Shown: in pieces, positions 1 through 64,000 of the stretch
Layout of the letters: each line of letters opens with the position of its first letter
Position numbering within the stretch: position 1 is the first letter of the stretch
NCBI GenBank assembly: GCA_016928075.1
Contig: JAFGLJ010000027.1
Span: 186,001-250,000, forward strand
Length of the DNA stretch: 64,000 bases
Direction: 5' to 3'
Source: Bacteroidales bacterium
GTDB taxonomy: Bacteria; Bacteroidota; Bacteroidia; Bacteroidales; VadinHA17
Made by a program: the position numbers and the translations under genes
Notes under the pieces: generated by a model
The model's database searches: none
Told to the model about the DNA's origin: nothing
Seen by the model: only the letters and a program-made list of their open reading frames with translations

Positions 1-604
1 TGGCTGATTCAACAGAATAATAAAGTGGTTCTCCGAGGCCTGCCGGGACGCCGGAAGCCACACATTCTACCAGACCGCCAATTGAATCACCCTCCCTGAG
101 AACTTTATCTATTTCTGAGTCCACGTCGGTGTTACCTCCTGCGCTTAACAGTCTGGCCCTTACCTTTGAAGGTTTAATTATCAACCTGGCAATCGCTCCT
201 GCTACAACCATTCCCCATGTCAGCCTGCCTGAAAAATATCCTCCCCCGCTTGGATCAGCATAGCCTTTGTACTTTTGCCGTGTAACCATATCTGCATGGC
301 CTGGCCTGGGTATGGAAGTAAACTTACTGTAATCCGATGAGCGCTTATTTGTATTTCGCGTCATAATCATTAACGGAGCACCCGTACTTACTCCTTTTAA
401 TACTCCACTGACTATTTCAGGAACATCATACTCTTTCCTGGCCGTAGTGCCTTTTTCACCACCACGCCTCCTGTCGATATCGCCCAGGAGCATTTCACTG
501 TTTATATCCAGGCCTGGAGGACATCCGTCAATAAGAACACCTATCCCCGGGCCATGCGATTCTCCAAATACGGAGACTCTGAATATTTTACCCAATGTAT
601 TCAT
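1..604 (-). CDS. aroC: chorismate synthase, N-terminal part (runs off window)
   Basis: This gene makes chorismate from 5-enolpyruvylshikimate-3-phosphate (EPSP), the last step of the shikimate pathway, in the cytoplasm with reduced FMN. About 200 N-terminal residues of a family that is usually about 360 long are visible; the 3' end lies beyond base 1. The start reads MNTLGKIFRVSVFGESHGPG, with the family signature GESHG at residues 14-18, followed by RRRGG, IPRPGHAD and GGGYFSGRLTWG. The ATG lies 4 bases after the aroA stop, so it is the last visible gene of the operon that starts near 5.3 kb. No separate promoter is seen. The identification is secure; only the C-terminus is missing. Confidence 0.95.
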   Translation of the reverse strand, partial: MNTLGKIFRVSVFGESHGPGIGVLIDGCPPGLDINSEMLLGDIDRRRGGEKGTTARKEYDVPEIVSGVLKGVSTGAPLMIMTRNTNKRSSDYSKFTSIPRPGHADMVTRQKYKGYADPSGGGYFSGRLTWGMVVAGAIARLIIKPSKVRARLLSAGGNTDVDSEIDKVLREGDSIGGLVECVASGVPAGLGEPLYYSVESA

Positions 605-608
605 CTTA

Positions 609-1868
609 TTATTCTGTTATTTCTAATTTTACTCCCAGTTTTAAAAGATCACCGAAAAAAGAAGGGTAAGATTTATTTACTGATTCAGCCCCGGTTATTA
701 TTACCCTGCTTCCGGCTACAACAGACAATATTGCAAGAGCCATGCTTATTCTGTGATCACCATGCGAGTCAACCTTTGCTCCTCTTATTACAGAGGGACC
801 TTCCACCTCAATCCTGTCATCGTAATTTAAGATCCTGACCCCCATTTTTGAGAGCTCAGTCATAAGGCTATCTCCCCTGTTGCTTTCTTTTACTTTCAAT
901 CGTTCCGTTCCGCGGATAACAGTTTTTCCATGGCAAAGAGAAGCAAGCACTGCAAGAGGCGGAGCCAGATCGGGGCAATCAGTTATGTCGGTTTCAAAAG
1001 AGTTAAGTTTAGCCCGTTTTACTTGAATATCATTTTCTTTTATTTCAACTGCGGCACCTGTTTTTCTCAGTATATCAATTATTGCTAAGTCAGGTTGTGT
1101 TGACATATAAGATAAGCCTCTTACCCTGACTTCACCAGCAATCGCACCCAGTACAAAGAGAAAGGCAGTTCCACTCCAGTCACCTTCAATGGTGTATTTT
1201 ACAGGTCGGTATTTCTGTGAGCCAGGTACATTAAACACTTCATAATTTTCATTGATAACTTCTATGCCAAAACGATTTAATATGTTGATCGTGAGGTCAA
1301 TGTATGGTTTGCTCTTAAGGTTATTTACAATAATCCTTGAGTCAGAATCCAGTATAGGCAGGGCTATAAGCAGACCGGTCAGGAACTGGGAGCTTAATGA
1401 ACCATCAACAAAAACAAGGCCTCCCTTGAGGGGGCCTTTTACCTTTATCGGCAATAATCCGTTGGATGTAATTACTTCCGCCCCCATTTGTGAGAGTGTT
1501 TGCTCTAACATATGAACCGGCCGGCTTAGCATAGATCCACTTCCATGCACTTCTATCCAGTCAGTATTTAATGCAGACAGAACAGAAAATATTCTTGCTC
1601 CCAGTCCTGATTCACCACAATATATCTTACTGCATACGGGCCTGTAACCCCCTTCAACTATTACCCTGTCCGGCAGGCGCTTAATCTCAGCACCCAGGCA
1701 TTCGGCCATTTCCATGGCACAGAGTGCGTCTTCAGAATATGAAGGATTAATAATTTCAGACCTGCCTTCTGCCATCAAAGCGCAGGCAACGGCTCTCTGC
1801 ATTGCACTCTTTGAGGATGGTGCAGAAATAACCCCACTTACAGATGATGCCCGTACTGCAACTTCCAT
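609..1868 (-). CDS. aroA: 3-phosphoshikimate 1-carboxyvinyltransferase (EPSP synthase)
   Basis: The product transfers the enolpyruvyl group of PEP to shikimate-3-phosphate. At 419 residues it has the usual length. Visible family motifs are SAPSSKSAMQRAVA near the N-terminus (substrate-binding Ser-Lys-Ser), LSSQFLTGLLIALP in the middle, and DSHGDHRISMALA near the C-terminus. An upstream in-frame ATG would add 22 residues that lie entirely inside aroB, so the start at MEVAVRASS, one base after the aroB stop, is preferred. This tight spacing suggests translational coupling. The gene is the fourth structural gene of the aromatic operon. Confidence 0.95.
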   Translation of the reverse strand: MEVAVRASSVSGVISAPSSKSAMQRAVACALMAEGRSEIINPSYSEDALCAMEMAECLGAEIKRLPDRVIVEGGYRPVCSKIYCGESGLGARIFSVLSALNTDWIEVHGSGSMLSRPVHMLEQTLSQMGAEVITSNGLLPIKVKGPLKGGLVFVDGSLSSQFLTGLLIALPILDSDSRIIVNNLKSKPYIDLTINILNRFGIEVINENYEVFNVPGSQKYRPVKYTIEGDWSGTAFLFVLGAIAGEVRVRGLSYMSTQPDLAIIDILRKTGAAVEIKENDIQVKRAKLNSFETDITDCPDLAPPLAVLASLCHGKTVIRGTERLKVKESNRGDSLMTELSKMGVRILNYDDRIEVEGPSVIRGAKVDSHGDHRISMALAILSVVAGSRVIITGAESVNKSYPSFFGDLLKLGVKLEITE

Positions 1869-1869
1869 A

Positions 1870-2901
1870 TTAACCTGTTTTAGCCCGTAATCTATTAATG
1901 ATTTCCTCGAGGGGATATTCTTTCTGTATTGCATTCCCTATACCATTCAGCAGTATAAAGTATAAATCCTTCCCCTTTCTTTTCTTGTCCGCAAATATCT
2001 TTTCACTGATATCCTGCCAGCGGGTTTTTATTTCCTGCATTAAACCCAGGTTTTTAAATGTTTTCTTTATCCTTTCGGTTTCTTCCATACTTATTAGTTT
2101 TTCATCATATGATATTTCAACAGCAGCCATCATTCCCGCCGCAATTGATTTACCATGACTTAATCCCGTTGACGATTCAATAGCGTGACCCAGTGTGTGT
2201 CCAAAATTCAGCAATCTCCGCTCACCAGCTTCCTTCTCATCTTTTTCAACTATGGATGCTTTAATTTCTATAGACTTTGCAATCAGTTCCTTCAGTAAAT
2301 CCTCTCTTCTTTTCAGTATAGCTTCAGTATTTTTCTCTATCATTTCAAAGAGTTCATAATCTCTTATCAGAGCATGCTTCACCAGTTCACCCAGGCCGGA
2401 AATGAACTCCTCATCGGGCAGACTTTTCAGCAAGCCTGTATCGCAAACAACAAATGAAGGCTGGTTAAAACATCCGATAATATTCTTTATCCCGTTTACA
2501 TTAACCCCGTTTTTACCTCCTATGCTGGCATCTACCTGCGCGAGAAGGGTTGTTGAAACAAACCCGAATTTCGTTCCCCTCATGAATATCGAAGCAACAA
2601 AGCCTGTAATGTCGCACACGATACCACCACCAATACCTAGCAGGAATGACGACCTGTCGGCACCAGTAACCAGAAGATGTTTTATTATTGTTTCAACTGT
2701 ATCAGGCTCCTTAACAGCTTCCCCCGTACCTATTGTTATCACAGGATATTCCGGGAAATAATCACCATAAAGCTCACCAACATTTATATCGGTAATAATG
2801 ATGACATCCTTCCCCGGCAGCAATTTATCAAGTAATTCCCATGCATTCCCAATATAGATATCAGTTGTGGTATCAGCATATTTTATTTCCATTTTATCCA
2901 A
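1870..2901 (-). CDS. aroB: 3-dehydroquinate synthase
   Basis: The product cyclises DAHP to 3-dehydroquinate, the second step of the shikimate pathway, using NAD and a divalent metal. The 343 residues match the family length. The sequence has the glycine-rich NAD-binding segment GIGGGIVCDITGF, then TTLLAQVDASIGGKNGVN, and the metal-binding histidine segment LLNFGHTLGHAIE. Two close starts are possible (M1 or M4); the first was kept. It lies 40 bases after the DAHP synthase/chorismate mutase gene and one base before aroA in the same operon. Confidence 0.95.
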   Translation of the reverse strand: MDKMEIKYADTTTDIYIGNAWELLDKLLPGKDVIIITDINVGELYGDYFPEYPVITIGTGEAVKEPDTVETIIKHLLVTGADRSSFLLGIGGGIVCDITGFVASIFMRGTKFGFVSTTLLAQVDASIGGKNGVNVNGIKNIIGCFNQPSFVVCDTGLLKSLPDEEFISGLGELVKHALIRDYELFEMIEKNTEAILKRREDLLKELIAKSIEIKASIVEKDEKEAGERRLLNFGHTLGHAIESSTGLSHGKSIAAGMMAAVEISYDEKLISMEETERIKKTFKNLGLMQEIKTRWQDISEKIFADKKRKGKDLYFILLNGIGNAIQKEYPLEEIINRLRAKTG

Positions 2902-2941
2902 CTTTATATATTTAACCTTTAAAGGTATTAAATCAAATCAA

Positions 2942-4021
2942 CTAATTCATCACCTTATTCTGGAAGCTGATAGACTCCTGATGTATCTGCTTGAATATTT
3001 TTATAATAAACTCGTCACTCATTCCCAGACACCTGGCTTTAGCCAGCCTGTCTTCCAGTATTTCAGACCATCGTCCTGTTTGCAGAATTGTTATATTCTC
3101 CTTCTTTTTATATCTCCCTATCTCTTCCGACACTGACATTCTGTTCCTTAACACTCTTATCAGTTCAGTATCCCAATGGTCGATCTGTCTTCTGTATTCA
3201 TTCAGACCTTCCATCTGTCTTATATTATTAACATCCGATTTCCTGTAAATGAGCCCTGCAAGTAGTGTTTTCAACTCATCCGGTGTTATTTGCTGGTCTT
3301 TATCACTCAAAGCAGAATCAGGCCTATAATGCGATTCGATGAACAGACCATCAAAATCAAGGTCCATAGCTGTTTGCGATATGCTGAATAGTAATTCCCT
3401 GTTCCCGCATATATGGCTTGGATCCGTAATGATCGGCAATTCCGGTATTCGTCTTTTCAATTCAATCGGTATTTCCCACTGTGGCATATTGCGATAAGGC
3501 GAATGACCATAATAACTGAACCCCCTGTGTATGGCTGCAAGTTTTTTTATTCCTGCTTTATTGAGTCTTTCAAAAGCACCTATCCAAAGTTCAATATCCG
3601 GGTTAATGGGATTTTTAATAAAAACGGGGATATCGAGTCCCCTGAGACCGTCAGCCAGTTCCTGTACTGCAAATGGATTAGCAGTGGTTCGAGCTCCAAC
3701 CCATAATATATCAACATCATATTTCAGAGCTTCCTTTAGATGCCACACATTTGCCACTTCTACCGCGGTCAGCATGCCCGTCTCTTCCTTCACTCTTCTT
3801 AACCATGGGAGTGCTACCGAACCCAATCCTTCAAATGTATCAGGCCGGGTTCTGGGCTTCCATATGCCGGCCCTGAATATTTTAACATTACTGTCAGCTA
3901 ATTGTTTCGCTGTCTCAATAACCTGTTCTTCAGACTCAGCACTGCAGGGCCCTGAAATTATTAGTGGTTTTTTATCCTTTCTGAACAGGTTGTTCTTTTT
4001 AAGATCCAGTTTGTATTGCAT
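2942..4021 (-). CDS. bifunctional DAHP synthase / chorismate mutase
   Basis: This fusion joins the entry step of the pathway (PEP plus erythrose-4-phosphate to DAHP) to the branch step towards Phe and Tyr (chorismate to prephenate). The N-terminal DAHP synthase domain (about residues 18-255) shows SGPCSAES, RAGIWKPRTRPDTFEGLG and IITDPSHICG. The C-terminal type II chorismate mutase domain (about 270-355) begins IDHWDTELIRVLRNRMSVSEEIGRYKK. This order is common in Bacteroidota. The start at MQYKLDLKK (359 residues), 4 bases after the aminotransferase stop, was chosen because a longer reading would lie inside that gene. Its product set fits control by Phe/Tyr through the upstream attenuator. 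Confidence 0.93.
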   Translation of the reverse strand: MQYKLDLKKNNLFRKDKKPLIISGPCSAESEEQVIETAKQLADSNVKIFRAGIWKPRTRPDTFEGLGSVALPWLRRVKEETGMLTAVEVANVWHLKEALKYDVDILWVGARTTANPFAVQELADGLRGLDIPVFIKNPINPDIELWIGAFERLNKAGIKKLAAIHRGFSYYGHSPYRNMPQWEIPIELKRRIPELPIITDPSHICGNRELLFSISQTAMDLDFDGLFIESHYRPDSALSDKDQQITPDELKTLLAGLIYRKSDVNNIRQMEGLNEYRRQIDHWDTELIRVLRNRMSVSEEIGRYKKKENITILQTGRWSEILEDRLAKARCLGMSDEFIIKIFKQIHQESISFQNKVMN

Positions 4022-4025
4022 AGTC

Positions 4026-5177
4026 TTATTTTTTAACTCTTCCAATAGCTTCTTTAATCCTTGACTCGTTGAGGCATAGAGATGTTCTGACATATCGGCT
4101 GCCATTTAATCCAAAAACCAGCCCGGGTGCAATAAACAGGTGGTATTTATCCAGGCAGTGTTCCGAGAACTCATATGAATCGGCAAATTCATCCGGTATC
4201 CTCGACCATAGGAACAATCCGGACTGATCAGCCCTGGTTGAGCAATCAAGGTAGTTCAGCAAATCATAGACCATTTGCTGTCTCAGCAAGTATATAGAAT
4301 TGAGCTTATCATACCATTCCTGACCCATTCTGAAGGCTTTGATTGCAGCCTGTTGTATCGGAAGGAACATCCCTGAATCAATATTGCTCTTTATCTTCAG
4401 AATATCATTTATGTGCTTCTCATGACCAATCACCATTCCCAGCCTCCATCCTGCCATATTATGAGATTTACTCAGTGAATTAAGTTCAAGCACATTTTCA
4501 AAAGAACTATTTCCTGAGAGGATGCTCAGGGGCCTATTGTTCAGGATAAAACTATATGGATTATCATTAACAACCAAAATGTTATGTCTGCGTGCAAAAT
4601 TAACTAGTGCTCTGAATAATCCAGCGGTAGCCTTTACACCGGCAGGCATATTCGGATAGTTAACCCACATCAATTTGATTTCCTGAAGATTTTCATTTTC
4701 CAGGCTTTCAAGATCAGGCATCCAGTTATTTTCATCATTAAGATCATAATAGATACATCTGGCGCCGCATATCCTGGCAGCCGTGGCATATGCAGGGTAA
4801 CCTGTGTCAGGGACCAGGACAGCATCACCACTGTTCAGGTATGCCATGCTTATATGCATTATTCCCTCCTTGGAACCAATAAGTGGAAGTACCTGGCTGG
4901 CGGGATTTGTTTTAACTTTATAATAAAGGTAATACCAGTCGGATATGGCTGATCTCAACTCATCAATACCCCGATAAGGCTGATAACCATGAGCCTCTGG
5001 ATTAATACAGCTGCTGGTAAGAGCCTCGATAACTTCACCCGGTGGTAAAATATCAGGACTGCCGACACCCATATTTATGACATCAATTCCGGAAGAAATC
5101 ATCTCCCTGATTACTGATAGTTTGCCTGAGAAATAATATTCTCTCACCTGTTCTGTTCTTTTTGCTGAATCTACCAT
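4026..5177 (-). CDS. PLP-dependent class I/II aminotransferase (aromatic/aspartate type)
   Basis: This is the first structural gene of the aromatic operon. It is a fold-type I aminotransferase of 383 residues with the PLP-lysine motif SLSKSHNMAGWR (Lys237), the VNYPNMPAG segment and a C-terminal RTSLC arginine region for substrate carboxylate binding. From its position next to chorismate mutase it probably transaminates prephenate, phenylpyruvate or 4-hydroxyphenylpyruvate; the exact substrate cannot be read from sequence. The ATG lies only 5 bases after the end of the U-tract of a strong terminator, and the leader upstream encodes a Tyr/Phe-rich peptide, so its transcription is probably attenuated by aromatic amino acid supply. 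Confidence 0.88.
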   Translation of the reverse strand: MVDSAKRTEQVREYYFSGKLSVIREMISSGIDVINMGVGSPDILPPGEVIEALTSSCINPEAHGYQPYRGIDELRSAISDWYYLYYKVKTNPASQVLPLIGSKEGIMHISMAYLNSGDAVLVPDTGYPAYATAARICGARCIYYDLNDENNWMPDLESLENENLQEIKLMWVNYPNMPAGVKATAGLFRALVNFARRHNILVVNDNPYSFILNNRPLSILSGNSSFENVLELNSLSKSHNMAGWRLGMVIGHEKHINDILKIKSNIDSGMFLPIQQAAIKAFRMGQEWYDKLNSIYLLRQQMVYDLLNYLDCSTRADQSGLFLWSRIPDEFADSYEFSEHCLDKYHLFIAPGLVFGLNGSRYVRTSLCLNESRIKEAIGRVKK

Positions 5178-5182
5178 TGATC

Positions 5183-5212
5183 AAAAAAAAAGCCCCTCCT
5201 CGAGGAGGGGCT
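5183..5212 (-). terminator. intrinsic terminator of the aromatic-operon attenuator
   Basis: On the minus strand a GC-rich hairpin has arms AGCCCCTCC (5212-5204) and GGAGGGGCT (5199-5191) with loop TCGA: a perfect 9 bp stem. It is followed directly by nine T. It sits after the leader peptide stop and 5 bases before the aminotransferase ATG, so it can only be useful if it is conditional. No gene ends just upstream of it on this strand except the leader peptide. Confidence 0.9.
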
Positions 5213-5251
5213 GCCTGTTAAACATTATAAATATACGAATATATCCCTCCT
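5203..5251 (-). promoter_or_regulatory. candidate antiterminator pairing in the attenuator leader
   Basis: Minus-strand AGGAGGG (5251-5245) is the exact complement of CCCTCCT (5209-5203), which lies within the 5' arm and loop of the terminator. Forming this 7 bp helix would destroy the terminator stem. AGGAGGG overlaps the TAG stop of the leader peptide, so a ribosome that reaches the stop would mask it and allow termination, while a ribosome stalled on the Tyr/Phe codons about 20-35 bases upstream would leave it free. The pairing is seen in sequence; the mechanism is inferred from classical amino acid attenuators. Confidence 0.7.
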
Positions 5252-5306
5252 ACTGTACTTCAATGAAGTAGTAATAGCAGAAGTAATAGTGATTCGTATT
5301 CATCAT
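5250..5306 (-). CDS. Tyr/Phe-rich attenuator leader peptide
   Basis: An 18-codon ORF on the minus strand reads MMNTNHYYFCYYYFIEVQ and ends with TAG. It has five Tyr and two Phe codons in the eight codons YYFCYYYF, and no Trp. It begins about 12 bases after the predicted transcription start and is followed by the antiterminator arm and the terminator. The downstream operon encodes an aminotransferase and a DAHP synthase/chorismate mutase, which make Tyr and Phe precursors, so codon content and function agree. It resembles the pheL/pheST type leader peptides of enterobacteria in design, not in sequence. It is too short for normal gene callers. Confidence 0.85.
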   Translation of the reverse strand: MMNTNHYYFCYYYFIEVQ

Positions 5307-5324
5307 CTCTTTAAATTATGGCAT

Positions 5325-5355
5325 CAAAATTAAGCTTGTTTATTTTATATGCAAA
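5325..5355 (-). promoter_or_regulatory. Bacteroidota-type promoter of the aromatic operon
   Basis: On the minus strand there is TTTG (5355-5352), a 19-base spacer, and TAATTTTG (5332-5325). This fits the known Bacteroides consensus TTTG-N19-21-TAnnTTTG exactly. The expected start site falls near 5318, about 12 bases before the leader peptide ATG. Confidence 0.75.
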
Positions 5356-5423
5356 TAATTATTCTGAATTTTTGTTTTTTCTTATAAGATTTGAGTGAAA
5401 TATGTATTATTGCATTTTGCCCT

Positions 5424-6077
5424 ATGAGAAAAGAAGAAAGATATAAGGGAGTAATCGATTATTTTCTCGAACACAGGCCTGTTGCCGAAACGGAACTGAT
5501 ATATACCGACCCTTTTGAATTAATTGTTGCCGTAATACTATCCGCACAGTGCACCGACAAGCGTGTTAATATGATCACCCCGGAGCTTTTCCGCCGGTTT
5601 CCCGGAGCAAAAGAAATGGCTGAAGCCAATACAGATGAAATCCTGGAATACATTAAAACATGCTCCTATCCCAACAGTAAAGCAAAATATCTTAAAAAGA
5701 TGTCAGAGGTTCTTATTTCCCAATTTAATAATACTGTTCCTTCTGATATTCATGAGCTACAAAAGCTTCCAGGCGTCGGGCGCAAAACAGCAAATGTAAT
5801 ATCTGCGGTAATATTCAACCAACCGACCATGCCTGTTGATACTCATGTTTTCAGGGTCTCGGCGCGCATTGGACTGACAAATAATGCCCGGACTCCACTT
5901 GCAGCGGAAAAACAGCTAACAGCAAATATCCCCGAGCAACTCATACCATTGGCTCATCACTGGCTTATACTTCACGGCAGGTATGTGTGTAAAGCCAGGA
6001 AACCTTTATGCCATGAGTGCGGTATAAGTGATTACTGCAAATACTATAAGCAAGGTAATAAACAGCCTAAAAAATAA
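5424..6077 (+). CDS. nth: endonuclease III (DNA glycosylase/AP lyase)
   Basis: This base excision repair enzyme removes oxidised pyrimidines and cuts the abasic site. The 217 residues include the helix-hairpin-helix LPGVGRKTAN with catalytic Lys121, catalytic Asp139 in VDTHVFRV, and a C-terminal 4Fe-4S cluster with the canonical spacing C-x6-C-x2-C-x5-C (Cys189, 196, 199, 205). An upstream ATG at 5391 would add 11 residues (MSEICIIAFCP) that are not typical of the family, so the start at MRKEERYKG was chosen. It is transcribed divergently from the aromatic operon and stands alone. Confidence 0.93.
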   Translation: MRKEERYKGVIDYFLEHRPVAETELIYTDPFELIVAVILSAQCTDKRVNMITPELFRRFPGAKEMAEANTDEILEYIKTCSYPNSKAKYLKKMSEVLISQFNNTVPSDIHELQKLPGVGRKTANVISAVIFNQPTMPVDTHVFRVSARIGLTNNARTPLAAEKQLTANIPEQLIPLAHHWLILHGRYVCKARKPLCHECGISDYCKYYKQGNKQPKK

Positions 6078-6120
6078 AATATTAATTATATTTTTGATCA
6101 ATTAATATATTTTCGTCTGA

Positions 6121-8253
6121 ATGAGAATAAAAACGAAAATAACCAGGCTTCAAGAGCTTAATGCCGAGCTGAAGAATAAAATTTCCGAGCTTGAGAGACA
6201 GGTGAGCATGAATGATTCAGTGAATACAGAATTAAATGAGCTGCTGAAAGAGAAGGCCCTGCTTGAGACCCTTATTGATACAGCTCCTGAAGCAATAGTA
6301 CAAACTACAACCGAGGGTGTAATTGAAAGAATCAATGAGCAATTTGCAAAGGAATTCGGATATACCAGGGAAGAAGTTATAGGCAAAAATATTGATGACC
6401 TTGTTGTACCTCCTGAATTAAGAAACGAAGGCATCGGTTTTACCAAACGAACAGCAAATTATGAAAATATCAGCACCGATACTTACAGGATTAATAAGAA
6501 TGGAGAAAAAATATATGTAAGCCTTATTATGCAGCCTGTAATGTTAAACGGGGAAATTACTGCCCTGTATGCTATTTACAGAAATATTTCAGTCAAAAAG
6601 AAGGATGATGATACCAGGTCAGTGATCTATAATATTTCTGCAGCTGCGCTTACAATGACCGAGTTCTCCGATATTTTCAACTCAATAAGAGATGAAATCA
6701 GTAAAATATGGGATACAAAAAACTTCTATATAGTCCTTTATAATAAAGATACTGAAACTCTCACGCTATCTCTGTTCCAGGACGAGAAAGATCATTTTGA
6801 AGAGGTGCCTGTTAAAAACACAATCACTGGATGGTTAATAAAGCAGAACAGGCCGGTACTCCTCAAAGAGGCTGATATTGACGAACTTGAAAGACGGGGT
6901 GAAATAGCTCTGGTAGGTACACCATGTAAAGTATGGCTTGGAGTACCTCTAAGTGTTGAAAATGAAGTAACGGGGGCAATGGTTCTACAGGACTATAACG
7001 ATGAGAATATTTTTACAAATGAAGATCTGCGGCTGCTCAGTCTTATAGGCAACCAGATAGCACTTGCCATACAACGTAAAAGAATGCTGAACAATCTTAT
7101 TCTTGAAAGGAGAAAGGCAGAAGAAGCAGCTAAGCTGAAACAACAGTTTATGTCAACCATGAGTCACGAAATCAGGACATCCCTGAATGAGGTAATAGGA
7201 ATTAATAATCTACTCCTCCAGGGTAATCCACGTGAAGACCAGATGGAGTACATAAAGACATTAAGTTTCTCAGCTAATCATTTATTAAACCTGGTTAATG
7301 ACGTACTTGACTATACAAAGCTGGAATCAGGAAATATAAGCTTTGAACATGCGAAGTTTGATATCTTCGAGTTCGCCGATGAATTGAAACGATCATATTC
7401 GTTCAAAACAAGAAACAAGAATCTTGATTTCATAGTAGATGTCGATAAAAAAATACCACATGCTATTATTGGCGATCCTGTCAGACTTAACCAGATATTA
7501 TCAAACCTTCTCTCTAATGCTGTAAAATTCACTTCCAGGGGCTGTATAGAGTTGATTATCAATGAAGTATCCAGATCGGACAATGAAATAAACCTTAGCT
7601 TTGTCGTCAGAGATACAGGCATTGGCATACCAGCTGGAAAGCAGGAGATAATCTTTGAAAGTTTCAAACAGGCTTCGGATGATACAACAAGGAAGTATGG
7701 AGGCACAGGATTGGGCCTGTCAATCAGCAAAAAGCTTGTTGAACTACTTGGAGGAAGTCTTAATGTTGACAGTACGCCCGGAGAGGGATCAACCTTCTTT
7801 TTCAATATGAAGTTTCTGCTTTTAACCTCTGAGGAAGAAAAAAAAGTTGTCGGTGAGGAAGAATTACGCTGGGATGAATTAACAGGGAAAAAAATACTTG
7901 TTGCTGAAGACAACAAGATAAATTTCTTTGTGGCAAATAAATTCCTGACAAAATGGGGAATCCTGGTAACGCATGCTGAGAATGGTAAAATTGCACTTGA
8001 CCTTATCAAGAATAATAAATACGACCTGGTACTGATGGATCTTCATATGCCTCATGTAGATGGCATTGAAGCAACTGAAATAATAAGAAGTTCAGATAAT
8101 CCTGAGATAAAAACCCTGCCCATTGTAGCACTCACAGCAGCAATAATGTCGGACAGTGAGAAAAAGCTCGATGAATTGGATATTGATGATTTTATCCTTA
8201 AACCATTTAAGCCAAGGGATTTGTACACGAAGATCCTTAAATATGCAAGGTAG
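6121..8253 (+). CDS. soluble hybrid sensor histidine kinase (PAS-GAF-HisKA-HATPase-REC)
   Basis: This is a 710-residue cytoplasmic signalling protein with no membrane segment. Domains in order: an N-terminal coiled coil (about 1-50), PAS (about 45-155), GAF (about 165-325), HisKA with H-box STMSHEIRTSLNE (phospho-acceptor His349), HATPase with N-box LSNLLSNAVKF and G-boxes DTGIGIP and GGTGLGLSIS, and a C-terminal receiver with acceptor Asp640 in LVLMDLHMP. The signal sensed by PAS/GAF cannot be inferred. No partner response regulator or output gene is adjacent. A TATTTTTG element at 6089-6096 could be its promoter -7 box, but no matching -33 box was seen. Confidence 0.92.
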   Translation: MRIKTKITRLQELNAELKNKISELERQVSMNDSVNTELNELLKEKALLETLIDTAPEAIVQTTTEGVIERINEQFAKEFGYTREEVIGKNIDDLVVPPELRNEGIGFTKRTANYENISTDTYRINKNGEKIYVSLIMQPVMLNGEITALYAIYRNISVKKKDDDTRSVIYNISAAALTMTEFSDIFNSIRDEISKIWDTKNFYIVLYNKDTETLTLSLFQDEKDHFEEVPVKNTITGWLIKQNRPVLLKEADIDELERRGEIALVGTPCKVWLGVPLSVENEVTGAMVLQDYNDENIFTNEDLRLLSLIGNQIALAIQRKRMLNNLILERRKAEEAAKLKQQFMSTMSHEIRTSLNEVIGINNLLLQGNPREDQMEYIKTLSFSANHLLNLVNDVLDYTKLESGNISFEHAKFDIFEFADELKRSYSFKTRNKNLDFIVDVDKKIPHAIIGDPVRLNQILSNLLSNAVKFTSRGCIELIINEVSRSDNEINLSFVVRDTGIGIPAGKQEIIFESFKQASDDTTRKYGGTGLGLSISKKLVELLGGSLNVDSTPGEGSTFFFNMKFLLLTSEEEKKVVGEEELRWDELTGKKILVAEDNKINFFVANKFLTKWGILVTHAENGKIALDLIKNNKYDLVLMDLHMPHVDGIEATEIIRSSDNPEIKTLPIVALTAAIMSDSEKKLDELDIDDFILKPFKPRDLYTKILKYAR

Positions 8254-8264
8254 ATTATAAGTCT

Positions 8265-9476
8265 TTATCTGATGCAGTATTTACTTATCATACCTGAGGC
8301 TTTCCTGTTTCCATATCTCAGGGCCATGCGGAAATCATGACATGCTTCCTCTGTTTTTCCCATGTTCATTAAGGCAATACCCTTGTTATAATAAGCATCA
8401 GCGTCTCTTGGCCACAGGTCAAGAGCCATTGAGTAATCATATACGGCAGCATCCCACGATTTAATTTGGAGGTAAATATCCGCACGGTCGGTGAAGCATT
8501 TAGCCTTACCGGAATTATTTTCAACATTTTTTGAAAAATAACGCAATGCTTTATTGTATTCGCCCTTTTCTGCTGCTATTATACCTGCCTGTCTGTTTGA
8601 TAATTCATCCTCAGGATATAACTTGAGATATTCCTCAGCTACCTCGAGAGCCCTGTCACGATCATTGGCCTTTCTCAGGTTCTCTGCTTTCATGAATATC
8701 AGTTCTGTCTGTTCCGGGAAGTATCTAAGTGCCCTGTCACATTCATTGGCAGCACTTATATTATTACCAGACTCAGCCAGTTGTTCTATATACAATTTCC
8801 AGGTATTGTATTCTGCATCATCATCCGCGACAGCTTTGGCGAGATATTCAAGAGCCTCTTTATTCTTATTGTTTGCAGATGAAATGATACCTTTAAGATA
8901 AAGTATCCGGGGCTGTTCCTGGTACAGGTTTTCTACTCCTGATAAAATATCTTCTGCTTGTTTTATTTTACCGGCATTTATGTAATATTCAATCTCAGCA
9001 ACAGCTTCGTCCATCTGATTATACCATTCATTCTTCCATAATTGCCTCCATCCGGGTGTGTCTTCAAGGGAAGACAAATACGGATCCAGCAAGATTTCTT
9101 TTCTGGGCAACCTGAAGTCTGACTTCAGATGATACTGCAGGTTGTCAATAGCTTTTTCAGTCTCATTACTGAGAGTATAGGACCTGGCTAATCCCAGATA
9201 ACCGGAACCCGGTTTCAGCTTATTAGCCATTGCATAATCATTCACAGCAGCATCAATATCCCCTTTCAGTAAATATGCTTCTGCCCTTCCACTAAAAAGA
9301 CGGTAATCATCACTTTTAGCAATTGCTTCAGTATACAGGGCCACAGCCTCAGAATACAATGCCCTTTCTTTAAAGGCTGCAGCTCTGGTAAGATATCCGT
9401 TAATATCATCCTGGGCTGAAGCAATGCTGCCCTGAAGAATAATCAATAATATTAATATGTTGTACCTGATTTTCAT
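8265..9476 (-). CDS. secreted tetratricopeptide repeat protein
   Basis: A 403-residue protein with an N-terminal signal peptide (cleavage expected after SIASA), followed by TPR units along most of its length; clear examples are ALYSEAVALYTEAIAKSDD, AVYDYSMALDLWPRDADAYY and ACHDFRMALRYGNRKA. TPRs are protein-interaction scaffolds; no enzymatic domain is visible. Its ATG follows immediately after the stop of the upstream CHU_C-domain gene, so the two are probably co-transcribed and may work together at the envelope. The specific function is unknown. Confidence 0.85.
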   Translation of the reverse strand: MKIRYNILILLIILQGSIASAQDDINGYLTRAAAFKERALYSEAVALYTEAIAKSDDYRLFSGRAEAYLLKGDIDAAVNDYAMANKLKPGSGYLGLARSYTLSNETEKAIDNLQYHLKSDFRLPRKEILLDPYLSSLEDTPGWRQLWKNEWYNQMDEAVAEIEYYINAGKIKQAEDILSGVENLYQEQPRILYLKGIISSANNKNKEALEYLAKAVADDDAEYNTWKLYIEQLAESGNNISAANECDRALRYFPEQTELIFMKAENLRKANDRDRALEVAEEYLKLYPEDELSNRQAGIIAAEKGEYNKALRYFSKNVENNSGKAKCFTDRADIYLQIKSWDAAVYDYSMALDLWPRDADAYYNKGIALMNMGKTEEACHDFRMALRYGNRKASGMISKYCIR

Positions 9477-12086
9477 CTACTTATATTCTACATTGACCGG
9501 TTCAGCTCCTTTTTCAGTAATAACGTGGATGAATCCTGAAAGACTGTATTCCTCAAGACCTGTAATCCTTCTTTCATAAACATCGCACTGATAAAAATAT
9601 ACCCCGGGGTTTACTATTGAGCCTTTGTATGTGCCGTTCCAGTTCAATCTTGGTTCTTCTGTCTGATATACCAGCATGCCACCCCTGCTGAATAGTCTGA
9701 AGTTCACTTTTTCCACCAGGCCTGTGGTCTTAGCTCTCAGAATATCATTTATACCATCATTATTGGGTGTGAATACATTCGGTATCTCATAATAGTTACA
9801 TGAATCAACACAAATAACAAGTGAAAGAGGGCTTTCATTCCCGGCAGCATCGAATGCCAGGATAGCATAGCAACCGGCAACAATTTCTCCCGGGTAATGA
9901 ATATAATCCAGTATGTTTCTGTCTTCAAAAACCATAAGCAGGGATAAGTCACCATCAAAATCATCTTTATAGAATAATCTGTACCCGACTATATCTTCAA
10001 AACAATCAGGGTCATCAACTGACCAGGTTATATGGTTATAGAGGCTGTCACAGTTTGATGACACATTAAGTGAGGGTGTACATGGCGGTTCATTATCAAT
10101 TGGAACCGTACAGGCCTCCTGTGACAGATTTACCATGTCCTGTGGTAAGCCGGGACTTTGGTACGAACCTGTTGACCGTATGTAATAACAATATTCCTGA
10201 CCGTTCACCAGTTCCGTATCAACATATTCCAAAAGGTTAGTATTTGCTATTGAATCAAAAGTGGATGTTGCATCATTCCATCTGAAGATATCATAGCGGT
10301 AATTAACCCATGGCACGTTCCGCCTTATTACAAACCTGACCTTCCTGTCACCCGGCGAAAGTTCAATAAACATCGAGGATGCAACCCCTGGTTCACCAAT
10401 CAGGAACCTGTCGCCCGGGCTGTCATTATACAGCTCAATCTTATAGATATACCCAAGTTCAAGTGTGTTTAACTGGTTATCAATGTAAGTGGTATCGTTC
10501 AGATCACTGGTTTGTATTGAATCAATGGGAACGAATCCATTCCCCGAGTGTCCTTCTGACCGGTATATGATATATTCATAGGGTCCTGCTGCAGGAATGG
10601 TATCCAGTTGATCAGGTTTGGTCCAGGCAACGAAGATTTCACCATCTGTTAAGCCTGTGTTTGTAACGCTTACATTGGTTATCAGAGGTACACCGGACAC
10701 AAGTGCCGAGCTTATTTCGTTGGAAGATTTACTCTCCGTGCCGTTAGGATATACAGCAACTATACGATAAGCATATTCAACTCCGGTTTCCAGACCCTCA
10801 CCTTCATTGGTGTCAATAAAATTAACAGTCGAAGCACCCTCCGCGAAACCAACTTTTACAAACTCATACTGGGGAGGTATACCGTTGGTACAACTATCAG
10901 GTTGAAAATCAGTTGCTCCTTCCCTCCTGTAAATATTAAATCCTGTTATGTAATCCGATCCATATAATTCCCATCCCAGACGCATATAATTACCCGCAGG
11001 GCTGGCATCTGTGAGGACAGGCGCAGGACCCAGCACCTTTATCCTGAAATTATCAAGGTCGACCAGTTCCAGGTCGTCGTTATTATCTTCAGCCTTTATA
11101 AGGACATCATATGGCTGATTCCTGACGCTTTCATGGCAAGGTATCCAGGTAAGGCGGGCCCTGGAAAATCCGGGCTCGGCACTAATGCTGTCGAAAACCG
11201 CCGGGCATTCCTCAAGAGTATATATGCCTGATGTTGATAGGATGGTAATTAGATCATTATCAGGATCAGTAGCGGTAAACTCATATTCCAGTGACTCACC
11301 TGCTTCAATACAGAAATCTCTCAATGGCCCGTTCACTGGCGGGTTATTATCTGTTTCGTATACCTCTATCTGCATGTCCCTGACAACTATCCCTATCTTA
11401 ATACCATTGCGCCATTCATTTATTTCCATCGCTACATTATAAAAACCCAACTGGGTGGGCGCATCCCATACAAGATCACCTGTAATACTGTCAACATAAA
11501 AAGCATTTGATGCTGGAGGATAGGTGTAATTCTCTATTGGCTTGCCATCTTCTTTGGTACAAATGGTAAGATTATAAGAGAGACTGTCTCCGTCAGGATC
11601 ATAAGCACCTGGGTTGTGAATGAACTTATACCCCAGTGCAGCTTTATCGTAAGGCGGATTAAGTAATACCGGTGTGCTGTTTAGTCCCATCCCGGGATTA
11701 ACCATAAGAATAGTTGAGATGGAAAAAACAACATTAACTGAATTCGGGATATTCACTATGCCGTAGTTCCTGTTTGGATCCTGTACCACGAGCTTATAAA
11801 TACCCGGTCCGGGGAAAGTATGCTTAATCTTATATATATTCTTCTGATAATAATTAGGTAATTGGCCTTTGAATATCCTTGATGCAGTAGATATTGTGCC
11901 ATCACCCCAGTCAACATCAAGAAAATCCCTGTCGGCCTGGCTGAGAACATATGTAAAAGTAGTGATTGTTATCTCATAAGTAAGGTCTGACAGTTGTTTG
12001 TATGTTATTTCTCCAGCCCTGTTATGTGTACTGTATGAGCTGATAACGAAAGTAAAAAAAAGTAATATGGTCAGTATATACTTCAT
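9477..12086 (-). CDS. large secreted protein with gliding-motility-type C-terminal (CHU_C) domain
   Basis: An 869-residue exported protein with signal peptide MKYILTILLFFTFVISSYS. It has PKD/cadherin-like and fibronectin-like segments, for example DNNPPVNGPLRDFCIEAGE and repeated YIYRSEG/FNIYRREG modules. The C-terminal domain (about 775-865) begins IPNVFTPNNDGINDILRAK and contains FNRGG/YQ-like elements (FSRGGMLVYQ, GVYFYQCDVYERR). That is the CHU_C / type B sorting domain recognised by the type IX secretion system, so surface display or release is expected. It lies between a DUF6702-like gene (10 bases) and a TPR gene (0 bases). Confidence 0.85.
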   Translation of the reverse strand: MKYILTILLFFTFVISSYSTHNRAGEITYKQLSDLTYEITITTFTYVLSQADRDFLDVDWGDGTISTASRIFKGQLPNYYQKNIYKIKHTFPGPGIYKLVVQDPNRNYGIVNIPNSVNVVFSISTILMVNPGMGLNSTPVLLNPPYDKAALGYKFIHNPGAYDPDGDSLSYNLTICTKEDGKPIENYTYPPASNAFYVDSITGDLVWDAPTQLGFYNVAMEINEWRNGIKIGIVVRDMQIEVYETDNNPPVNGPLRDFCIEAGESLEYEFTATDPDNDLITILSTSGIYTLEECPAVFDSISAEPGFSRARLTWIPCHESVRNQPYDVLIKAEDNNDDLELVDLDNFRIKVLGPAPVLTDASPAGNYMRLGWELYGSDYITGFNIYRREGATDFQPDSCTNGIPPQYEFVKVGFAEGASTVNFIDTNEGEGLETGVEYAYRIVAVYPNGTESKSSNEISSALVSGVPLITNVSVTNTGLTDGEIFVAWTKPDQLDTIPAAGPYEYIIYRSEGHSGNGFVPIDSIQTSDLNDTTYIDNQLNTLELGYIYKIELYNDSPGDRFLIGEPGVASSMFIELSPGDRKVRFVIRRNVPWVNYRYDIFRWNDATSTFDSIANTNLLEYVDTELVNGQEYCYYIRSTGSYQSPGLPQDMVNLSQEACTVPIDNEPPCTPSLNVSSNCDSLYNHITWSVDDPDCFEDIVGYRLFYKDDFDGDLSLLMVFEDRNILDYIHYPGEIVAGCYAILAFDAAGNESPLSLVICVDSCNYYEIPNVFTPNNDGINDILRAKTTGLVEKVNFRLFSRGGMLVYQTEEPRLNWNGTYKGSIVNPGVYFYQCDVYERRITGLEEYSLSGFIHVITEKGAEPVNVEYK

Positions 12087-12096
12087 GAATTTATCA

Positions 12097-12597
12097 TTAT
12101 GGTATTTCTTTTACCTTAACCAAGTTAAGCTTTTCTTTTAAATATTCGGGGGTGAAACGAAAAGCCAGTTCGTTTTCTTCATCCTTGTAAATAAAAAGAT
12201 TAACCTGGTCAAGATATATGGTGGTTAAAATTGTGTTAGTTATATCAATGGTATTGATTTCCCCGTCATAATCTACAAAGAGGCGCATTATTGTTTCAAT
12301 TTCAAGCTTTTCGGTTTCCAGCAATCTGGCAGGATACTGCTTGCCGTTTATTTTAATCTGAACTTTTTCATTTATGTAATCCTCATAAATATCATCAGGA
12401 CCTGCATAAACATGATCGGCAACGTGTTCTTCCGGTAACTGGTACAGGTTCAGCAAATCCAGCAACAGGTCATCGCTAAACATTCTTACTGTAACTCTGT
12501 ATCCGCTATCCTGTGGTATATATTCCATGCTTGACATTGATACATGCACAGGATGTAATAAAAATGTAAACAGATATATTGTTAAAAACTTAACCAT
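12097..12597 (-). CDS. DUF6702-like exported protein
   Basis: A 166-residue protein with an N-terminal hydrophobic signal (MVKFLTIYLFTFLLHPVHVS). The HPVHVSMSSMEYIPQDSGYRV start followed by VRMFSDDLLLDL resembles the DUF6702 family of small Bacteroidota envelope proteins, which have no known biochemical role. It is the first gene of a likely three-gene unit with the CHU_C-domain protein and the TPR protein, 10 bases upstream of the former. The family assignment is from memory of its pattern and is moderate. Confidence 0.7.
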   Translation of the reverse strand: MVKFLTIYLFTFLLHPVHVSMSSMEYIPQDSGYRVTVRMFSDDLLLDLLNLYQLPEEHVADHVYAGPDDIYEDYINEKVQIKINGKQYPARLLETEKLEIETIMRLFVDYDGEINTIDITNTILTTIYLDQVNLFIYKDEENELAFRFTPEYLKEKLNLVKVKEIP

Positions 12598-12661
12598 CTC
12601 CGAGCAGGAATAAATCCCAGATCAGACATCAAAAATCAGACCAATATCAGGTGTTAATAAA

Positions 12662-14083
12662 TTAACTTACTCTTTCTTTGAGATATTCAACAGACCCCAC
12701 TTCAATATAGGAAGATCCTGCCCCCCTGTTAAAATTACCTGCAAGCACAACAAGTATATCATTATCTTTCAGTTCATGGGCTTTGAGCAGGTTCTCAAGA
12801 GCTATCTTCAGAAACATATCCGATGATTTGTGCTTTTCCTGCAGACTGGGATAAACCCCGTATGAAAGTGCAAGCTCCCTCATTGTCCTGGCGGAATAGC
12901 ACTGTGCCATAATATAATTGATTCCCCTGAAAGCTGACATATTCCTTATGCTACGCCCGCGCACCGTATCTGCTATTATACATTTTGCCCCCACCCTTGA
13001 AGCCGTCCTGACAGCCACTTTAGCCAGGTATGCAGACACTTCCCCTGTCAGGGAACCGGCAGGCAGGTCAAGGAATTTCTCCTTGTTTTTCTCAACTTCC
13101 TTGGCTACCCTTGTCATTGCTTCCACTGATTCAACCGGATATTTACCATAGGCTGTTTCACCACTAAGCATAATGGCATCTGTCTGCCAGTAAATTGCAT
13201 TTGCTATATCACTTATTTCTGCACGCGTGGGTCTCGGATTCTCAATCATTGAATGAAGCATCTGGGTGGCAACTATAACGGGTTTTCTTTTCTTTATACA
13301 CTTATCAATGATCCGGCGCTGAATACCCGGTATTTTTTCATAAGGTATTTCGATTGCAAGATCACCTCTGGCCACCATAATGCCATAAGAATTTTCAAGT
13401 ATTTCGTTAAGATTATCAACTCCCTCCTGGTTCTCAATCTTTGCAATGATTTTTATCTGGCTGTTTTTTTCATCCAGCAGTTTCTGAACATCCTGCACAT
13501 CCTGTGCCGACCTCACAAAAGAATGAGCAATAAAATCTATGTTGTTCTCTATTGCGAAATCAATATATTTCTTATCCTTTTCGCTAATCGAAGGGAGGTT
13601 AAGTTTTACTTTGGGAACATTCACAGTTTTTCTTGAGCCCAGGGTCGCATCATTAAGCACTTTACAGTCAAGGGTATGACCATCTTTTGCTTTTACCAGT
13701 AATTCAAGTATGCCATCATCAATGAGTATGTGTGATCCGACTGGCACATCCCTTGCAAAATCAGGATATGTAACTGCTATAACTGATTGGTTGGTACGTG
13801 CTTCAGATTCACCAATAATTTTTACGTGTTCACCCTGGATGAAGCTTACAGTACCCTCGCACACGGTCGTTCTCACTTCAGGTCCTTTTGTATCGATAAG
13901 AAAAGCAATCTTATCTGACACTTTTCTTACATTTTCAAGGACCCTCATTGTTCCTTCAATATCCTGATGTGCCGTATTTATGCGAACCACATCCATGCCT
14001 GCCTTATGCAATTTCCTTATGAATTCCGGTTCAGCCCTTTTATCAGAAATGGTAGCAACAATCTTAGTCCTTTTCCAGTTCAT
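12662..14083 (-). CDS. pyk: pyruvate kinase
   Basis: The product converts PEP and ADP to pyruvate and ATP, the last step of glycolysis. The 473 residues carry the N-terminal KIVATISDKRAEPEFI and RINTAHQ segments in the form usual for Bacteroidota, IDTKGPEVRTT, KIENQEGVDNLNEI, MVARGDLAIE and MLSGETAYGKYPVESV (active-site and metal/K+ region). It follows aroQ by 3 bases, so the two are one transcription unit. The same window encodes pyruvate phosphate dikinase and PEP carboxykinase, so three enzymes of the PEP node are found within about 18 kb. Confidence 0.95.
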   Translation of the reverse strand: MNWKRTKIVATISDKRAEPEFIRKLHKAGMDVVRINTAHQDIEGTMRVLENVRKVSDKIAFLIDTKGPEVRTTVCEGTVSFIQGEHVKIIGESEARTNQSVIAVTYPDFARDVPVGSHILIDDGILELLVKAKDGHTLDCKVLNDATLGSRKTVNVPKVKLNLPSISEKDKKYIDFAIENNIDFIAHSFVRSAQDVQDVQKLLDEKNSQIKIIAKIENQEGVDNLNEILENSYGIMVARGDLAIEIPYEKIPGIQRRIIDKCIKKRKPVIVATQMLHSMIENPRPTRAEISDIANAIYWQTDAIMLSGETAYGKYPVESVEAMTRVAKEVEKNKEKFLDLPAGSLTGEVSAYLAKVAVRTASRVGAKCIIADTVRGRSIRNMSAFRGINYIMAQCYSARTMRELALSYGVYPSLQEKHKSSDMFLKIALENLLKAHELKDNDILVVLAGNFNRGAGSSYIEVGSVEYLKERVS

Positions 14084-14086
14084 GTT

Positions 14087-14515
14087 TTATCCTTTTAAAA
14101 TATGTAACAAAGCTTCTGCTGCCAGCCTGTAACCATCCAGGCCAAAGCCAAAAAGGCTTCCTTTGCAGTGGGGTGCAATAAGCGATTTGTGCCTGTACTC
14201 TTCCCTGCTCAGAATATTGCTTATGTGAACCTCAATGACGGGAACATGAATGGCTGCTATTGTATCAGCGATGGATACCGATGTATGAGTAAAGCCTCCC
14301 GCATTTAGTATTATACCCTGCGATTCCCTTGAAGCCTCCTGGAGGGCATCTATCAGTTCCCCCTCAATGTTTGACTGAAAGAACCTGAAATCGATTCCCT
14401 GATAAGTACTTTGCAAATCATGAAAGTAATCCTCGAATTTTTTATCTCCGTAGATGTTTATTTCCCTGTTGCCCAGTAGATTAAGATTCGGACCGTTAAT
14501 TATTGTAATGATCAT
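14087..14515 (-). CDS. aroQ: type II 3-dehydroquinate dehydratase
   Basis: The product dehydrates 3-dehydroquinate to 3-dehydroshikimate, a shikimate pathway step missing from the main operon. The 142 residues show INGPNLNLLGNRE (with the expected Tyr at INIYG), the QSNIEGELID segment, ILNAGGFTHTSVSI and VIEVHISNILSREEYRHKSL, all typical of the dodecameric type II enzyme. An upstream ATG would add 12 atypical residues, so MIITIING was used as the start. It is co-transcribed with pyk. Confidence 0.94.
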   Translation of the reverse strand: MIITIINGPNLNLLGNREINIYGDKKFEDYFHDLQSTYQGIDFRFFQSNIEGELIDALQEASRESQGIILNAGGFTHTSVSIADTIAAIHVPVIEVHISNILSREEYRHKSLIAPHCKGSLFGFGLDGYRLAAEALLHILKG

Positions 14516-14539
14516 GGCCAGTGCGTTGCTTGTAATTGA

Positions 14540-14547
14540 CAAAGATA
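14540..14547 (-). promoter_or_regulatory. -7 element upstream of aroQ-pyk
   Basis: Minus-strand TATCTTTG fits the Bacteroidota -7 box TAnnTTTG and lies 25 bases before the aroQ ATG. The -33 region at the right distance has only a weak match (TTAG), so this is a partial promoter call. Confidence 0.45.
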
Positions 14548-14593
14548 ACAAAATTGATATTTGATATCTAACGAAGAAGTATGAAACCGGAAT

Positions 14594-14624
14594 TTTGAAC
14601 TTATAATACTTAGTAATACTTTTG
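14594..14624 (+). promoter_or_regulatory. Bacteroidota-type promoter of xerD
   Basis: TTTG (14594-14597), a 19-base spacer and TACTTTTG (14617-14624) match the consensus TTTG-N19-21-TAnnTTTG. The expected start of transcription near 14631 excludes the in-frame TTG at 14622 as the xerD start and supports the ATG at 14643. Confidence 0.65.
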
Positions 14625-14642
14625 GATAAGCATAATTATCAC

Positions 14643-15575
14643 ATGAGGGAAAACTGGACCGATTGCATCAGGGAATTTAAGAATTACCTTACCATAGAAC
14701 GTTCACTGTCAGAAAACAGTATTGTTGCTTATATGCTCGATGTAAACAAGCTGCGTGAATACTGTGAAAACCAGTACCCCGCATTGATGCCCCAGGATGT
14801 GCAATTCAATCATCTGTCAGATTTTCTCAAATGGATTGATGTTGACAACCCCCGGACACAATCCAGAATTTTATCAGGCATAAGGAGTTTTTTCAGGTAC
14901 ATGACCATTGAAGGGAAAATAAGTGAAAACCCGGCCACTATGCTTGAATCACCACGGGCCGGCACCAGGCTCCCTGATGTTCTTTCAGTCGAGGAAATTG
15001 ACAGGATAGTTTCCGCTATTGATCTCAGTAAGCCTGAAGGCCAGAGAAACAAGGCTATTATTGAAACCTTATACGGATGCGGACTGAGAGTGACCGAGCT
15101 TATTAACCTGAGACTAACCGACATACACTTTAAAGATGAATATATTACAGTTACGGGCAAAGGCGATAAGCAGAGGCTTATTCCTCTGAACCAGAACACT
15201 ATTAAACAGATAGAATTTTACATGCAGGATCGTAACAGGTTAAAAACGATTGTTGATCGGAATATCCTTTTTCTTAACCGCCGCGGCAAAAAGCTCACCC
15301 GTATAATGATTTACACTATTATCCGTGAGTTATGCCAGATTGCCGGAATCAGGAAGAAAGTCAGCCCACATACCTTCCGTCATTCATTTGCCACCCACCT
15401 GGTGCAGGCAGGAGCCGATCTCAGGGCCGTACAGGAAATGCTGGGTCATGAATCTATCCTGACCACCGAGGTTTATACCCATATTGATCGTATCTACCTT
15501 AAGGAAACCATCGGGCTGTATCATCCGAGAGCAAAGGGCAGGGAGCGGGGAGCAGGGAGAAAATTAAGATTTTAG
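14643..15575 (+). CDS. xerD: tyrosine recombinase XerD (chromosome dimer resolution)
   Basis: A site-specific recombinase that, with a partner Xer protein, resolves chromosome dimers at dif. The N-terminal core-binding domain begins IREFKNYLTIERSLSENSIVAY. The catalytic domain has the R-H-R-H-Y set: Arg in GCGLRVTELINL, HTFRHSFATHLV (His, Arg), LGHESILTTEVYTHI (His and the nucleophile Tyr). The length of 310 includes an unusual tail after the normal ending YHPR: about 11 residues rich in Arg/Gly (AKGRERGAGRK) encoded by a purine-only repeat-like stretch. It stands alone and has its own promoter. Confidence 0.92.
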   Translation: MRENWTDCIREFKNYLTIERSLSENSIVAYMLDVNKLREYCENQYPALMPQDVQFNHLSDFLKWIDVDNPRTQSRILSGIRSFFRYMTIEGKISENPATMLESPRAGTRLPDVLSVEEIDRIVSAIDLSKPEGQRNKAIIETLYGCGLRVTELINLRLTDIHFKDEYITVTGKGDKQRLIPLNQNTIKQIEFYMQDRNRLKTIVDRNILFLNRRGKKLTRIMIYTIIRELCQIAGIRKKVSPHTFRHSFATHLVQAGADLRAVQEMLGHESILTTEVYTHIDRIYLKETIGLYHPRAKGRERGAGRKLRF

Positions 15576-15790
15576 AGATTATAATAACCTAAAAAATAGA
15601 CTACTTAACATTCCATCCTTCCATCATTTCATCATTCCATTATTGACTCACCCCGCTGGCGCGGTTCTCCAGAACCGTGCCGCAGGGATTCGTCGAACTC
15701 GTCACCCTCCTTTGCTTCGCAATCTCAGGTTCCTCGTTTCCAGTATTCCATCTAGCAATTTGAACAATTTTGCCTCATGATGACTTATAT
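15576..15790. repeat. mosaic intergenic repeat-like segment before the permease
   Basis: No gene is present. The segment holds short repeated words (ttccatccttccatcatttc, atcattcc), a GC-rich island unlike its surroundings and a small hairpin with arms CGGTTCT and AGAACCG (15662-15668, 15671-15677). Such low-complexity mosaics are frequent between genes in Bacteroidota. A similar one lies on the other side of the next gene. Confidence 0.45.
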
Positions 15791-15809
15791 GGATAAAGGA
15801 AGGCAGTAA

Positions 15810-17069
15810 ATGGAATACCTGAAGGAGTTTCTGAATGAGCTTTATTTCATAACCACGGAGATGGCTCCCTATCTTATGCTGGGATTCTTTTTTGCTGGTG
15901 TATTGTACCTGTTGTTTCCAAAGAAAAAAGTCAGGCAATATATGGGAAGAAACAGGAACGGTGCGGTTGTTAATGCCTCCATCCTGGGTATACCCCTGCC
16001 CCTGTGCAGCTGCGGTGTAATACCGACAGGGCTGTCGTTTTACAGGAACGGAGCTTCCAGGGGTTCAACGGTTTCCTTCCTTATTTCAACACCACAGACC
16101 GGCATAGATTCAATCCTGGTAACATATTCCATGCTGGGGTTGCCCTTTGCACTGATAAGGCCTTTTGTTGCACTGGTAACGGGAATATCGGGCGGACTGC
16201 TTACCAACAGGATCACAAGGAAAGAAAAAGAAGAGCAGGTCGTTGAGACAGGTAATAATAATTCACTTCCTTCCGGCTTTTTCCCCCGTATTAAGGCTAT
16301 GTTCCGATATGCCTTTGTCGAATTTCTCCAGGATATAATGGGCTGGCTTATCATCGGGCTGCTGATAGCAGCACTTATAGCCGTTTTTATCCCCGATGAT
16401 TTTTTTGCGGGCAGGGCAGGCAACGATATTCTGGAAATGGTGATAATTCTTATTGCTGCCATTCCCGTATATATATGTGCCACAGCTTCTGTTCCCATAG
16501 CTGCAGTATTGATGCTTAAAGGCCTCAGCCCGGGTGCTGCCCTCGTACTGCTTATGGCAGGTCCGGCAACAAATGCTGCAACCATTACCATGATAGCCAA
16601 AGTATTGGGAAGAAAAAGCCTGGTAAGTTATCTTGCTTCAATTATCTCAGGTGCGCTGATTTTCGGATTCCTGATAAACACATTCCTCCCTGAAAAATGG
16701 TTCGTACTGCCACAAAACATGATGTCACATGACCATCAGATGCTACCTGAATGGCTGAGCATGGGTTCAGCGATTATACTCGTATTACTCATAATTAATG
16801 GATATATGAAACGATTTTTTGGAAATAAAAAGGATAAGACAACAGATGAATCACAATCACCGATGCCGGGTGTTATAACTATGAATGTCAAAGGAATGAC
16901 ATGTAACCACTGCACTCAGAACGTTGAGAATGCAGCTTCATCCGTTGAAGGTGTTGAATCAGCCATTGCTGATCTGGCAAAAGGCAGGCTTTCGGTAAGA
17001 GGAAAAGATTACGACCTTGACAGGATCAAGTCAAATATCCGGGCGGTAGGCTATGAAGTGGAAGAGTAG
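15810..17069 (+). CDS. SO_0444/YraQ-type metal permease with C-terminal HMA domain
   Basis: A 419-residue inner-membrane permease of the DUF318/ArsP-like superfamily, in which SO_0444 relatives are proposed Cu/Zn efflux proteins. It has about eight hydrophobic segments and the signature GIPLPLCSCGVIP near residue 60, followed by STPQTGIDS and, in the second half, AGPATNAATITM. After about residue 345 a soluble heavy-metal-associated domain is attached, with the metal-binding GMTCNHC (Cys365, Cys368). The fused HMA supports a soft-metal substrate. The gene has no operon partner and sits between two repeat-like intergenic mosaics. Confidence 0.85.
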   Translation: MEYLKEFLNELYFITTEMAPYLMLGFFFAGVLYLLFPKKKVRQYMGRNRNGAVVNASILGIPLPLCSCGVIPTGLSFYRNGASRGSTVSFLISTPQTGIDSILVTYSMLGLPFALIRPFVALVTGISGGLLTNRITRKEKEEQVVETGNNNSLPSGFFPRIKAMFRYAFVEFLQDIMGWLIIGLLIAALIAVFIPDDFFAGRAGNDILEMVIILIAAIPVYICATASVPIAAVLMLKGLSPGAALVLLMAGPATNAATITMIAKVLGRKSLVSYLASIISGALIFGFLINTFLPEKWFVLPQNMMSHDHQMLPEWLSMGSAIILVLLIINGYMKRFFGNKKDKTTDESQSPMPGVITMNVKGMTCNHCTQNVENAASSVEGVESAIADLAKGRLSVRGKDYDLDRIKSNIRAVGYEVEE

Positions 17070-17202
17070 AGATGAGATATGAGATATGAGAGATGAGTTA
17101 TCATCACTCATAATTGCTCGCTCCCACCAGCCATAATCACCAGCAGCTCGCGAACTCGCAGCACTAGCTTGCTAGGCAAACTCCTGCTGCTCAGTTCATA
17201 AT
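17070..17202. repeat. mosaic intergenic repeat-like segment after the permease
   Basis: No gene is present. Short direct repeats are visible (tgagatatgagatatgag; ttcataattcataattc), plus agctcgcg/cgctc-rich words. It separates the permease from the convergently transcribed peptidase and resembles low-complexity Bacteroidota intergenic sequence. Confidence 0.45.
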
Positions 17203-19455
17203 TCATAATTCTTTACCACCGGGTTCCAGGTTTTCAAGCCAGAATTTTTCCATGGTCTGCCGCAGGTGATATGAAGTGTTTTCCCGTTCATATATGCCAT
17301 GCGATCTCATGGGATAAACCATTTGATCAAATAACTTATTATGCTTTATCAGCTCATTGGTGAGCATCTCAAAACTCTGGTAGTGAACATTATCATCTGC
17401 CGTGCCATGCATAATCAGAAGTTTTCCCTCCAGGTTGTGTGCATGGGTTATAGGTGACCCGTCCCTGTATCCTTCAGGATTATCCTGAGGAGTGCTCATA
17501 TATCTTTCCTGATATATTGTATCATAATTCTTCTGATCTGCGACAAAAGCCACCGCTATTCCGGTCTTATATAACTCCGGATACCTGAACATACAATTCA
17601 GTGTCATCTGTCCTCCCCCGCTCCATCCATGAATACCTATCCTGGAGCTATCAACAAAGGGGTAGGTCTCAATTACCTTTCTCACAGCAGCAGCATGATC
17701 CTGCGGTGCCACAATACCGATCTTACGATAGATAATCTTTCGCCATTCCCTGCCCCTTGGCGACCTTGTTCCCCTGGGATCAATGCTCAGGATAATGTAA
17801 CCATGCTGTGCCATATACTGGTGCCACAAATCACCTCCTCCCCAGCTGTTCTGGACGGTGGCACCTGCGGGTTCACCGTAGATATATATTATAACTGGGT
17901 ATTTCTTTGAAGGATTGAAATCACGAGGTTTTATCATCCATGCATCCAACTCTACTTCACCTATGTCCACCCTGAAGAACTCCTTTGGATTCAAACCCAG
18001 GTTTTCGTAACGTTCCTTTGCTTCCCGGTTACTCACAAGCAAGCGTAATTGTTTGTGCTTTGGAATACTCACAAGTGATATATGCGGTGGGGTAACAACA
18101 TCCTCGTACGTATGAATAGCCCACCGGGCATCTGCCGACATCTGGTATGAATGCTGACCGGGCATATTAACGGGAGTTATTCTTTCAGCTTCCCCCCTGC
18201 CATCAAGCCTGCTCCTGTAGAGATAACGGTCAACAGGTTTATCCGGTGAAGCAATATAGTATACATAACCTCCGGCAGCATCAATACAGCTTATGCTCAT
18301 TACATCAAAGTTGCCTTTTGTAATGAGTTCCACCGTTTCTCCATACCTGGAAACCTTATAAAGGTGAAGCCACCCGTCTCGTTCACTAGTCCAGGTGAAA
18401 TACTGCTCGTTATCAAGCCACATAATATTATCATGGATATCAAGGAAAGCCTCGTCCCTGTCAGTAAAAATATTTGTTAGCTTCATTGTATTGATGTCAC
18501 CTACCCATACAGTATTGGTATTTTGCTTTCGGTTGAGCTGCTGTATCATCACTTCATCCGAGCCCGGGATAAAATCCATTCTTGCGAGATAATTGTTACG
18601 CGGATCTCCCGGAATGTCAAACCACCTTGTCTCACCACCTGTTGAAGGAACCACTCCGATTTTAACCGCTGAATTGGTTGTTCCGGCCTTTGGATACGGC
18701 AAGGGTATCGGAACGGAATACACTGAGTCAACATTATTTATCATATAAAAAACACCGGTGCCTTGCGTATCTGTCTGCCAGTAAGCGATATTTTTCCCAT
18801 CCGGGCTCCACCTGAAACCATCCCTGCAATCAAGTTCCTCTTCATAAACCCAGTCAAAGGTGCCGTTGATTATATTACCTCCACCGTCAAATGTAATCTG
18901 CCTGGTTTCACCCGTTACCAGGTCCTCAACATAAATGTTTTGTTTGCTTACATAGGCTACCCTTGATGCATCCGGGGAGAACCTGGCAAACATCATTGTT
19001 GTCCGTTCCACGTCCTTTCCCAATTGCTGCAATTTGCCAGACTTAAGGTTAAGCACCCAGTAATCACCCCTGGTATTATACCTCCATACCCTCCTGGTAT
19101 TCGTAAAGATTAAAAGTTTGGTATTATCATCCGACCATACATAATCAGCAACCTGTAGTGGTTCTGATTTACCCTCGGGGATCAGCTGTTTTGATGAAAT
19201 TAATACCGATCTGTTCCCTGTTCCCGCTTCATACCTGACAATATCCTGGGCGCCTGTTTCTTCATTAATCTCCAGTGTTGAATACCCTTTGGAATCTTTC
19301 ATCCATCTGACAGGACCGTATCTTTCCTGTGTGTACACTCTGTTTTTATAAATATCAACCAGCTTCAATTCATTGTAATCCTGGGACTGTAGCAGGTTAG
19401 TTGGTGCCAGTAGCAGCACCAGTATCATAAAACCTTTTGAACATCTGCATTTCAT
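17203..19455 (-). CDS. exported dipeptidyl peptidase IV-type serine peptidase (S9B)
   Basis: A 750-residue periplasmic prolyl-oligopeptidase-family enzyme with a signal peptide (cleavage near LLQSQ). The N-terminal beta-propeller (DPPIV N domain) includes ISFDG-like repeats and the double-Glu motif in DWVYEEELDCRDGFRWSPDG, which binds the peptide amino terminus in this family. The C-terminal alpha/beta hydrolase carries the nucleophile in GIHGWSGGGQ (Ser612), the Asp in GTADDNVHYQ and the His in MRSHGIYERE. It probably removes X-Pro dipeptides. It lies 75 bases downstream of the fucose-unit sulfatase on the same strand, but a functional link is not evident. Confidence 0.93.
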   Translation of the reverse strand: MKCRCSKGFMILVLLLAPTNLLQSQDYNELKLVDIYKNRVYTQERYGPVRWMKDSKGYSTLEINEETGAQDIVRYEAGTGNRSVLISSKQLIPEGKSEPLQVADYVWSDDNTKLLIFTNTRRVWRYNTRGDYWVLNLKSGKLQQLGKDVERTTMMFARFSPDASRVAYVSKQNIYVEDLVTGETRQITFDGGGNIINGTFDWVYEEELDCRDGFRWSPDGKNIAYWQTDTQGTGVFYMINNVDSVYSVPIPLPYPKAGTTNSAVKIGVVPSTGGETRWFDIPGDPRNNYLARMDFIPGSDEVMIQQLNRKQNTNTVWVGDINTMKLTNIFTDRDEAFLDIHDNIMWLDNEQYFTWTSERDGWLHLYKVSRYGETVELITKGNFDVMSISCIDAAGGYVYYIASPDKPVDRYLYRSRLDGRGEAERITPVNMPGQHSYQMSADARWAIHTYEDVVTPPHISLVSIPKHKQLRLLVSNREAKERYENLGLNPKEFFRVDIGEVELDAWMIKPRDFNPSKKYPVIIYIYGEPAGATVQNSWGGGDLWHQYMAQHGYIILSIDPRGTRSPRGREWRKIIYRKIGIVAPQDHAAAVRKVIETYPFVDSSRIGIHGWSGGGQMTLNCMFRYPELYKTGIAVAFVADQKNYDTIYQERYMSTPQDNPEGYRDGSPITHAHNLEGKLLIMHGTADDNVHYQSFEMLTNELIKHNKLFDQMVYPMRSHGIYERENTSYHLRQTMEKFWLENLEPGGKEL

Positions 19456-19530
19456 TTTAATCTTGTTTTTTGTTTCGTTATTATAAAGTTTCTATTGTTC
19501 GGTAATTCTCCAATCTGTCCTTTCAACTGA

Positions 19531-21024
19531 TCAATTACTCCTTCCTTCATCACGCATTTCAGCCCAGTATTTCTTAATGAGAGGAATCATCTGCGATAAT
19601 ATTTCTTGTTTTTCATCTGCAATATTCCTAGATTGTTCAGGATCACTATCCAGATCATAAAGTTCAAATCTTTCAAGTTCTGAATTAAAGAACCACTCAT
19701 TAAGTCTTTCAGTATCATTCTTTTCAGGCAACCATCCTATTAGTGAGTAATTACCTGATCGCATTGATGCCTGAGGCAAGCGGAACCAGGTATCCTCATG
19801 ATTTGGATAAAACCAAATGGCTGGTATTTCTCTTTTCCCTGGTTCTTTGCCTAATAGTGCATTAAGATTATTTATACCATCAATATTAACATGCTCAGGC
19901 AAAGGGATTCCTGTCAATTGACAAATAGTGGGAAGTATATCGGTCCCATTAAATAATTTATTGCTGGTGCTTCCCTCAGGAATTATTTTTGGCAGCCTCA
20001 CTAAGCCCGGAACACGATGTCCACCCTCATACGGGTATCTTTTCATTCCTTTGTAAATTCCCGGGGTACCAAAACATTTATCTCTGATAGGATCATCCCA
20101 TTCACCGAGCGACTCCTCTATGGTCACAGGTGTCTCAGGTCCATTATCGCTGGTAAATATAACTAGTGTATTGTCTCTGGCTCCAATATCATCAATGGTT
20201 TTCATTAGTCTGCCAAATGCATCGTCGAGCTGGCTGACTGTGCCGTAATATTCTTTCTTAAATTCTGACAGATCTTTCTCAGGCCTCTTAATACCACCAT
20301 ACAAGATCAGACTTTCCAGTGAATCCACCTCTTCAGTATCATATTGTAAGCTATACTCAGCAGGTGGGGAGATAGGTGTATGAGGCTCATGAGATGCAAC
20401 ATAAAGAAAGAATGGTTTATCCTTATCCCGGATATTCTTCAGCCAGTTGGCAGCTTCTTCGACTATTACGTCACAATACCATCCATCTACTTTACCAACC
20501 TTTTCCCCATTACGTAAGAATCGTTCTGTATTTGCCGGCCCGTCAAAAGCATTATGTGTGGTACCCATCCAGTAATCAAAACCCTGATCTCCGGGGTCTG
20601 GATGATCAAACTTGTCTTTTTCAAGAACCGATAGATGCCATTTACCTACAAAGCATGTCTCATACCCATTTTCTTTCAATAATTCAGCAATGGTAACCTC
20701 ACTATCGGCAAGGAATGTCTTACTGTTCAGGATATAGTAAAAGCCACTCCTGTATGGATTACGCCCTGTTAGTAATGCTGATCTTGAGGGAGAGCATACC
20801 GTTCCCCCCGAATGACAATCAGTAAGCAGAACTCCTTCACTGGAAAATCTGTCCAGATACGGAGTTTTTATTATAGGATTTCCATAGCAGGCAAGATCAC
20901 CGTAGCCAAGGTCATCTGCTAGGAAAATAACAATATTAAGTTCTTCGGGAATTTCTTTATTTCTCACTCTATTACATGAAGCCAACAAGAAAATCAGGAC
21001 TAAGAAAATTATATACGTTCGCAT
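19531..21024 (-). CDS. S1-family sulfatase lipoprotein (fucose unit)
   Basis: A 497-residue formylglycine-dependent sulfatase with a lipoprotein signal (FLLASC). Active-site elements are the metal-binding Asp pair in FLADDLGYGD and the maturation motif CSPSRSALLTGR with Cys77 to become formylglycine, followed by VGKWHL and the second metal-site segment FTSDNGPE. It follows a GH95 gene by 20 bases, so it is the last gene of a GH29-GH95-sulfatase unit and probably removes sulfate from a fucosylated glycan. The exact regioselectivity cannot be read from sequence. Confidence 0.9.
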   Translation of the reverse strand: MRTYIIFLVLIFLLASCNRVRNKEIPEELNIVIFLADDLGYGDLACYGNPIIKTPYLDRFSSEGVLLTDCHSGGTVCSPSRSALLTGRNPYRSGFYYILNSKTFLADSEVTIAELLKENGYETCFVGKWHLSVLEKDKFDHPDPGDQGFDYWMGTTHNAFDGPANTERFLRNGEKVGKVDGWYCDVIVEEAANWLKNIRDKDKPFFLYVASHEPHTPISPPAEYSLQYDTEEVDSLESLILYGGIKRPEKDLSEFKKEYYGTVSQLDDAFGRLMKTIDDIGARDNTLVIFTSDNGPETPVTIEESLGEWDDPIRDKCFGTPGIYKGMKRYPYEGGHRVPGLVRLPKIIPEGSTSNKLFNGTDILPTICQLTGIPLPEHVNIDGINNLNALLGKEPGKREIPAIWFYPNHEDTWFRLPQASMRSGNYSLIGWLPEKNDTERLNEWFFNSELERFELYDLDSDPEQSRNIADEKQEILSQMIPLIKKYWAEMRDEGRSN

Positions 21025-21044
21025 TTTAAAATATTTTAATCCAC

Positions 21045-23471
21045 TTAAAATTTAAAATAATACTTACCATCTTTGTTTGTATTAAACTCAATAGATCCAT
21101 CACTGAATTTCTTAAGTCTTATACGTTTACCATTAAAATAAACTTTACAATCAGATCCTGTATTAATCCTGCATTTTCCCCCAGCCTTTGAAAGTACTTC
21201 AAGTTCAATTACCCTTCCATTTTCCCATGAGAAGTTTAAAGTGAAACCTCCTCGCACACATACTCCCATGAACTGTCCGGTATCCCATTCATCAGGTAGT
21301 GCCGGGAGCAGGTCAATTACTCCTTCATGTGATTGTACAAGCATCTCGGTGATCCCTGCTGTTACCCCTAGAGTTCCATCTACCTGAAGTGGAGTATAGC
21401 ATTTAGCAAACAGTTGCGGGTATGCCTGTTCCTTAATATATCCTCTGAATATTTTATTTGCCCTGTTACCATCATACAGACGGGCCCACAAAGCCATTTT
21501 CCATCCTCTCGAGAATCCGGTGCCCCCATCTCCTCTCTGCTCAAGGACTGCCTTACAGGCATTAATAAGTTCAGGTGTTTTCTTCACTGAGATTACGTTA
21601 CCCGGATAGAGTCCGTACATATGAGAAAAGTGTCTGTGTTTTTCTTCGAGTTGGGCATAGTCTTCAGTCCATTCCTGTAAAGTACCATTCGAACCTACAA
21701 TTGGAGGAACAAGTCTTTCCCTCACCATTTTTACTTCATTTGAAAATTCACTGTCCACTCCCAGTAACTCAGATGATTTAATATAGTATCCAAATAAATC
21801 ATACAATATCTGCATATCAATTGAAGAACCATAACAGATGGTTGTAAAATAATACATACCTGTAACCTCATCATAAAAGTACTCATATCCAGGACCTTTG
21901 GGAGGATTCTCAGGTGAGTTGGAAGGATTAGTCACCAGCCATTTACCGTTTGGATGCTCAACCAGAAAATCCATAAAGAACTTTACTGAGCCTTTTATTA
22001 CAGGATATATTTCCCTTAGGTATTCCATATCCATTGTATATAAATAATGTTCCCACAAATGTGTAGTCAGCCATGCACCACCTGTAGTAAAAGTACCCCA
22101 TGTTGGACCATCCATTGGGGCGGCAACACGCCAGAGATCAGTATTTTGGTGAAACACCCAGCCTGAAGCACCATAATGCTCCCTTGCAACCTGGGAACCC
22201 TGGTCAGTCAACTCCTTAATCATAGTTATGAGTGGCTCTGCACATTCTGACAAATTCCCTGATTCAACGGGCCAATAATTCATCTCGGTATTTATATTCG
22301 TTGTATATTTTGAATCCCACGATGGATTCATATCTTCGTTCCAAATACCCTGCAAGTTGGCAGGCTGTGTTCCGGGTCTGGAAGAAGAAATTAATACATA
22401 ACGTCCAAAATTATAACAAAGCGCAGCAAGGTTTGGATCATCGCCTTCTCCTAAATCTTCCATTCGTTTATCTGTCGGGAGATAGGAATTTTCCGTTTCT
22501 GGTAACTCAAGTATTACCCTGTTAAACAATTTGCTATAATCACTAAGTGAAGATTCCTTTAAATCATGATAAGATTTATTTGCAATATTCTTAAGGTAAT
22601 TCTCAACCCGTAAATTCTGGTCCGCACTGACATCTTTGTAGTTAATAAAATTAGTTGCTGCAACAATACATAGAGTAACAGCGTCTGCATTTTCAACAAT
22701 CAATTCGGTACCTTTAACCCTGATTGCACCACCCTCGTTATAAGCTTTGAGCTGTGCACGGTATCTAATCTTTCCTTCAATACCAAGATAATCTGCCGAC
22801 TTGCCGGTAATCATTAAACCATCTTCGCCAACGCCATCCATCCTGAAATAATCAGTGGCATAATTGGAATGAGCCATATTCCTTACACCACGCAGCTGAG
22901 CCCTGAAATTGAGGCTTCCACGCTGATCTGTAGTTAACCTGATAACAATTACCTGATCAGGGGCTGAAGAAAAAACCTCCCTCTTATATTTAACACCTTC
23001 CGACTCGTACTCAACATGCACAATCCCTGTATTCAAGTCGAGCCACCTTCTGTAATCTGTGACTTCAGCCTGCTTATCAAAAAATATATAAAGGTTAGCC
23101 GTTGACTGGTATTTTTGCTGCTCAACAGGGTAACCCATAAGGTAACGACCAAATAACTTATGTGCTTTCAAAGGTTCTCCATCAAATATATATTTCTGTA
23201 TATCAGCTAAGGCTTTGTAACCTCCTTCAACAGTTGTTGAGTATGGACCACCCGACCAGTAAGTTTCCTCATTTATCTGAATTCTCTCTTCATCATATTT
23301 ACCAAATACCATGGCTCCCAGTCTGCCATTACCTATCGGCAGGGCCTCTTCCCATTTCTCAGCCGGTTGCTTATACCACATGGTGTAGGAAGGATCAAAA
23401 TCTATGGTTTGAGAAAACGCTGTTAGAAAATATCCCATTCCCAATAAGGTAATTATTAGTCTTTTTGTCAT
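21045..23471 (-). CDS. GH95 family alpha-L-fucosidase (or alpha-galactosidase)
   Basis: An exported 808-residue glycoside hydrolase with a signal peptide ending at AFSQ. Family marks are the start YTMWYKQPAEKWEEALPIGNGRLGAM, NLQGIWNEDMNPSWDSKY with NTEMNYWP in the (alpha/alpha)6 barrel, and EEKHRHFSHMYGLYPG near residue 620. GH95 enzymes are mostly inverting alpha-1,2-L-fucosidases; some act on L-galactose. It lies between a GH29 gene (81 bases upstream) and a sulfatase (20 bases downstream), which supports a role on fucosylated, sulfated glycans. Confidence 0.92.
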   Translation of the reverse strand: MTKRLIITLLGMGYFLTAFSQTIDFDPSYTMWYKQPAEKWEEALPIGNGRLGAMVFGKYDEERIQINEETYWSGGPYSTTVEGGYKALADIQKYIFDGEPLKAHKLFGRYLMGYPVEQQKYQSTANLYIFFDKQAEVTDYRRWLDLNTGIVHVEYESEGVKYKREVFSSAPDQVIVIRLTTDQRGSLNFRAQLRGVRNMAHSNYATDYFRMDGVGEDGLMITGKSADYLGIEGKIRYRAQLKAYNEGGAIRVKGTELIVENADAVTLCIVAATNFINYKDVSADQNLRVENYLKNIANKSYHDLKESSLSDYSKLFNRVILELPETENSYLPTDKRMEDLGEGDDPNLAALCYNFGRYVLISSSRPGTQPANLQGIWNEDMNPSWDSKYTTNINTEMNYWPVESGNLSECAEPLITMIKELTDQGSQVAREHYGASGWVFHQNTDLWRVAAPMDGPTWGTFTTGGAWLTTHLWEHYLYTMDMEYLREIYPVIKGSVKFFMDFLVEHPNGKWLVTNPSNSPENPPKGPGYEYFYDEVTGMYYFTTICYGSSIDMQILYDLFGYYIKSSELLGVDSEFSNEVKMVRERLVPPIVGSNGTLQEWTEDYAQLEEKHRHFSHMYGLYPGNVISVKKTPELINACKAVLEQRGDGGTGFSRGWKMALWARLYDGNRANKIFRGYIKEQAYPQLFAKCYTPLQVDGTLGVTAGITEMLVQSHEGVIDLLPALPDEWDTGQFMGVCVRGGFTLNFSWENGRVIELEVLSKAGGKCRINTGSDCKVYFNGKRIRLKKFSDGSIEFNTNKDGKYYFKF

Positions 23472-23551
23472 AATATTAAGTTTATTGCAAATACTGAAAA
23501 TATCAATAACTGTTTATACAGTAGGGTAAAAGTATCAATTAAACATATCAA

Positions 23552-25078
23552 TCACCATATTTTTTTCCTGACTATTTTAAATACGAAAGCATGATCACAA
23601 GGCTTCTTATCAGGGGTATATATCGTAAGGCCCTCATTATCATCAATTTCCCATTCTAATTCATTCCCATCCCCCAGCATAGTTATAGATTCAATCTCTT
23701 CAGGGAACAGGTGATAGCCTGCGGATTTGCCGGGGACAAGGCTTTTTATTGTTATTCTTTCTCCAGGCCAGTCAAGAACAGTAGCATACAAGACATTGTC
23801 TTTAACAGTAAAACGAACATCTTCAGCAGTATATTCCATTTCAGACTCATTGAACATAGCGTCCTCATCTGCGCCTCTAACATTTGTAGGGCCCTCTCCG
23901 TATTTTGTCCATGCTCTTGTACCGTAAATAGCCTCACCATTGATCATCAGCCATTTTCCAATTCCCAGCAAGGCTTTTTCTGCCTCCTCTGGGATAGTAC
24001 CATCCCATTTGGGGCCTACATTCAATAGCAAGAAACCGTTTTTACTGACCCTGTCAACCAAATTGTCTATTAGGCGATTAACCGGTTTATAATTCAAACC
24101 GGGAATATAGCCCCATGCTCCCTGATCATCGATTGATGTATCTGTTATCCAGTTATAATGAGTTAAGTGAGTCTGCTGACCCAGTTCCAGGTCAAAGAGG
24201 CCGACACCCGGAGGAAGATCATGATGTTTATATGATATAACCACCTCTTTCCCGAGTTTTTCAGCATTATTATAATAGTATGCCACAAAATCTTTCACAT
24301 AAGATTCATTAATTCTGTCAAGAGCAAAATCAAACCACACAAAATCAGGATCATATTTATCAATAACCTCAATTAGCTTACCATACCATTCCTCATGAAA
24401 TTCTTTGTTTGGATATCTTTCCTCTTTTTTATGTATCTGACCATACAAGCCTGAGTATTCCGGATTACTGGCATCGGTCGATTCATCCCATGTAGGAAAA
24501 AAGCCCCAGTTAGCAGCATGATGAAAAGCTGTTACAAATTTCATTCCCTGGTCTTTTATAGCTTCCTCAAGTTCTCCCACAACATCTCTTTTGGGTCCCA
24601 TTCGGGCTGCATTCCATTCTGAATATTTTGTATCCCACATTGCAAAACCATCATGATGTTCAGCCACAGGTCCTGCAAATTTGGCACCCGACTTTTTAAA
24701 AAGTTCTGCCCATTTCTCAGCATCAAATTTTTCGGCAGTAAACTTTGGAATCAGGTCTTTATATCCAAAATCCTTGGTTATCTTGCCATATTTCTCATAA
24801 AAATCCTGGGCATCTTTGCTTTCAGGATTCAAATAAGCATTATGGCTGTTCCAGGTGGCATTATTTCTTGTCGCGGAATAACAATAAATACCCCAGTGTG
24901 TATATATCCCGAACTTACCATCTTTTAGCCATTCAGGAATATCATGTTTTGACAGTGATTGCCAGTCCGTAGTATAGGCAGTTTTTTCAGAGATCACTGC
25001 ATCTTCATTACTACAGCCTGTGAAGAAAAAGCTCAGAATGAGAATTAATAAAGATAAAACATAAGTCAGTTGTTTCAT
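23552..25078 (-). CDS. GH29 family alpha-L-fucosidase lipoprotein
   Basis: A retaining alpha-L-fucosidase of 508 residues. MKQLTYVLSLLILILSFFFTGCSNED is a lipoprotein signal with the lipid-acceptor Cys22, which is why this start was chosen over upstream ATGs at 25084 and 25126. The catalytic domain has FGIYTHWGIYCY, VAEHHDGFAMWDTKYSEWNA and the nucleophile in FVWFDFALD (Asp250). SNED after the lipid Cys could act as a surface-export signal. It is the first gene of the GH29-GH95-sulfatase unit and is divergent from ppdK. Confidence 0.93.
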   Translation of the reverse strand: MKQLTYVLSLLILILSFFFTGCSNEDAVISEKTAYTTDWQSLSKHDIPEWLKDGKFGIYTHWGIYCYSATRNNATWNSHNAYLNPESKDAQDFYEKYGKITKDFGYKDLIPKFTAEKFDAEKWAELFKKSGAKFAGPVAEHHDGFAMWDTKYSEWNAARMGPKRDVVGELEEAIKDQGMKFVTAFHHAANWGFFPTWDESTDASNPEYSGLYGQIHKKEERYPNKEFHEEWYGKLIEVIDKYDPDFVWFDFALDRINESYVKDFVAYYYNNAEKLGKEVVISYKHHDLPPGVGLFDLELGQQTHLTHYNWITDTSIDDQGAWGYIPGLNYKPVNRLIDNLVDRVSKNGFLLLNVGPKWDGTIPEEAEKALLGIGKWLMINGEAIYGTRAWTKYGEGPTNVRGADEDAMFNESEMEYTAEDVRFTVKDNVLYATVLDWPGERITIKSLVPGKSAGYHLFPEEIESITMLGDGNELEWEIDDNEGLTIYTPDKKPCDHAFVFKIVRKKIW

Positions 25079-25410
25079 AACCATATAATTAATAAGTTTC
25101 AGGTAACAGATTATATAAAATAACAATTTTCAGAAGATATAATAGCACGCCAAATATTTATTATCATCCCTAAATTAATTCATTTTTATTTTATAAGAAA
25201 ATGCATTTTACAGATAATAATCAATCACTAAAAAAATAGTTTTTAAATCAGGAAAATTTTTCTCATATATATCTTAAAAGACCGAAACAAAAGACAAGAA
25301 ACAATCAAGTGTTTTTAAGAAGTAAAAAAGACATTTGAATCGTACAATAGTAATATTTTTTGTAAATTTGCGACTTAAAATTTTTTAAGGGACCTATAAA
25401 AATATAATCT
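25079..25410. other. AT-rich divergent intergenic region (GH29 / ppdK)
   Basis: No gene is present. It must hold promoters for the leftward fucose unit and for rightward ppdK. A TAAATTTG box for ppdK is visible (reported separately); no full promoter for the fucose unit was found. Confidence 0.6.
25363..25370 (+). promoter_or_regulatory. -7 element upstream of ppdK
   Basis: TAAATTTG fits TAnnTTTG and lies 40 bases before the ppdK ATG. The nearest TTTG upstream (25334-25337) is 25 bases away, longer than the usual 19-21, so the call is partial. Confidence 0.45.
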
Positions 25411-28119
25411 ATGGCTAAGGTAAAAAGAGTATACACATTTGGAGATAAAAAAGCTGAAGGTAATGCAAGTATGAAAAACCTGCTAGGTGGCAAGGGAGCC
25501 AACCTTGCTGAAATGAACCTGATAGGTGTACCTGTACCCCCGGGTTTTACAATAACAACAGATGTTTGTACAGAGTATAATGAGCTTGGCAGGGAAAAGG
25601 TTGTTGAATTGATCAAAGAAGAAGTTGAGGATGCAATAGGGAATATTGAAAAGATAATGGGATCAAAATTCGGTTCCAGGGATAACCCATGCCTTGTTTC
25701 GGTGAGGTCAGGAGCCAGAGCATCCATGCCGGGAATGATGGATACGGTATTGAACCTTGGCTTGAATGATGATGCTGTTGCCGGAATCGCCGAAAAAACA
25801 GGCAATACAAGGTTCGCATGGGATTCATACCGCAGGTTTATTCAGATGTACGGTGATGTTGTGATGGGTCTTAAGCCGGAATCTAAAGAAGATGTCGATC
25901 CTTTTGAAGAGATAATCGAGGAACTCAAGGAAGAAAGAGGAATTGAAAATGACATTGAACTTACGGTTGACGATCTTAAACTGCTGGTAAGAAAGTTTAA
26001 GAAAGCCATAAAGGACAAAACCGGTCATGATTTTCCTACTGATCCATGGGAACAGTTATGGGGAGCAATTTATGCTGTTTTTGACAGCTGGATGAACAAG
26101 CGTGCCAAGTATTATCGCCAGATACACAATATACCTGAAGAATGGGGTACTGCCGTGAATGTACAGGCTATGGTATTTGGCAATATGGGTAATAAATCCG
26201 GTACAGGGGTGGCATTTACCCGTGACGCTGCCACAGGAGAAAATATTTTCAATGGAGAATACCTTATAGATGCACAGGGTGAAGACGTTGTCGCAGGTAT
26301 TAGAACACCACAGCAGATAACCCATGAAGGATCGATACGCTGGGCTAAGCTGGCAGGTGTAAGTGAAGAGGATAGAGCTGCAAAATTTCCCTCCCTGGAA
26401 GAGTTGATGCCTGAAGTATACCAGGAATTGTTCACGATCCAGAAAAAGCTTGAAGATCATTACAGCGATATGCAGGATCTTGAATTCACCATCCAGAACG
26501 GTAAATTATGGTTATTGCAGACAAGGAATGGAAAAAGGACGGGTGCCGCGATGGTCAAAATAGCTATGGACCTGCTCAAAGAAGGAAAGATTGATGAGAA
26601 AACAGCCCTGCTACGCCAGGAACCCAATAAGCTTGATGAGTTGTTGCATCCTGTCTTCGATGAGAAAGCACTTAAAAATGCGGTTGTTATAGGTAAGGGA
26701 CTGCCCGCTTCACCGGGGGCCGCCACCGGACAGATAGTGTTTTTTGCCGACGAAGCATCCCGATACCGCGATTCGATACTGGTACGTATTGAGACATCTC
26801 CCGAGGACCTCGAAGGAATGAACATTGCCAGGGGGATACTTACCGCCCGCGGCGGAATGACATCACATGCTGCCGTGGTAGCCAGGGGAATGGGTAAATG
26901 CTGTGTTTCAGGAGCAGGAAACATCAGCATCAACTATAAAACACGTACCATGAAAGCCGGCGATAAAACCTTCAAGGAAGGTGACTGGATATCGCTCAAT
27001 GGTAGCACAGGTGAGGTGTATGAATCAAAAATTGCCACAATTGACCCACAAATGGGTGGCGATTTCGGGGAGATAATGGACCTGGCTGAAAAATACACCA
27101 GGATGGATGTAAGGACAAATGCCGATACTCCCAAGGATGCCCGGGTTGCCAGGCAGTTCGGGGCTAAAGGAATCGGACTTACCAGGACTGAACATATGTT
27201 CTTCGAGGGCGAAAGGATTAAAGCAATGAGAGAAATGATACTGGCCGACAAAGAAGCCGACAGGCGTAAAGCCCTCGACAAACTACTGCCCTACCAGAGG
27301 GAGGACTTCGAAGGAATACTGGAAGCAATGGAGGGATACGGCGTTACCATAAGGTTGCTCGATCCCCCGCTCCATGAATTTGTGCCTCATGAAGAAGAAA
27401 ACCAGGCCGAGATGGCTAAAGAGATGGGCATCAGCCCGGAGGAAGTGAAGGCAATGGTCGACTCGCTGCACGAATTCAACCCGATGCTGGGACACCGTGG
27501 CTGCCGCCTGGGAAATACCTATCCGGAAATAACAGAAATGCAGGCCAGGGCAATTATTGAAGCCGCATGCAACCTGAAAAAGAAAGGTATTGACGCCAAA
27601 CCCGAGATAATGGTTCCGCTTATTGGCACAGTAGAAGAATTTAAAATGCAGGAGCAGATAATACGCCATGTGGCTGAAGAAGTATTTAAAGAGAAAAATA
27701 TAAGAGTGGATTACCTCGTAGGGACCATGATCGAAATACCACGTGCAGCACTAACTGCTGATAAAGTGGCAGAGGCAGCCGAATTCTTCTCCTTCGGCAC
27801 CAATGATCTTACACAAATGACCTTTGGCTATTCGAGGGATGACGCAGGTAAATTCCTCCCAGTATATATTAAGAAAGGATTACTCAAAGAGGATCCATTC
27901 CAGGTCCTTGACCAGGAAGGTGTTGGACAGCTGGTGCGGCTGGGAACAGAAAAAGGCCGTGCTACAAGAAAAGACCTTAAAGTGGGTATCTGCGGTGAAC
28001 ACGGAGGTGAACCTGGCTCGGTTGAGTTTTGCCATTCCGTAGGAATGGACTATGTAAGCTGCTCTCCTTTCAGGGTACCGATAGCCAGACTCGCTGCAGC
28101 CCAGGCAAATATCCGATAA
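25411..28119 (+). CDS. ppdK: pyruvate, phosphate dikinase
   Basis: A reversible enzyme that interconverts pyruvate, ATP and phosphate with PEP, AMP and PPi. The 902 residues have the usual order: an N-terminal ATP-grasp domain (GGKGANLAEMNLIGVPVPPGF, SVRSGARASMPGMMDT), the central swivelling phosphohistidine domain with GGMTSHAAVVARGMGKCCVSG (His486), and the C-terminal PEP-binding TIM barrel (GIGLTRTEHMFF, EIPRAALTADKVAEAAEFFSFGTNDLTQ, GICGEHGGEP). Together with pyk and pckA it gives control over the PEP/pyruvate node. It is monocistronic, ending in a large inverted repeat. Confidence 0.97.
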   Translation: MAKVKRVYTFGDKKAEGNASMKNLLGGKGANLAEMNLIGVPVPPGFTITTDVCTEYNELGREKVVELIKEEVEDAIGNIEKIMGSKFGSRDNPCLVSVRSGARASMPGMMDTVLNLGLNDDAVAGIAEKTGNTRFAWDSYRRFIQMYGDVVMGLKPESKEDVDPFEEIIEELKEERGIENDIELTVDDLKLLVRKFKKAIKDKTGHDFPTDPWEQLWGAIYAVFDSWMNKRAKYYRQIHNIPEEWGTAVNVQAMVFGNMGNKSGTGVAFTRDAATGENIFNGEYLIDAQGEDVVAGIRTPQQITHEGSIRWAKLAGVSEEDRAAKFPSLEELMPEVYQELFTIQKKLEDHYSDMQDLEFTIQNGKLWLLQTRNGKRTGAAMVKIAMDLLKEGKIDEKTALLRQEPNKLDELLHPVFDEKALKNAVVIGKGLPASPGAATGQIVFFADEASRYRDSILVRIETSPEDLEGMNIARGILTARGGMTSHAAVVARGMGKCCVSGAGNISINYKTRTMKAGDKTFKEGDWISLNGSTGEVYESKIATIDPQMGGDFGEIMDLAEKYTRMDVRTNADTPKDARVARQFGAKGIGLTRTEHMFFEGERIKAMREMILADKEADRRKALDKLLPYQREDFEGILEAMEGYGVTIRLLDPPLHEFVPHEEENQAEMAKEMGISPEEVKAMVDSLHEFNPMLGHRGCRLGNTYPEITEMQARAIIEAACNLKKKGIDAKPEIMVPLIGTVEEFKMQEQIIRHVAEEVFKEKNIRVDYLVGTMIEIPRAALTADKVAEAAEFFSFGTNDLTQMTFGYSRDDAGKFLPVYIKKGLLKEDPFQVLDQEGVGQLVRLGTEKGRATRKDLKVGICGEHGGEPGSVEFCHSVGMDYVSCSPFRVPIARLAAAQANIR

Positions 28120-28197
28120 GAATATCGAATATCGAATATTGATTAACGAATGTCGAAGTGTGTAAAATCATAAATCGTTAATCGATATTCGATATTC
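28120..28197. repeat. large imperfect inverted repeat between convergent genes
   Basis: The left arm (28120-28149) carries GAATATCGAATATCGA and, after a 7-base insertion, TTAACGA. The right arm (28175-28197) is the complement of those two blocks joined. Arms of about 23 bp separated by about 25 bases lie between the ppdK stop and the convergent YceI gene stop. It may act as a bidirectional terminator, or it may be a copy of an interspersed intergenic repeat. Confidence 0.7.
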
Positions 28198-28203
28198 ATC
28201 CTT

Positions 28204-28794
28204 CTATTTTTTTTTAAGGTAGAGTTCGTAATCAAGGCTGAAAATATCATTTATCGCCCTGTCAGCTATGTTCGCAAAGAATTTGGCCGATCCATAACGA
28301 ACATCAAATAATGTTCGGTCAATTTCTATATTGCCTTTAAAAATCAAAGCCTCACCTGAAGTTGTAAGATCACTTACAAACTCCAGAGTCTTGGTTATAC
28401 CTTTAATGGTGATATTTCCCGTTATCTCGATAGAACCCCCATTCTTGATTTCAGAGCCTGTTATTTCAAACCTTGCCTCCGGGTATTTTTCAACACTGAA
28501 AAAATCATCCGACTTCAGGTGATCCTCAAGCCTTTTTCTCATTCCTTCATTATCAATATCGGTATCTACAATAGTAGTCATATCGACGATTATAGTACCA
28601 CCAACTGGTCTGTTGTTTTGCATTTCAAGTTCAGCTGATTTGAGTTTAATGGTTCCTCTATGTTCACCACCTATCTTTTTACCCTGCCACCAGATAACTG
28701 TTTTATCAGCGTCTGCCTTATAGGTCTGGGCTTTCATGTTTGAAAAAGAACTTCCTAAAATTATTGCCATAATTATTAAATATGAATTTTTCAT
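28204..28794 (-). CDS. YceI-family periplasmic lipid-binding-like protein
   Basis: A 196-residue exported beta-barrel protein with a signal peptide ending near MKAQ. The family pattern is clear: KADADKTVIWWQGKKIGGEHRGTIKLKSAELEM at the start, then LEDHLKSDDFFSVEKYPEARFEIT, then GNITIKGITKTLEFVSDL. YceI proteins have a lipocalin-like fold that binds polyisoprenoid or similar amphiphilic molecules; the ligand here is unknown. It is convergent with ppdK and divergent from pckA. Confidence 0.88.
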   Translation of the reverse strand: MKNSYLIIMAIILGSSFSNMKAQTYKADADKTVIWWQGKKIGGEHRGTIKLKSAELEMQNNRPVGGTIIVDMTTIVDTDIDNEGMRKRLEDHLKSDDFFSVEKYPEARFEITGSEIKNGGSIEITGNITIKGITKTLEFVSDLTTSGEALIFKGNIEIDRTLFDVRYGSAKFFANIADRAINDIFSLDYELYLKKK

Positions 28795-28874
28795 TTTATT
28801 TAGCTTTTAGTTTTGTTTATATATATAGACAATTTATTAAACAAAATGTTTGCATGTCAGTATTAAATATTTCG

Positions 28875-28894
28875 TATTGAAAGTTTTTTCAATA
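28875..28894. repeat. short AT-rich hairpin between YceI and pckA genes
   Basis: TATTGAAA (28875-28882) and TTTCAATA (28887-28894) form a perfect 8 bp inverted repeat with a 4-base spacer in the divergent intergenic region. It could be an operator or chance in AT-rich DNA. Confidence 0.35.
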
Positions 28895-28982
28895 TTATCA
28901 ATCCTATAAATTTTTACAGAATATTTGCATCGCAATAGCGAATAACATATAATTGCATCGTTTCAGGAGCCCAAATATTTTA

Positions 28983-28990
28983 TACCTTTG
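28983..28990 (+). promoter_or_regulatory. -7 element upstream of pckA
   Basis: TACCTTTG fits TAnnTTTG and lies 26 bases before the pckA ATG. Upstream TTTC (28961-28964), 18 bases away, is a near match to the -33 TTTG. Confidence 0.5.
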
Positions 28991-29016
28991 ATGATTTCTA
29001 ACTTAAATTTATAGTA

Positions 29017-30636
29017 ATGGTCACCAGTAAAGATCTTCTTGCCTATAATATCAAGGAGCCAAAAGAAATTATTTATAACCCTGATTATGAATATTTATTC
29101 CAGGCTGAAACCAGCCCGGACCTGTCAGGTTTCGAGAGGGGTATAATAACCAGTACGGGTGCGGTGGCTGTTGATACAGGTATTTATACAGGAAGGTCCC
29201 CTAAGGACAAATACATTGTGCTTGATGATAAGACGAGGAATACGGTATGGTGGAAATCAGAGAAAGCACAGGTTTCAGATAATAAACCGATTAGCCAGGA
29301 AGTATGGGATCATTGTAAAAAGCTGGCTTCTGAACAGCTCACTGGTAAGAAACTATATGTTATGGATTGTTATGCAGGTGCAAGTGAGAACACAAGGCTG
29401 AAAATCAGGTTTATCATGGAAGTTGCCTGGCAGGCACATTTTGTAAAGAATATGTTTATAAGGCCTACTGAGGAGGAACTAGAATCATTTGAACCTGATT
29501 TTGTTTTCCTTGTTGCATCAAAAACCACTAATCCCAAATGGAAAGAACAGGGATTGCATTCTGAAACATTCGTGTTTTTTAACCTGACCGATAATATGGC
29601 CGTGCTTGGAGGAAGCTGGTATGGTGGGGAGCTTAAAAAAGGAATTTTCTCTGTTATGAATTACTACCTGCCGTTACAGAATATAGCTGCCATGCATTGT
29701 TCTGCAAATGTTGGCAAAAATGATGATGTGGCTATCTTCTTCGGTCTCAGTGGTACAGGGAAAACAACTCTTTCAACGGATCCGGACAGAGCATTGATAG
29801 GTGATGACGAACATGGATGGGATGACGATGGGATATTTAATTTTGAGGGAGGTTGTTACGCAAAATGCATAAACCTGAGTAAAGAAAAGGAACCTGATAT
29901 CTATAACGCTATAAGGAGAAATGCTCTTCTCGAGAACTTAGTGGTTAGGGATGATGGATCAATTGATTTTGATGATGACAGCAAAACTGAAAACACGAGG
30001 GTATCCTACCCTATTTACCATATTAATAATATTGTAAAACCCATTTCAAAAGCAGGGCATGCCAGGACGGTAATATTTCTCACTGCAGATGCATTCGGTG
30101 TCCTACCTCCTGTGGCAAAATTGAATAAGGGACAGACAAAGTACTATTTTATAAGTGGATACACGGCTAAGGTGGCAGGTACTGAAAGAGGAATAAAAGA
30201 ACCCCAGCCATCCTTCTCGGCCTGTTTTGGTGCTGCATTCCTTTTGCTTGACCCCTGTGTTTACGCAAATGAGCTGGTGCGTAAAATGAAAATGCACGGT
30301 GCTGATGCCTGGCTGGTCAATACGGGATGGATGGGTGGTCCTTATGGTGTCGGGAACAGGATTGACTTAAAATCTACCAGGAGGATCATAAATGTGATAC
30401 TGGACGGATCAATAAATAACAGCAAATTCCATAAAATACCCGTCTTTAACCTTGCCGTTCCGGATAAAGTGGAAGGCGTTGACAGCAGTCTCCTTGAGCC
30501 ATCACGCACATGGAAGAATCCTGACGACTGGCATAAAGCTGCCACTATCCTCGCAGAAAAATTCATACTGAATTTCAGGAAATTTGCCGTAAACGACGAT
30601 CTTATCGAACTTATTAAGTATGGACCTCAACTATAA
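29017..30636 (+). CDS. pckA: phosphoenolpyruvate carboxykinase (ATP)
   Basis: The product interconverts oxaloacetate plus ATP with PEP, CO2 and ADP, either for gluconeogenesis or, in many anaerobic Bacteroidota, for CO2 fixation on the way to succinate. The 539 residues show [11 protein letters not shown], the kinase P-loop [14 protein letters not shown] (from residue 243), [24 protein letters not shown] and the adenine-binding region [12 protein letters not shown]. The stop overlaps plsY by 17 bases, which suggests coupling of the two genes. Confidence 0.97.
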
Positions 30637-31264
30637 GATTTTCATACCGGTCTGCCTGCTTGCATATATACTGGGTTCCATTGCTACAGCCGTATGGGCG
30701 GGGAAACTGTTTCATGGCATTGATATACGCGAACACGGGAGTGGTAATGCAGGAGCAACAAATACCATAAGGGTTCTCGGGTGGGCCACGGGAATACCGG
30801 TACTGTTAATTGATATCGGCAAAGGATGGCTGGCAGCCAGCCTGCCGTTTTTATTGCACCTGGCACCTCCCGGATCCGCTGAACTTATAAATATGCAAAT
30901 AATAACAGGCATAATTGCTATTACTGGTCATGTATTTCCTGTTTTTGCCGGCTTTAAAGGGGGTAAAGGAGTGGCAAGCACATTCGGAGTATTACTATCA
31001 TTAACCCCCCTGGTAACCCTTTTATGCATGGCGGTATTTCTTGCAGTATTACTTATGACTGGATATGTATCAATTAGCTCAATCTCAGCAGGCATAGCTT
31101 TCCCGGTAATATCACTGTTATTCTTTAAGAGCCCTTCCCTGACATTCATGGTTTTCTCAATTATAATTGCCCTGGCCCTTATTATAACCCATAAGAAAAA
31201 CATAAGCAGGCTGCTTAAAGGGGAGGAAAACAGGTTTATGTGGAAGAAACGAGATTCCGGCTAA
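30620..31264 (+). CDS. plsY: glycerol-3-phosphate acyltransferase PlsY
   Basis: An inner-membrane enzyme that transfers acyl from acyl-phosphate to glycerol-3-phosphate, the first step of phospholipid synthesis. The 214 residues have several membrane segments and the three conserved loops: [49 protein letters not shown] and the later TGYVSISSI. It overlaps the pckA 3' end by 17 bases in another frame. Its own 3' end overlaps the convergent nitroreductase gene by 4 bases. Confidence 0.94.
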
Positions 31265-31818
31265 TACCCGTTATATGATATCACCTCCTCAGCGTTCTTG
31301 CGTCTTTTTGGCCTGTACGGATTGGAGGGATAGCCGAGTGTGATAATTAACTCAGCCCTTTTTGATTCGGGCACACCGAGCAGTTCCTTAACCTTTCTTT
31401 CATTGAACCATCCGATAATACATGTTCCAAGACCTTCGGCAACAGATTGTAAGCATATGTTCTCCACAGCTATACCAATATCTATCAGGGAATAATCCTT
31501 ATCCTTCAATGTACCTCCTACCCTTGATATCACTTTTCCCTTTTCCCTTACCACCACTAAAAGCACCGGGGCCTGGTCAACAAATATATTAAAGCCCAGC
31601 TCCCGGGCTGATGCAGCTACGGCAATTTTATTTTTAAGTACAGGTTCATTGACAACAATGAACTTCCATGGCTGTGAATTGCAGGCTGAGGGAGACATGC
31701 GGCCTGCCTCAAGTATACGCTCCAGTTTATCTTTTTCAATTTCCCGGTCATAGTAGCTCCTTTCACTTTGCCTGGAAATAATCATCTCAAGCATTTCCTT
31801 TCCTGTAATATTCGCCAT
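31261..31818 (-). CDS. nitroreductase-family FMN oxidoreductase
   Basis: A 185-residue flavoprotein of the nitroreductase superfamily: IISRQSERSYYDREIEKDKLERILEAGRMSPSACNSQPWKFIVV at the start (FMN phosphate contacts R-S-x-R and SxxNxQPW), the middle SIDIGIAVENICLQSVAEGLGTCIIGWF and the C-terminal ITLGYPSNPYRPKRRK. The substrate cannot be predicted from sequence; members reduce nitro compounds, quinones or flavins with NAD(P)H. It is convergent with plsY and stands alone. Confidence 0.9.
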   Translation of the reverse strand: MANITGKEMLEMIISRQSERSYYDREIEKDKLERILEAGRMSPSACNSQPWKFIVVNEPVLKNKIAVAASARELGFNIFVDQAPVLLVVVREKGKVISRVGGTLKDKDYSLIDIGIAVENICLQSVAEGLGTCIIGWFNERKVKELLGVPESKRAELIITLGYPSNPYRPKRRKNAEEVISYNGY

Positions 31819-31922
31819 ATATTTATTATCTTTTATTTATATTTAAATTGTAAACCCTAAATATAGCCTTTTCAATTAATAATCTATTTTCTATAATAAC
31901 TGAATTAAATAAGCCTCCACAG

Positions 31923-32837
31923 ATGAAAACCTTTCTTTACCCAGCAATCGTTATCTCAGTATTAATTGTTACCGGCTGCAGCAAGCAACAAGGAACCGAA
32001 TATAACCTATACTACCTTGGTGGACAGTCCAACATGGAAGGCTATGGTTATTGTTCAGAAATACCTGATAGCTACCTTGAGTCAATTGACGATATTCTCA
32101 TTTTCCACGGCAATACTGCAGCTGACGGTGTTGAAATTGATGGGAAAGGTATATGGTCACAATTAAAACCCGGACATGGAGGGGGTTTCAGCTCCAATGG
32201 CAATCAGAATAATTATTCTGACAGGTTTGGCTGTGAGTTAAGCTTCGCTGTTAAAATGAAAGAACTCAACCCGGGATCAAAGATAGCTTTGTTAAAATAT
32301 GCCAAAGGCGGGAGTTCAATAGATGAAGAAGCAGCAGGAACTTTCGGAAGCTGGGATCCTCAGTATCTGGACGGAAAAGGAATAAACCAGTATGATCATT
32401 CCCTGGCCGCCGTTGATAATGCTCTCAGTATTAAAGATATTGACGGCGATGGAAAAGATGACCGGCTGATACCCTCAGGAATTATCTGGATGCAGGGCGA
32501 GTCTGATGCAGCTTTCACTGAAGAAATAGCTAAAAGATATTATGATAATCTCAGCGAACTCATTAACCTGATTAGGCAGGCACTCGGTGATCCTGATTTA
32601 CCTGTGGTTATTGGCAGAATCTCAGATTCAGGGAATGATCCCTCCGGGAGAGTATGGGAATTTGGCGAGACAGTGAGAAAAGCCCAACATCAATTTGCCC
32701 AGGATGATCCAATGGCTGCAATCGTAACATCAACTGATAATTATTCATATTCAGATCCCTGGCACTATGATTCAGAGGCATATATTGATCTGGGAAATAA
32801 ATTTGCCCTGGCCCTGGATTCATTAGTCAGGAAATAA
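31923..32837 (+). CDS. SASA/CE6-like carbohydrate esterase lipoprotein
   Basis: A 304-residue SGNH-type hydrolase of the sialate O-acetylesterase (SASA) family, probably removing acetyl groups from a polysaccharide. A lipoprotein signal ends at TGCSKQ (Cys19). The catalytic Ser36 is in LGGQSNMEGYG, a further block is IIWMQGESDA, and the Asp/His pair lies in YSDPWHYDSEAY near residue 280. It is the first accessory polysaccharide gene of the right-hand region and is followed directly by gene remnants, so its original neighbours may have been lost. Confidence 0.85.
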   Translation: MKTFLYPAIVISVLIVTGCSKQQGTEYNLYYLGGQSNMEGYGYCSEIPDSYLESIDDILIFHGNTAADGVEIDGKGIWSQLKPGHGGGFSSNGNQNNYSDRFGCELSFAVKMKELNPGSKIALLKYAKGGSSIDEEAAGTFGSWDPQYLDGKGINQYDHSLAAVDNALSIKDIDGDGKDDRLIPSGIIWMQGESDAAFTEEIAKRYYDNLSELINLIRQALGDPDLPVVIGRISDSGNDPSGRVWEFGETVRKAQHQFAQDDPMAAIVTSTDNYSYSDPWHYDSEAYIDLGNKFALALDSLVRK

Positions 32838-32844
32838 TTGGCGT

Positions 32845-32960
32845 TTAATTCAATTTACCCAGTGCGTTCTTTATTCTTTTGCATCCTTCTTTTATTTCCT
32901 CATCAGATGCTGCATATGATATTCGCAGGCAATCAGGAGACCCGAAACCTGCCTCTCTGT
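32845..32960 (-). pseudogene. C-terminal remnant of an aspartate-type aminotransferase
   Basis: On the minus strand an open frame of 38 codons ending in TAA includes FGSPDCLRISYAASDEEI and then KEGCKRIKNALGKLN. This is the characteristic last segment of class I aspartate aminotransferases, with the substrate-carboxylate Arg in CLRISYA. Nothing of the gene is found further upstream: homology stops abruptly at about 32960, where a sulfatase remnant on the other strand starts. It is therefore a truncated relic, cut by a rearrangement. Assignment is by pattern. Confidence 0.65.
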
Positions 32961-32962
32961 AA

Positions 32963-33371
32963 ATGCAGGGAAATAGTTATAAGAGTATCATTGAAGGTAA
33001 AAAAGAAAAAAACTGGAGAAAGGCAACCTACTATAGGTAGTGGATGCATATGGCTCATTACCTTGGTATTCCGGCGCATTTTGGGATAAGAACAGAGTGG
33101 TACATGCTTATTTTCTTTTATGGTGTCGATTCCGAACTACTCCACGAACCGATTGCTGGGGATCGCAGGCTATTATTAAAACTCTAGCAGGATGGGAGTT
33201 CTATGATCTGCTTTAGATCCAAATGAGATGCAAAACCTATACTCAGGCCCGGTTTACGCAGAGGTAATTGAAGATCTAAAAATCGAGCTTAAATCAGTTA
33301 GAGAAGAGCTTACTGAAACTGATGAAAGATATCCACATATTCAAGAAATTATCGATAAGTACTGGAAGTAG
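32963..33371 (+). pseudogene. C-terminal remnant of a sulfatase, paralogous to the gene at 42739
   Basis: The DNA matches the last third of the intact sulfatase at 42739-44322 (its bases 43909-44322) closely: MQGNSYKSIIEGKKEKNW, WMHMAHYLG and the ending YPHIQEIIDKYW all have direct counterparts. It has an in-frame TAG (33038-33040) where the intact gene has Tyr, and at least two frameshifts, around 33130 and 33215. The first two thirds of the gene, including the active-site Cys, are absent. It is a dead duplicate. Confidence 0.88.
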
Positions 33372-33410
33372 TTATAAAAACTCATATAAAAGTTTTTAAT
33401 TCCAAGACTA

Positions 33411-34511
33411 TTAGATTTTCTTAAGTAACTTAACAGCATCAATTTCAATCTCAAATAGCAGATCATCCCTGCATATAGTACCTCCTGCAATCAATATATA
33501 TGAACTGTCTATCTGATTCGATCGGCAATATTCAAGGAAATGTTTCACATGGCCTTGATCTCTGAAATAGGCAATTGCGCGTACCATGTTTTTCCATCCG
33601 TATTCTTCTTTACGCATAATTGAACTTACCACTTCCATGGTTTGATTAATCTGCATCTTAACATTATCGTAATGCAGTGTTTGACCTTCACGGTCAATTG
33701 AAGCTGTTCCGCTTATAAGAAGCCTTTTTGATGTCATGTGTCTGATTTCAACAGCCCTGCTGAATGAACTCTTATAATCTGTTGCGGGGCATTGCATTGG
33801 AGAGTCAAGCATTCTGATTAAATTATTATATCCACTGGTTTTAAGAAGAAAGGCATTTAGAAGCAATGATTTACTGTATATATTGCTTAGTCCGATACCA
33901 GTACTGGCCGGAATAGTACCTGCAAAAATATCTTCTTCATTAAAGAAGGTGTTCCGGGCACGGTTAAGGTCATCATACCATTCGAGAATACCATGAACAT
34001 ATAGCCATGTACGGGCAAGCCCTTTAAAACAAATATCATATTCCCTGAGTATGCTTTTCAGGGAACAGAATACAGAATATGCCTGCCTGTAATTATCAAT
34101 ATCCCTGTCAGAGACCAGATTAGTGACAAAATATAATTCTGTGCCCAAATGATCAACTGATTTAACACACAGATCCCCATATGATTTTCTTAATACAACA
34201 GCTTTACTGTCAGTACAGATCAGCTGAAAGCTGACAGACGATATATAACTATGATATAATACTGCTAATGGGGCCAGCTTATTAAGTTTTGACCAATCTC
34301 TCATTCTATTGGATCCAAAGTAAAAAGCCATTAATATTTCCAGCCTGTTTTTATCCAGGTAGCCGGACAAATAATTCAGCGCTGCTTCAATTTCATCATG
34401 TTTAGCCACATAAAGATTAACATAAAAAAAGGATTGTTGTGAATACTCCTCCCTTATTACCGTTAATAGTATTGTACCGGTGTCACAAATTATTTCCCTT
34501 TTAATTTGCAT
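33411..34511 (-). CDS. Rid/chorismatase-like superfamily protein
   Basis: A 366-residue cytoplasmic protein without a signal peptide. The segments FKGLARTWLYVHGILEWYDD, TIPASTGIG, FSRAVEIRHMTSKRLLISGT and the closing GGTICRDDLLFEIEIDAV resemble FkbO/Hyg5-type chorismatases and the related YjgF/Rid fold. Neither a chorismatase nor a deaminase reaction can be assigned from sequence alone. The start at MQIKREIICD overlaps the end of the octaheme/TPR gene by 11 bases, which suggests translational coupling, so the two products may work together. The reading frame is intact, unlike its upstream partner. Confidence 0.6.
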   Translation of the reverse strand: MQIKREIICDTGTILLTVIREEYSQQSFFYVNLYVAKHDEIEAALNYLSGYLDKNRLEILMAFYFGSNRMRDWSKLNKLAPLAVLYHSYISSVSFQLICTDSKAVVLRKSYGDLCVKSVDHLGTELYFVTNLVSDRDIDNYRQAYSVFCSLKSILREYDICFKGLARTWLYVHGILEWYDDLNRARNTFFNEEDIFAGTIPASTGIGLSNIYSKSLLLNAFLLKTSGYNNLIRMLDSPMQCPATDYKSSFSRAVEIRHMTSKRLLISGTASIDREGQTLHYDNVKMQINQTMEVVSSIMRKEEYGWKNMVRAIAYFRDQGHVKHFLEYCRSNQIDSSYILIAGGTICRDDLLFEIEIDAVKLLKKI

Positions 34512-36900
34512 ATTTTTCCAATTGTTGCAGCTTTTCTGACAAAGCTTTTTGCTGCTCATTAGACAGACCATTTAGCTCCAGAGCCTTCATTAAAATCTCC
34601 CTGGCCTTTTTATATTCACCGGCATTCGTTAATATATCTGCCATAAGTAAATAAGATTCAATATATTGGGGGAAGTCAGATATAACATTCACCAGAATTT
34701 CTTTTGATCCTGATGCATTGCCCGATCTTAACATGTAAAAAGCATAAGTATAGGCATATTTAGGGTTTCCTGGTTCTCAATACATAGCTTTCCGGCTCAG
34801 CTCAACTGCTTCGCCAAGTTTATTCTGTGACAGTAGCACCGCCAGATTATAGGCAGCCAAGGCATTTTTATCACTCACCTCTAAAAGACGTCTGAAATAT
34901 TGAGCCGCCATTTCATTATCACCTCTCTCTCCATATAATAAAGCAATGTTAGTCAATGCTGTTTCATGATCAGGTTCAATTGAAAGAGCCTTGTTAAACA
35001 TTTCTTCTGCACTTTCATAATCTCCCATCAACGAATAAACAAAGCCGGCATTCACCATTGGCATAATAGCCTCCGGGTATATTCTAAATGATGTAATATA
35101 GGAGTTTAAGGCCTTATTAAATTCATTCCGGTTACTTTAATAATTCCCGAGATTATAATGAGCTGACCACGAATCTGGATGTGTAACCAGTGATGCTTCG
35201 TATTCCTTGAAGGCCTCCAATACTTTTGCCCTGTCAGACTCAACTATATTGGTCAAGGGCAACGAACTGAGCGCATATGCTGCATTTAGTCTTACCACCC
35301 TGTATTGATCATCAATAAGTTGCAGGAGCCTTTCAAAAACCTCTGCAGAATAGTTCATGGAAAGGCTGTGCGCAGCAGCTCCTCTAACCAGGGGAGACTT
35401 ATGATAAGTGAGGTTGTACATTACTGCCCATTTTGCAGTATCATTACATTGTTCAAGCAATCTAATGAAAGAAGTAGTATAAACATTATCAAAGCGTCCT
35501 TCTTCCAGACCGGTCAGTATTTTATCAAGCTCAGACCAATCACCTTCCCTGGCTTTTCTTATAAGTTCACCGTTAACAATAGTTTCATTCTGGTATTCAA
35601 CTTTATGAGTCTCTTTAATTAACTTGTCAGCCCATTCAGCCGATTGAACATCATGGCATATATTGCAGGCATTAGGTGAGCCGAAAGCCATGGTAGCCTG
35701 TGGCATGGGTGGTCTGAATGAATGATCACTTCTATCCATTCGTGCAAAACTTGTTTTTGGCATATGACAGGCTATGCATTTGCTTGCCTCGGAGTTGGGA
35801 TTATGAAAAGAATGTTCACTTACATTATTTACCCTTTCATCGTGACATGGCATACATGCATCATTAGCATTCTCCCCGGCAAATCGATATCGGCCGCTTG
35901 AAGTGTGACAATCAACACAGTGCATATCACTGGCAGCAGCACATTTATTCATCTCCCATGTGGTCATAGTATAATTTTCCCCCAAATCACGACCGTCTGC
36001 ATAAAAATCGGGATTCTCAAGTGTAACAAGATCAAAATAATCATAAAATAAACCACCAGGTTCAAAAGATTGTGCAATCACAGTTGCTTTTGCATGGCAC
36101 GAACCACATGCAGAATTATGTTGTTCAGAAGTGAACATGCTTGTTTGCACTATTTTGAGATCTTCCGGTGTATTTCCCTCTCCTGCTTTTACGCATGCTA
36201 CTATATGGTCATAACTGGGGCCGTGACATGTTTCACAATTAATTCCCGGCTCTCTCCATGTTGTATTATAACTGTTATCAGCAAGATTATAATTCGTTTC
36301 CAACTGGCTTACATGGCAATTGTAGCAGGTTGTATTGAAAGTGAATAAGTGGTTACGCCAGTCCAGTGGTGCATCTTCAATGTTTTCGAAGTGTCTCAAT
36401 CCGCTTTCAGGATTATTATACCAGCTTTCCGTATCACAATCGTAGGCAAGTGGCAATACCTGAAGGCGTCCACCAGGGAATGGTGTAAGGAAATAATAGA
36501 TATACTTCCCTCCCATCGTATGGACTGCAGGAAACCTCGATACTGTACCCGAGGTTTTTTGCTCAATGAAAAACAGGGTGTCACCATCTAATGAGACCTT
36601 AAAGGTATCCGTCCCTACCTGAACTGACTGGTTGAATGCATGTATATTTGCGCGGATAAAAGCACCCGTAACTGGTTGCATGGCCAGTCCATGATATGAA
36701 TCATGCCACAGCTGGTAGAATTTTTCGTGGCAAGGATTGCAACTTTCACTGCCTGAATAGGCAGCTATTTCTTCTCTTAAATTATTTGCCCATTTATTTT
36801 GTATATATATTATTGCTACAATCCCGGAGATAACTAAAAGAAAAATAATTATAGGAATCAATAACCTGTATTTCAATCTAATATATGTTCCTTTTATCAT
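34501..36900 (-). pseudogene. octaheme c-type cytochrome with HEAT/TPR tail, interrupted by two nonsense codons
   Basis: One continuous frame of 799 codons is broken only by TAA (35137-35139) and TGA (34777-34779). The first part (587 residues) has a membrane anchor and eight haem-binding CxxCH motifs: CNPCH, CYNCH, CETCH, CGSCH, CVDCH, CMPCH, CIACH, CNICH. HEAT-like repeats follow (LVRGAAAHSLSMNYS, VVRLNAAYALSSLP), then TPRs on both sides of the stops (SAHYNLGNY; GDYESAEEMFNKALSIEPDH). The stops seem to replace a Tyr (LGNY-stop-SNRNEF) and a Leu (KAMY-stop-EPGNPK) by single base changes. A truncated 587-residue cytochrome could still be made. Likely a recent pseudogene or a sequencing error. 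Confidence 0.8.
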
Positions 36901-36935
36901 TTTGATAATTCATTACAAAAATTTAGTCTCTATGT

Positions 36936-38519
36936 TTATTTAGGCCGGGCTGACCTCCAGCCTGCCTTTAGCTTTTTACCTAAATCATCTATTATATTAC
37001 TATTCACCGGGTCGTATGCGATATTAATATTTTCTTCAGGATCATTTTGATGATCATATAATTCAGCGGTAACATAATCGAGTGGTACCTTATTTTCATT
37101 ATCCCAGAAGTACCATTCAATATAGTGATATCGGTCAGTTCTCATGGAATAACCCATATATCTCTTCCCATCGATAGCCACTTTGGGTCTTCTATGAAAC
37201 TGGCTGAATATTGCACTTTTCCATTCCCTGTCAGGATCGTTAAGCAGTGGAACCATGCTTGTTCCCTGTAGATAATCAGGCACCTCAATGCCCGCCAGTT
37301 CGCATAGTGTAGGAAAAACATCAACCAGTTCGGTAAGTCCTTCGGAACACCTTCCCTTTCCCTTTATACCCGGCGCCCTAATAATGAGTGGTACCCGTGT
37401 ATCAATCTCATAGTTAGTCATTTTACCCCAGCTTCCATGTTCCCCGAGTTTCCATCCATGATCTCCCACAATAACAACTATTGTATTATCTGCCAGACCC
37501 ATTTTTTCAAGACCGTCCATTAGTTTCCCGAAACAGGCATCAACAAAACTCACAGAAGCATAATAGCCATGCTTAAGAATTCTTCCAATACTGTCTGGAA
37601 GAGTCCCGTTAGCGGGATACTGTACTACTCCTTCCATATCATAGCAGTTGGCAAGTTCGTACATGGAATTCATCGCGAAGCCAGGTGCATTAACAGGTAG
37701 AAAATTATTTGTTGATGGAGTTATTGATCTATCGTTGTACAATTTCCAATATTTCTCGGGAGCTACAAATGGCAGGTGAGGCCTGTAATATCCCATTGCA
37801 AGGTAAAATGGATTTTCTCTCTCTTTTAGTCTTGCGATAGTTTCAAGGGCAAGATCTGTTTGTGCTCCATCATAAAATTCACTGTCTGGTGCATCGTAAC
37901 TCTCGACTGATGTTCCGTACCCCCAACCGTCTGCGTAGAGTTTAACCCCCGGATGGTTCTTAATCCTTTCAGCCCTTCTTTCGATCTGACGGGCATTGAT
38001 TTCATCATCATAATGAAAAGACTCCGCATCTCTGTCAATCATATCAGCAGTTTTATACTTATCCGGCCTAAGATCAGGCTCATCAAAAGATATTGAGTCA
38101 GGGACATGATTATGGAATATTTTACCGATTGATACTGTATGGTAACCATACTCTTTGAAATACTGAGGCATTGTTTTAATATCGGGTATTGCTCCCCTAT
38201 GGTGGTCACCAAGGTGCCAGGACCTGATTGAATCCGGCCTCAAACCAGTCATATAACTCGCACGTGAGGGCTGACAGACAGCAACCTGGCAATAAGTATT
38301 AAGAAAAGCAACACCCTGATCTGCCAGCTTATCAAGATTTGGTGTGAAAATTTCATCATTCCCATAACAACCCAGTTCGGGACGCAGGTCATCGAAAGAG
38401 ATAAATATTACATTCGGTCTCTTTTTAAAGTCATCTTTGCTATGTCCGCATCCTGGAATTATTAAAATCATTATCTGGACAAAAATGATTATTTTGGCTT
38501 TAGTTAGAATCCTTATCAT
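36936..38519 (-). CDS. iduronate-2-sulfatase-like S1 sulfatase lipoprotein
   Basis: A 527-residue formylglycine sulfatase. The lipoprotein signal ends at IPGC (Cys24). The metal site SFDDLRPELGCYG is the form seen in iduronate-2-sulfatase-like enzymes; the maturation motif is CQPSRASYMTGLRP (Cys82), followed by SIGKIFH and GDHGWKLGEHGSWGK. The ATG at 38519 was preferred over an in-frame TTG two codons upstream. It is 35 bases upstream of the octaheme/TPR gene on the same strand, giving an unusual sulfatase-cytochrome-Rid unit. An iduronate or related 2-sulfate is a reasonable but unproven substrate. Confidence 0.88.
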   Translation of the reverse strand: MIRILTKAKIIIFVQIMILIIPGCGHSKDDFKKRPNVIFISFDDLRPELGCYGNDEIFTPNLDKLADQGVAFLNTYCQVAVCQPSRASYMTGLRPDSIRSWHLGDHHRGAIPDIKTMPQYFKEYGYHTVSIGKIFHNHVPDSISFDEPDLRPDKYKTADMIDRDAESFHYDDEINARQIERRAERIKNHPGVKLYADGWGYGTSVESYDAPDSEFYDGAQTDLALETIARLKERENPFYLAMGYYRPHLPFVAPEKYWKLYNDRSITPSTNNFLPVNAPGFAMNSMYELANCYDMEGVVQYPANGTLPDSIGRILKHGYYASVSFVDACFGKLMDGLEKMGLADNTIVVIVGDHGWKLGEHGSWGKMTNYEIDTRVPLIIRAPGIKGKGRCSEGLTELVDVFPTLCELAGIEVPDYLQGTSMVPLLNDPDREWKSAIFSQFHRRPKVAIDGKRYMGYSMRTDRYHYIEWYFWDNENKVPLDYVTAELYDHQNDPEENINIAYDPVNSNIIDDLGKKLKAGWRSARPK

Positions 38520-39434
38520 GATCAACTATCTATTTAATTTTAATAATATATATTTAATATTCATGTTAAGGTATTTGAATCACTTTCACAGGTGCATCCG
38601 ACTCCTGTAATCAAATACCATGACATCATCCTGGTCTTGCTTATTATGCTCTTTACAATATTGAATACTAGAATCTCATTCAGATGTTTGTTGGAAATTT
38701 TTATACCAATATTTCATTTACACATATCGAACCCTAATCAATTGCAGAAGGAGGTATTGAATTATTATAACCTCTTGTTAGTACTAAAATTTTTCTGATC
38801 CTTTACAAATCCTTGTACATTAGACCCTGAAACACTATTGTAAGGAATAGAAAAATGAGAATTTTTTTATTACTTGACAATATTTATTTTTATAATGCAA
38901 TTATAAAATACTAATTAACTTAAAGATTTTATTATCACCAAAAAATACAGACTATATTTATATACTATTACTACTCCAAACCTGTCCTCACGACAAATCT
39001 TGCGTCTCAGACAATCAAATTTTTGACTAACTGTGTCGATCCCTTGATTGTTCCTTATTAATATTTAGATCTACGATAATGATAAGCCGAATTCCTTAAT
39101 CATATCAACTGTGTAAAAGAAGATTTCACACCTTAAGCCCATCCTTGAATCCAGCTGTAGATGACACAACGCAGCCACACTTTCCATTTAATAAAACCTT
39201 TGTTATGAATCAGGTAATACTTTTAAAGAAATCAATAAATCAAAGTATCCTGATAAATTAGACTCAGATACTATCAGATATTACATTATGAAATAAATTC
39301 ATATATCAAATAACAATATTTCAATATTTAGTTAAGTATTTTAATATTTACACTAGTTTATTTCAAAAAAAACATATATCTTGATAGCAGATAAAAAGGA
39401 TCGTGTTAGCTGTTTCAATTCTAATTGACAACAT
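38520..39434. other. 915-base AT-rich divergent intergenic region
   Basis: The region lies between divergent sulfatases. No supported gene, RNA, transposase remnant or strong hairpin was recognised. A 68-codon ORF (38592-38798) has no family resemblance and is not accepted. The length suggests a lost gene or an insertion site whose content has decayed. Confidence 0.6.
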
Positions 39435-40913
39435 ATGAATATTAAGATACTCGTTTACTTAATTATTATATTCTCGGCCTACTCATGTTTTAGAGAGAAA
39501 AATAACAAATCAGCCAATCACCCCAATATAATTCTGATAATAGCAGACGACATGGGCTATGGTGATGCCGGTTGCTATAATGACCAGTCCCTTATACCAA
39601 CACCTAATATAGATAGATTAGCAAGTGAAGGAATATTATTCACTGATGCACATTCTCCTGCCTCTGTATGCTCTCCATCCAGATATGGATTACTTACCGG
39701 AAGATACTCCTGGAGAACGAGATTAAAAAGTGGTGTTCTTATTGGTTACGATGAAACTCCACTTATTGAGCCAGGAAGAAACACCCTTGGATCACTTTTA
39801 AAAGAAAGTGGATATGAAACTGCTTGTATAGGTAAATGGCATATAGGTCTAAACTGGCCGGTTAAAGATGGAAGTATCCTATTGGATGATAAGAACAGGT
39901 GGCAGGAAGATCAGTCTATATTCAGGGCAAACGAACAAAGTATTGATTTTACAAGACCTGTAACCGGAGGGCCTGGGGATCTTGGTTTTGATTATTCGTT
40001 TATTACCTTCGGATGCTCCACAAGCGATCCCCCTTATGTATTTATTGAAGACGGTTACCCAGTTACAGTGCCAACGGAAATGCCCCCTGAGGAATATATC
40101 GGACTTCCTGGCTTTGTGCCAGGGTTAATGGATCCAAACTGGTCTCAGGAAGAAGTCGATATAATCTTTACGGATAAAGGAATAGACTTTATCGAGACTC
40201 ACTTAAAGAAGTCTCCCCATAGTCCATTTTTTCTATATCTGGCATTATCATCACCACATATCCCTTTTCTTGTTCCAGAGATTGCGAAAGGCAAATCTAC
40301 CGAAGGTCCCAGAGGCGATCTTGTCCACCTAGTTGATTTATGTTTAGGTGAAATAATAAAAGTAGTAGAAGAAAATGGTATTGTAGATAATACCTTAATT
40401 ATTTTCACAAGTGATAATGGTCCCCGGAAAGGAGCAAACGGACACAAATCTGCCGGTAATCTCAGGGGATATAAAGCAAATATATGGGAAGGAGGTCACA
40501 GGATACCTTTTATAGCCAGATGGCCTCAGAAAATAGATGCTAATATAAATTCTGATGAAGTAATAAGCTTTACTGACATGTTTGCAACATTTTCAGAATT
40601 AACAGGAATAAATGATATCAAAGGTGGAGAAGACAGTTACTCTGTATTAAGTGCTTTTTTTGGTGAAAAAATTGAAAAGAATAATGATAAACCCCGCGTC
40701 TTTCATTCCTCTAAAGGTTTATTTGCTATCAGAAAAGGCAAATGGAAATTAATCGAAGGTAATGTTGATACTACGGATTCTGAAATTGATAAGGGACAAT
40801 TATATAATCTTGATAATGATCCATATGAAACCAGAAATCTGTGGGATAACAATCCAGATATTGTAAATGATTTACTCATTTTGCTTAATCGTATAAAACT
40901 AGGTGTATTATGA
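39435..40913 (+). CDS. S1-family arylsulfatase-like lipoprotein
   Basis: A 492-residue sulfatase with lipoprotein signal ending at AYSC (Cys18). Active-site parts are IIADDMGYGDAGCY, CSPSRYGLLTGRYSWRTRLKSG (Cys79, with the R-T-R-L extension common in arylsulfatase A-like enzymes), IGKWHIGL and FTSDNGPRKGANGHKSAG. It is the first of three rightward sulfatases (39.4-44.3 kb) with gaps of 209 and 169 bases, so they may be separately transcribed. DNA here is clearly more AT-rich than in the housekeeping part of the window. Confidence 0.9.
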   Translation: MNIKILVYLIIIFSAYSCFREKNNKSANHPNIILIIADDMGYGDAGCYNDQSLIPTPNIDRLASEGILFTDAHSPASVCSPSRYGLLTGRYSWRTRLKSGVLIGYDETPLIEPGRNTLGSLLKESGYETACIGKWHIGLNWPVKDGSILLDDKNRWQEDQSIFRANEQSIDFTRPVTGGPGDLGFDYSFITFGCSTSDPPYVFIEDGYPVTVPTEMPPEEYIGLPGFVPGLMDPNWSQEEVDIIFTDKGIDFIETHLKKSPHSPFFLYLALSSPHIPFLVPEIAKGKSTEGPRGDLVHLVDLCLGEIIKVVEENGIVDNTLIIFTSDNGPRKGANGHKSAGNLRGYKANIWEGGHRIPFIARWPQKIDANINSDEVISFTDMFATFSELTGINDIKGGEDSYSVLSAFFGEKIEKNNDKPRVFHSSKGLFAIRKGKWKLIEGNVDTTDSEIDKGQLYNLDNDPYETRNLWDNNPDIVNDLLILLNRIKLGVL

Positions 40914-41121
40914 ATAATTTTTTACTTATAATAAAGATTTTATTGGCAAATCATGGGATTGTGTTTAGAGATGACGAGTACAGATGAAACTCAATAAAAG
41001 TCACATGACCTTGTTCGTAAAAATAGACATCCTAGACATACGAATATTATTATAACCAGAAAAAAAACATAACTTCTTGCAATAAAAGAATATTAAATAT
41101 AACAATATTAATAATGAGATT

Positions 41122-42570
41122 ATGAAACCAGTTTCTATTACAGTCATACTATTTTTTTCATTCCTGCTCTTTTCATGCAAGGATACAAGTAAAACAGAAG
41201 ATAAGACAAATGTCATAGTAATCTTAACAGATGATCAGGGAACACTTGATGTAAACTGTTATGGATCTGCAGACCTGTATACTCCCAATATTGACAAATT
41301 GGCTGATACAGGAATATTGTTTACACAGGCATATGCACATACCGTTTGTTGTCCTACCAGGGCAGCTCTGCTTACAGGGCGGGCTCCACAAAGAAGTAAT
41401 GTAAATTCATGGGTTCAGAATAATGCCTATGCCAAACAACCAGGTAGAAATATGTTTCTTGATGAAATTACAATTGCTGAAGTGCTAAAGGCTGAAGGAT
41501 ATGTTACAGGTTTATTCGGGAAATGGCATGTAGGATCTGATCTGAATCATGGACCTCTTTCCCAGGGTTTTGATGAATTTTATGGTATAAGAAATGGTTT
41601 CATAGACAATTATAATCATTATTTCCTTCATGGTAAGGGTCACCATGATCTATGGGAAAATGATACAGAAGTTTTTGAGGAGGGCAAATATTTCCCAGAT
41701 CTAATTACCTCAAAAGCAATCGATTTTATTGACAGAAACCAGGATACTGCCTTTTTTATGTATCTAGCTTACAATATTCCACATTACCCAGAACAATCTG
41801 ATGAAAAATTTGAAAGCTATTATCAGGGTCTTCAGGAACCACGAAAAAGTTATGCCAAAATGATCTCCACTACTGATGAAAAAATCGGACTTATCCTGGA
41901 TAAACTTGAATCGATTAATTTAAGAGATCGTACACTAATTATTTTTATGAGTGATAACGGACACTCCACAGAAAATGCTAAAATATCGGTTGATAATCAT
42001 AATAGTGGATTACCACGTAGAACTAATTATGGAGCAAACGGAGGAGGAGGAAATACAGGCAAATGGAGAGGTGCCAAAGGGAGTTTTTTCGAAGGAGGGA
42101 TAAGAGTTCCTGCAATAATAAGTTATCCAGGGTATATTCCACAGGGACAAAAGAGAGATCAGATAATAACAGTCATGGATATCCTGCCAACTATTTGTGA
42201 AATAACAGGGGCAAAACTTCCGGATTGTCAACTCGATGGTTACAGTATAATACCAATAATCGCTGATAATAAGATAAAGTCTAATCATGTGGTTTTGTAT
42301 TTCCAATGGGAAAATAGCTGGGCTGTGAGAGAAGGTAACTGGAAGCTTATAATGAATGGTTTTGATTCAACAGATGAACTGTCTGGCCATCCTATAAGAA
42401 AAGAGAAGATGGAAAGCCCATATCTTGCAAACCTGGATGATGATAACCCAGAAGAAAAAAATTACGCGAATGAACATCCCGAAATAGTAGAACGACTGAC
42501 AAAATTATATGAATCATGGTCAGAAAAAGTCTTTTCTAATAACGGTAATACAACAGAGCATATTCAGTGA
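41122..42570 (+). CDS. S1-family sulfatase lipoprotein with CCPTR active-site motif
   Basis: A 482-residue sulfatase with lipoprotein signal ending at FSCKDTS (Cys19). The metal site is ILTDDQGTLDVNCYG. The maturation motif reads CCPTRAALLTGRAP: the formylglycine position is Cys76, the next residue is also Cys, and Thr79 replaces the usual Ser, so CxPxR is kept but CxPSR is not. Downstream are FGKWHVG, FMSDNGHSTEN and GGNTGKWRGAKGSFFEGG. It shares the AT-rich composition of the preceding gene. Substrate unknown. Confidence 0.9.
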   Translation: MKPVSITVILFFSFLLFSCKDTSKTEDKTNVIVILTDDQGTLDVNCYGSADLYTPNIDKLADTGILFTQAYAHTVCCPTRAALLTGRAPQRSNVNSWVQNNAYAKQPGRNMFLDEITIAEVLKAEGYVTGLFGKWHVGSDLNHGPLSQGFDEFYGIRNGFIDNYNHYFLHGKGHHDLWENDTEVFEEGKYFPDLITSKAIDFIDRNQDTAFFMYLAYNIPHYPEQSDEKFESYYQGLQEPRKSYAKMISTTDEKIGLILDKLESINLRDRTLIIFMSDNGHSTENAKISVDNHNSGLPRRTNYGANGGGGNTGKWRGAKGSFFEGGIRVPAIISYPGYIPQGQKRDQIITVMDILPTICEITGAKLPDCQLDGYSIIPIIADNKIKSNHVVLYFQWENSWAVREGNWKLIMNGFDSTDELSGHPIRKEKMESPYLANLDDDNPEEKNYANEHPEIVERLTKLYESWSEKVFSNNGNTTEHIQ

Positions 42571-42738
42571 TGGTTTAATCAATAAGAGCGCTCGATCATA
42601 GGCAATATTGTTTCATATACAAAACTTTTTTCAAGTTTCAGATTAAAGAATGTTTATATTCTGATTTTGACCATAATACAATATGAAGATATCAATGGAT
42701 TAATTATATTTACATACTGAAATTAAATATTATCCAAA

Positions 42739-44322
42739 ATGTACACCATATTTAACCATAGAGTTATTATTTTCCTTCTTTTGCTTTTTGTTGTTTCATG
42801 TAACTCCTACCAGAAAAAGGAGAAACCCAACATACTGTTCATCATGTCTGATGACCATACCACTCAGGCATTTGGAATTTATAATTCAAGGCTTGCCTCC
42901 CTCAATCCCACACCAAACCTCGACAGGATGGCCAGAGAAGGTATGATATTTGAAAATGTCTTTTGCACCAATGCTATATGCACGCCCAGCAGGGCATCAA
43001 TAATTACCGGACAGTATCCTCAAACCAATGGCGTACTTGACCTGACCGGAAGCGTCCCGCTAGAACGACAGTACCTGCCTGAAGAAATGCGCAAATTGGG
43101 CTATCAAACGGCAATGATAGGTAAATGGCATTTGAAAGAAGAACCTGGAGCATTTGATTACTATAATGTCCTTCCCGGACAGGGCAGATACTACGATCCC
43201 ACAACACGCGAATCTTCCAAAAAAGGTAAATGGCCAAATAACACAGTTGAACACTCAGGACATTCCTCTGATGTGCTTACTGACCTGAGCCTCAAGTGGC
43301 TAAGAAACAGGGACAGATCAAAACCTTTTTTTCTGATGCATCACTTCAAAGCACCACATGATCATTTCCAAAATGCAGAACGCTATGATTCATATCTTGA
43401 GAATGTTGATATCCCGGAGCCTGAAAGTCTGTACAAACCTGGCAATCATGGTTCTATTTCAACAAGGGGGATCAATGATAGTTTAATTCATTTAATAGGA
43501 GCATCGGTATCAAAAAGATGCAACACCTGGGGCCTGGGTGGAAGTTTAGGCATCAGTGATTCTTTACCAGAGCCTGAATATACTCACCAGGTTTATCAGA
43601 CGTTTTTAAAGAGATATTTGCGATGTGTAAAAGGCATTGATGATAATATTAAAAGGATCATAGATTACCTGAAAGAGGAAGGTATATATGATAATACAAT
43701 CATTATATACACAGGAGATCAGGGATATTTTCTTGGTGAACACGATTATTTCGATAAAAGGTGGATGTACGAAGAAGCGATGAGGATGCCATTTTTTGTT
43801 CGTTTCCCAAATGCTGTTAAAGAAGGTAGCCGTACAGATTTACTTATCAATAATACTGATTTTGCTCCTACTATTATCGAACTGGCAGGTGGTAAGGTAC
43901 CTGGGTATATGCAGGGAAAAAGCTTTAAGAGGACTATAGAAGGTAAAAAGGAAAAAAACTGGAGAGAGGAAACTTATTATCGGTACTGGATGCATATGGC
44001 CCATTACCTTGGCAATCCTGCGCATTTGGGGTTAAGAACAAAAAAATACAAGCTTATATTTTTCTATGGTGTTGACTTTGAAGATCCTCCGAGAACAGAT
44101 TACTGGGGATCCCAGGCTGATATGAAAACACCCCCGGGTTGGGAATTCTACGACCTTGAGAATGACCCCCATGAGATGAATAACCTGTACAATGATCCTG
44201 GTTATTCTGAAATTATTGGTGAACTTAAAATCAGATTAAAAACATTACGCGAAGAACTTAACGAAACTGACATTAATTATCCTCATATTCAAAAGATAAT
44301 AAATAATAACTGGGACAACTGA
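42739..44322 (+). CDS. S1-family sulfatase lipoprotein (N-acetylglucosamine-6-sulfatase-like)
   Basis: A 527-residue sulfatase with lipoprotein signal ending at VVSC (Cys21). The metal-binding segment is IMSDDHTTQAFGIY; the maturation motif is CTPSRASIITGQYPQTNGV (Cys81), then IGKWHLKEEPGAFDY and YTGDQGYFLGEHDYFDKRWMYEE, typical of GlcNAc-6-sulfatase-like and related polysaccharide sulfatases. The C-terminal third has a degraded copy at 32963-33371, showing that this lineage once had at least two copies in the region. Substrate is not assignable beyond a sulfated glycan. Confidence 0.9.
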   Translation: MYTIFNHRVIIFLLLLFVVSCNSYQKKEKPNILFIMSDDHTTQAFGIYNSRLASLNPTPNLDRMAREGMIFENVFCTNAICTPSRASIITGQYPQTNGVLDLTGSVPLERQYLPEEMRKLGYQTAMIGKWHLKEEPGAFDYYNVLPGQGRYYDPTTRESSKKGKWPNNTVEHSGHSSDVLTDLSLKWLRNRDRSKPFFLMHHFKAPHDHFQNAERYDSYLENVDIPEPESLYKPGNHGSISTRGINDSLIHLIGASVSKRCNTWGLGGSLGISDSLPEPEYTHQVYQTFLKRYLRCVKGIDDNIKRIIDYLKEEGIYDNTIIIYTGDQGYFLGEHDYFDKRWMYEEAMRMPFFVRFPNAVKEGSRTDLLINNTDFAPTIIELAGGKVPGYMQGKSFKRTIEGKKEKNWREETYYRYWMHMAHYLGNPAHLGLRTKKYKLIFFYGVDFEDPPRTDYWGSQADMKTPPGWEFYDLENDPHEMNNLYNDPGYSEIIGELKIRLKTLREELNETDINYPHIQKIINNNWDN

Positions 44323-44476
44323 CCATATTATTATTCATCGTTTGAAATCGAACTTTCATTATTACCTTGCTTTTAACATAAAGCATGGCAATAATTTCTC
44401 AAAACCGAGTCAAAGTGGATGTTGGAGTTAAGAAAAAGAATGACACACTTAATTGAACATAACCATCTCTAATTCC

Positions 44477-46519
44477 TTACTTCCTGCAAATATTTTCCGG
44501 AATAATTCTAAACTGTGTTCCTTTTTCAGATTGCATTTCAACAAATACAATAAGTTTTGTATTACCTTCCACATCATATTCAATGCCATACCTAAGTTCA
44601 CTACTTTCATTAATCTCCCTTCCATTTACATATAGTCTAACCTTATCGTCCCCCCAGTTACTTATTTCAAAAGCGGGGTTACAGATAGGGGAATCTTCGC
44701 TTGCTTCCAAATTAAAAACTACTTCAGATCCTTTCTTTTTCACTTTCAGTTTATAGATACGCTCAGTGTAATCATATCCATCAGATTTTGCAACATCATC
44801 ACCAGTTTTTAGTTCTGGGGGATTATTCCACGATCTGGCCAATAATGCTAGTTTCCCGGCAGGTTTATCCGTCATACCGTACAATGCCACATCTTCATCA
44901 GTTAATCCCCAGCTAAGTGATGAATGAGAAGCTCTGTCAGCTGCTATACAATAGCGTCCGTCTGATGATATTTGTGCCACCGGCCAATGATTCCACCATG
45001 GAAAATGTGAGTACTCAGGGCGTACTTCACCATTGAATGCTCTGAATCTTACTCCTTCCCTGAAAATGATGAAAGGTTTGTAATCAGATTTAAGGTTTGT
45101 AACCTGTATCACGGCATCCTGGAGGTCAAACTCAGGGAATCCTTCTTCCCATGAATAAGTTCTGCTGACACCATCCATATTAACCAGCGTAACAGCCTCC
45201 AGATGCACATTATCCTCCGGCCTGGTTCCCGGTTCATTAAGAAATATGGTTTCCTGCCATCCTCCATGCCCCGGAAGTAGCTTACGGGTAGCAACACCAT
45301 CTGGGTAGATATAGTAGTATTCATCGGCCGATTGTCCGAAACCGCTGTTATCACTGAGGTCAATCTGTCTGAACCGAACATCCATCTGCAGGTATCTCCA
45401 GTGTACTACCACTCTTGCATCATTATTCTCAATTATGGCAACCCTTGAACTGCGGCACTGCACATCGGACATATGTTCAACGCATCCGGTAACAAATTCA
45501 TCTGATGAACCCTGACTGAGAAACCAGTTACCACCTGTTTCCCTGCTCTGGTCAGCCATCCATTTCCCGTTCTCAGTCACCCAGCAAGCAGAATACCTTG
45601 TACCACGCCAGAACATCACCCTGACAGGTAACTTTTCAAACTGAACCACTACATCGGAATGGGGTCCAACAGGCCATAACCTGTCCCAACCTTCGTAATA
45701 TTCAAGCTTTGTATAATTAGCCCCAAATCTGCCTGAAGGTTTAACTGAAGGAAATCTGCGGTCTTCAAATGCCGGTTCAGGCAATTTATCAAAAGCCTTA
45801 TAATTCTGGTTAATAATATCAGGGTCTAATGACTCATTGTATAGTTTAAGCTCATCGATAATACCATCAAGTGAATACCATGAAGGGAAAGTAGCCCATG
45901 CCCTAACAGGATCAGTTGGAGCCAGTTTCCTGTTGTTACGGCCTGCCCTGTAAGGAATATCAGATGCCATGGTCAGTCTTTTCGTATTATTGTTAGAAGC
46001 TGACAGACCACCATTAACAAATACCTTCATTCCATCCTGCCTGTTAAAAGTGCATGCTACATGATACCATTTCTTCAGTTCAAGCCCAACCTTTTTTCCT
46101 TCTGGTATTTCTGACCAGCACTCGTGCCACGTGGAGCTACCATCTGAAAGTTGTAACCCTACCCTGCCATGGCTGTCAATTCCAAAAAAGAACCCCGTTA
46201 TCTCCTTATTCTCCCTGGCGAGCAATGGTACCTTATTCCATGGATAGGCTCCCAGTGCAACCCAGGCTTCAATACTAAATCCACTACCTGTTAGGGAAAC
46301 TTCTTCTTCCGGAATTATCACTTCCGTGGTAAAACCATCAAATTTCAGGGCATCACCACTAACACCCTCCGCATAATCGTAATAACCTTTAATACTGTCA
46401 ATGTCATTTTTTTCAAAATGCCATTCCTTAACAGCTTTCTGAGCTATCAAGGAAATATTTATTACAGCAAATAATAAAACAAGTATTATTACCTTCAGAT
46501 TATAACCTGATTTTTTCAT
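44477..46519 (-). CDS. LamG-like exported protein with large uncharacterised C-terminal domain (paralog A)
   Basis: A 680-residue protein with a signal peptide ending at LIAQ. The N-terminal concanavalin A-like/LamG domain (about 25-245) shows FSIEAWVALGAYPWNKVPLL, GFFFGIDSHGRVGLQ and WYHVACTFNR. After about residue 255 a domain of about 400 residues follows which I cannot assign; it shares FWRGTRYSACWVTEN, NDARVVVHWRY, DEYYYIYPDGVATRK, WWNHWPVAQISSDGR and LARSWNNPPE with the protein at 55613-57778. The fixed Trp, Arg, His and Glu/Asp residues look like those of an enzyme acting on carbohydrate, possibly a lyase or hydrolase. It stands between convergent sulfatase and GH106 genes. Confidence 0.8.
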   Translation of the reverse strand: MKKSGYNLKVIILVLLFAVINISLIAQKAVKEWHFEKNDIDSIKGYYDYAEGVSGDALKFDGFTTEVIIPEEEVSLTGSGFSIEAWVALGAYPWNKVPLLARENKEITGFFFGIDSHGRVGLQLSDGSSTWHECWSEIPEGKKVGLELKKWYHVACTFNRQDGMKVFVNGGLSASNNNTKRLTMASDIPYRAGRNNRKLAPTDPVRAWATFPSWYSLDGIIDELKLYNESLDPDIINQNYKAFDKLPEPAFEDRRFPSVKPSGRFGANYTKLEYYEGWDRLWPVGPHSDVVVQFEKLPVRVMFWRGTRYSACWVTENGKWMADQSRETGGNWFLSQGSSDEFVTGCVEHMSDVQCRSSRVAIIENNDARVVVHWRYLQMDVRFRQIDLSDNSGFGQSADEYYYIYPDGVATRKLLPGHGGWQETIFLNEPGTRPEDNVHLEAVTLVNMDGVSRTYSWEEGFPEFDLQDAVIQVTNLKSDYKPFIIFREGVRFRAFNGEVRPEYSHFPWWNHWPVAQISSDGRYCIAADRASHSSLSWGLTDEDVALYGMTDKPAGKLALLARSWNNPPELKTGDDVAKSDGYDYTERIYKLKVKKKGSEVVFNLEASEDSPICNPAFEISNWGDDKVRLYVNGREINESSELRYGIEYDVEGNTKLIVFVEMQSEKGTQFRIIPENICRK

Positions 46520-46659
46520 GGATTAAATTTATTATTTATTGCTAAAAATAAGATTTACCAGTTCAATCATCACCAAAAAAGCTTTAAGGTGAAGAATGGT
46601 ACAACTTATCCTGTTTTTCAATATGAAAGACCATAACTACCTGATGCTATCTGATACTT

Positions 46660-49482
46660 TCATTCCTTAGTGTAGACAATTCTTACAGGTCCCAATAAAC
46701 CAGAAGGCTGTATCCTGAAAGTTTCATCTCCTCCTCCAGCCCAGTTATCCTTCTTTACATAAGGATGATTTGTACGACAGTACCTTTTGTCATTTGATTC
46801 AGATAACATATCACCTGTTAATCTGTTAACCCACATATTGACAATCTCAATCTTCAACTGGTTCTCACCATTTCTTACGAGATCAGTTATATCTAAAGTA
46901 AAGGGTCTCTTCCACAATACTCCTGCCCTTTTACCATTAATAAATACTTCCGCAACATCTCTTATATTGCCCAGATCAATTGAGACTTTTCCATCCTCAC
47001 CATACTGCTCTTTATTTATGTTTAAAGTTTTATGATAGGTTGCTGTTCCTGAAAAATATTTTACACCCTCTATTTCAGAATCTGTCCATGAGATCAGAGT
47101 ATCAAATACTAATTCCGAAGGTGCTCCCCAGCCCTCCGGGAAAGTCACTCTCCAGGAACCTGTTAATAACTCCACTTTTATAATTTCTTCCGCTTTAAGA
47201 ATGCCTGGTATTTTCCTTTCCTCATCAGTAAAAATGACGAAGATCGAAGCTCCTGGTGATAATTCAAGCGAAATAGTAATAACACCATTCTTAATCTTGT
47301 AATCATTTACTCTTAGCTGATCACCAGTCGATGGATCCCATATTTCCGGAAATTTGCCGGATTGCCTGAAAGTACAAACACCCGAGAAATCTATATCTGA
47401 TTTGTTTCTCACGAAATACGCATCTCCGTCAGTAAATTGACGATGAATATAATCGAGCTCCGGCGATTCACTATAACTAAAATCCTCCACAATATTATCA
47501 GCCTTCAGAAGCTCTGTTGGAGTAAGACCATACACTACCCTTCCTTCTCCGTAATGATTTATTCTGAACTTCTCACCATCCAGTTCAGCCCACATTTTTT
47601 CTGCCAGATCAGATAGTTCATTTGTTTCTTCTTTATTATTATTTAAGCCAGGAACAACAAGTGGTTTTTTCCCGATTATTGTTGCTCCTTCCATGACCAT
47701 CCTTTCAAGTTTTTTAAGCACATCAAGAGGCATATGGTCCTGCTCCGGCAAAACCATCAGAGAATAGCTCATCCCGTCAGGCAGAATAATTCTGTTATTG
47801 TCCACAGACATTCTATTCAGTAAAACATCACTGTTAACCACATCGAAATCATAACCCTTACTCAGGCCTTTAAGACCTGGCTTCTCAGGTACATCTTGAA
47901 ACAATGGGAAAAAATTGGGGGCCTGATCACCATAAAAATAACACACATCAGCAACAAACTCTCCCTTTTGAAGTAAATAACTACATCTAGACAGGTATTC
48001 CATAAAAGGTTCGGATTTTTCCCACCATGTAGTTCCGGGATTAATATCCAATCCCGCATGGTATGTTCTTCCTGGGAGTCCATCTTCGGGATTGGTATTG
48101 GCAAAAGTATGAAAAGTTATACAGTTAAGACCCTCACAAAATGCTCTGTCCACAACTTTTTTCAAGGCATAAGGAGAATCTTTCCATCTCCTCCATGTAG
48201 TAAAGGACTCAGCATCAACTTTCCCCTTGCCATAAATATGAGATGCGCTTGCTACCTCTTTAATCAGAAACATATTTCTGTGTCTGATCCAGAATTCTCC
48301 TCGTGGTACAGATACATTTCCTAATGCTTTCAATGCATCCACGGGACAAGTATTCCATATTGGAGGTCCTGGTCCGCCAGCTTCAGCCACTAGTTCTAAA
48401 TTATATTTTTCCAGAAACTGCCTGCCGGTTATATAATGACTTAAAATCAGCTGATCACTGACTGTTTTTTTCCAGTCATACAGAAACTTATCAGTAACAT
48501 TTTTTATCTTCCAGCCGGATAACACCGGAAGGTAATCAGTCAGATCATATCCTCTCATTTGCCTGAATATCCGGGGCATAGAATCAGTCCATGGAACTCC
48601 TTCTGTCAATTCCATGCTATCAAATTCAATATAAGACAATCCACCTTCTGTATTTTTTCCTTTTTTTATTCCCAGGCGCTTCATAAAATGGCCTAAATGT
48701 TTCTTAGTAGATTCGGGATCAAGAAAATCAATAAACAATCCCTTTGAATTAGGAGACGGCACAATCAGTTCCTGACCGTTATTTGTGAACAGATACCTCA
48801 TAATCTGCCATTTTCCCTCGGGCAGACTGACTGTTAGATAGCCATCCACAAACTGACCAGACAAATTAATAATCTCATCTTTCCCACCGATTGATTTGTC
48901 CTTATTAAAAGGAAATGCAAGTACAGCAACTTCTTTATAGTAAACAGGCAATCCATTATTATCCTTTGGACAATTTTCAGGGACCTCAGGAAAAGGTAAC
49001 TTTATTTTTTTATTAACCGGTCCTTCCAGGATAATCTCAGAAAAATATAAGGCCTTGGAAGCCCATGATGGATCAACCCAGGGACCACCTGCATTCCATC
49101 CACTTGATCCAACCATTCCTATCTTTATTCCATACTTTTCACCTTCACTGAATGCATGTTTCATCAAAGCAACAGAGCTATCGCTCAAAAACGCAGGACC
49201 AGAAGGAATAAAATTATCAGGATTATGCATTGCAGCCACATCCCATATCTCCGCCCTGCCCATCCCCTTTTCGCTCATCTCCCTGAGATCACGTGTAATT
49301 GCTTCCCTGGTTATGTTACCATTCAGCCAGCACCAGAAAGCTCCGGGTCTATATTCCCTCGGTGGCTTTAGAAAATCAGACGGTATATTATCCTTTCCGG
49401 CATTCTTTTCTGAGTGTTTATCCACCTGGCAAGAGACAATTACTATAGAAATTGCAAATATGTACTTAAAAATGTGTACCAT
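46660..49482 (-). CDS. GH106-like alpha-L-rhamnosidase lipoprotein
   Basis: A 940-residue exported enzyme; the lipoprotein signal ends at VIVSC (Cys18). The GH106 pattern begins YRPGAFWCWLNGNITREAITRDLREMSEKGMGRAEIW (read in pieces from residue 44) and continues with GMVGSSGWNAGGPWVDPSWA and KVDAESFTTWRRW. A C-terminal beta-sandwich with galactose-binding-like features carries VFINGKRAGVLWKRPF and IVNMWVNRLTGD. GH106 enzymes remove alpha-linked L-rhamnose with inversion. It lies 10 bases after the URO-D family gene, so the two are co-transcribed. Confidence 0.85.
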   Translation of the reverse strand: MVHIFKYIFAISIVIVSCQVDKHSEKNAGKDNIPSDFLKPPREYRPGAFWCWLNGNITREAITRDLREMSEKGMGRAEIWDVAAMHNPDNFIPSGPAFLSDSSVALMKHAFSEGEKYGIKIGMVGSSGWNAGGPWVDPSWASKALYFSEIILEGPVNKKIKLPFPEVPENCPKDNNGLPVYYKEVAVLAFPFNKDKSIGGKDEIINLSGQFVDGYLTVSLPEGKWQIMRYLFTNNGQELIVPSPNSKGLFIDFLDPESTKKHLGHFMKRLGIKKGKNTEGGLSYIEFDSMELTEGVPWTDSMPRIFRQMRGYDLTDYLPVLSGWKIKNVTDKFLYDWKKTVSDQLILSHYITGRQFLEKYNLELVAEAGGPGPPIWNTCPVDALKALGNVSVPRGEFWIRHRNMFLIKEVASASHIYGKGKVDAESFTTWRRWKDSPYALKKVVDRAFCEGLNCITFHTFANTNPEDGLPGRTYHAGLDINPGTTWWEKSEPFMEYLSRCSYLLQKGEFVADVCYFYGDQAPNFFPLFQDVPEKPGLKGLSKGYDFDVVNSDVLLNRMSVDNNRIILPDGMSYSLMVLPEQDHMPLDVLKKLERMVMEGATIIGKKPLVVPGLNNNKEETNELSDLAEKMWAELDGEKFRINHYGEGRVVYGLTPTELLKADNIVEDFSYSESPELDYIHRQFTDGDAYFVRNKSDIDFSGVCTFRQSGKFPEIWDPSTGDQLRVNDYKIKNGVITISLELSPGASIFVIFTDEERKIPGILKAEEIIKVELLTGSWRVTFPEGWGAPSELVFDTLISWTDSEIEGVKYFSGTATYHKTLNINKEQYGEDGKVSIDLGNIRDVAEVFINGKRAGVLWKRPFTLDITDLVRNGENQLKIEIVNMWVNRLTGDMLSESNDKRYCRTNHPYVKKDNWAGGGDETFRIQPSGLLGPVRIVYTKE

Positions 49483-49492
49483 GACATTTGAA

Positions 49493-50572
49493 TTAAAGTG
49501 ATCTTACAGTATTTATAAAAGCCAGAATATTTTCGACCGGTGTGTCCTGCTGAATATTATGTGCAGGAGCAATAATATAGCCACCGTTTTCGCCCAGAAT
49601 TTCCGCACGGTACTTTACCTCATTCCTTATCTGATCGGGTGTTCCGAAAGGAAGTAATTCCTGGATACATATACCTCCGAAAAAAATCAGGTCTTTTCCA
49701 AACTCTCTTTTTAATTTAACAGGATCCATACCTGCAGCTTTGGGCTGTATAGGATTTAGTATATCCAGTCCTATATCAATAAAATCAGGTATTAAATCAA
49801 CTATAGAACCACATGAATGCCAGGCAATTTTAATGTCCGGGTTAAGCTCCCTGAAGGTCTCAAACATCCTGGCAATCCTGGGTTTGAAATTTTTTCTCCA
49901 TGTTTCTATATCCAAAATCAGACTTTGCTGACTGCCAAAATCATCGCCACACCAGATCATATCTGCTCCCCTCCTTATAAGTTCTTTTCCTGTTTCAGTA
50001 TTTATCCATTCAACTTTTTCCAGTAAGGCATCCACATACGGTTTTTCCATTATCATGTCTATTAGAAATTTTTCAAGTCCGGTTAGATACCATGATGTTT
50101 CAAAAATTGAACATTCAAGATCAGCAATAATACCAGATTTGTCGCTGTACTTTTCAATTGTATCTGTGGCTAAAGAGAAACGGCTTTTATCAAAGGGATC
50201 AAAAAAATTATATGATTCAATGTCATCAACCGTCTCAGCATGAGCCAGCGGATATGAAAAGAATTCATTATATAGCCCGGCATCAAAGAATACCATGCCC
50301 CATTCATTCGTAATATGCCCTTCTTCAGAAACAGTCGTTGGTTTACTCTCAGGTACAGTAGCTGCTATACCAACAGCATCGCTTCCCAGGTGTGTACACA
50401 TTACCTGATGGGATATACGGGTAGAGAGCATTGAATCAATTGGTTCTTCATAAGGAATACCCAGGTGTGCACAAACCTTTCTGGCACTTTGAGGCGTAAA
50501 CGACAAATACAGAGGAGGACGATCCGGTATTCCCCCGTTAATGGTGGTAATAAATCTTTCTTTTGATGTCAT
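49493..50572 (-). CDS. URO-D superfamily protein (MtaA/uroporphyrinogen decarboxylase-like)
   Basis: A 359-residue cytoplasmic TIM-barrel protein of the URO-D superfamily, which includes uroporphyrinogen decarboxylase and the zinc-dependent methyltransferases MtaA/CmuA. Visible are SKERFITTINGGIPDRPPLY at the start, MIWCGDDFGSQQSLILD, IKIAWHSCGSIVDLIPDFID (His/Cys typical of the methyltransferase side), and the ending GYIIAPAHNIQQDTPVENILAF. No corrinoid protein is near. Its place directly before the rhamnosidase gene makes a role in sugar catabolism, not haem synthesis, more likely; a demethylase role is a guess. Confidence 0.8.
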   Translation of the reverse strand: MTSKERFITTINGGIPDRPPLYLSFTPQSARKVCAHLGIPYEEPIDSMLSTRISHQVMCTHLGSDAVGIAATVPESKPTTVSEEGHITNEWGMVFFDAGLYNEFFSYPLAHAETVDDIESYNFFDPFDKSRFSLATDTIEKYSDKSGIIADLECSIFETSWYLTGLEKFLIDMIMEKPYVDALLEKVEWINTETGKELIRRGADMIWCGDDFGSQQSLILDIETWRKNFKPRIARMFETFRELNPDIKIAWHSCGSIVDLIPDFIDIGLDILNPIQPKAAGMDPVKLKREFGKDLIFFGGICIQELLPFGTPDQIRNEVKYRAEILGENGGYIIAPAHNIQQDTPVENILAFINTVRSL

Positions 50573-50584
50573 ATTGATTTCTTA

Positions 50585-51935
50585 TTATTCTTCGTAATCA
50601 TTATCTGTAAAATATAGGCATATCCTGCCCTTCTCCGGAACAATCTTCAAATAAGAGTTTCCATCAACCATAAATTCACCCTCCCTGCAAAAGACAGAGT
50701 AGCTGAAATCCCTGAAACAGTAACTCAGTTGCCTCCTGTCAATATTTGTAACAGGGATCTTCTTATTATCAGGGGATAGTATCAGGAACCATTCATTCCC
50801 TTTCCATGTATGCATACTTATCGTTATACTGCCCTCGTTAAAAACCAGATCCAGTGATGCATCAGAGGTTTCTAGCGGCCAGGAAACTTTCAATTTTCCT
50901 TTTTCACCATCGTCAATAACGGGATCCCGGCCTGCAATATCAACTATCCCTTCCTCTCCCTTAGTCTTGAAACGTAATCCGGCAATATCGTTCTCTGAAC
51001 CCCAGGCAAAACCATCCACAACAGGGAGGGTATAGTAATCACATTTGCTTGAAGTCCCTTTTTCATCAAGGTAATCAGATTTGAATTTTTCATCAAATTT
51101 ATGAATATCCCTGAATCTCAAAGTATCATTTCCCCATAGCAGGTTAGCTCTGTAGTAATGGCTGTTGAACCATAATGTTTTAAGATTTTTATCTGAATAG
51201 TCAGTCATTAACGTTACTGATGTAGGCGGCGTTACCTTAAAATGCTCTTTGAACCAGGAACCTGATTCAGCAAGTGTTTCAATCCTTATCTTTATCTCTT
51301 AGCCCTGCAATCGTAGACATCTGTATTTCAAATCCCTCCTTCAACCTTTTCCATGTAAATGAATTCTCCTGACCTGTCTGCACATAAGCATAAGCCCATT
51401 GATGCCCCTGTTATGAACTCATTGAAATACCACTTGCTCCATTCCCGGTTATCTCCTCCTTTCTTATATACAGGTTCAAGCGATACAACCCTCTGCACTT
51501 TCCCTCCCAGTCCCATTGATATCTTCCTATCCATTTGTAACCGCTATCCTCCACCAGGGGTTGAGGCAATTCCCACCATGCTCCTATTTCAAACTGATCA
51601 GGAGGCAGTTCTTTTATTAATTCCTGGTATCTCTTATCTATCAATGCATCATATTGTAAGAGGAATGTCCCCTTTAGGTTATATTCCCTCATAATATTTA
51701 TTTGCTCCACCACAGGCTCATAGAGCACATCCTCAATAATCCAGTCGATACGGGGTTCACACTGCCTGATGAAATTTACTATGTTAACTATCCTGGCTTG
51801 GTTCTTGACTGTTTCTTTATTATCAAATTCAGTCTCCGGGGAAATACAGCCTGTCAGGGAAAATGAAATTAAAATACACATCCCAAACCTTTTAAAGATA
51901 GTGTCCGATAATTTAAGATTGATCATTAATTGCAA
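50585..51935 (-). pseudogene. decayed PUL-associated lipoprotein gene (internal deletion and frameshifts)
   Basis: The 5' part (from 51935) encodes a lipoprotein signal (SFSLTGC) and PRIDWIIEDVLYEP then NLKGTFLLQYDALIDKRYQ, ending in GYKWIGRYQWDW. The frame then changes and resumes as LEPVYKKGGDNREWSKWY, shifts again near 51330 with stops near 51320 and 51280, and resumes near 51260 as RIETLAESGSWFKEHF, followed by an open 207-codon end with TDYSDKNLKTLW. The segment between GRYQWDW and LEPVYKK is too short, so a block is probably deleted. The KGTFLLQYDALID segment recalls NodB-like polysaccharide deacetylase folds, but the family is not firmly identified. It precedes the URO-D gene by 12 bases. 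Confidence 0.75.
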
Positions 51936-52075
51936 TAATATACCTGAAAGTAAGAAATAATTTCATATTGTAAATTTATAGGATTTTAAATAGTTTTGGA
52001 AATAAGAGAAGGTAAGCATTTTAATATTTAACCAACACTCTGGAAAAACAACCCTATTTAATAATCTGAACAATT

Positions 52076-54901
52076 ATGAATTCATCTAAGCTAAGATATG
52101 GCATATTTATCCTTATTATGATTACCTTAATTGCATTTATAATTACATATTGTTCCTTCAGGGAAAATATTTCAGTAAACGGACTTAGATGTGAATACCT
52201 GTTCAATCCTGAAGGCATTGATAAAAAGTGTCCCCGTTTTAGCTGGATTCTGCAATCTGGCGGTTTTAATAAATCTCAGCAAGCTTACCAGATATTTGTA
52301 TCAAGCTCCGGGAAAAAATTAAAAAGGAATATTCCTGACATATGGAATAGTGGTAAAATCAACGGAAATGAGACAAACCAGGTAAAATATGCCGGCAGCT
52401 TATTGAAGTCAGGAAAAAAATATTACTGGAAGGTAAGAATATGGGATGAAAGAGGAATGCAGTCTGCATGGAGTAAAGCAGCATATTTCTCAATGGGCCT
52501 GTTAAAAGAGAAGGATTGGATTGCACGATGGATAGGAATACCTGCATATAATGAATGCGAACCTGATTCAGTACTTTATCCATCACCAATGTTCAGGAAA
52601 CAATTTATAGCAAAAAAACCTATAAAAAGGGCTACTCTCTTTTTTACTTCACTTGGTGATTATGAAGTGTTTATAAATGGGAAGAAATCCGGGGAAAACA
52701 TTCTCGCCCCTGAGTGGACGGCATTTGATAAAAGAGTGCAATATCAAACATACGATGTAACTTCATATATTGAAAAGGGAGTTAATGTAATCGCTGCCTG
52801 GTTAGGAGATGGATGGTATGCAGGCTGTCTCGGCCCCGTGGAATGGAAAAATGACTATCCTTATTATCCTTATAGGGGATATTATGGTCATGATCTCAGG
52901 TTAAGAGCCCAGTTAATTTTAGAATATAAAACAGGAGGAAATGACACTATAATATCAGGACCTGACTGGCTATACTACAATGATGGCCCCATTAGGTCAT
53001 CCGATAATTTCCTGGGAGAAGTTTACGATAGCAGGAAAGAACTTCCCGGTTGGAAGCTAAAAGGATACAATTGCGAAGGATGGGAAAATGTAATAATTGA
53101 TACCACAATTACTACCTCACTTACAGCTCAGATGAATGAGCCCATAATAATTATTGATTCACTGGCCCCGATAAATGTGCGTCAACCCGGTCCGGACACC
53201 TATGTTTTTGACCTTGGACAGAATATGGTTGGCTGGTGTAAAGTTTTGCTGCAGGGCCGTTCAGGGACTGAGATAATACTTAAGCATGGAGAAATGTTAA
53301 ATGACAACGGTACTGTTTACACTGAAAATCTAAAAACAGCCATTCAAACGGACAAATATATACTCGATGGTAAAGGGGAAACATATCTGTCACCTCATTT
53401 TACATATCATGGATTCCGCTATGTACAGGTAGAAGGATTGGCAAAAAAACCTGATATTAATGATCTCAAGGGAATGGTTATCTCATCATCTTCACCGAGA
53501 GTTGGCTATTATAAATTCAATAACAGCTTGCTTGATAAACTCACAAGCAATATACTGTGGACACAGAGAGGCAACATGCATTCTGTACCAACCGATTGCC
53601 CTCAGAGATCCGAAAGGATGGGATGGATGGGAGATGCCCAGATATTTTCTCAGACAGCCATTTATAACCTGGATATGGCTGCATTTTTCAGCAAGTGGAT
53701 TAAAGACATAAGGGACGGCCAGTATACCACAGGCGAATATTCTGATGTTAATCCCAGAGCAATGCCTGAGACAGACAAATTTGTCAATGCTCCCGGCTGG
53801 GCAGATGCAGGTATTATTATTCCCTGGAAAATGTATCTTAACTATAACGACACCACTATTCTCAGGGAGCATTATGAATCAATGAAGCGTTATATTAACA
53901 GAATCCCGGAAACAAATCCTGACCTGATATACGATAGCCTCGCAGCATGGTCTTATGGCGATTGGCTGAATGGTGATGCAATTATCTCTGATGATTATCC
54001 GGATAGTGGAGCATCTATTCCGGATGATGTTTATTGTACTGCTTTTTTTGCCCAATCAGTAAAGATATTGTCAGATATAGCCTCAATATTGAACAGCGAG
54101 TCTGACCGGGCAAAATATGAGAAGCTCTATTCAAGTATCCGTGAAAAATTCAATGAAGAATTTGTGGCTCCTGACGGAACCATAAAAGGTAATACACAGG
54201 CGGGATACGCAATTGCATTAAATTTTGGTTTGCTTGACGAAGAAATATCCTGCAAAGCATTTGACAAACTTATAAAAGCCCTGGAAGAATATGATGGAAG
54301 AATGTCGACAGGATTTATATCCACAGTCTGCCTGCTAAAGGAACTGTCAAAAAGAGGAAGACATGATCTGGCATGTTCCCTTGTAGAAAGTCACAGACTA
54401 CCATCATGGGGTTATTCAATAGACCAGGGAGCAACAACAATCTGGGAACGGTGGGATGGATATGTTAAAGGCAGAGGATTTCAACATCCGGGAATGAACT
54501 CCTTCAATCATTATGCCTTCGGTTCTGTCGGAGAATGGATGGTAGGTGATCTTATTGGATTCAAAACGGATATTTCAGCCCCCGGATACCGGCATTTTAT
54601 TATTGAACCCCGTCCCGGAGGATCAATTAAACATGTCCAGGCAAAGTTCAGGTCAATAAATGGAACAATATATATTGAATGGCTTAAAAATACCAGGTAC
54701 TTTAATTTAAAAGTTGATATCCCTGTCAATACATCGGCCAATATTATACTGCCAGGGCAAGATTTAGGATGGGAACAGGTTAAAATTAACAATAAAGAGC
54801 CAGATAGTTTTGAATTTATCCGTTTTAGCATGCATGACGGGTCTCTGCTTATGAAAGTTCCATCCGGTAAATACTATATTTATTGTACAAATAAGAACTG
54901 A
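52076..54901 (+). CDS. GH78 family alpha-L-rhamnosidase
   Basis: A 941-residue exported enzyme; the N-terminal hydrophobic segment ends at ITYCSF, a probable lipoprotein site. Domains follow the GH78 order: N-terminal beta-sandwich (GLRCEYLFNPEGIDKKCPRFSW), carbohydrate-binding domain (LFFTSLGDYEVFINGKKSGE, WLGDGWYAG), Ig-like linker (FDLGQNMVGWCKV), (alpha/alpha)6 catalytic barrel with TDCPQRSERMGWMGD (Asp507, Glu513 region) and YSIDQGATTIWERWDGY, and a C-terminal beta-sandwich. It cleaves alpha-L-rhamnosides with inversion. It is divergent from the GH106 unit, giving two rhamnosidase families within 8 kb. Confidence 0.94.
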   Translation: MNSSKLRYGIFILIMITLIAFIITYCSFRENISVNGLRCEYLFNPEGIDKKCPRFSWILQSGGFNKSQQAYQIFVSSSGKKLKRNIPDIWNSGKINGNETNQVKYAGSLLKSGKKYYWKVRIWDERGMQSAWSKAAYFSMGLLKEKDWIARWIGIPAYNECEPDSVLYPSPMFRKQFIAKKPIKRATLFFTSLGDYEVFINGKKSGENILAPEWTAFDKRVQYQTYDVTSYIEKGVNVIAAWLGDGWYAGCLGPVEWKNDYPYYPYRGYYGHDLRLRAQLILEYKTGGNDTIISGPDWLYYNDGPIRSSDNFLGEVYDSRKELPGWKLKGYNCEGWENVIIDTTITTSLTAQMNEPIIIIDSLAPINVRQPGPDTYVFDLGQNMVGWCKVLLQGRSGTEIILKHGEMLNDNGTVYTENLKTAIQTDKYILDGKGETYLSPHFTYHGFRYVQVEGLAKKPDINDLKGMVISSSSPRVGYYKFNNSLLDKLTSNILWTQRGNMHSVPTDCPQRSERMGWMGDAQIFSQTAIYNLDMAAFFSKWIKDIRDGQYTTGEYSDVNPRAMPETDKFVNAPGWADAGIIIPWKMYLNYNDTTILREHYESMKRYINRIPETNPDLIYDSLAAWSYGDWLNGDAIISDDYPDSGASIPDDVYCTAFFAQSVKILSDIASILNSESDRAKYEKLYSSIREKFNEEFVAPDGTIKGNTQAGYAIALNFGLLDEEISCKAFDKLIKALEEYDGRMSTGFISTVCLLKELSKRGRHDLACSLVESHRLPSWGYSIDQGATTIWERWDGYVKGRGFQHPGMNSFNHYAFGSVGEWMVGDLIGFKTDISAPGYRHFIIEPRPGGSIKHVQAKFRSINGTIYIEWLKNTRYFNLKVDIPVNTSANIILPGQDLGWEQVKINNKEPDSFEFIRFSMHDGSLLMKVPSGKYYIYCTNKN

Positions 54902-54905
54902 ATTT

Positions 54906-55606
54906 TTATTTACAACTATTTGGTTCTGTATGAGTTATTTCAATGTTCATTTGCGGGTATGATTTTCCTTCTACCCATAATACTGACTTTCCATTCTGGC
55001 CTGAAATTTGATTCTGATTCACAGTTTCGTTTAAAATTATTACCCTCAAAATACTTTCTGATCTTCCATCCTTTAGAGCAGGTGCCACCAGACATATCCT
55101 GCCATACCAGTATTCTCTGCCTGTCGCATTGAGTATACCAGTGGCTGGTTCTACTTTAAGATATTTGCGGATCATATTGAAACCCATTTCTTTTGCTTTA
55201 ATAATATCGTATTTAAGAGCCTCATCTATAAGAAAGGGATATTCGGGGCTCTAAAGTTGTGCATCGGGGATGTGAAGTTCTATTGTCTGATCAATGCTTC
55301 CTTTGGATAAGGAAATTACTTTTCCCCGTCGTTGTCTATAACTTCAAAATAATCACCGATTGATGAACCATACATACAAGCTTCAACAGTGACCTTATTG
55401 TGATTAATATCCGGTACTGACCGTATATTAGTTATGTAAGCAACATTTACCAGATAGAGCCATACTGTATGCCATATTCCAGTAACAGCGGTGTAGAATA
55501 TTCCCCCCGGCTTCAGAAACTGCTTACCATGCGGCTGATACCCCTCGTCTGTAGGAGACCAAATTTTTACCAGAAGTATTTGCTCTCCTGATTCTTTTAA
55601 AAAGTG
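54906..55606 (-). pseudogene. remnant of a GH2-family glycoside hydrolase
   Basis: On the minus strand an open stretch of about 95 codons (from about 55606) reads LKESGEQILLVKIWSPTDEG, YQPHGKQFLKPGGIFYTAVT, GIWHTVW and so on. This is the N-terminal sugar-binding domain of a GH2 subgroup (normally VWDPTDxGYQPRGKQ...GIWYTxVTGIWQTVW). After a TAA and frame changes, DEALKYDIIKAKEMGFNMIR and KYLKVEPA match the start of the GH2 catalytic barrel, then homology is lost by 55115. The remaining segment to 54906 is open but unrecognised. The catalytic Glu residues are absent. It lies just after the stop of the LamG paralog B gene. Confidence 0.75.
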
Positions 55607-55612
55607 TTAATA

Positions 55613-57778
55613 TCAATCGAGAAAGGACTGTATGTAAATATTTATTATAATCTCTTTCGTCTCCTTCAACTTCAGCCATATAATAAGGTCCTTACTCAAA
55701 GGATTTTGTATGACTCCCTGATGAAACACATCTTTGTTGCTAATTTGTTCACCTTCAATTGATAATCCGGCTTTACTCCTACCCCAATTCTTAATAATAA
55801 AAGCCGGATTTTCTACAGGTGAGTCTTCAGATCCCTTCAATATAATTTTCAGCATCTCTTTATTGGTGCTGGTTTTCTCAATAATGTATGCTCTTTCCGC
55901 CATATCATATATACCTCCGTTAAATCCTTCAGAAGAAATAACCATCTCCGGGGCGTTCAGCCAGGATCGGGCAAGAGACACGAGTTCCGTGGCATCTCTG
56001 TCTGTCATTCCCTGCAGCATAACCCTTGTACGTGTCCGTTCTGTCATTTTATAATCATTCCACTGTATAAAAGTGGTAAGGTTAAAATGGCCCGGACGGT
56101 CCGGTTTTAAGATCCATCTTCCGTCACCCGGCACCTGTGCTACAGGCCAGTGGTTCCACCAGCCGTAGACTGATGGTACAGGATCGGGCCTGTAAAATAC
56201 TGCCATCTTTGCTGCATAACTTCTGAAAAAAGGTGAATCCCATTTACCCTCAACCGTTTTGACCGGGCCGTCAGGTAGAATAAAAAATGGCCTGTATTGT
56301 GATTTAAGGTTGACATAAGAAATATTTGCACCAACAGGTTCAGGCATCTCAACCTTGATATCATCATGCCATGAATAATTTTTTGTCTCTCCTTTCATAT
56401 TAACCAGGGTAATGGCATCTCTTTCAATAATGTCATCAGGATATATCCCTGGTTGTGTAAGAATTATCTGTTCAACCCAGTCATGTTTCCTTTCAGGTTT
56501 TGAATAATGAAGGTCCATTTTCCTGATACCAACATTATCAGGATAGATAATATGGTATTCATCACACCATTCACCCCTTCCATCGTCAGTTATGGCAGCA
56601 AAATCATAAAAAGCATCTGCAAGTGCATACCTCCAGTGCACTACTACACGCGCGTCAGTGTTCTCAATTATCCTGACATGGGAATATCTGCAATGCCTGT
56701 CCATAATTGGTTCTGCGCAACTCACGACATCCTGCCCCCATGTCTCAAGCCATTCATTTGTGTACCAGATATCATTTTCAGACACCCAGCATGGTACAAA
56801 ACTCGTTCCACGCCAGAAGACCAATTGCACAGGCGAGTTTTCAAACCTGACGAATACATCAGGCTTGTCGCCAACCCTCCACATTTCATCCCACTCATTG
56901 AAGTAATCAAGCCTGTCATAGAATGCTCCGAAAGAACCAGACCCACGAGGTCCGACCGGGAAGCTGTCCCTTCTGCTCAGCTCCGGGTCAGGAAGCTTCT
57001 TAAAAGATTCCAGGTATTCCTTAATATCACGACTTTCCTTCGCCCTGGCTGTTATAGATATTTCATCAAGTATTGCATCAAGATAAAAATATACCCTCTC
57101 ATTATTAAGCTGATACTCATTCCAAACCTGCAAAGAATTATTCCTGCCTATTGTTAACGGCACAAACTGCGAGGGCAGGTAACTACCATTAATAGAAACT
57201 GTTGCAACATTTTCTCCGTTAATATAAACGCTGATATCCTTTTCAGCACGGTAAACGGCCGCAATATGGGTCCATTGCCTTAAAGGTAAAGATTGATTCG
57301 AAACCGCTTCATACCAACTGTTTACATTAGGAATTCTGAAAGCCACACGGCCCAGTTGATCTATACCAAAGAAAAAACCACGGATCTTATTGTCGGAACA
57401 ATCTAAAACAGGGCACCACGACCAGGGATAACTGGCAGGAGCTATCCATGTCTCAATGGTAAAAGAATCCGGTATCTCTTCAAAGACCCTGCCTCTGCGC
57501 TTTATATAGGTTCTGAACCCATCAAGCTTTATCCCTTTTCCCTTAACCCCGGTTACATATTCGAAATTACCGTATAAAGAATCATTGATATTCCTGGCAT
57601 TGTCATGTACAAAACCGGGTTGATCATTTTCAAATGACCAGTAAGAAATAATATTGCCGGCTTTGTCATTTGACATATCCCCGGTTACCTGGCCAGATAA
57701 TAGCCGGCTGAAAATCAGACAAACTAAAACAAGGTTACTCCTTGCCAAGAAATTGTTTTCATTTGCTTTACCATTCAT
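55613..57778 (-). CDS. LamG-like exported protein with large uncharacterised C-terminal domain (paralog B)
   Basis: A 721-residue paralog of the protein at 44477. A signal segment (ARSNLVLVCLIFSRLLSGQ) is followed by a LamG domain (FTIETWIAPASYPWSWCPVL, GFFFGIDQLGRVAFR, QWTHIAAVYR) and the shared unknown domain with FWRGTSFVPCWVSEN, TDARVVVHWRY, DEYHIIYPDNVGIRK, WWNHWPVAQVPGDGR and LARSWLNAPE. The start at MNGKANEN was chosen; an ATG four codons upstream is possible. The two paralogs are clearly diverged, so duplication is not recent. Downstream lies the GH2 remnant. The function is unknown; the genomic setting says polysaccharide breakdown. Confidence 0.8.
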   Translation of the reverse strand: MNGKANENNFLARSNLVLVCLIFSRLLSGQVTGDMSNDKAGNIISYWSFENDQPGFVHDNARNINDSLYGNFEYVTGVKGKGIKLDGFRTYIKRRGRVFEEIPDSFTIETWIAPASYPWSWCPVLDCSDNKIRGFFFGIDQLGRVAFRIPNVNSWYEAVSNQSLPLRQWTHIAAVYRAEKDISVYINGENVATVSINGSYLPSQFVPLTIGRNNSLQVWNEYQLNNERVYFYLDAILDEISITARAKESRDIKEYLESFKKLPDPELSRRDSFPVGPRGSGSFGAFYDRLDYFNEWDEMWRVGDKPDVFVRFENSPVQLVFWRGTSFVPCWVSENDIWYTNEWLETWGQDVVSCAEPIMDRHCRYSHVRIIENTDARVVVHWRYALADAFYDFAAITDDGRGEWCDEYHIIYPDNVGIRKMDLHYSKPERKHDWVEQIILTQPGIYPDDIIERDAITLVNMKGETKNYSWHDDIKVEMPEPVGANISYVNLKSQYRPFFILPDGPVKTVEGKWDSPFFRSYAAKMAVFYRPDPVPSVYGWWNHWPVAQVPGDGRWILKPDRPGHFNLTTFIQWNDYKMTERTRTRVMLQGMTDRDATELVSLARSWLNAPEMVISSEGFNGGIYDMAERAYIIEKTSTNKEMLKIILKGSEDSPVENPAFIIKNWGRSKAGLSIEGEQISNKDVFHQGVIQNPLSKDLIIWLKLKETKEIIINIYIQSFLD

Positions 57779-58341
57779 AAATCCATACATAATTTATAGC
57801 TTAATTCATTATTGGAACCAATCTTACCTTTATTGTAATTTTCTGTGCCTTGGCACAAATAAATATCATTGAAAAAAGAATAAAAAACAATTGTTTTATT
57901 ATTGATTTGCGACATGTAAATTATTATTTTCTTCATCCTTGGTTTAGAAAACCATGATAATAAATCTAAAAGACATTAAAGTATGCTCTCATTTGGAAAC
58001 CTAATAATAAAATGCATCTTAAATATATTCAAATAAGAAATATTTCCACAGATTTAAAAGAAAACAAATTAACAATTATCTCAATATTTCTTAACTTTAT
58101 TTCATGATAATAATAATTACATTATTTAAAATAAATGAGATATATTCACACATATATTACATATATGATTTATTATTTATCATGTTATGAAAATTTCTTG
58201 TTTATTGTGTAAAAATTGAAAAAATGATATAATAGCCGCATCAGGAATCTTCATAGTTTTAAGGTTTCAAATCAATATAAATAAACTTTTTTATGAAAGT
58301 CATAAAGAATCACAGTAAATTAGCGTAAATCATTAATAATC
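57779..58341. other. 563-base AT-rich divergent intergenic region
   Basis: The region separates LamG paralog B from the rightward sulfatase operon. No gene or RNA was recognised. Two small inverted repeats lie on the LamG side: one at 57844-57857 (reported separately) and TGGTTT-aga-AAACCA at 57940-57954. The rest is very AT-rich and must hold promoters for both sides; no consensus pair could be fixed. Confidence 0.55.
57844..57857. promoter_or_regulatory. 14 bp palindrome, possible operator
   Basis: TGTGCC-tt-GGCACA is a perfect inverted repeat in an AT-rich setting, about 66 bases before the LamG paralog B start. It is GC-rich compared with its surroundings, as is often seen for repressor or activator sites. 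No copy was found near the other polysaccharide genes by eye. Confidence 0.3.
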
Positions 58342-59868
58342 ATGATCAAAAAAACAACCAGTCCGGTAATTATAGTTCTCTTATTTTCTTTTTTACAAAG
58401 CTGCGCGACAGGAGAGAATAACAAAAATGACGACCGGGACAAACCTCTTAATATTCTTATCATCACCGCAGATGATCTCGCCTATAATTCGGTCGGGGCA
58501 TTCGGATGTCAGGTCAGGGATATAACACCAAACATCGACAGACTGGCCAATGAAGGTATGAGATTTATGCACACACATATAACATCATCAGTATGCCAGC
58601 CTTGCAGGCAGTCATTGATGACTGGTCTTTACCCGCATAACAACGGGGCTGAAGGTTTCGAACCAATAAATGAAAATGTAACCACACTCCCGGAATTACT
58701 TAAGGAAGCAGGATATATTAACGGCATCCTTGGAAAAGAAATACATCACCAGCCGACAGAAAAATTTTTCTGGGACTATATTCCTTTCCGTACTGAAAAA
58801 GATTCAACCTGGCGCTCCGGTAACTCACGCAATCCTGATCTTTTCTATAAGTATTCAGTCCGGTTTTTCAATATGGCTAAGAAGGAGAATAAACCTTTCT
58901 TTTTCATTGCCAATTCACATGATCCACACCGCCCTTTTGCCACGAGCAGAAATGACACTTTAACATGGAAAGAAAATATGCCACCCGTTTCCAGGTTATA
59001 CAAAACTGATGAGATTGAGGTCCTGGGATATCTTCCTGACATACCGGATGTAAGAAAGGAAGTAACTCAATATTATAATTCGGTATACAGGTGTGATCAG
59101 AACCTGGGTGCAGTGTTAAGAGCGCTACAGGAAAGCGGCCTTGAGAAAAACACCCTCATTATATTCCTGAGTGACCATGGAGCAGCATTCCCTTTTTCCA
59201 AGGCACAATGCTACCTGAACAGTACAAAAACTCCCATGATAATCAAATGGCCAGGAGTGACAAAAACAGGTTCAACAGATGATGAGCATCTTTTATCGAT
59301 TATTGATTTAATGCCTACTATTCTTGAGTCAGTAAATATTAACTATTCCGGAAACCTTGACGGAACAAGCTTATTATCATTATTGAAAACCGGAGAGCAG
59401 GAAGTAAGGCCATATGTTTTCACTTCTTTCTATCAGCTTTTTTCAAGGAAAAGAATCCCTATGAGATGTCTTCAGAACAAAGAATTCGGCTATATCTATA
59501 ATTTTTGGGCTGACGGGTCAACCACTATGAGTGGAGATGCAACAGGAGGTCTGACATGGAGAGCTATGATAAGAGCTGCTGAAACAGATCCTGAAATTGC
59601 CAAAAGAGTTGAATTATATAAACATCGCGTAAGGGAAGAATTCTATAATTTCAAGGATGATCCGGATGGCTTACACAATCTTATTGATGATCCTGCTTAT
59701 AAGGATGAAATCATGAAATTCAGGAAGATGATGTTAAAATATATGAAGGAATATAATGATCCGGCTTACGAAGCATACAGAGACAGGGATAAACCCGGCA
59801 TTCTTGAAGAATTTATGGAATCTCAGAGAGAAAAAGCCAAAAACACTAAGCCGGTCATGCACTTTTAA
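58342..59868 (+). CDS. S1-family sulfatase lipoprotein, heparan N-sulfatase-like, with CQPCR motif
   Basis: A 508-residue sulfatase with lipoprotein signal ending at LQSC (Cys21). The metal site is ITADDLAYNSVGAFGC. The maturation motif is CQPCRQSLMTGLYPHNNGAEGF (Cys85), which keeps CxPxR but has Cys in place of Ser at the fourth position; the following LYPHNNGAEGF and ILGKEIHH fit sulfamidase-like (SGSH-related) sulfatases. IFLSDHGAAFPFSKAQCYLNSTKTPMI is also typical of that group. It starts a rightward run of three sulfatases and a DUF5107 gene. Confidence 0.9.
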   Translation: MIKKTTSPVIIVLLFSFLQSCATGENNKNDDRDKPLNILIITADDLAYNSVGAFGCQVRDITPNIDRLANEGMRFMHTHITSSVCQPCRQSLMTGLYPHNNGAEGFEPINENVTTLPELLKEAGYINGILGKEIHHQPTEKFFWDYIPFRTEKDSTWRSGNSRNPDLFYKYSVRFFNMAKKENKPFFFIANSHDPHRPFATSRNDTLTWKENMPPVSRLYKTDEIEVLGYLPDIPDVRKEVTQYYNSVYRCDQNLGAVLRALQESGLEKNTLIIFLSDHGAAFPFSKAQCYLNSTKTPMIIKWPGVTKTGSTDDEHLLSIIDLMPTILESVNINYSGNLDGTSLLSLLKTGEQEVRPYVFTSFYQLFSRKRIPMRCLQNKEFGYIYNFWADGSTTMSGDATGGLTWRAMIRAAETDPEIAKRVELYKHRVREEFYNFKDDPDGLHNLIDDPAYKDEIMKFRKMMLKYMKEYNDPAYEAYRDRDKPGILEEFMESQREKAKNTKPVMHF

Positions 59869-59914
59869 AATAATCTCTTTATTCAGATAATAAATGATAA
59901 TTTATAATACATAT

Positions 59915-61309
59915 ATGGCTAATTTTAAAAACCTCAAACCTGTTTTAATACTATTATCCTGCCTTTTCTTGGGCTTGCTGAGTTGTAACAATAACTCCGG
60001 CGATTCAAAAACTAACTTTCTGGTTCTCATATCCGATGACCAGAGATGGGACCAGGTAAGTTACACGGGAAATCAAGTTGTACCTGAGTTTACGACTCCG
60101 AACCTTGACAAGCTTGCATCCCAGGGTATCTATTTCACAAATGCCTTTGTAACTACACCTATTTGTGCTGTATCCCGGGCATGTATAATGACAGGCAGAT
60201 ATTCAAGTTCTCATGGTATGAATCATTTCAATACACCGCTGAAAGAAGACGTTATAGAAAAAACTTACCCTGCCCTGCTTAAGGAAGCGGGTTATAGAAC
60301 AGGGGTGCTTGGGAAATGGGGAATTGGTATGGACGGAACTGAAGAGATATTTGATGTATGTGAAGCCTGGCATCATCAGGGAGTATACTATCATAAAACT
60401 GACAGCGGAATAATTCATAACTCTGAATGGCTTGCAGCTAAATCAAGGGAATTTCTTAAATCCTGCAAAGCCGATCAGCCCTTCTGCCTCATTGTATGCT
60501 TTAAATCACCGCATCACCCTTACCAACCTGACTTCAGAGACACAAGCCTGTTTAAAAATACAGTAATCCCTAAAAGAGAATCTGACACCCCGGAAGCATA
60601 TTCCAGTCTGGCATCCCACATTATGGAAGGGTCACTGAACAGATGGTGCTATTTTGATGAAAGAAAAGACGAGGAAACAAAAAATGATTTTGAAAAAAAT
60701 TTCCTGCGATGCGTAAAAAGCCTCGACAGAGCTGTAGGTAAAATCCTGGGATACCTAAATGAATTTAACCTTGAAGATAATACTACTATAATATTCCTTT
60801 CTGATCATGGATATCTATGGGGTGAGCACGGACTTGGTGGAAAATGGCTCCTTTATGAAGAATCTATACGCACTCCAATGATCATAAAATGGCCCGGAAT
60901 GGATGATAATAATCAGGGAAAGCTGCTCAATCAAATGGTGCTTAATATAGATATTGCTCCAACTATCCTGGATATAGCCGGATTAGAAGTGCCGGAGATA
61001 ATAAACGGTAGAAGTATAGTCCCTTTGCTTAAAAATCCCAAATCAACATTTCGTGATGATTTCTTCATGGAACATGTTGGTATTGTTAATGCTGAAAATC
61101 CGATTCCTGATAGTTACGGTATTAGATCAAAAGAATGGAAATATATACAGTATGTCAATGCTGATCCTGATGTTGAGGAACTTTACAACTTGAAAGATGA
61201 CCCCCTGGAATTAAACAATCTTGCCAATAACCCGGCTTTTTCCAAAGAAAAACAATACTTTAATAAAAGGTATAAAAATTACATTGAGCAATTAAAAAAA
61301 AATAAGTAA
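59915..61309 (+). CDS. S1-family sulfatase lipoprotein with non-canonical CAVSR motif
   Basis: A 464-residue sulfatase-fold protein. The start at MANFKNLK gives a compact lipoprotein signal (LGLLSC, Cys24); an ATG at 59894 would add seven residues. The metal site is LISDDQRWDQVSYTGN. The expected maturation motif reads CAVSRACIMTGRYSSSHGM: Cys84 and Arg88 are present but the Pro of CxPxR is Val86. Other parts are normal: LGKWGIGM, FLSDHGYLWGEHGLGGKWLLYEES and GRSIVPLL. It may be matured less well or by another route, or belong to a subfamily with this variant. It lies 46 bases after the preceding sulfatase. Confidence 0.85.
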   Translation: MANFKNLKPVLILLSCLFLGLLSCNNNSGDSKTNFLVLISDDQRWDQVSYTGNQVVPEFTTPNLDKLASQGIYFTNAFVTTPICAVSRACIMTGRYSSSHGMNHFNTPLKEDVIEKTYPALLKEAGYRTGVLGKWGIGMDGTEEIFDVCEAWHHQGVYYHKTDSGIIHNSEWLAAKSREFLKSCKADQPFCLIVCFKSPHHPYQPDFRDTSLFKNTVIPKRESDTPEAYSSLASHIMEGSLNRWCYFDERKDEETKNDFEKNFLRCVKSLDRAVGKILGYLNEFNLEDNTTIIFLSDHGYLWGEHGLGGKWLLYEESIRTPMIIKWPGMDDNNQGKLLNQMVLNIDIAPTILDIAGLEVPEIINGRSIVPLLKNPKSTFRDDFFMEHVGIVNAENPIPDSYGIRSKEWKYIQYVNADPDVEELYNLKDDPLELNNLANNPAFSKEKQYFNKRYKNYIEQLKKNK

Positions 61310-61329
61310 ACATCTGAATATTAATTACT

Positions 61330-62811
61330 ATGAAATATTACGCGGGGAAGCAGTACTTTCTTTTATTAATTATTCCAATTTGTATTGCTGTCGCATGTTC
61401 GGACTCAAAGAATCGTTCAAACGATGAAAAACCAAATTTTGTCTTCATGCTTACTGATGATCAGGCATGGAACGTGCTTGGCAAAGACGGCAGGTACACA
61501 TTTATCCAAACACCAAACCTTGACCAGCTCAGCCGTGAAGGAATGGTATTTGAAAATGCCTTTGTTACCACTTCGTTATGTTCACCCAGCAGAGCTTGCT
61601 TTATGACAGGTTGTTATGCTCATAAACATGGTGTTTATATAAACAGTTATGGTGATCCTGACCCGGATGTTCCCTTCCTTCCTGAAATACTAAGGGAAAG
61701 AGGGTATGAAACAGCATTCCTTGGTAAATGGCATATGAAACACGGATCTGAACCAAGGAACGGGTTCGATTACTGGTTAAGTTTTGACGGGCAGGGTAAA
61801 TATATTGATCCACCTCTCAATGAAAATGGCCGTGAATTCACAGAAAAAGGTTATATCACAGATATATTAACTGATTATGCAATTAGATGGATTAAAGAAC
61901 CCAGGGATAAGCCTTTTTGTCTATTCCTGTGGCATAAGGCTGTTCATGCTCCATTTACCCCTGCTCCCCGGGATTCTGCTGCCTTCCCCGATGCACGAAT
62001 CCCTGAGTATGATAATTGGTATGACACCATGGAGGATAAACCTGAATGGCTCAGGAGGGGATGGATGTATGGTGTGCACAATAAGCCATGGCGGGAAAGT
62101 GCAGGAAAGCCAGTACCTGCTAAGATCGAACCCCATCCATGGGATCCCCGGGACCCAAGATGGATGAACTACCTCAGGGCGATGCTTGCCGTGGATAAAA
62201 GTTATGCTGATATAAGTAAGTGTATTGAAGAAATGAAACTCGATGATAATACCATTATTATTTTTGGCAGTGATAATGGATTCTTCCTGGGATCCCACCA
62301 GCGAGGGGATAAGAGGTTGATGTATGAGGAATCTTTACGCATCCCACTTATAATTAAATACCCGGGGGTAATTGAAGCTGGCAGTAAAAATAACGAGATG
62401 GTACTGAATATAGACATTGCTCCTACCCTGATAGAATTTGCGGGTGGCCAAATACCAAATGCAATGCAGGGAAAATCAATGGTCCCCCTGCTTAAAAATA
62501 AAGATACCAGATGGCGTAAATCATTCCTCTATGAATACTTTCAGGAATCATATGCACCGGGTTTTGTAACTGCAGTGGGCGTCAGAACAGAAAATTACAA
62601 GTATATTGAGTATCCCCAGATGATAAATGATATCAATGAGCTCTATGATTTAAAAAATGACCCGGGCGAAATGAAAAACCTTATTAATAGCCCGGGATAT
62701 GAGGATCTGAAAACAGAAATGAAAAAAGAGCTTGAAAGAATAAAGAAAGAGATCGGTTACTACGATCCGGGAGTATATGATTTTGACTTGGAGTACATGA
62801 AGAGTAAATAA
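61330..62811 (+). CDS. S1-family sulfatase lipoprotein (TGC variant of the second signature)
   Basis: A 493-residue sulfatase with lipoprotein signal ending at AVAC (Cys23). The metal site is MLTDDQAWNVLGKDGRY. The maturation motif is CSPSRACFMTGCYAHKHGV with Cys84; the CxPSR core is normal, but the usual Arg after TG is Cys95. LGKWHMKHGSEPRNGFDYW and FGSDNGFFLGSHQRGDKRLMYEES complete the active-site pattern and resemble the protein at 42739. It starts 20 bases after the preceding sulfatase stop and is co-transcribed. Confidence 0.9.
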   Translation: MKYYAGKQYFLLLIIPICIAVACSDSKNRSNDEKPNFVFMLTDDQAWNVLGKDGRYTFIQTPNLDQLSREGMVFENAFVTTSLCSPSRACFMTGCYAHKHGVYINSYGDPDPDVPFLPEILRERGYETAFLGKWHMKHGSEPRNGFDYWLSFDGQGKYIDPPLNENGREFTEKGYITDILTDYAIRWIKEPRDKPFCLFLWHKAVHAPFTPAPRDSAAFPDARIPEYDNWYDTMEDKPEWLRRGWMYGVHNKPWRESAGKPVPAKIEPHPWDPRDPRWMNYLRAMLAVDKSYADISKCIEEMKLDDNTIIIFGSDNGFFLGSHQRGDKRLMYEESLRIPLIIKYPGVIEAGSKNNEMVLNIDIAPTLIEFAGGQIPNAMQGKSMVPLLKNKDTRWRKSFLYEYFQESYAPGFVTAVGVRTENYKYIEYPQMINDINELYDLKNDPGEMKNLINSPGYEDLKTEMKKELERIKKEIGYYDPGVYDFDLEYMKSK

Positions 62812-62847
62812 ATATTAATATTTTACCATTTCAGCAAAATTATCAAA

Positions 62848-64000
62848 ATGGGAAAGTCCGTGCATCTGAGAAATTTAGAAAGACTGGTTCTTTTAATATC
62901 AATCATACTGCCAATAAGCCCGTGCAACATATCAGGCCAGGTAAAGACCTGGGAGGGAATGATTGATATTCCAACTTATCCCTGGGAGGATGATGTCAAT
63001 CCAAAATTCTGGGCTATGGAATCAGGTGCCAAAGGTGCTACAACTGTGAAAGCCTCACTTACATACCCGTATAATATGCAGGATCACCTTTCACGAAAAT
63101 TTGCAACTGTAACATACAAGGCCCTGTTCCTGGAAAATGAATATCTTAAGATTACATGCCTGCCTGAACTGGGAGGGAGACTTCATTCCGTTTACGATAA
63201 AACAACAGGCCAGGAAGTATTTCACAGAAATGATGTTATAAAACCAAGCATGATAGCAATGAGGGGGGCCTTTATCAGTGGTGGTGCAGAATGGAATGCG
63301 GGACCACAGGTACATACAGTAACAATACTCTCACCTGTGGATGTAATCACAGGCGTAAATCCTGATGGTTCAGCATTTCTCGAGGTAAGTAATCTGGAAA
63401 AAAGCCTCAGGACAAGATGGACGGTAAGGGTCACACTTCACCCTGGGAGTTCTGTCCTCGATGAGGAAATTCGTATTTATAACCCTGTTGAAGCCATGAG
63501 TCCTTATTACTTTTGGAATTGTACTGCTTTCCCTCAATTACCAGGTACACGATTTATTTATCCTATGAGCCTCGGAACGGATCATTTTGGTGTAAGGTTC
63601 TTTAACTGGCCGGTTCATAAGGGCAAAGACCTGTCATGGGCAAAAAATTATGAAGATGCATCCTCAATATTTGCAGTCGATTGTGCATATGATTTTTTCG
63701 GTGCCTATGATGTTGATATTGACCGTGGAGTGATACAGGTTGCAGATCATAATGAACACAGTGGTAAAAAAGCATGGACATGGGGCCAGGGCGAATATGG
63801 AAGAGTAAGCATGAAGAACCTGGGAGATAATAACCCTGAGTATATTGAAGTGCAAAGCGGGCCTTTACAGACCCAGTCAGATTATGGTTTACTAGCACCG
63901 GGAAGCAGTCTTTCCTGGAAAGAATACTGGTACCCGGTACATGGCCTCGGTAATGGTTTTGAGTATGCAACCAAAGATGTAGCTATTCAAACAGATCATG
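62848..64000 (+). CDS. DUF5107 domain protein, N-terminal part (runs off window)
   Basis: 384 codons are open to the window edge. The start MGKSVHLRNLERLVLLISII is a signal peptide, followed by VKTWEGMIDIPTYPWEDDVNP, then YKALFLENEYLKITCLPELG, GRLHSVYDKTTGQEVFHRND and ISGGAEWNAGPQVHTV. These match the DUF5107 pattern, a galactose-mutarotase-like beta-sandwich found N-terminal to TPR regions in large exported proteins of polysaccharide loci. The reaction is not clear to me. It starts 36 bases after the last sulfatase and belongs to the same transcription unit. The C-terminal part is missing. Confidence 0.8.
   Translation, partial: MGKSVHLRNLERLVLLISIILPISPCNISGQVKTWEGMIDIPTYPWEDDVNPKFWAMESGAKGATTVKASLTYPYNMQDHLSRKFATVTYKALFLENEYLKITCLPELGGRLHSVYDKTTGQEVFHRNDVIKPSMIAMRGAFISGGAEWNAGPQVHTVTILSPVDVITGVNPDGSAFLEVSNLEKSLRTRWTVRVTLHPGSSVLDEEIRIYNPVEAMSPYYFWNCTAFPQLPGTRFIYPMSLGTDHFGVRFFNWPVHKGKDLSWAKNYEDASSIFAVDCAYDFFGAYDVDIDRGVIQVADHNEHSGKKAWTWGQGEYGRVSMKNLGDNNPEYIEVQSGPLQTQSDYGLLAPGSSLSWKEYWYPVHGLGNGFEYATKDVAIQTDH

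Follow-up and report, generated by a model that had tools for sequence, protein, structure and literature searches.

A predicted tyrosine-directed leader-peptide attenuator ahead of an aromatic amino acid operon in a Bacteroidales bacterium, and its relatives across the Bacteroidota

Results

The aromatic operon and its leader region

The window, as we call the whole 64,000-nucleotide stretch of Bacteroidales DNA analysed here, carries on its minus strand an operon that begins with a class I/II aminotransferase gene and runs in the order aminotransferase, DAHP synthase/chorismate mutase, aroB, aroA, aroC, tyrA. The last two genes lie past the window edge (locus L088), and tyrA, identified by PF02153, closes the operon. 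The aminotransferase falls below every NCBIfam equivalog cut-off among the matches listed. The element that concerns us is intergenic, also on the minus strand, between the aminotransferase gene and the divergently oriented nth. The features of the locus are as follows.

609–1934 (−): aroA, EPSP synthase (TIGR01356, above cut-off)
1870–2901 (−): aroB, 3-dehydroquinate synthase (TIGR01357, above cut-off)
2942–4105 (−): DAHP synthase fused to chorismate mutase (PF00793 and PF01817)
4026–5177 (−): class I/II aminotransferase, first structural gene (Pfam PF00155)
5183–5199 (−): segment 4, terminator 3′ arm GGAGGGGCT (5199–5191) and T tract to 5183
5203–5212 (−): segment 3, 5′ arm of the terminator (AGCCCCTCC) together with T5203, which may pair with segment 2a instead
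5233–5240 (−): segment 2b, ATTCGTAT, shortly after AGGAGGG; with segment 1 it would form the pause or protector hairpin 1:2
5245–5251 (−): segment 2a, AGGAGGG, putative antiterminator strand, overlapping the leader stop codon; partner 5209–5203
5250–5306 (−): leader ORF MMNTNHYYFCYYYFIEVQ-TAG, 18 codons, with five Tyr and two Phe control codons
5292–5299 (−): segment 1, ATACGAAT, leader codons 3–5, ahead of the Tyr run; partner of segment 2b in the minimum free energy (MFE) fold
5325–5355 (−): promoter as judged from sequence, TTTG (5355–5352), a 19-nt spacer and TAATTTTG (5332–5325)

The leader ORF starts about 12 nt downstream of the likely transcription start site, and 18 nt separate the end of the promoter box from its ATG. 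It begins ATGATG, and either the first or the second ATG could serve as the start. Its control run reads YYFCYYYF. The stop codon lies 72 nt from the start of the aminotransferase gene, and in between stands a terminator (5212–5191) with a 9-bp stem, AGCCCCTCC/GGAGGGGCT, a TCGA loop and a tract of nine T (5191–5183), the first of which is also the last base of the stem. Five bases separate the T tract from the aminotransferase ATG at 5177. The original prediction had described a TTTG-N19-TAATTTTG promoter, a leader ORF about 12 bases after the predicted start and a 9-bp hairpin with nine T ending 5 bases before the first ATG; promoter and ORF are present on the minus strand at 5355–5325 and 5306–5250, and the hairpin is correct to the base. 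The essential part of the proposed switch, the antiterminator AGGAGGG, had been overlooked.

This heptamer (5251–5245) includes the last two bases of the leader UAG and is complementary to CCCTCCT (5209–5203) in the terminator 5′ arm, so that its pairing and the terminator are mutually exclusive. In the MFE fold an 8-bp pairing of 5299–5292 with 5240–5233 makes up hairpin 1:2. Compared with 200 dinucleotide shuffles, none of which folds as stably, the leader fold is more stable by 4.4 s.d. Together with a short ORF just past a promoter, a run of end-product codons and a terminator ahead of the first gene, the arrangement is, as read from the sequence, the classical 1:2 / 2:3 / 3:4 layout of trp-type attenuator logic.

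Conservation across the Bacteroidota

We scanned for a Tyr/Phe-rich short ORF with a terminator within 75 nt. Across 1.33 Mb of surrounding sequence, read on both strands as a control, this combination occurred twice, and in the whole 64-kb window the element is the single convincing match, with one weak second match at 36366 (+). A strict scan of the window and 38 close relatives found leader and terminator at 34 of 39 loci, and three of the five misses have a leader by eye. Among 110 further loci, drawn from named genomes and from a search for prephenate dehydratase, 76 were positive. Because real leaders whose terminators had longer loops or AT-rich tails escaped the strict criteria, this count is a lower bound, and most of the missed genomes that we inspected show a leader by eye.

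An order-wide survey of further genomes with the orthologous aminotransferase found both parts in 75 of 79, two of the four misses being cut off by contig ends. Loss of the Tyr/Phe-rich ORF or the terminator in relatives had been named as grounds for abandoning the original prediction, and the survey came out the other way. The element is also present in Flavobacteriaceae, Chitinophaga, Hymenobacter, Paludibacter, Phocaeicola and others, for a family total of about 222 elements at 187 loci across the Bacteroidota, 35 of which hold more than one.

Of 122 homologous leaders, 45 have a promoter pair of the form TTnG-N17..22-TAnnTT[TC]G upstream, where 1.2 would be expected. The box in the window matches the TAnnTTTG promoter box reported for Flavobacterium (PMC9723704).

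Tandem leader–terminator units stand before a single operon at L039, L040, L057, L074, L094, L115, L140, L195, L306, L326 and other loci, each unit with its own Tyr/Phe run and antiterminator. L039, from the same genus as the window, has two such units, both nearly pure in Tyr, in place of the window's single one.

Alternative pairing and predicted switching

The duplex of segment 2a with the terminator arm has a z score of −3.1 against shuffles in the window and a mean of −2.5 in the family. Paired with the terminator arm of its own element, strand 2 reaches −12.7 kcal/mol, and with the arms of other elements −8.8 kcal/mol (Wilcoxon test of own versus swapped, p = 1e-20, relatedness ignored). 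In 122 of 124 elements, which comprise 94 distinct shared core sequences, the terminator arm uses the same bases at five or more positions to pair with strand 2 and with strand 4. Strand 2 lies a median of 11 nt beyond the end of the control run, where a ribosome that has reached or nearly reached the stop codon would cover it, and across the family it moves along with the codon run and the stop codon. Pairing of segments 1 and 2b is likewise stronger family-wide for own than for swapped partners (−9.05 versus −6.88 kcal/mol, p = 1.5e-8, relatedness ignored) but is not uniform.

For folding, the nascent transcript was cut at the terminator loop, and a ribosome was taken to mask everything up to 12 nt beyond base one of its A-site codon. 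In these in silico folds AGGAGGG is covered by a ribosome at the stop codon and free when the ribosome is stalled: the predicted probability of 2:3 pairing in the window is 0.74 whichever of the seven Tyr/Phe codons holds the stalled ribosome, 0.18 when the ribosome sits at the stop codon and 0.14 when there is none. Over 123 elements the means are 0.74, 0.13 and 0.64, respectively, and in 118 of the 123 the stalled and stop states differ by more than 0.3. With shuffled linkers the antiterminator probability is still 0.45 in the stalled state, and part of the contrast between stalled and stop states is therefore geometric. Since the mean of 0.64 without a ribosome means that several homologues are not predicted to terminate by default, the 1:2 step is not uniform either.

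Control codons and operon content

The Tyr share of the control run averages 0.73 where the operon lacks pheA and starts with the aminotransferase (31 unique cores) and 0.44 where it starts with pheA (162 unique cores), a difference with p = 1e-11 when relatedness is ignored. The leader peptides share only their Tyr/Phe runs, not their sequence; YYYYY and YYYAYYY runs occur at aminotransferase-first operons of the unrelated groups Arcicella (L093) and Lentimicrobium (L095). Phe has been lost from leaders where pheA left the operon in several lineages. A single genus provides one such comparison, with NYSFYFFFY in G012 and G032, where pheA is in the operon, versus YCYYYFYY in G021 and G028, where it has moved. 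Some aminotransferase-first leaders are mixed Tyr/Phe (L041, L291).

Before three lone pheA genes the run is purely Phe, its Tyr share being 0.0 (MNLSRFFGFFFFGTG, MNLSRFFGFSFFGTG and MIDNSCIFTGFFFFIKAG). At nine further lone pheA loci we found RFFFFFAFFF in two, FDFVFGFLFCF in one, RFFFYF in one and a mixed run in one (L345); at the other four (L346, L348, L350 and L351) no leader was found. Where a lone pheA does have a leader, its run is in most cases Phe throughout or almost so. Lone pheA genes at L349 and L352 (genomes G444 and G240) have very Phe-rich leaders, MKHDTFRFFFFFAFFFCNGRNGVSYSY and MRRNSFRFFFFFAFFFCNGRNGVSYLY, with a terminator. At L205 and L209 (Flectobacillus and Arcicella) a prephenate dehydratase fused to a chorismate mutase domain is encoded elsewhere, with no nearby leader, and in these genomes the aminotransferase has a pure Tyr leader.

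A search for prephenate dehydratase (PF00800) came up empty in four genomes of the genus to which the window belongs (G000–G003, 76–94% complete), so Tyr is probably the main signal there. The earlier proposal that Tyr, rather than Phe, dominates the signal thereby gains support, as it does from the correlation of leader composition with operon content. Phe auxotrophy or loss of the pathway in the genus is possible. G001 and G002 also lack a close orthologue of the aminotransferase; the assemblies are incomplete.

Trp is enriched inside the control runs (28 of 298 non-Tyr/Phe residues, versus 47 of 2750 outside; for example YYYWYYY, L326), and some leaders may therefore sense all three aromatic amino acids. 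As a control for specificity within the same genomes, hisG is mostly preceded by His runs and trpE mostly by Trp runs. His-run leaders stand ahead of hisG at the large majority of 22 Bacteroidota loci (L217–L238), most with a terminator, and Trp-run leaders, mostly WWW, with terminators ahead of trpE at about 17 of 20 (L239–L258). The window's own genome has a His-run leader, MNNIALHHHHHVTCLPASG, upstream of hisG (L234, contig G000:C50).

Discussion

The window very probably holds an attenuator of transcription that works through the ribosome, as those of trp, phe and his do, and that responds chiefly to charged tRNA-Tyr. Its parts, their conservation and complementarity and the link of codons to operon content are observed here; the events in the cell are inferred from them. 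RNA polymerase would transcribe the leader with a ribosome trailing, presumably coupled closely enough for its position on the translated ORF to matter. With ample charged tRNA-Tyr the ribosome would reach the stop codon and cover AGGAGGG, terminator 3:4 would form, and transcription would probably end in the cell before the aminotransferase gene. When charged tRNA-Tyr, or to a lesser degree tRNA-Phe, runs short, the ribosome would stall in the Tyr/Phe run and leave AGGAGGG free to pair with the emerging terminator 5′ arm as 2:3, and the operon would be transcribed. With no ribosome on the leader, hairpin 1:2 would sequester segment 2 and termination would follow by default.

The alternative that deserves most weight keeps the attenuator and makes the signal a combined one, of Phe with Tyr or of all three aromatic amino acids. 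The two Phe codons in the window's run and the mixed runs of some aminotransferase-first leaders make a joint Tyr/Phe signal possible; the enrichment of Trp in control runs points the same way, as do the role of the operon's DAHP synthase in feeding all three aromatics and the AroR leader of Corynebacterium glutamicum, whose Phe-Tyr-Phe codons are reported to answer to Phe and not to Tyr (PMC11802643). Set against these are the dropping of Phe from leaders in several lineages where pheA is gone from the operon, including the comparison within one genus, the failure to find pheA in the window's genus, and the two near-pure Tyr runs at L039 in that same genus. We regard a joint signal as possible but rather unlikely.

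Explanations that dispense with attenuation fare much worse than a Tyr-directed attenuator. A riboswitch, T-box or protein-binding leader, with a ligand-controlled terminator and an incidental ORF, would look alike in being a structured leader with a terminator, and Rfam does return weak matches. All of these stay below the gathering score of their family, though: Phe_leader (RF01859) scores 24.1 bits in the window leader against a gathering cut-off of 55, and no T-box match appears there up to E = 5. BTnc231 (E = 0.03) was rejected, its cut-off not being reached at Phocaeicola and other loci either. Operon content, moreover, is tracked by codons and not by RNA sequence, and strand 2 follows the run and the stop codon; a ligand-binding leader is accordingly very unlikely. 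That the leader boosts translation of the first gene by reinitiation, as an 'antenna' (PMC4833913), or encodes a functional small protein, is highly improbable. Leader genes close to structural genes (11–14 bp) are indeed frequent in Bacteroidetes (PMC4833913), but here the leader stop is separated from the gene by 72 nt and a terminator, and the peptides have nothing but Tyr/Phe runs in common. Short ORFs and terminators are common enough (10 terminator-like sites versus 6.0 expected in 8 kb) that an ordinary intrinsic terminator might lie beside an ORF without meaning between divergent genes, nth being on the opposite strand; two matches in the control sequence versus near-universal presence at the same place in relatives leave chance origin next to no probability, and conservation refutes it.

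Leader attenuators for Trp, Phe and His are classical. Like E. coli pheL and trpL, the window element has end-product codons in a leader ORF, alternative pairings 1:2, 2:3 and 3:4 and a terminator before the first gene; it differs from them in that segment 1 precedes the control codons, strand 2 overlaps the stop codon, the control codons are mainly Tyr, the host belongs to the Bacteroidota and the Phe_leader cut-off is not reached. The original prediction called such attenuation 'classical in Proteobacteria', but it is not confined to that group, with cases in Actinobacteria and Firmicutes (PMC1262725, PMC2965389) and clues in Flavobacterium (PMC9723704). In the actinobacterium C. glutamicum the aroR leader that precedes aroF (Neshat et al. 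2014, cited through PMC11802643) likewise controls a DAHP synthase operon by ribosome stalling, with Phe-Tyr-Phe codons and a response to Phe; the window run, in contrast, has five Tyr to two Phe, and searches of its genus turned up no pheA. Tyr T-boxes of Firmicutes resemble the proposed switch in sensing the charging of tRNA-Tyr and controlling transcription termination but do so by direct binding of the tRNA, with no leader ORF involved; a 2005 survey names T-boxes as the RNA control for tyrosine (PMC1262725).

Within the phylum, 5′ UTRs of Bacteroides thetaiotaomicron contain sORFs reminiscent of leader peptides (PMC7366714). For Flavobacterium psychrophilum, a 2021 transcriptome reports that pheA and hisG are preceded by structured 5′ regions, with 'strong clues' for leader-peptide attenuation (PMC9723704). 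The pheA element shares phylum and target gene with the family described here, and our Flavobacteriaceae homologues, Flavobacterium among them, are very likely of the kind reported there; the main text of that source is silent on codon composition, mechanism, occurrence outside the family or throughout the order, a variant directed by Tyr, and tandem copies. Flavo-1 RNA (RF01705) lies at 607–750 (−) of L142, the pheA locus of a Flavobacterium MAG. In the literature searched, which excludes the survey of Lopatovskaya et al. (2010) that may list Bacteroidetes, we found almost nothing on Bacteroidetes attenuators and no Tyr-directed classical attenuator with phylum-wide spread. Given the known Trp, Phe and His attenuators, the Phe-responsive aroR and the lack of an Rfam match at cut-off, we call the window element a Tyr-directed variant: it is a version of an old principle, and its Tyr direction is what would be new.

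More broadly, we consider it fairly probable that one re-tunable, ribosome-sensing attenuator serves aromatic amino acid biosynthesis throughout the Bacteroidota, its codons shifting from mixed to Tyr once pheA is gone from the operon, and pure Phe leaders often preceding a pheA that stands alone. Tyrosine control is known through the TyrR protein in E. coli or through T-box RNA in Firmicutes. To the classical set of attenuators, a leader peptide counting tyrosine codons would add a missing member, and the window element, if the reading is true, would be the first documented tyrosine-sensing classical attenuator. The codon run and gene content changing together would amount to a natural experiment on how regulator specificity evolves.

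Bacteroidota mostly initiate translation without Shine-Dalgarno sequences, and classical attenuation requires a ribosome close behind RNA polymerase. If the reading holds, the spread of the family implies transcription–translation coupling at leaders in this phylum; given that requirement, the near-universal Tyr/Phe leaders, together with those for His and Trp, make such coupling directly testable at defined loci. Many short ORFs ahead of biosynthetic operons in gut and marine Bacteroidota would then become annotatable.
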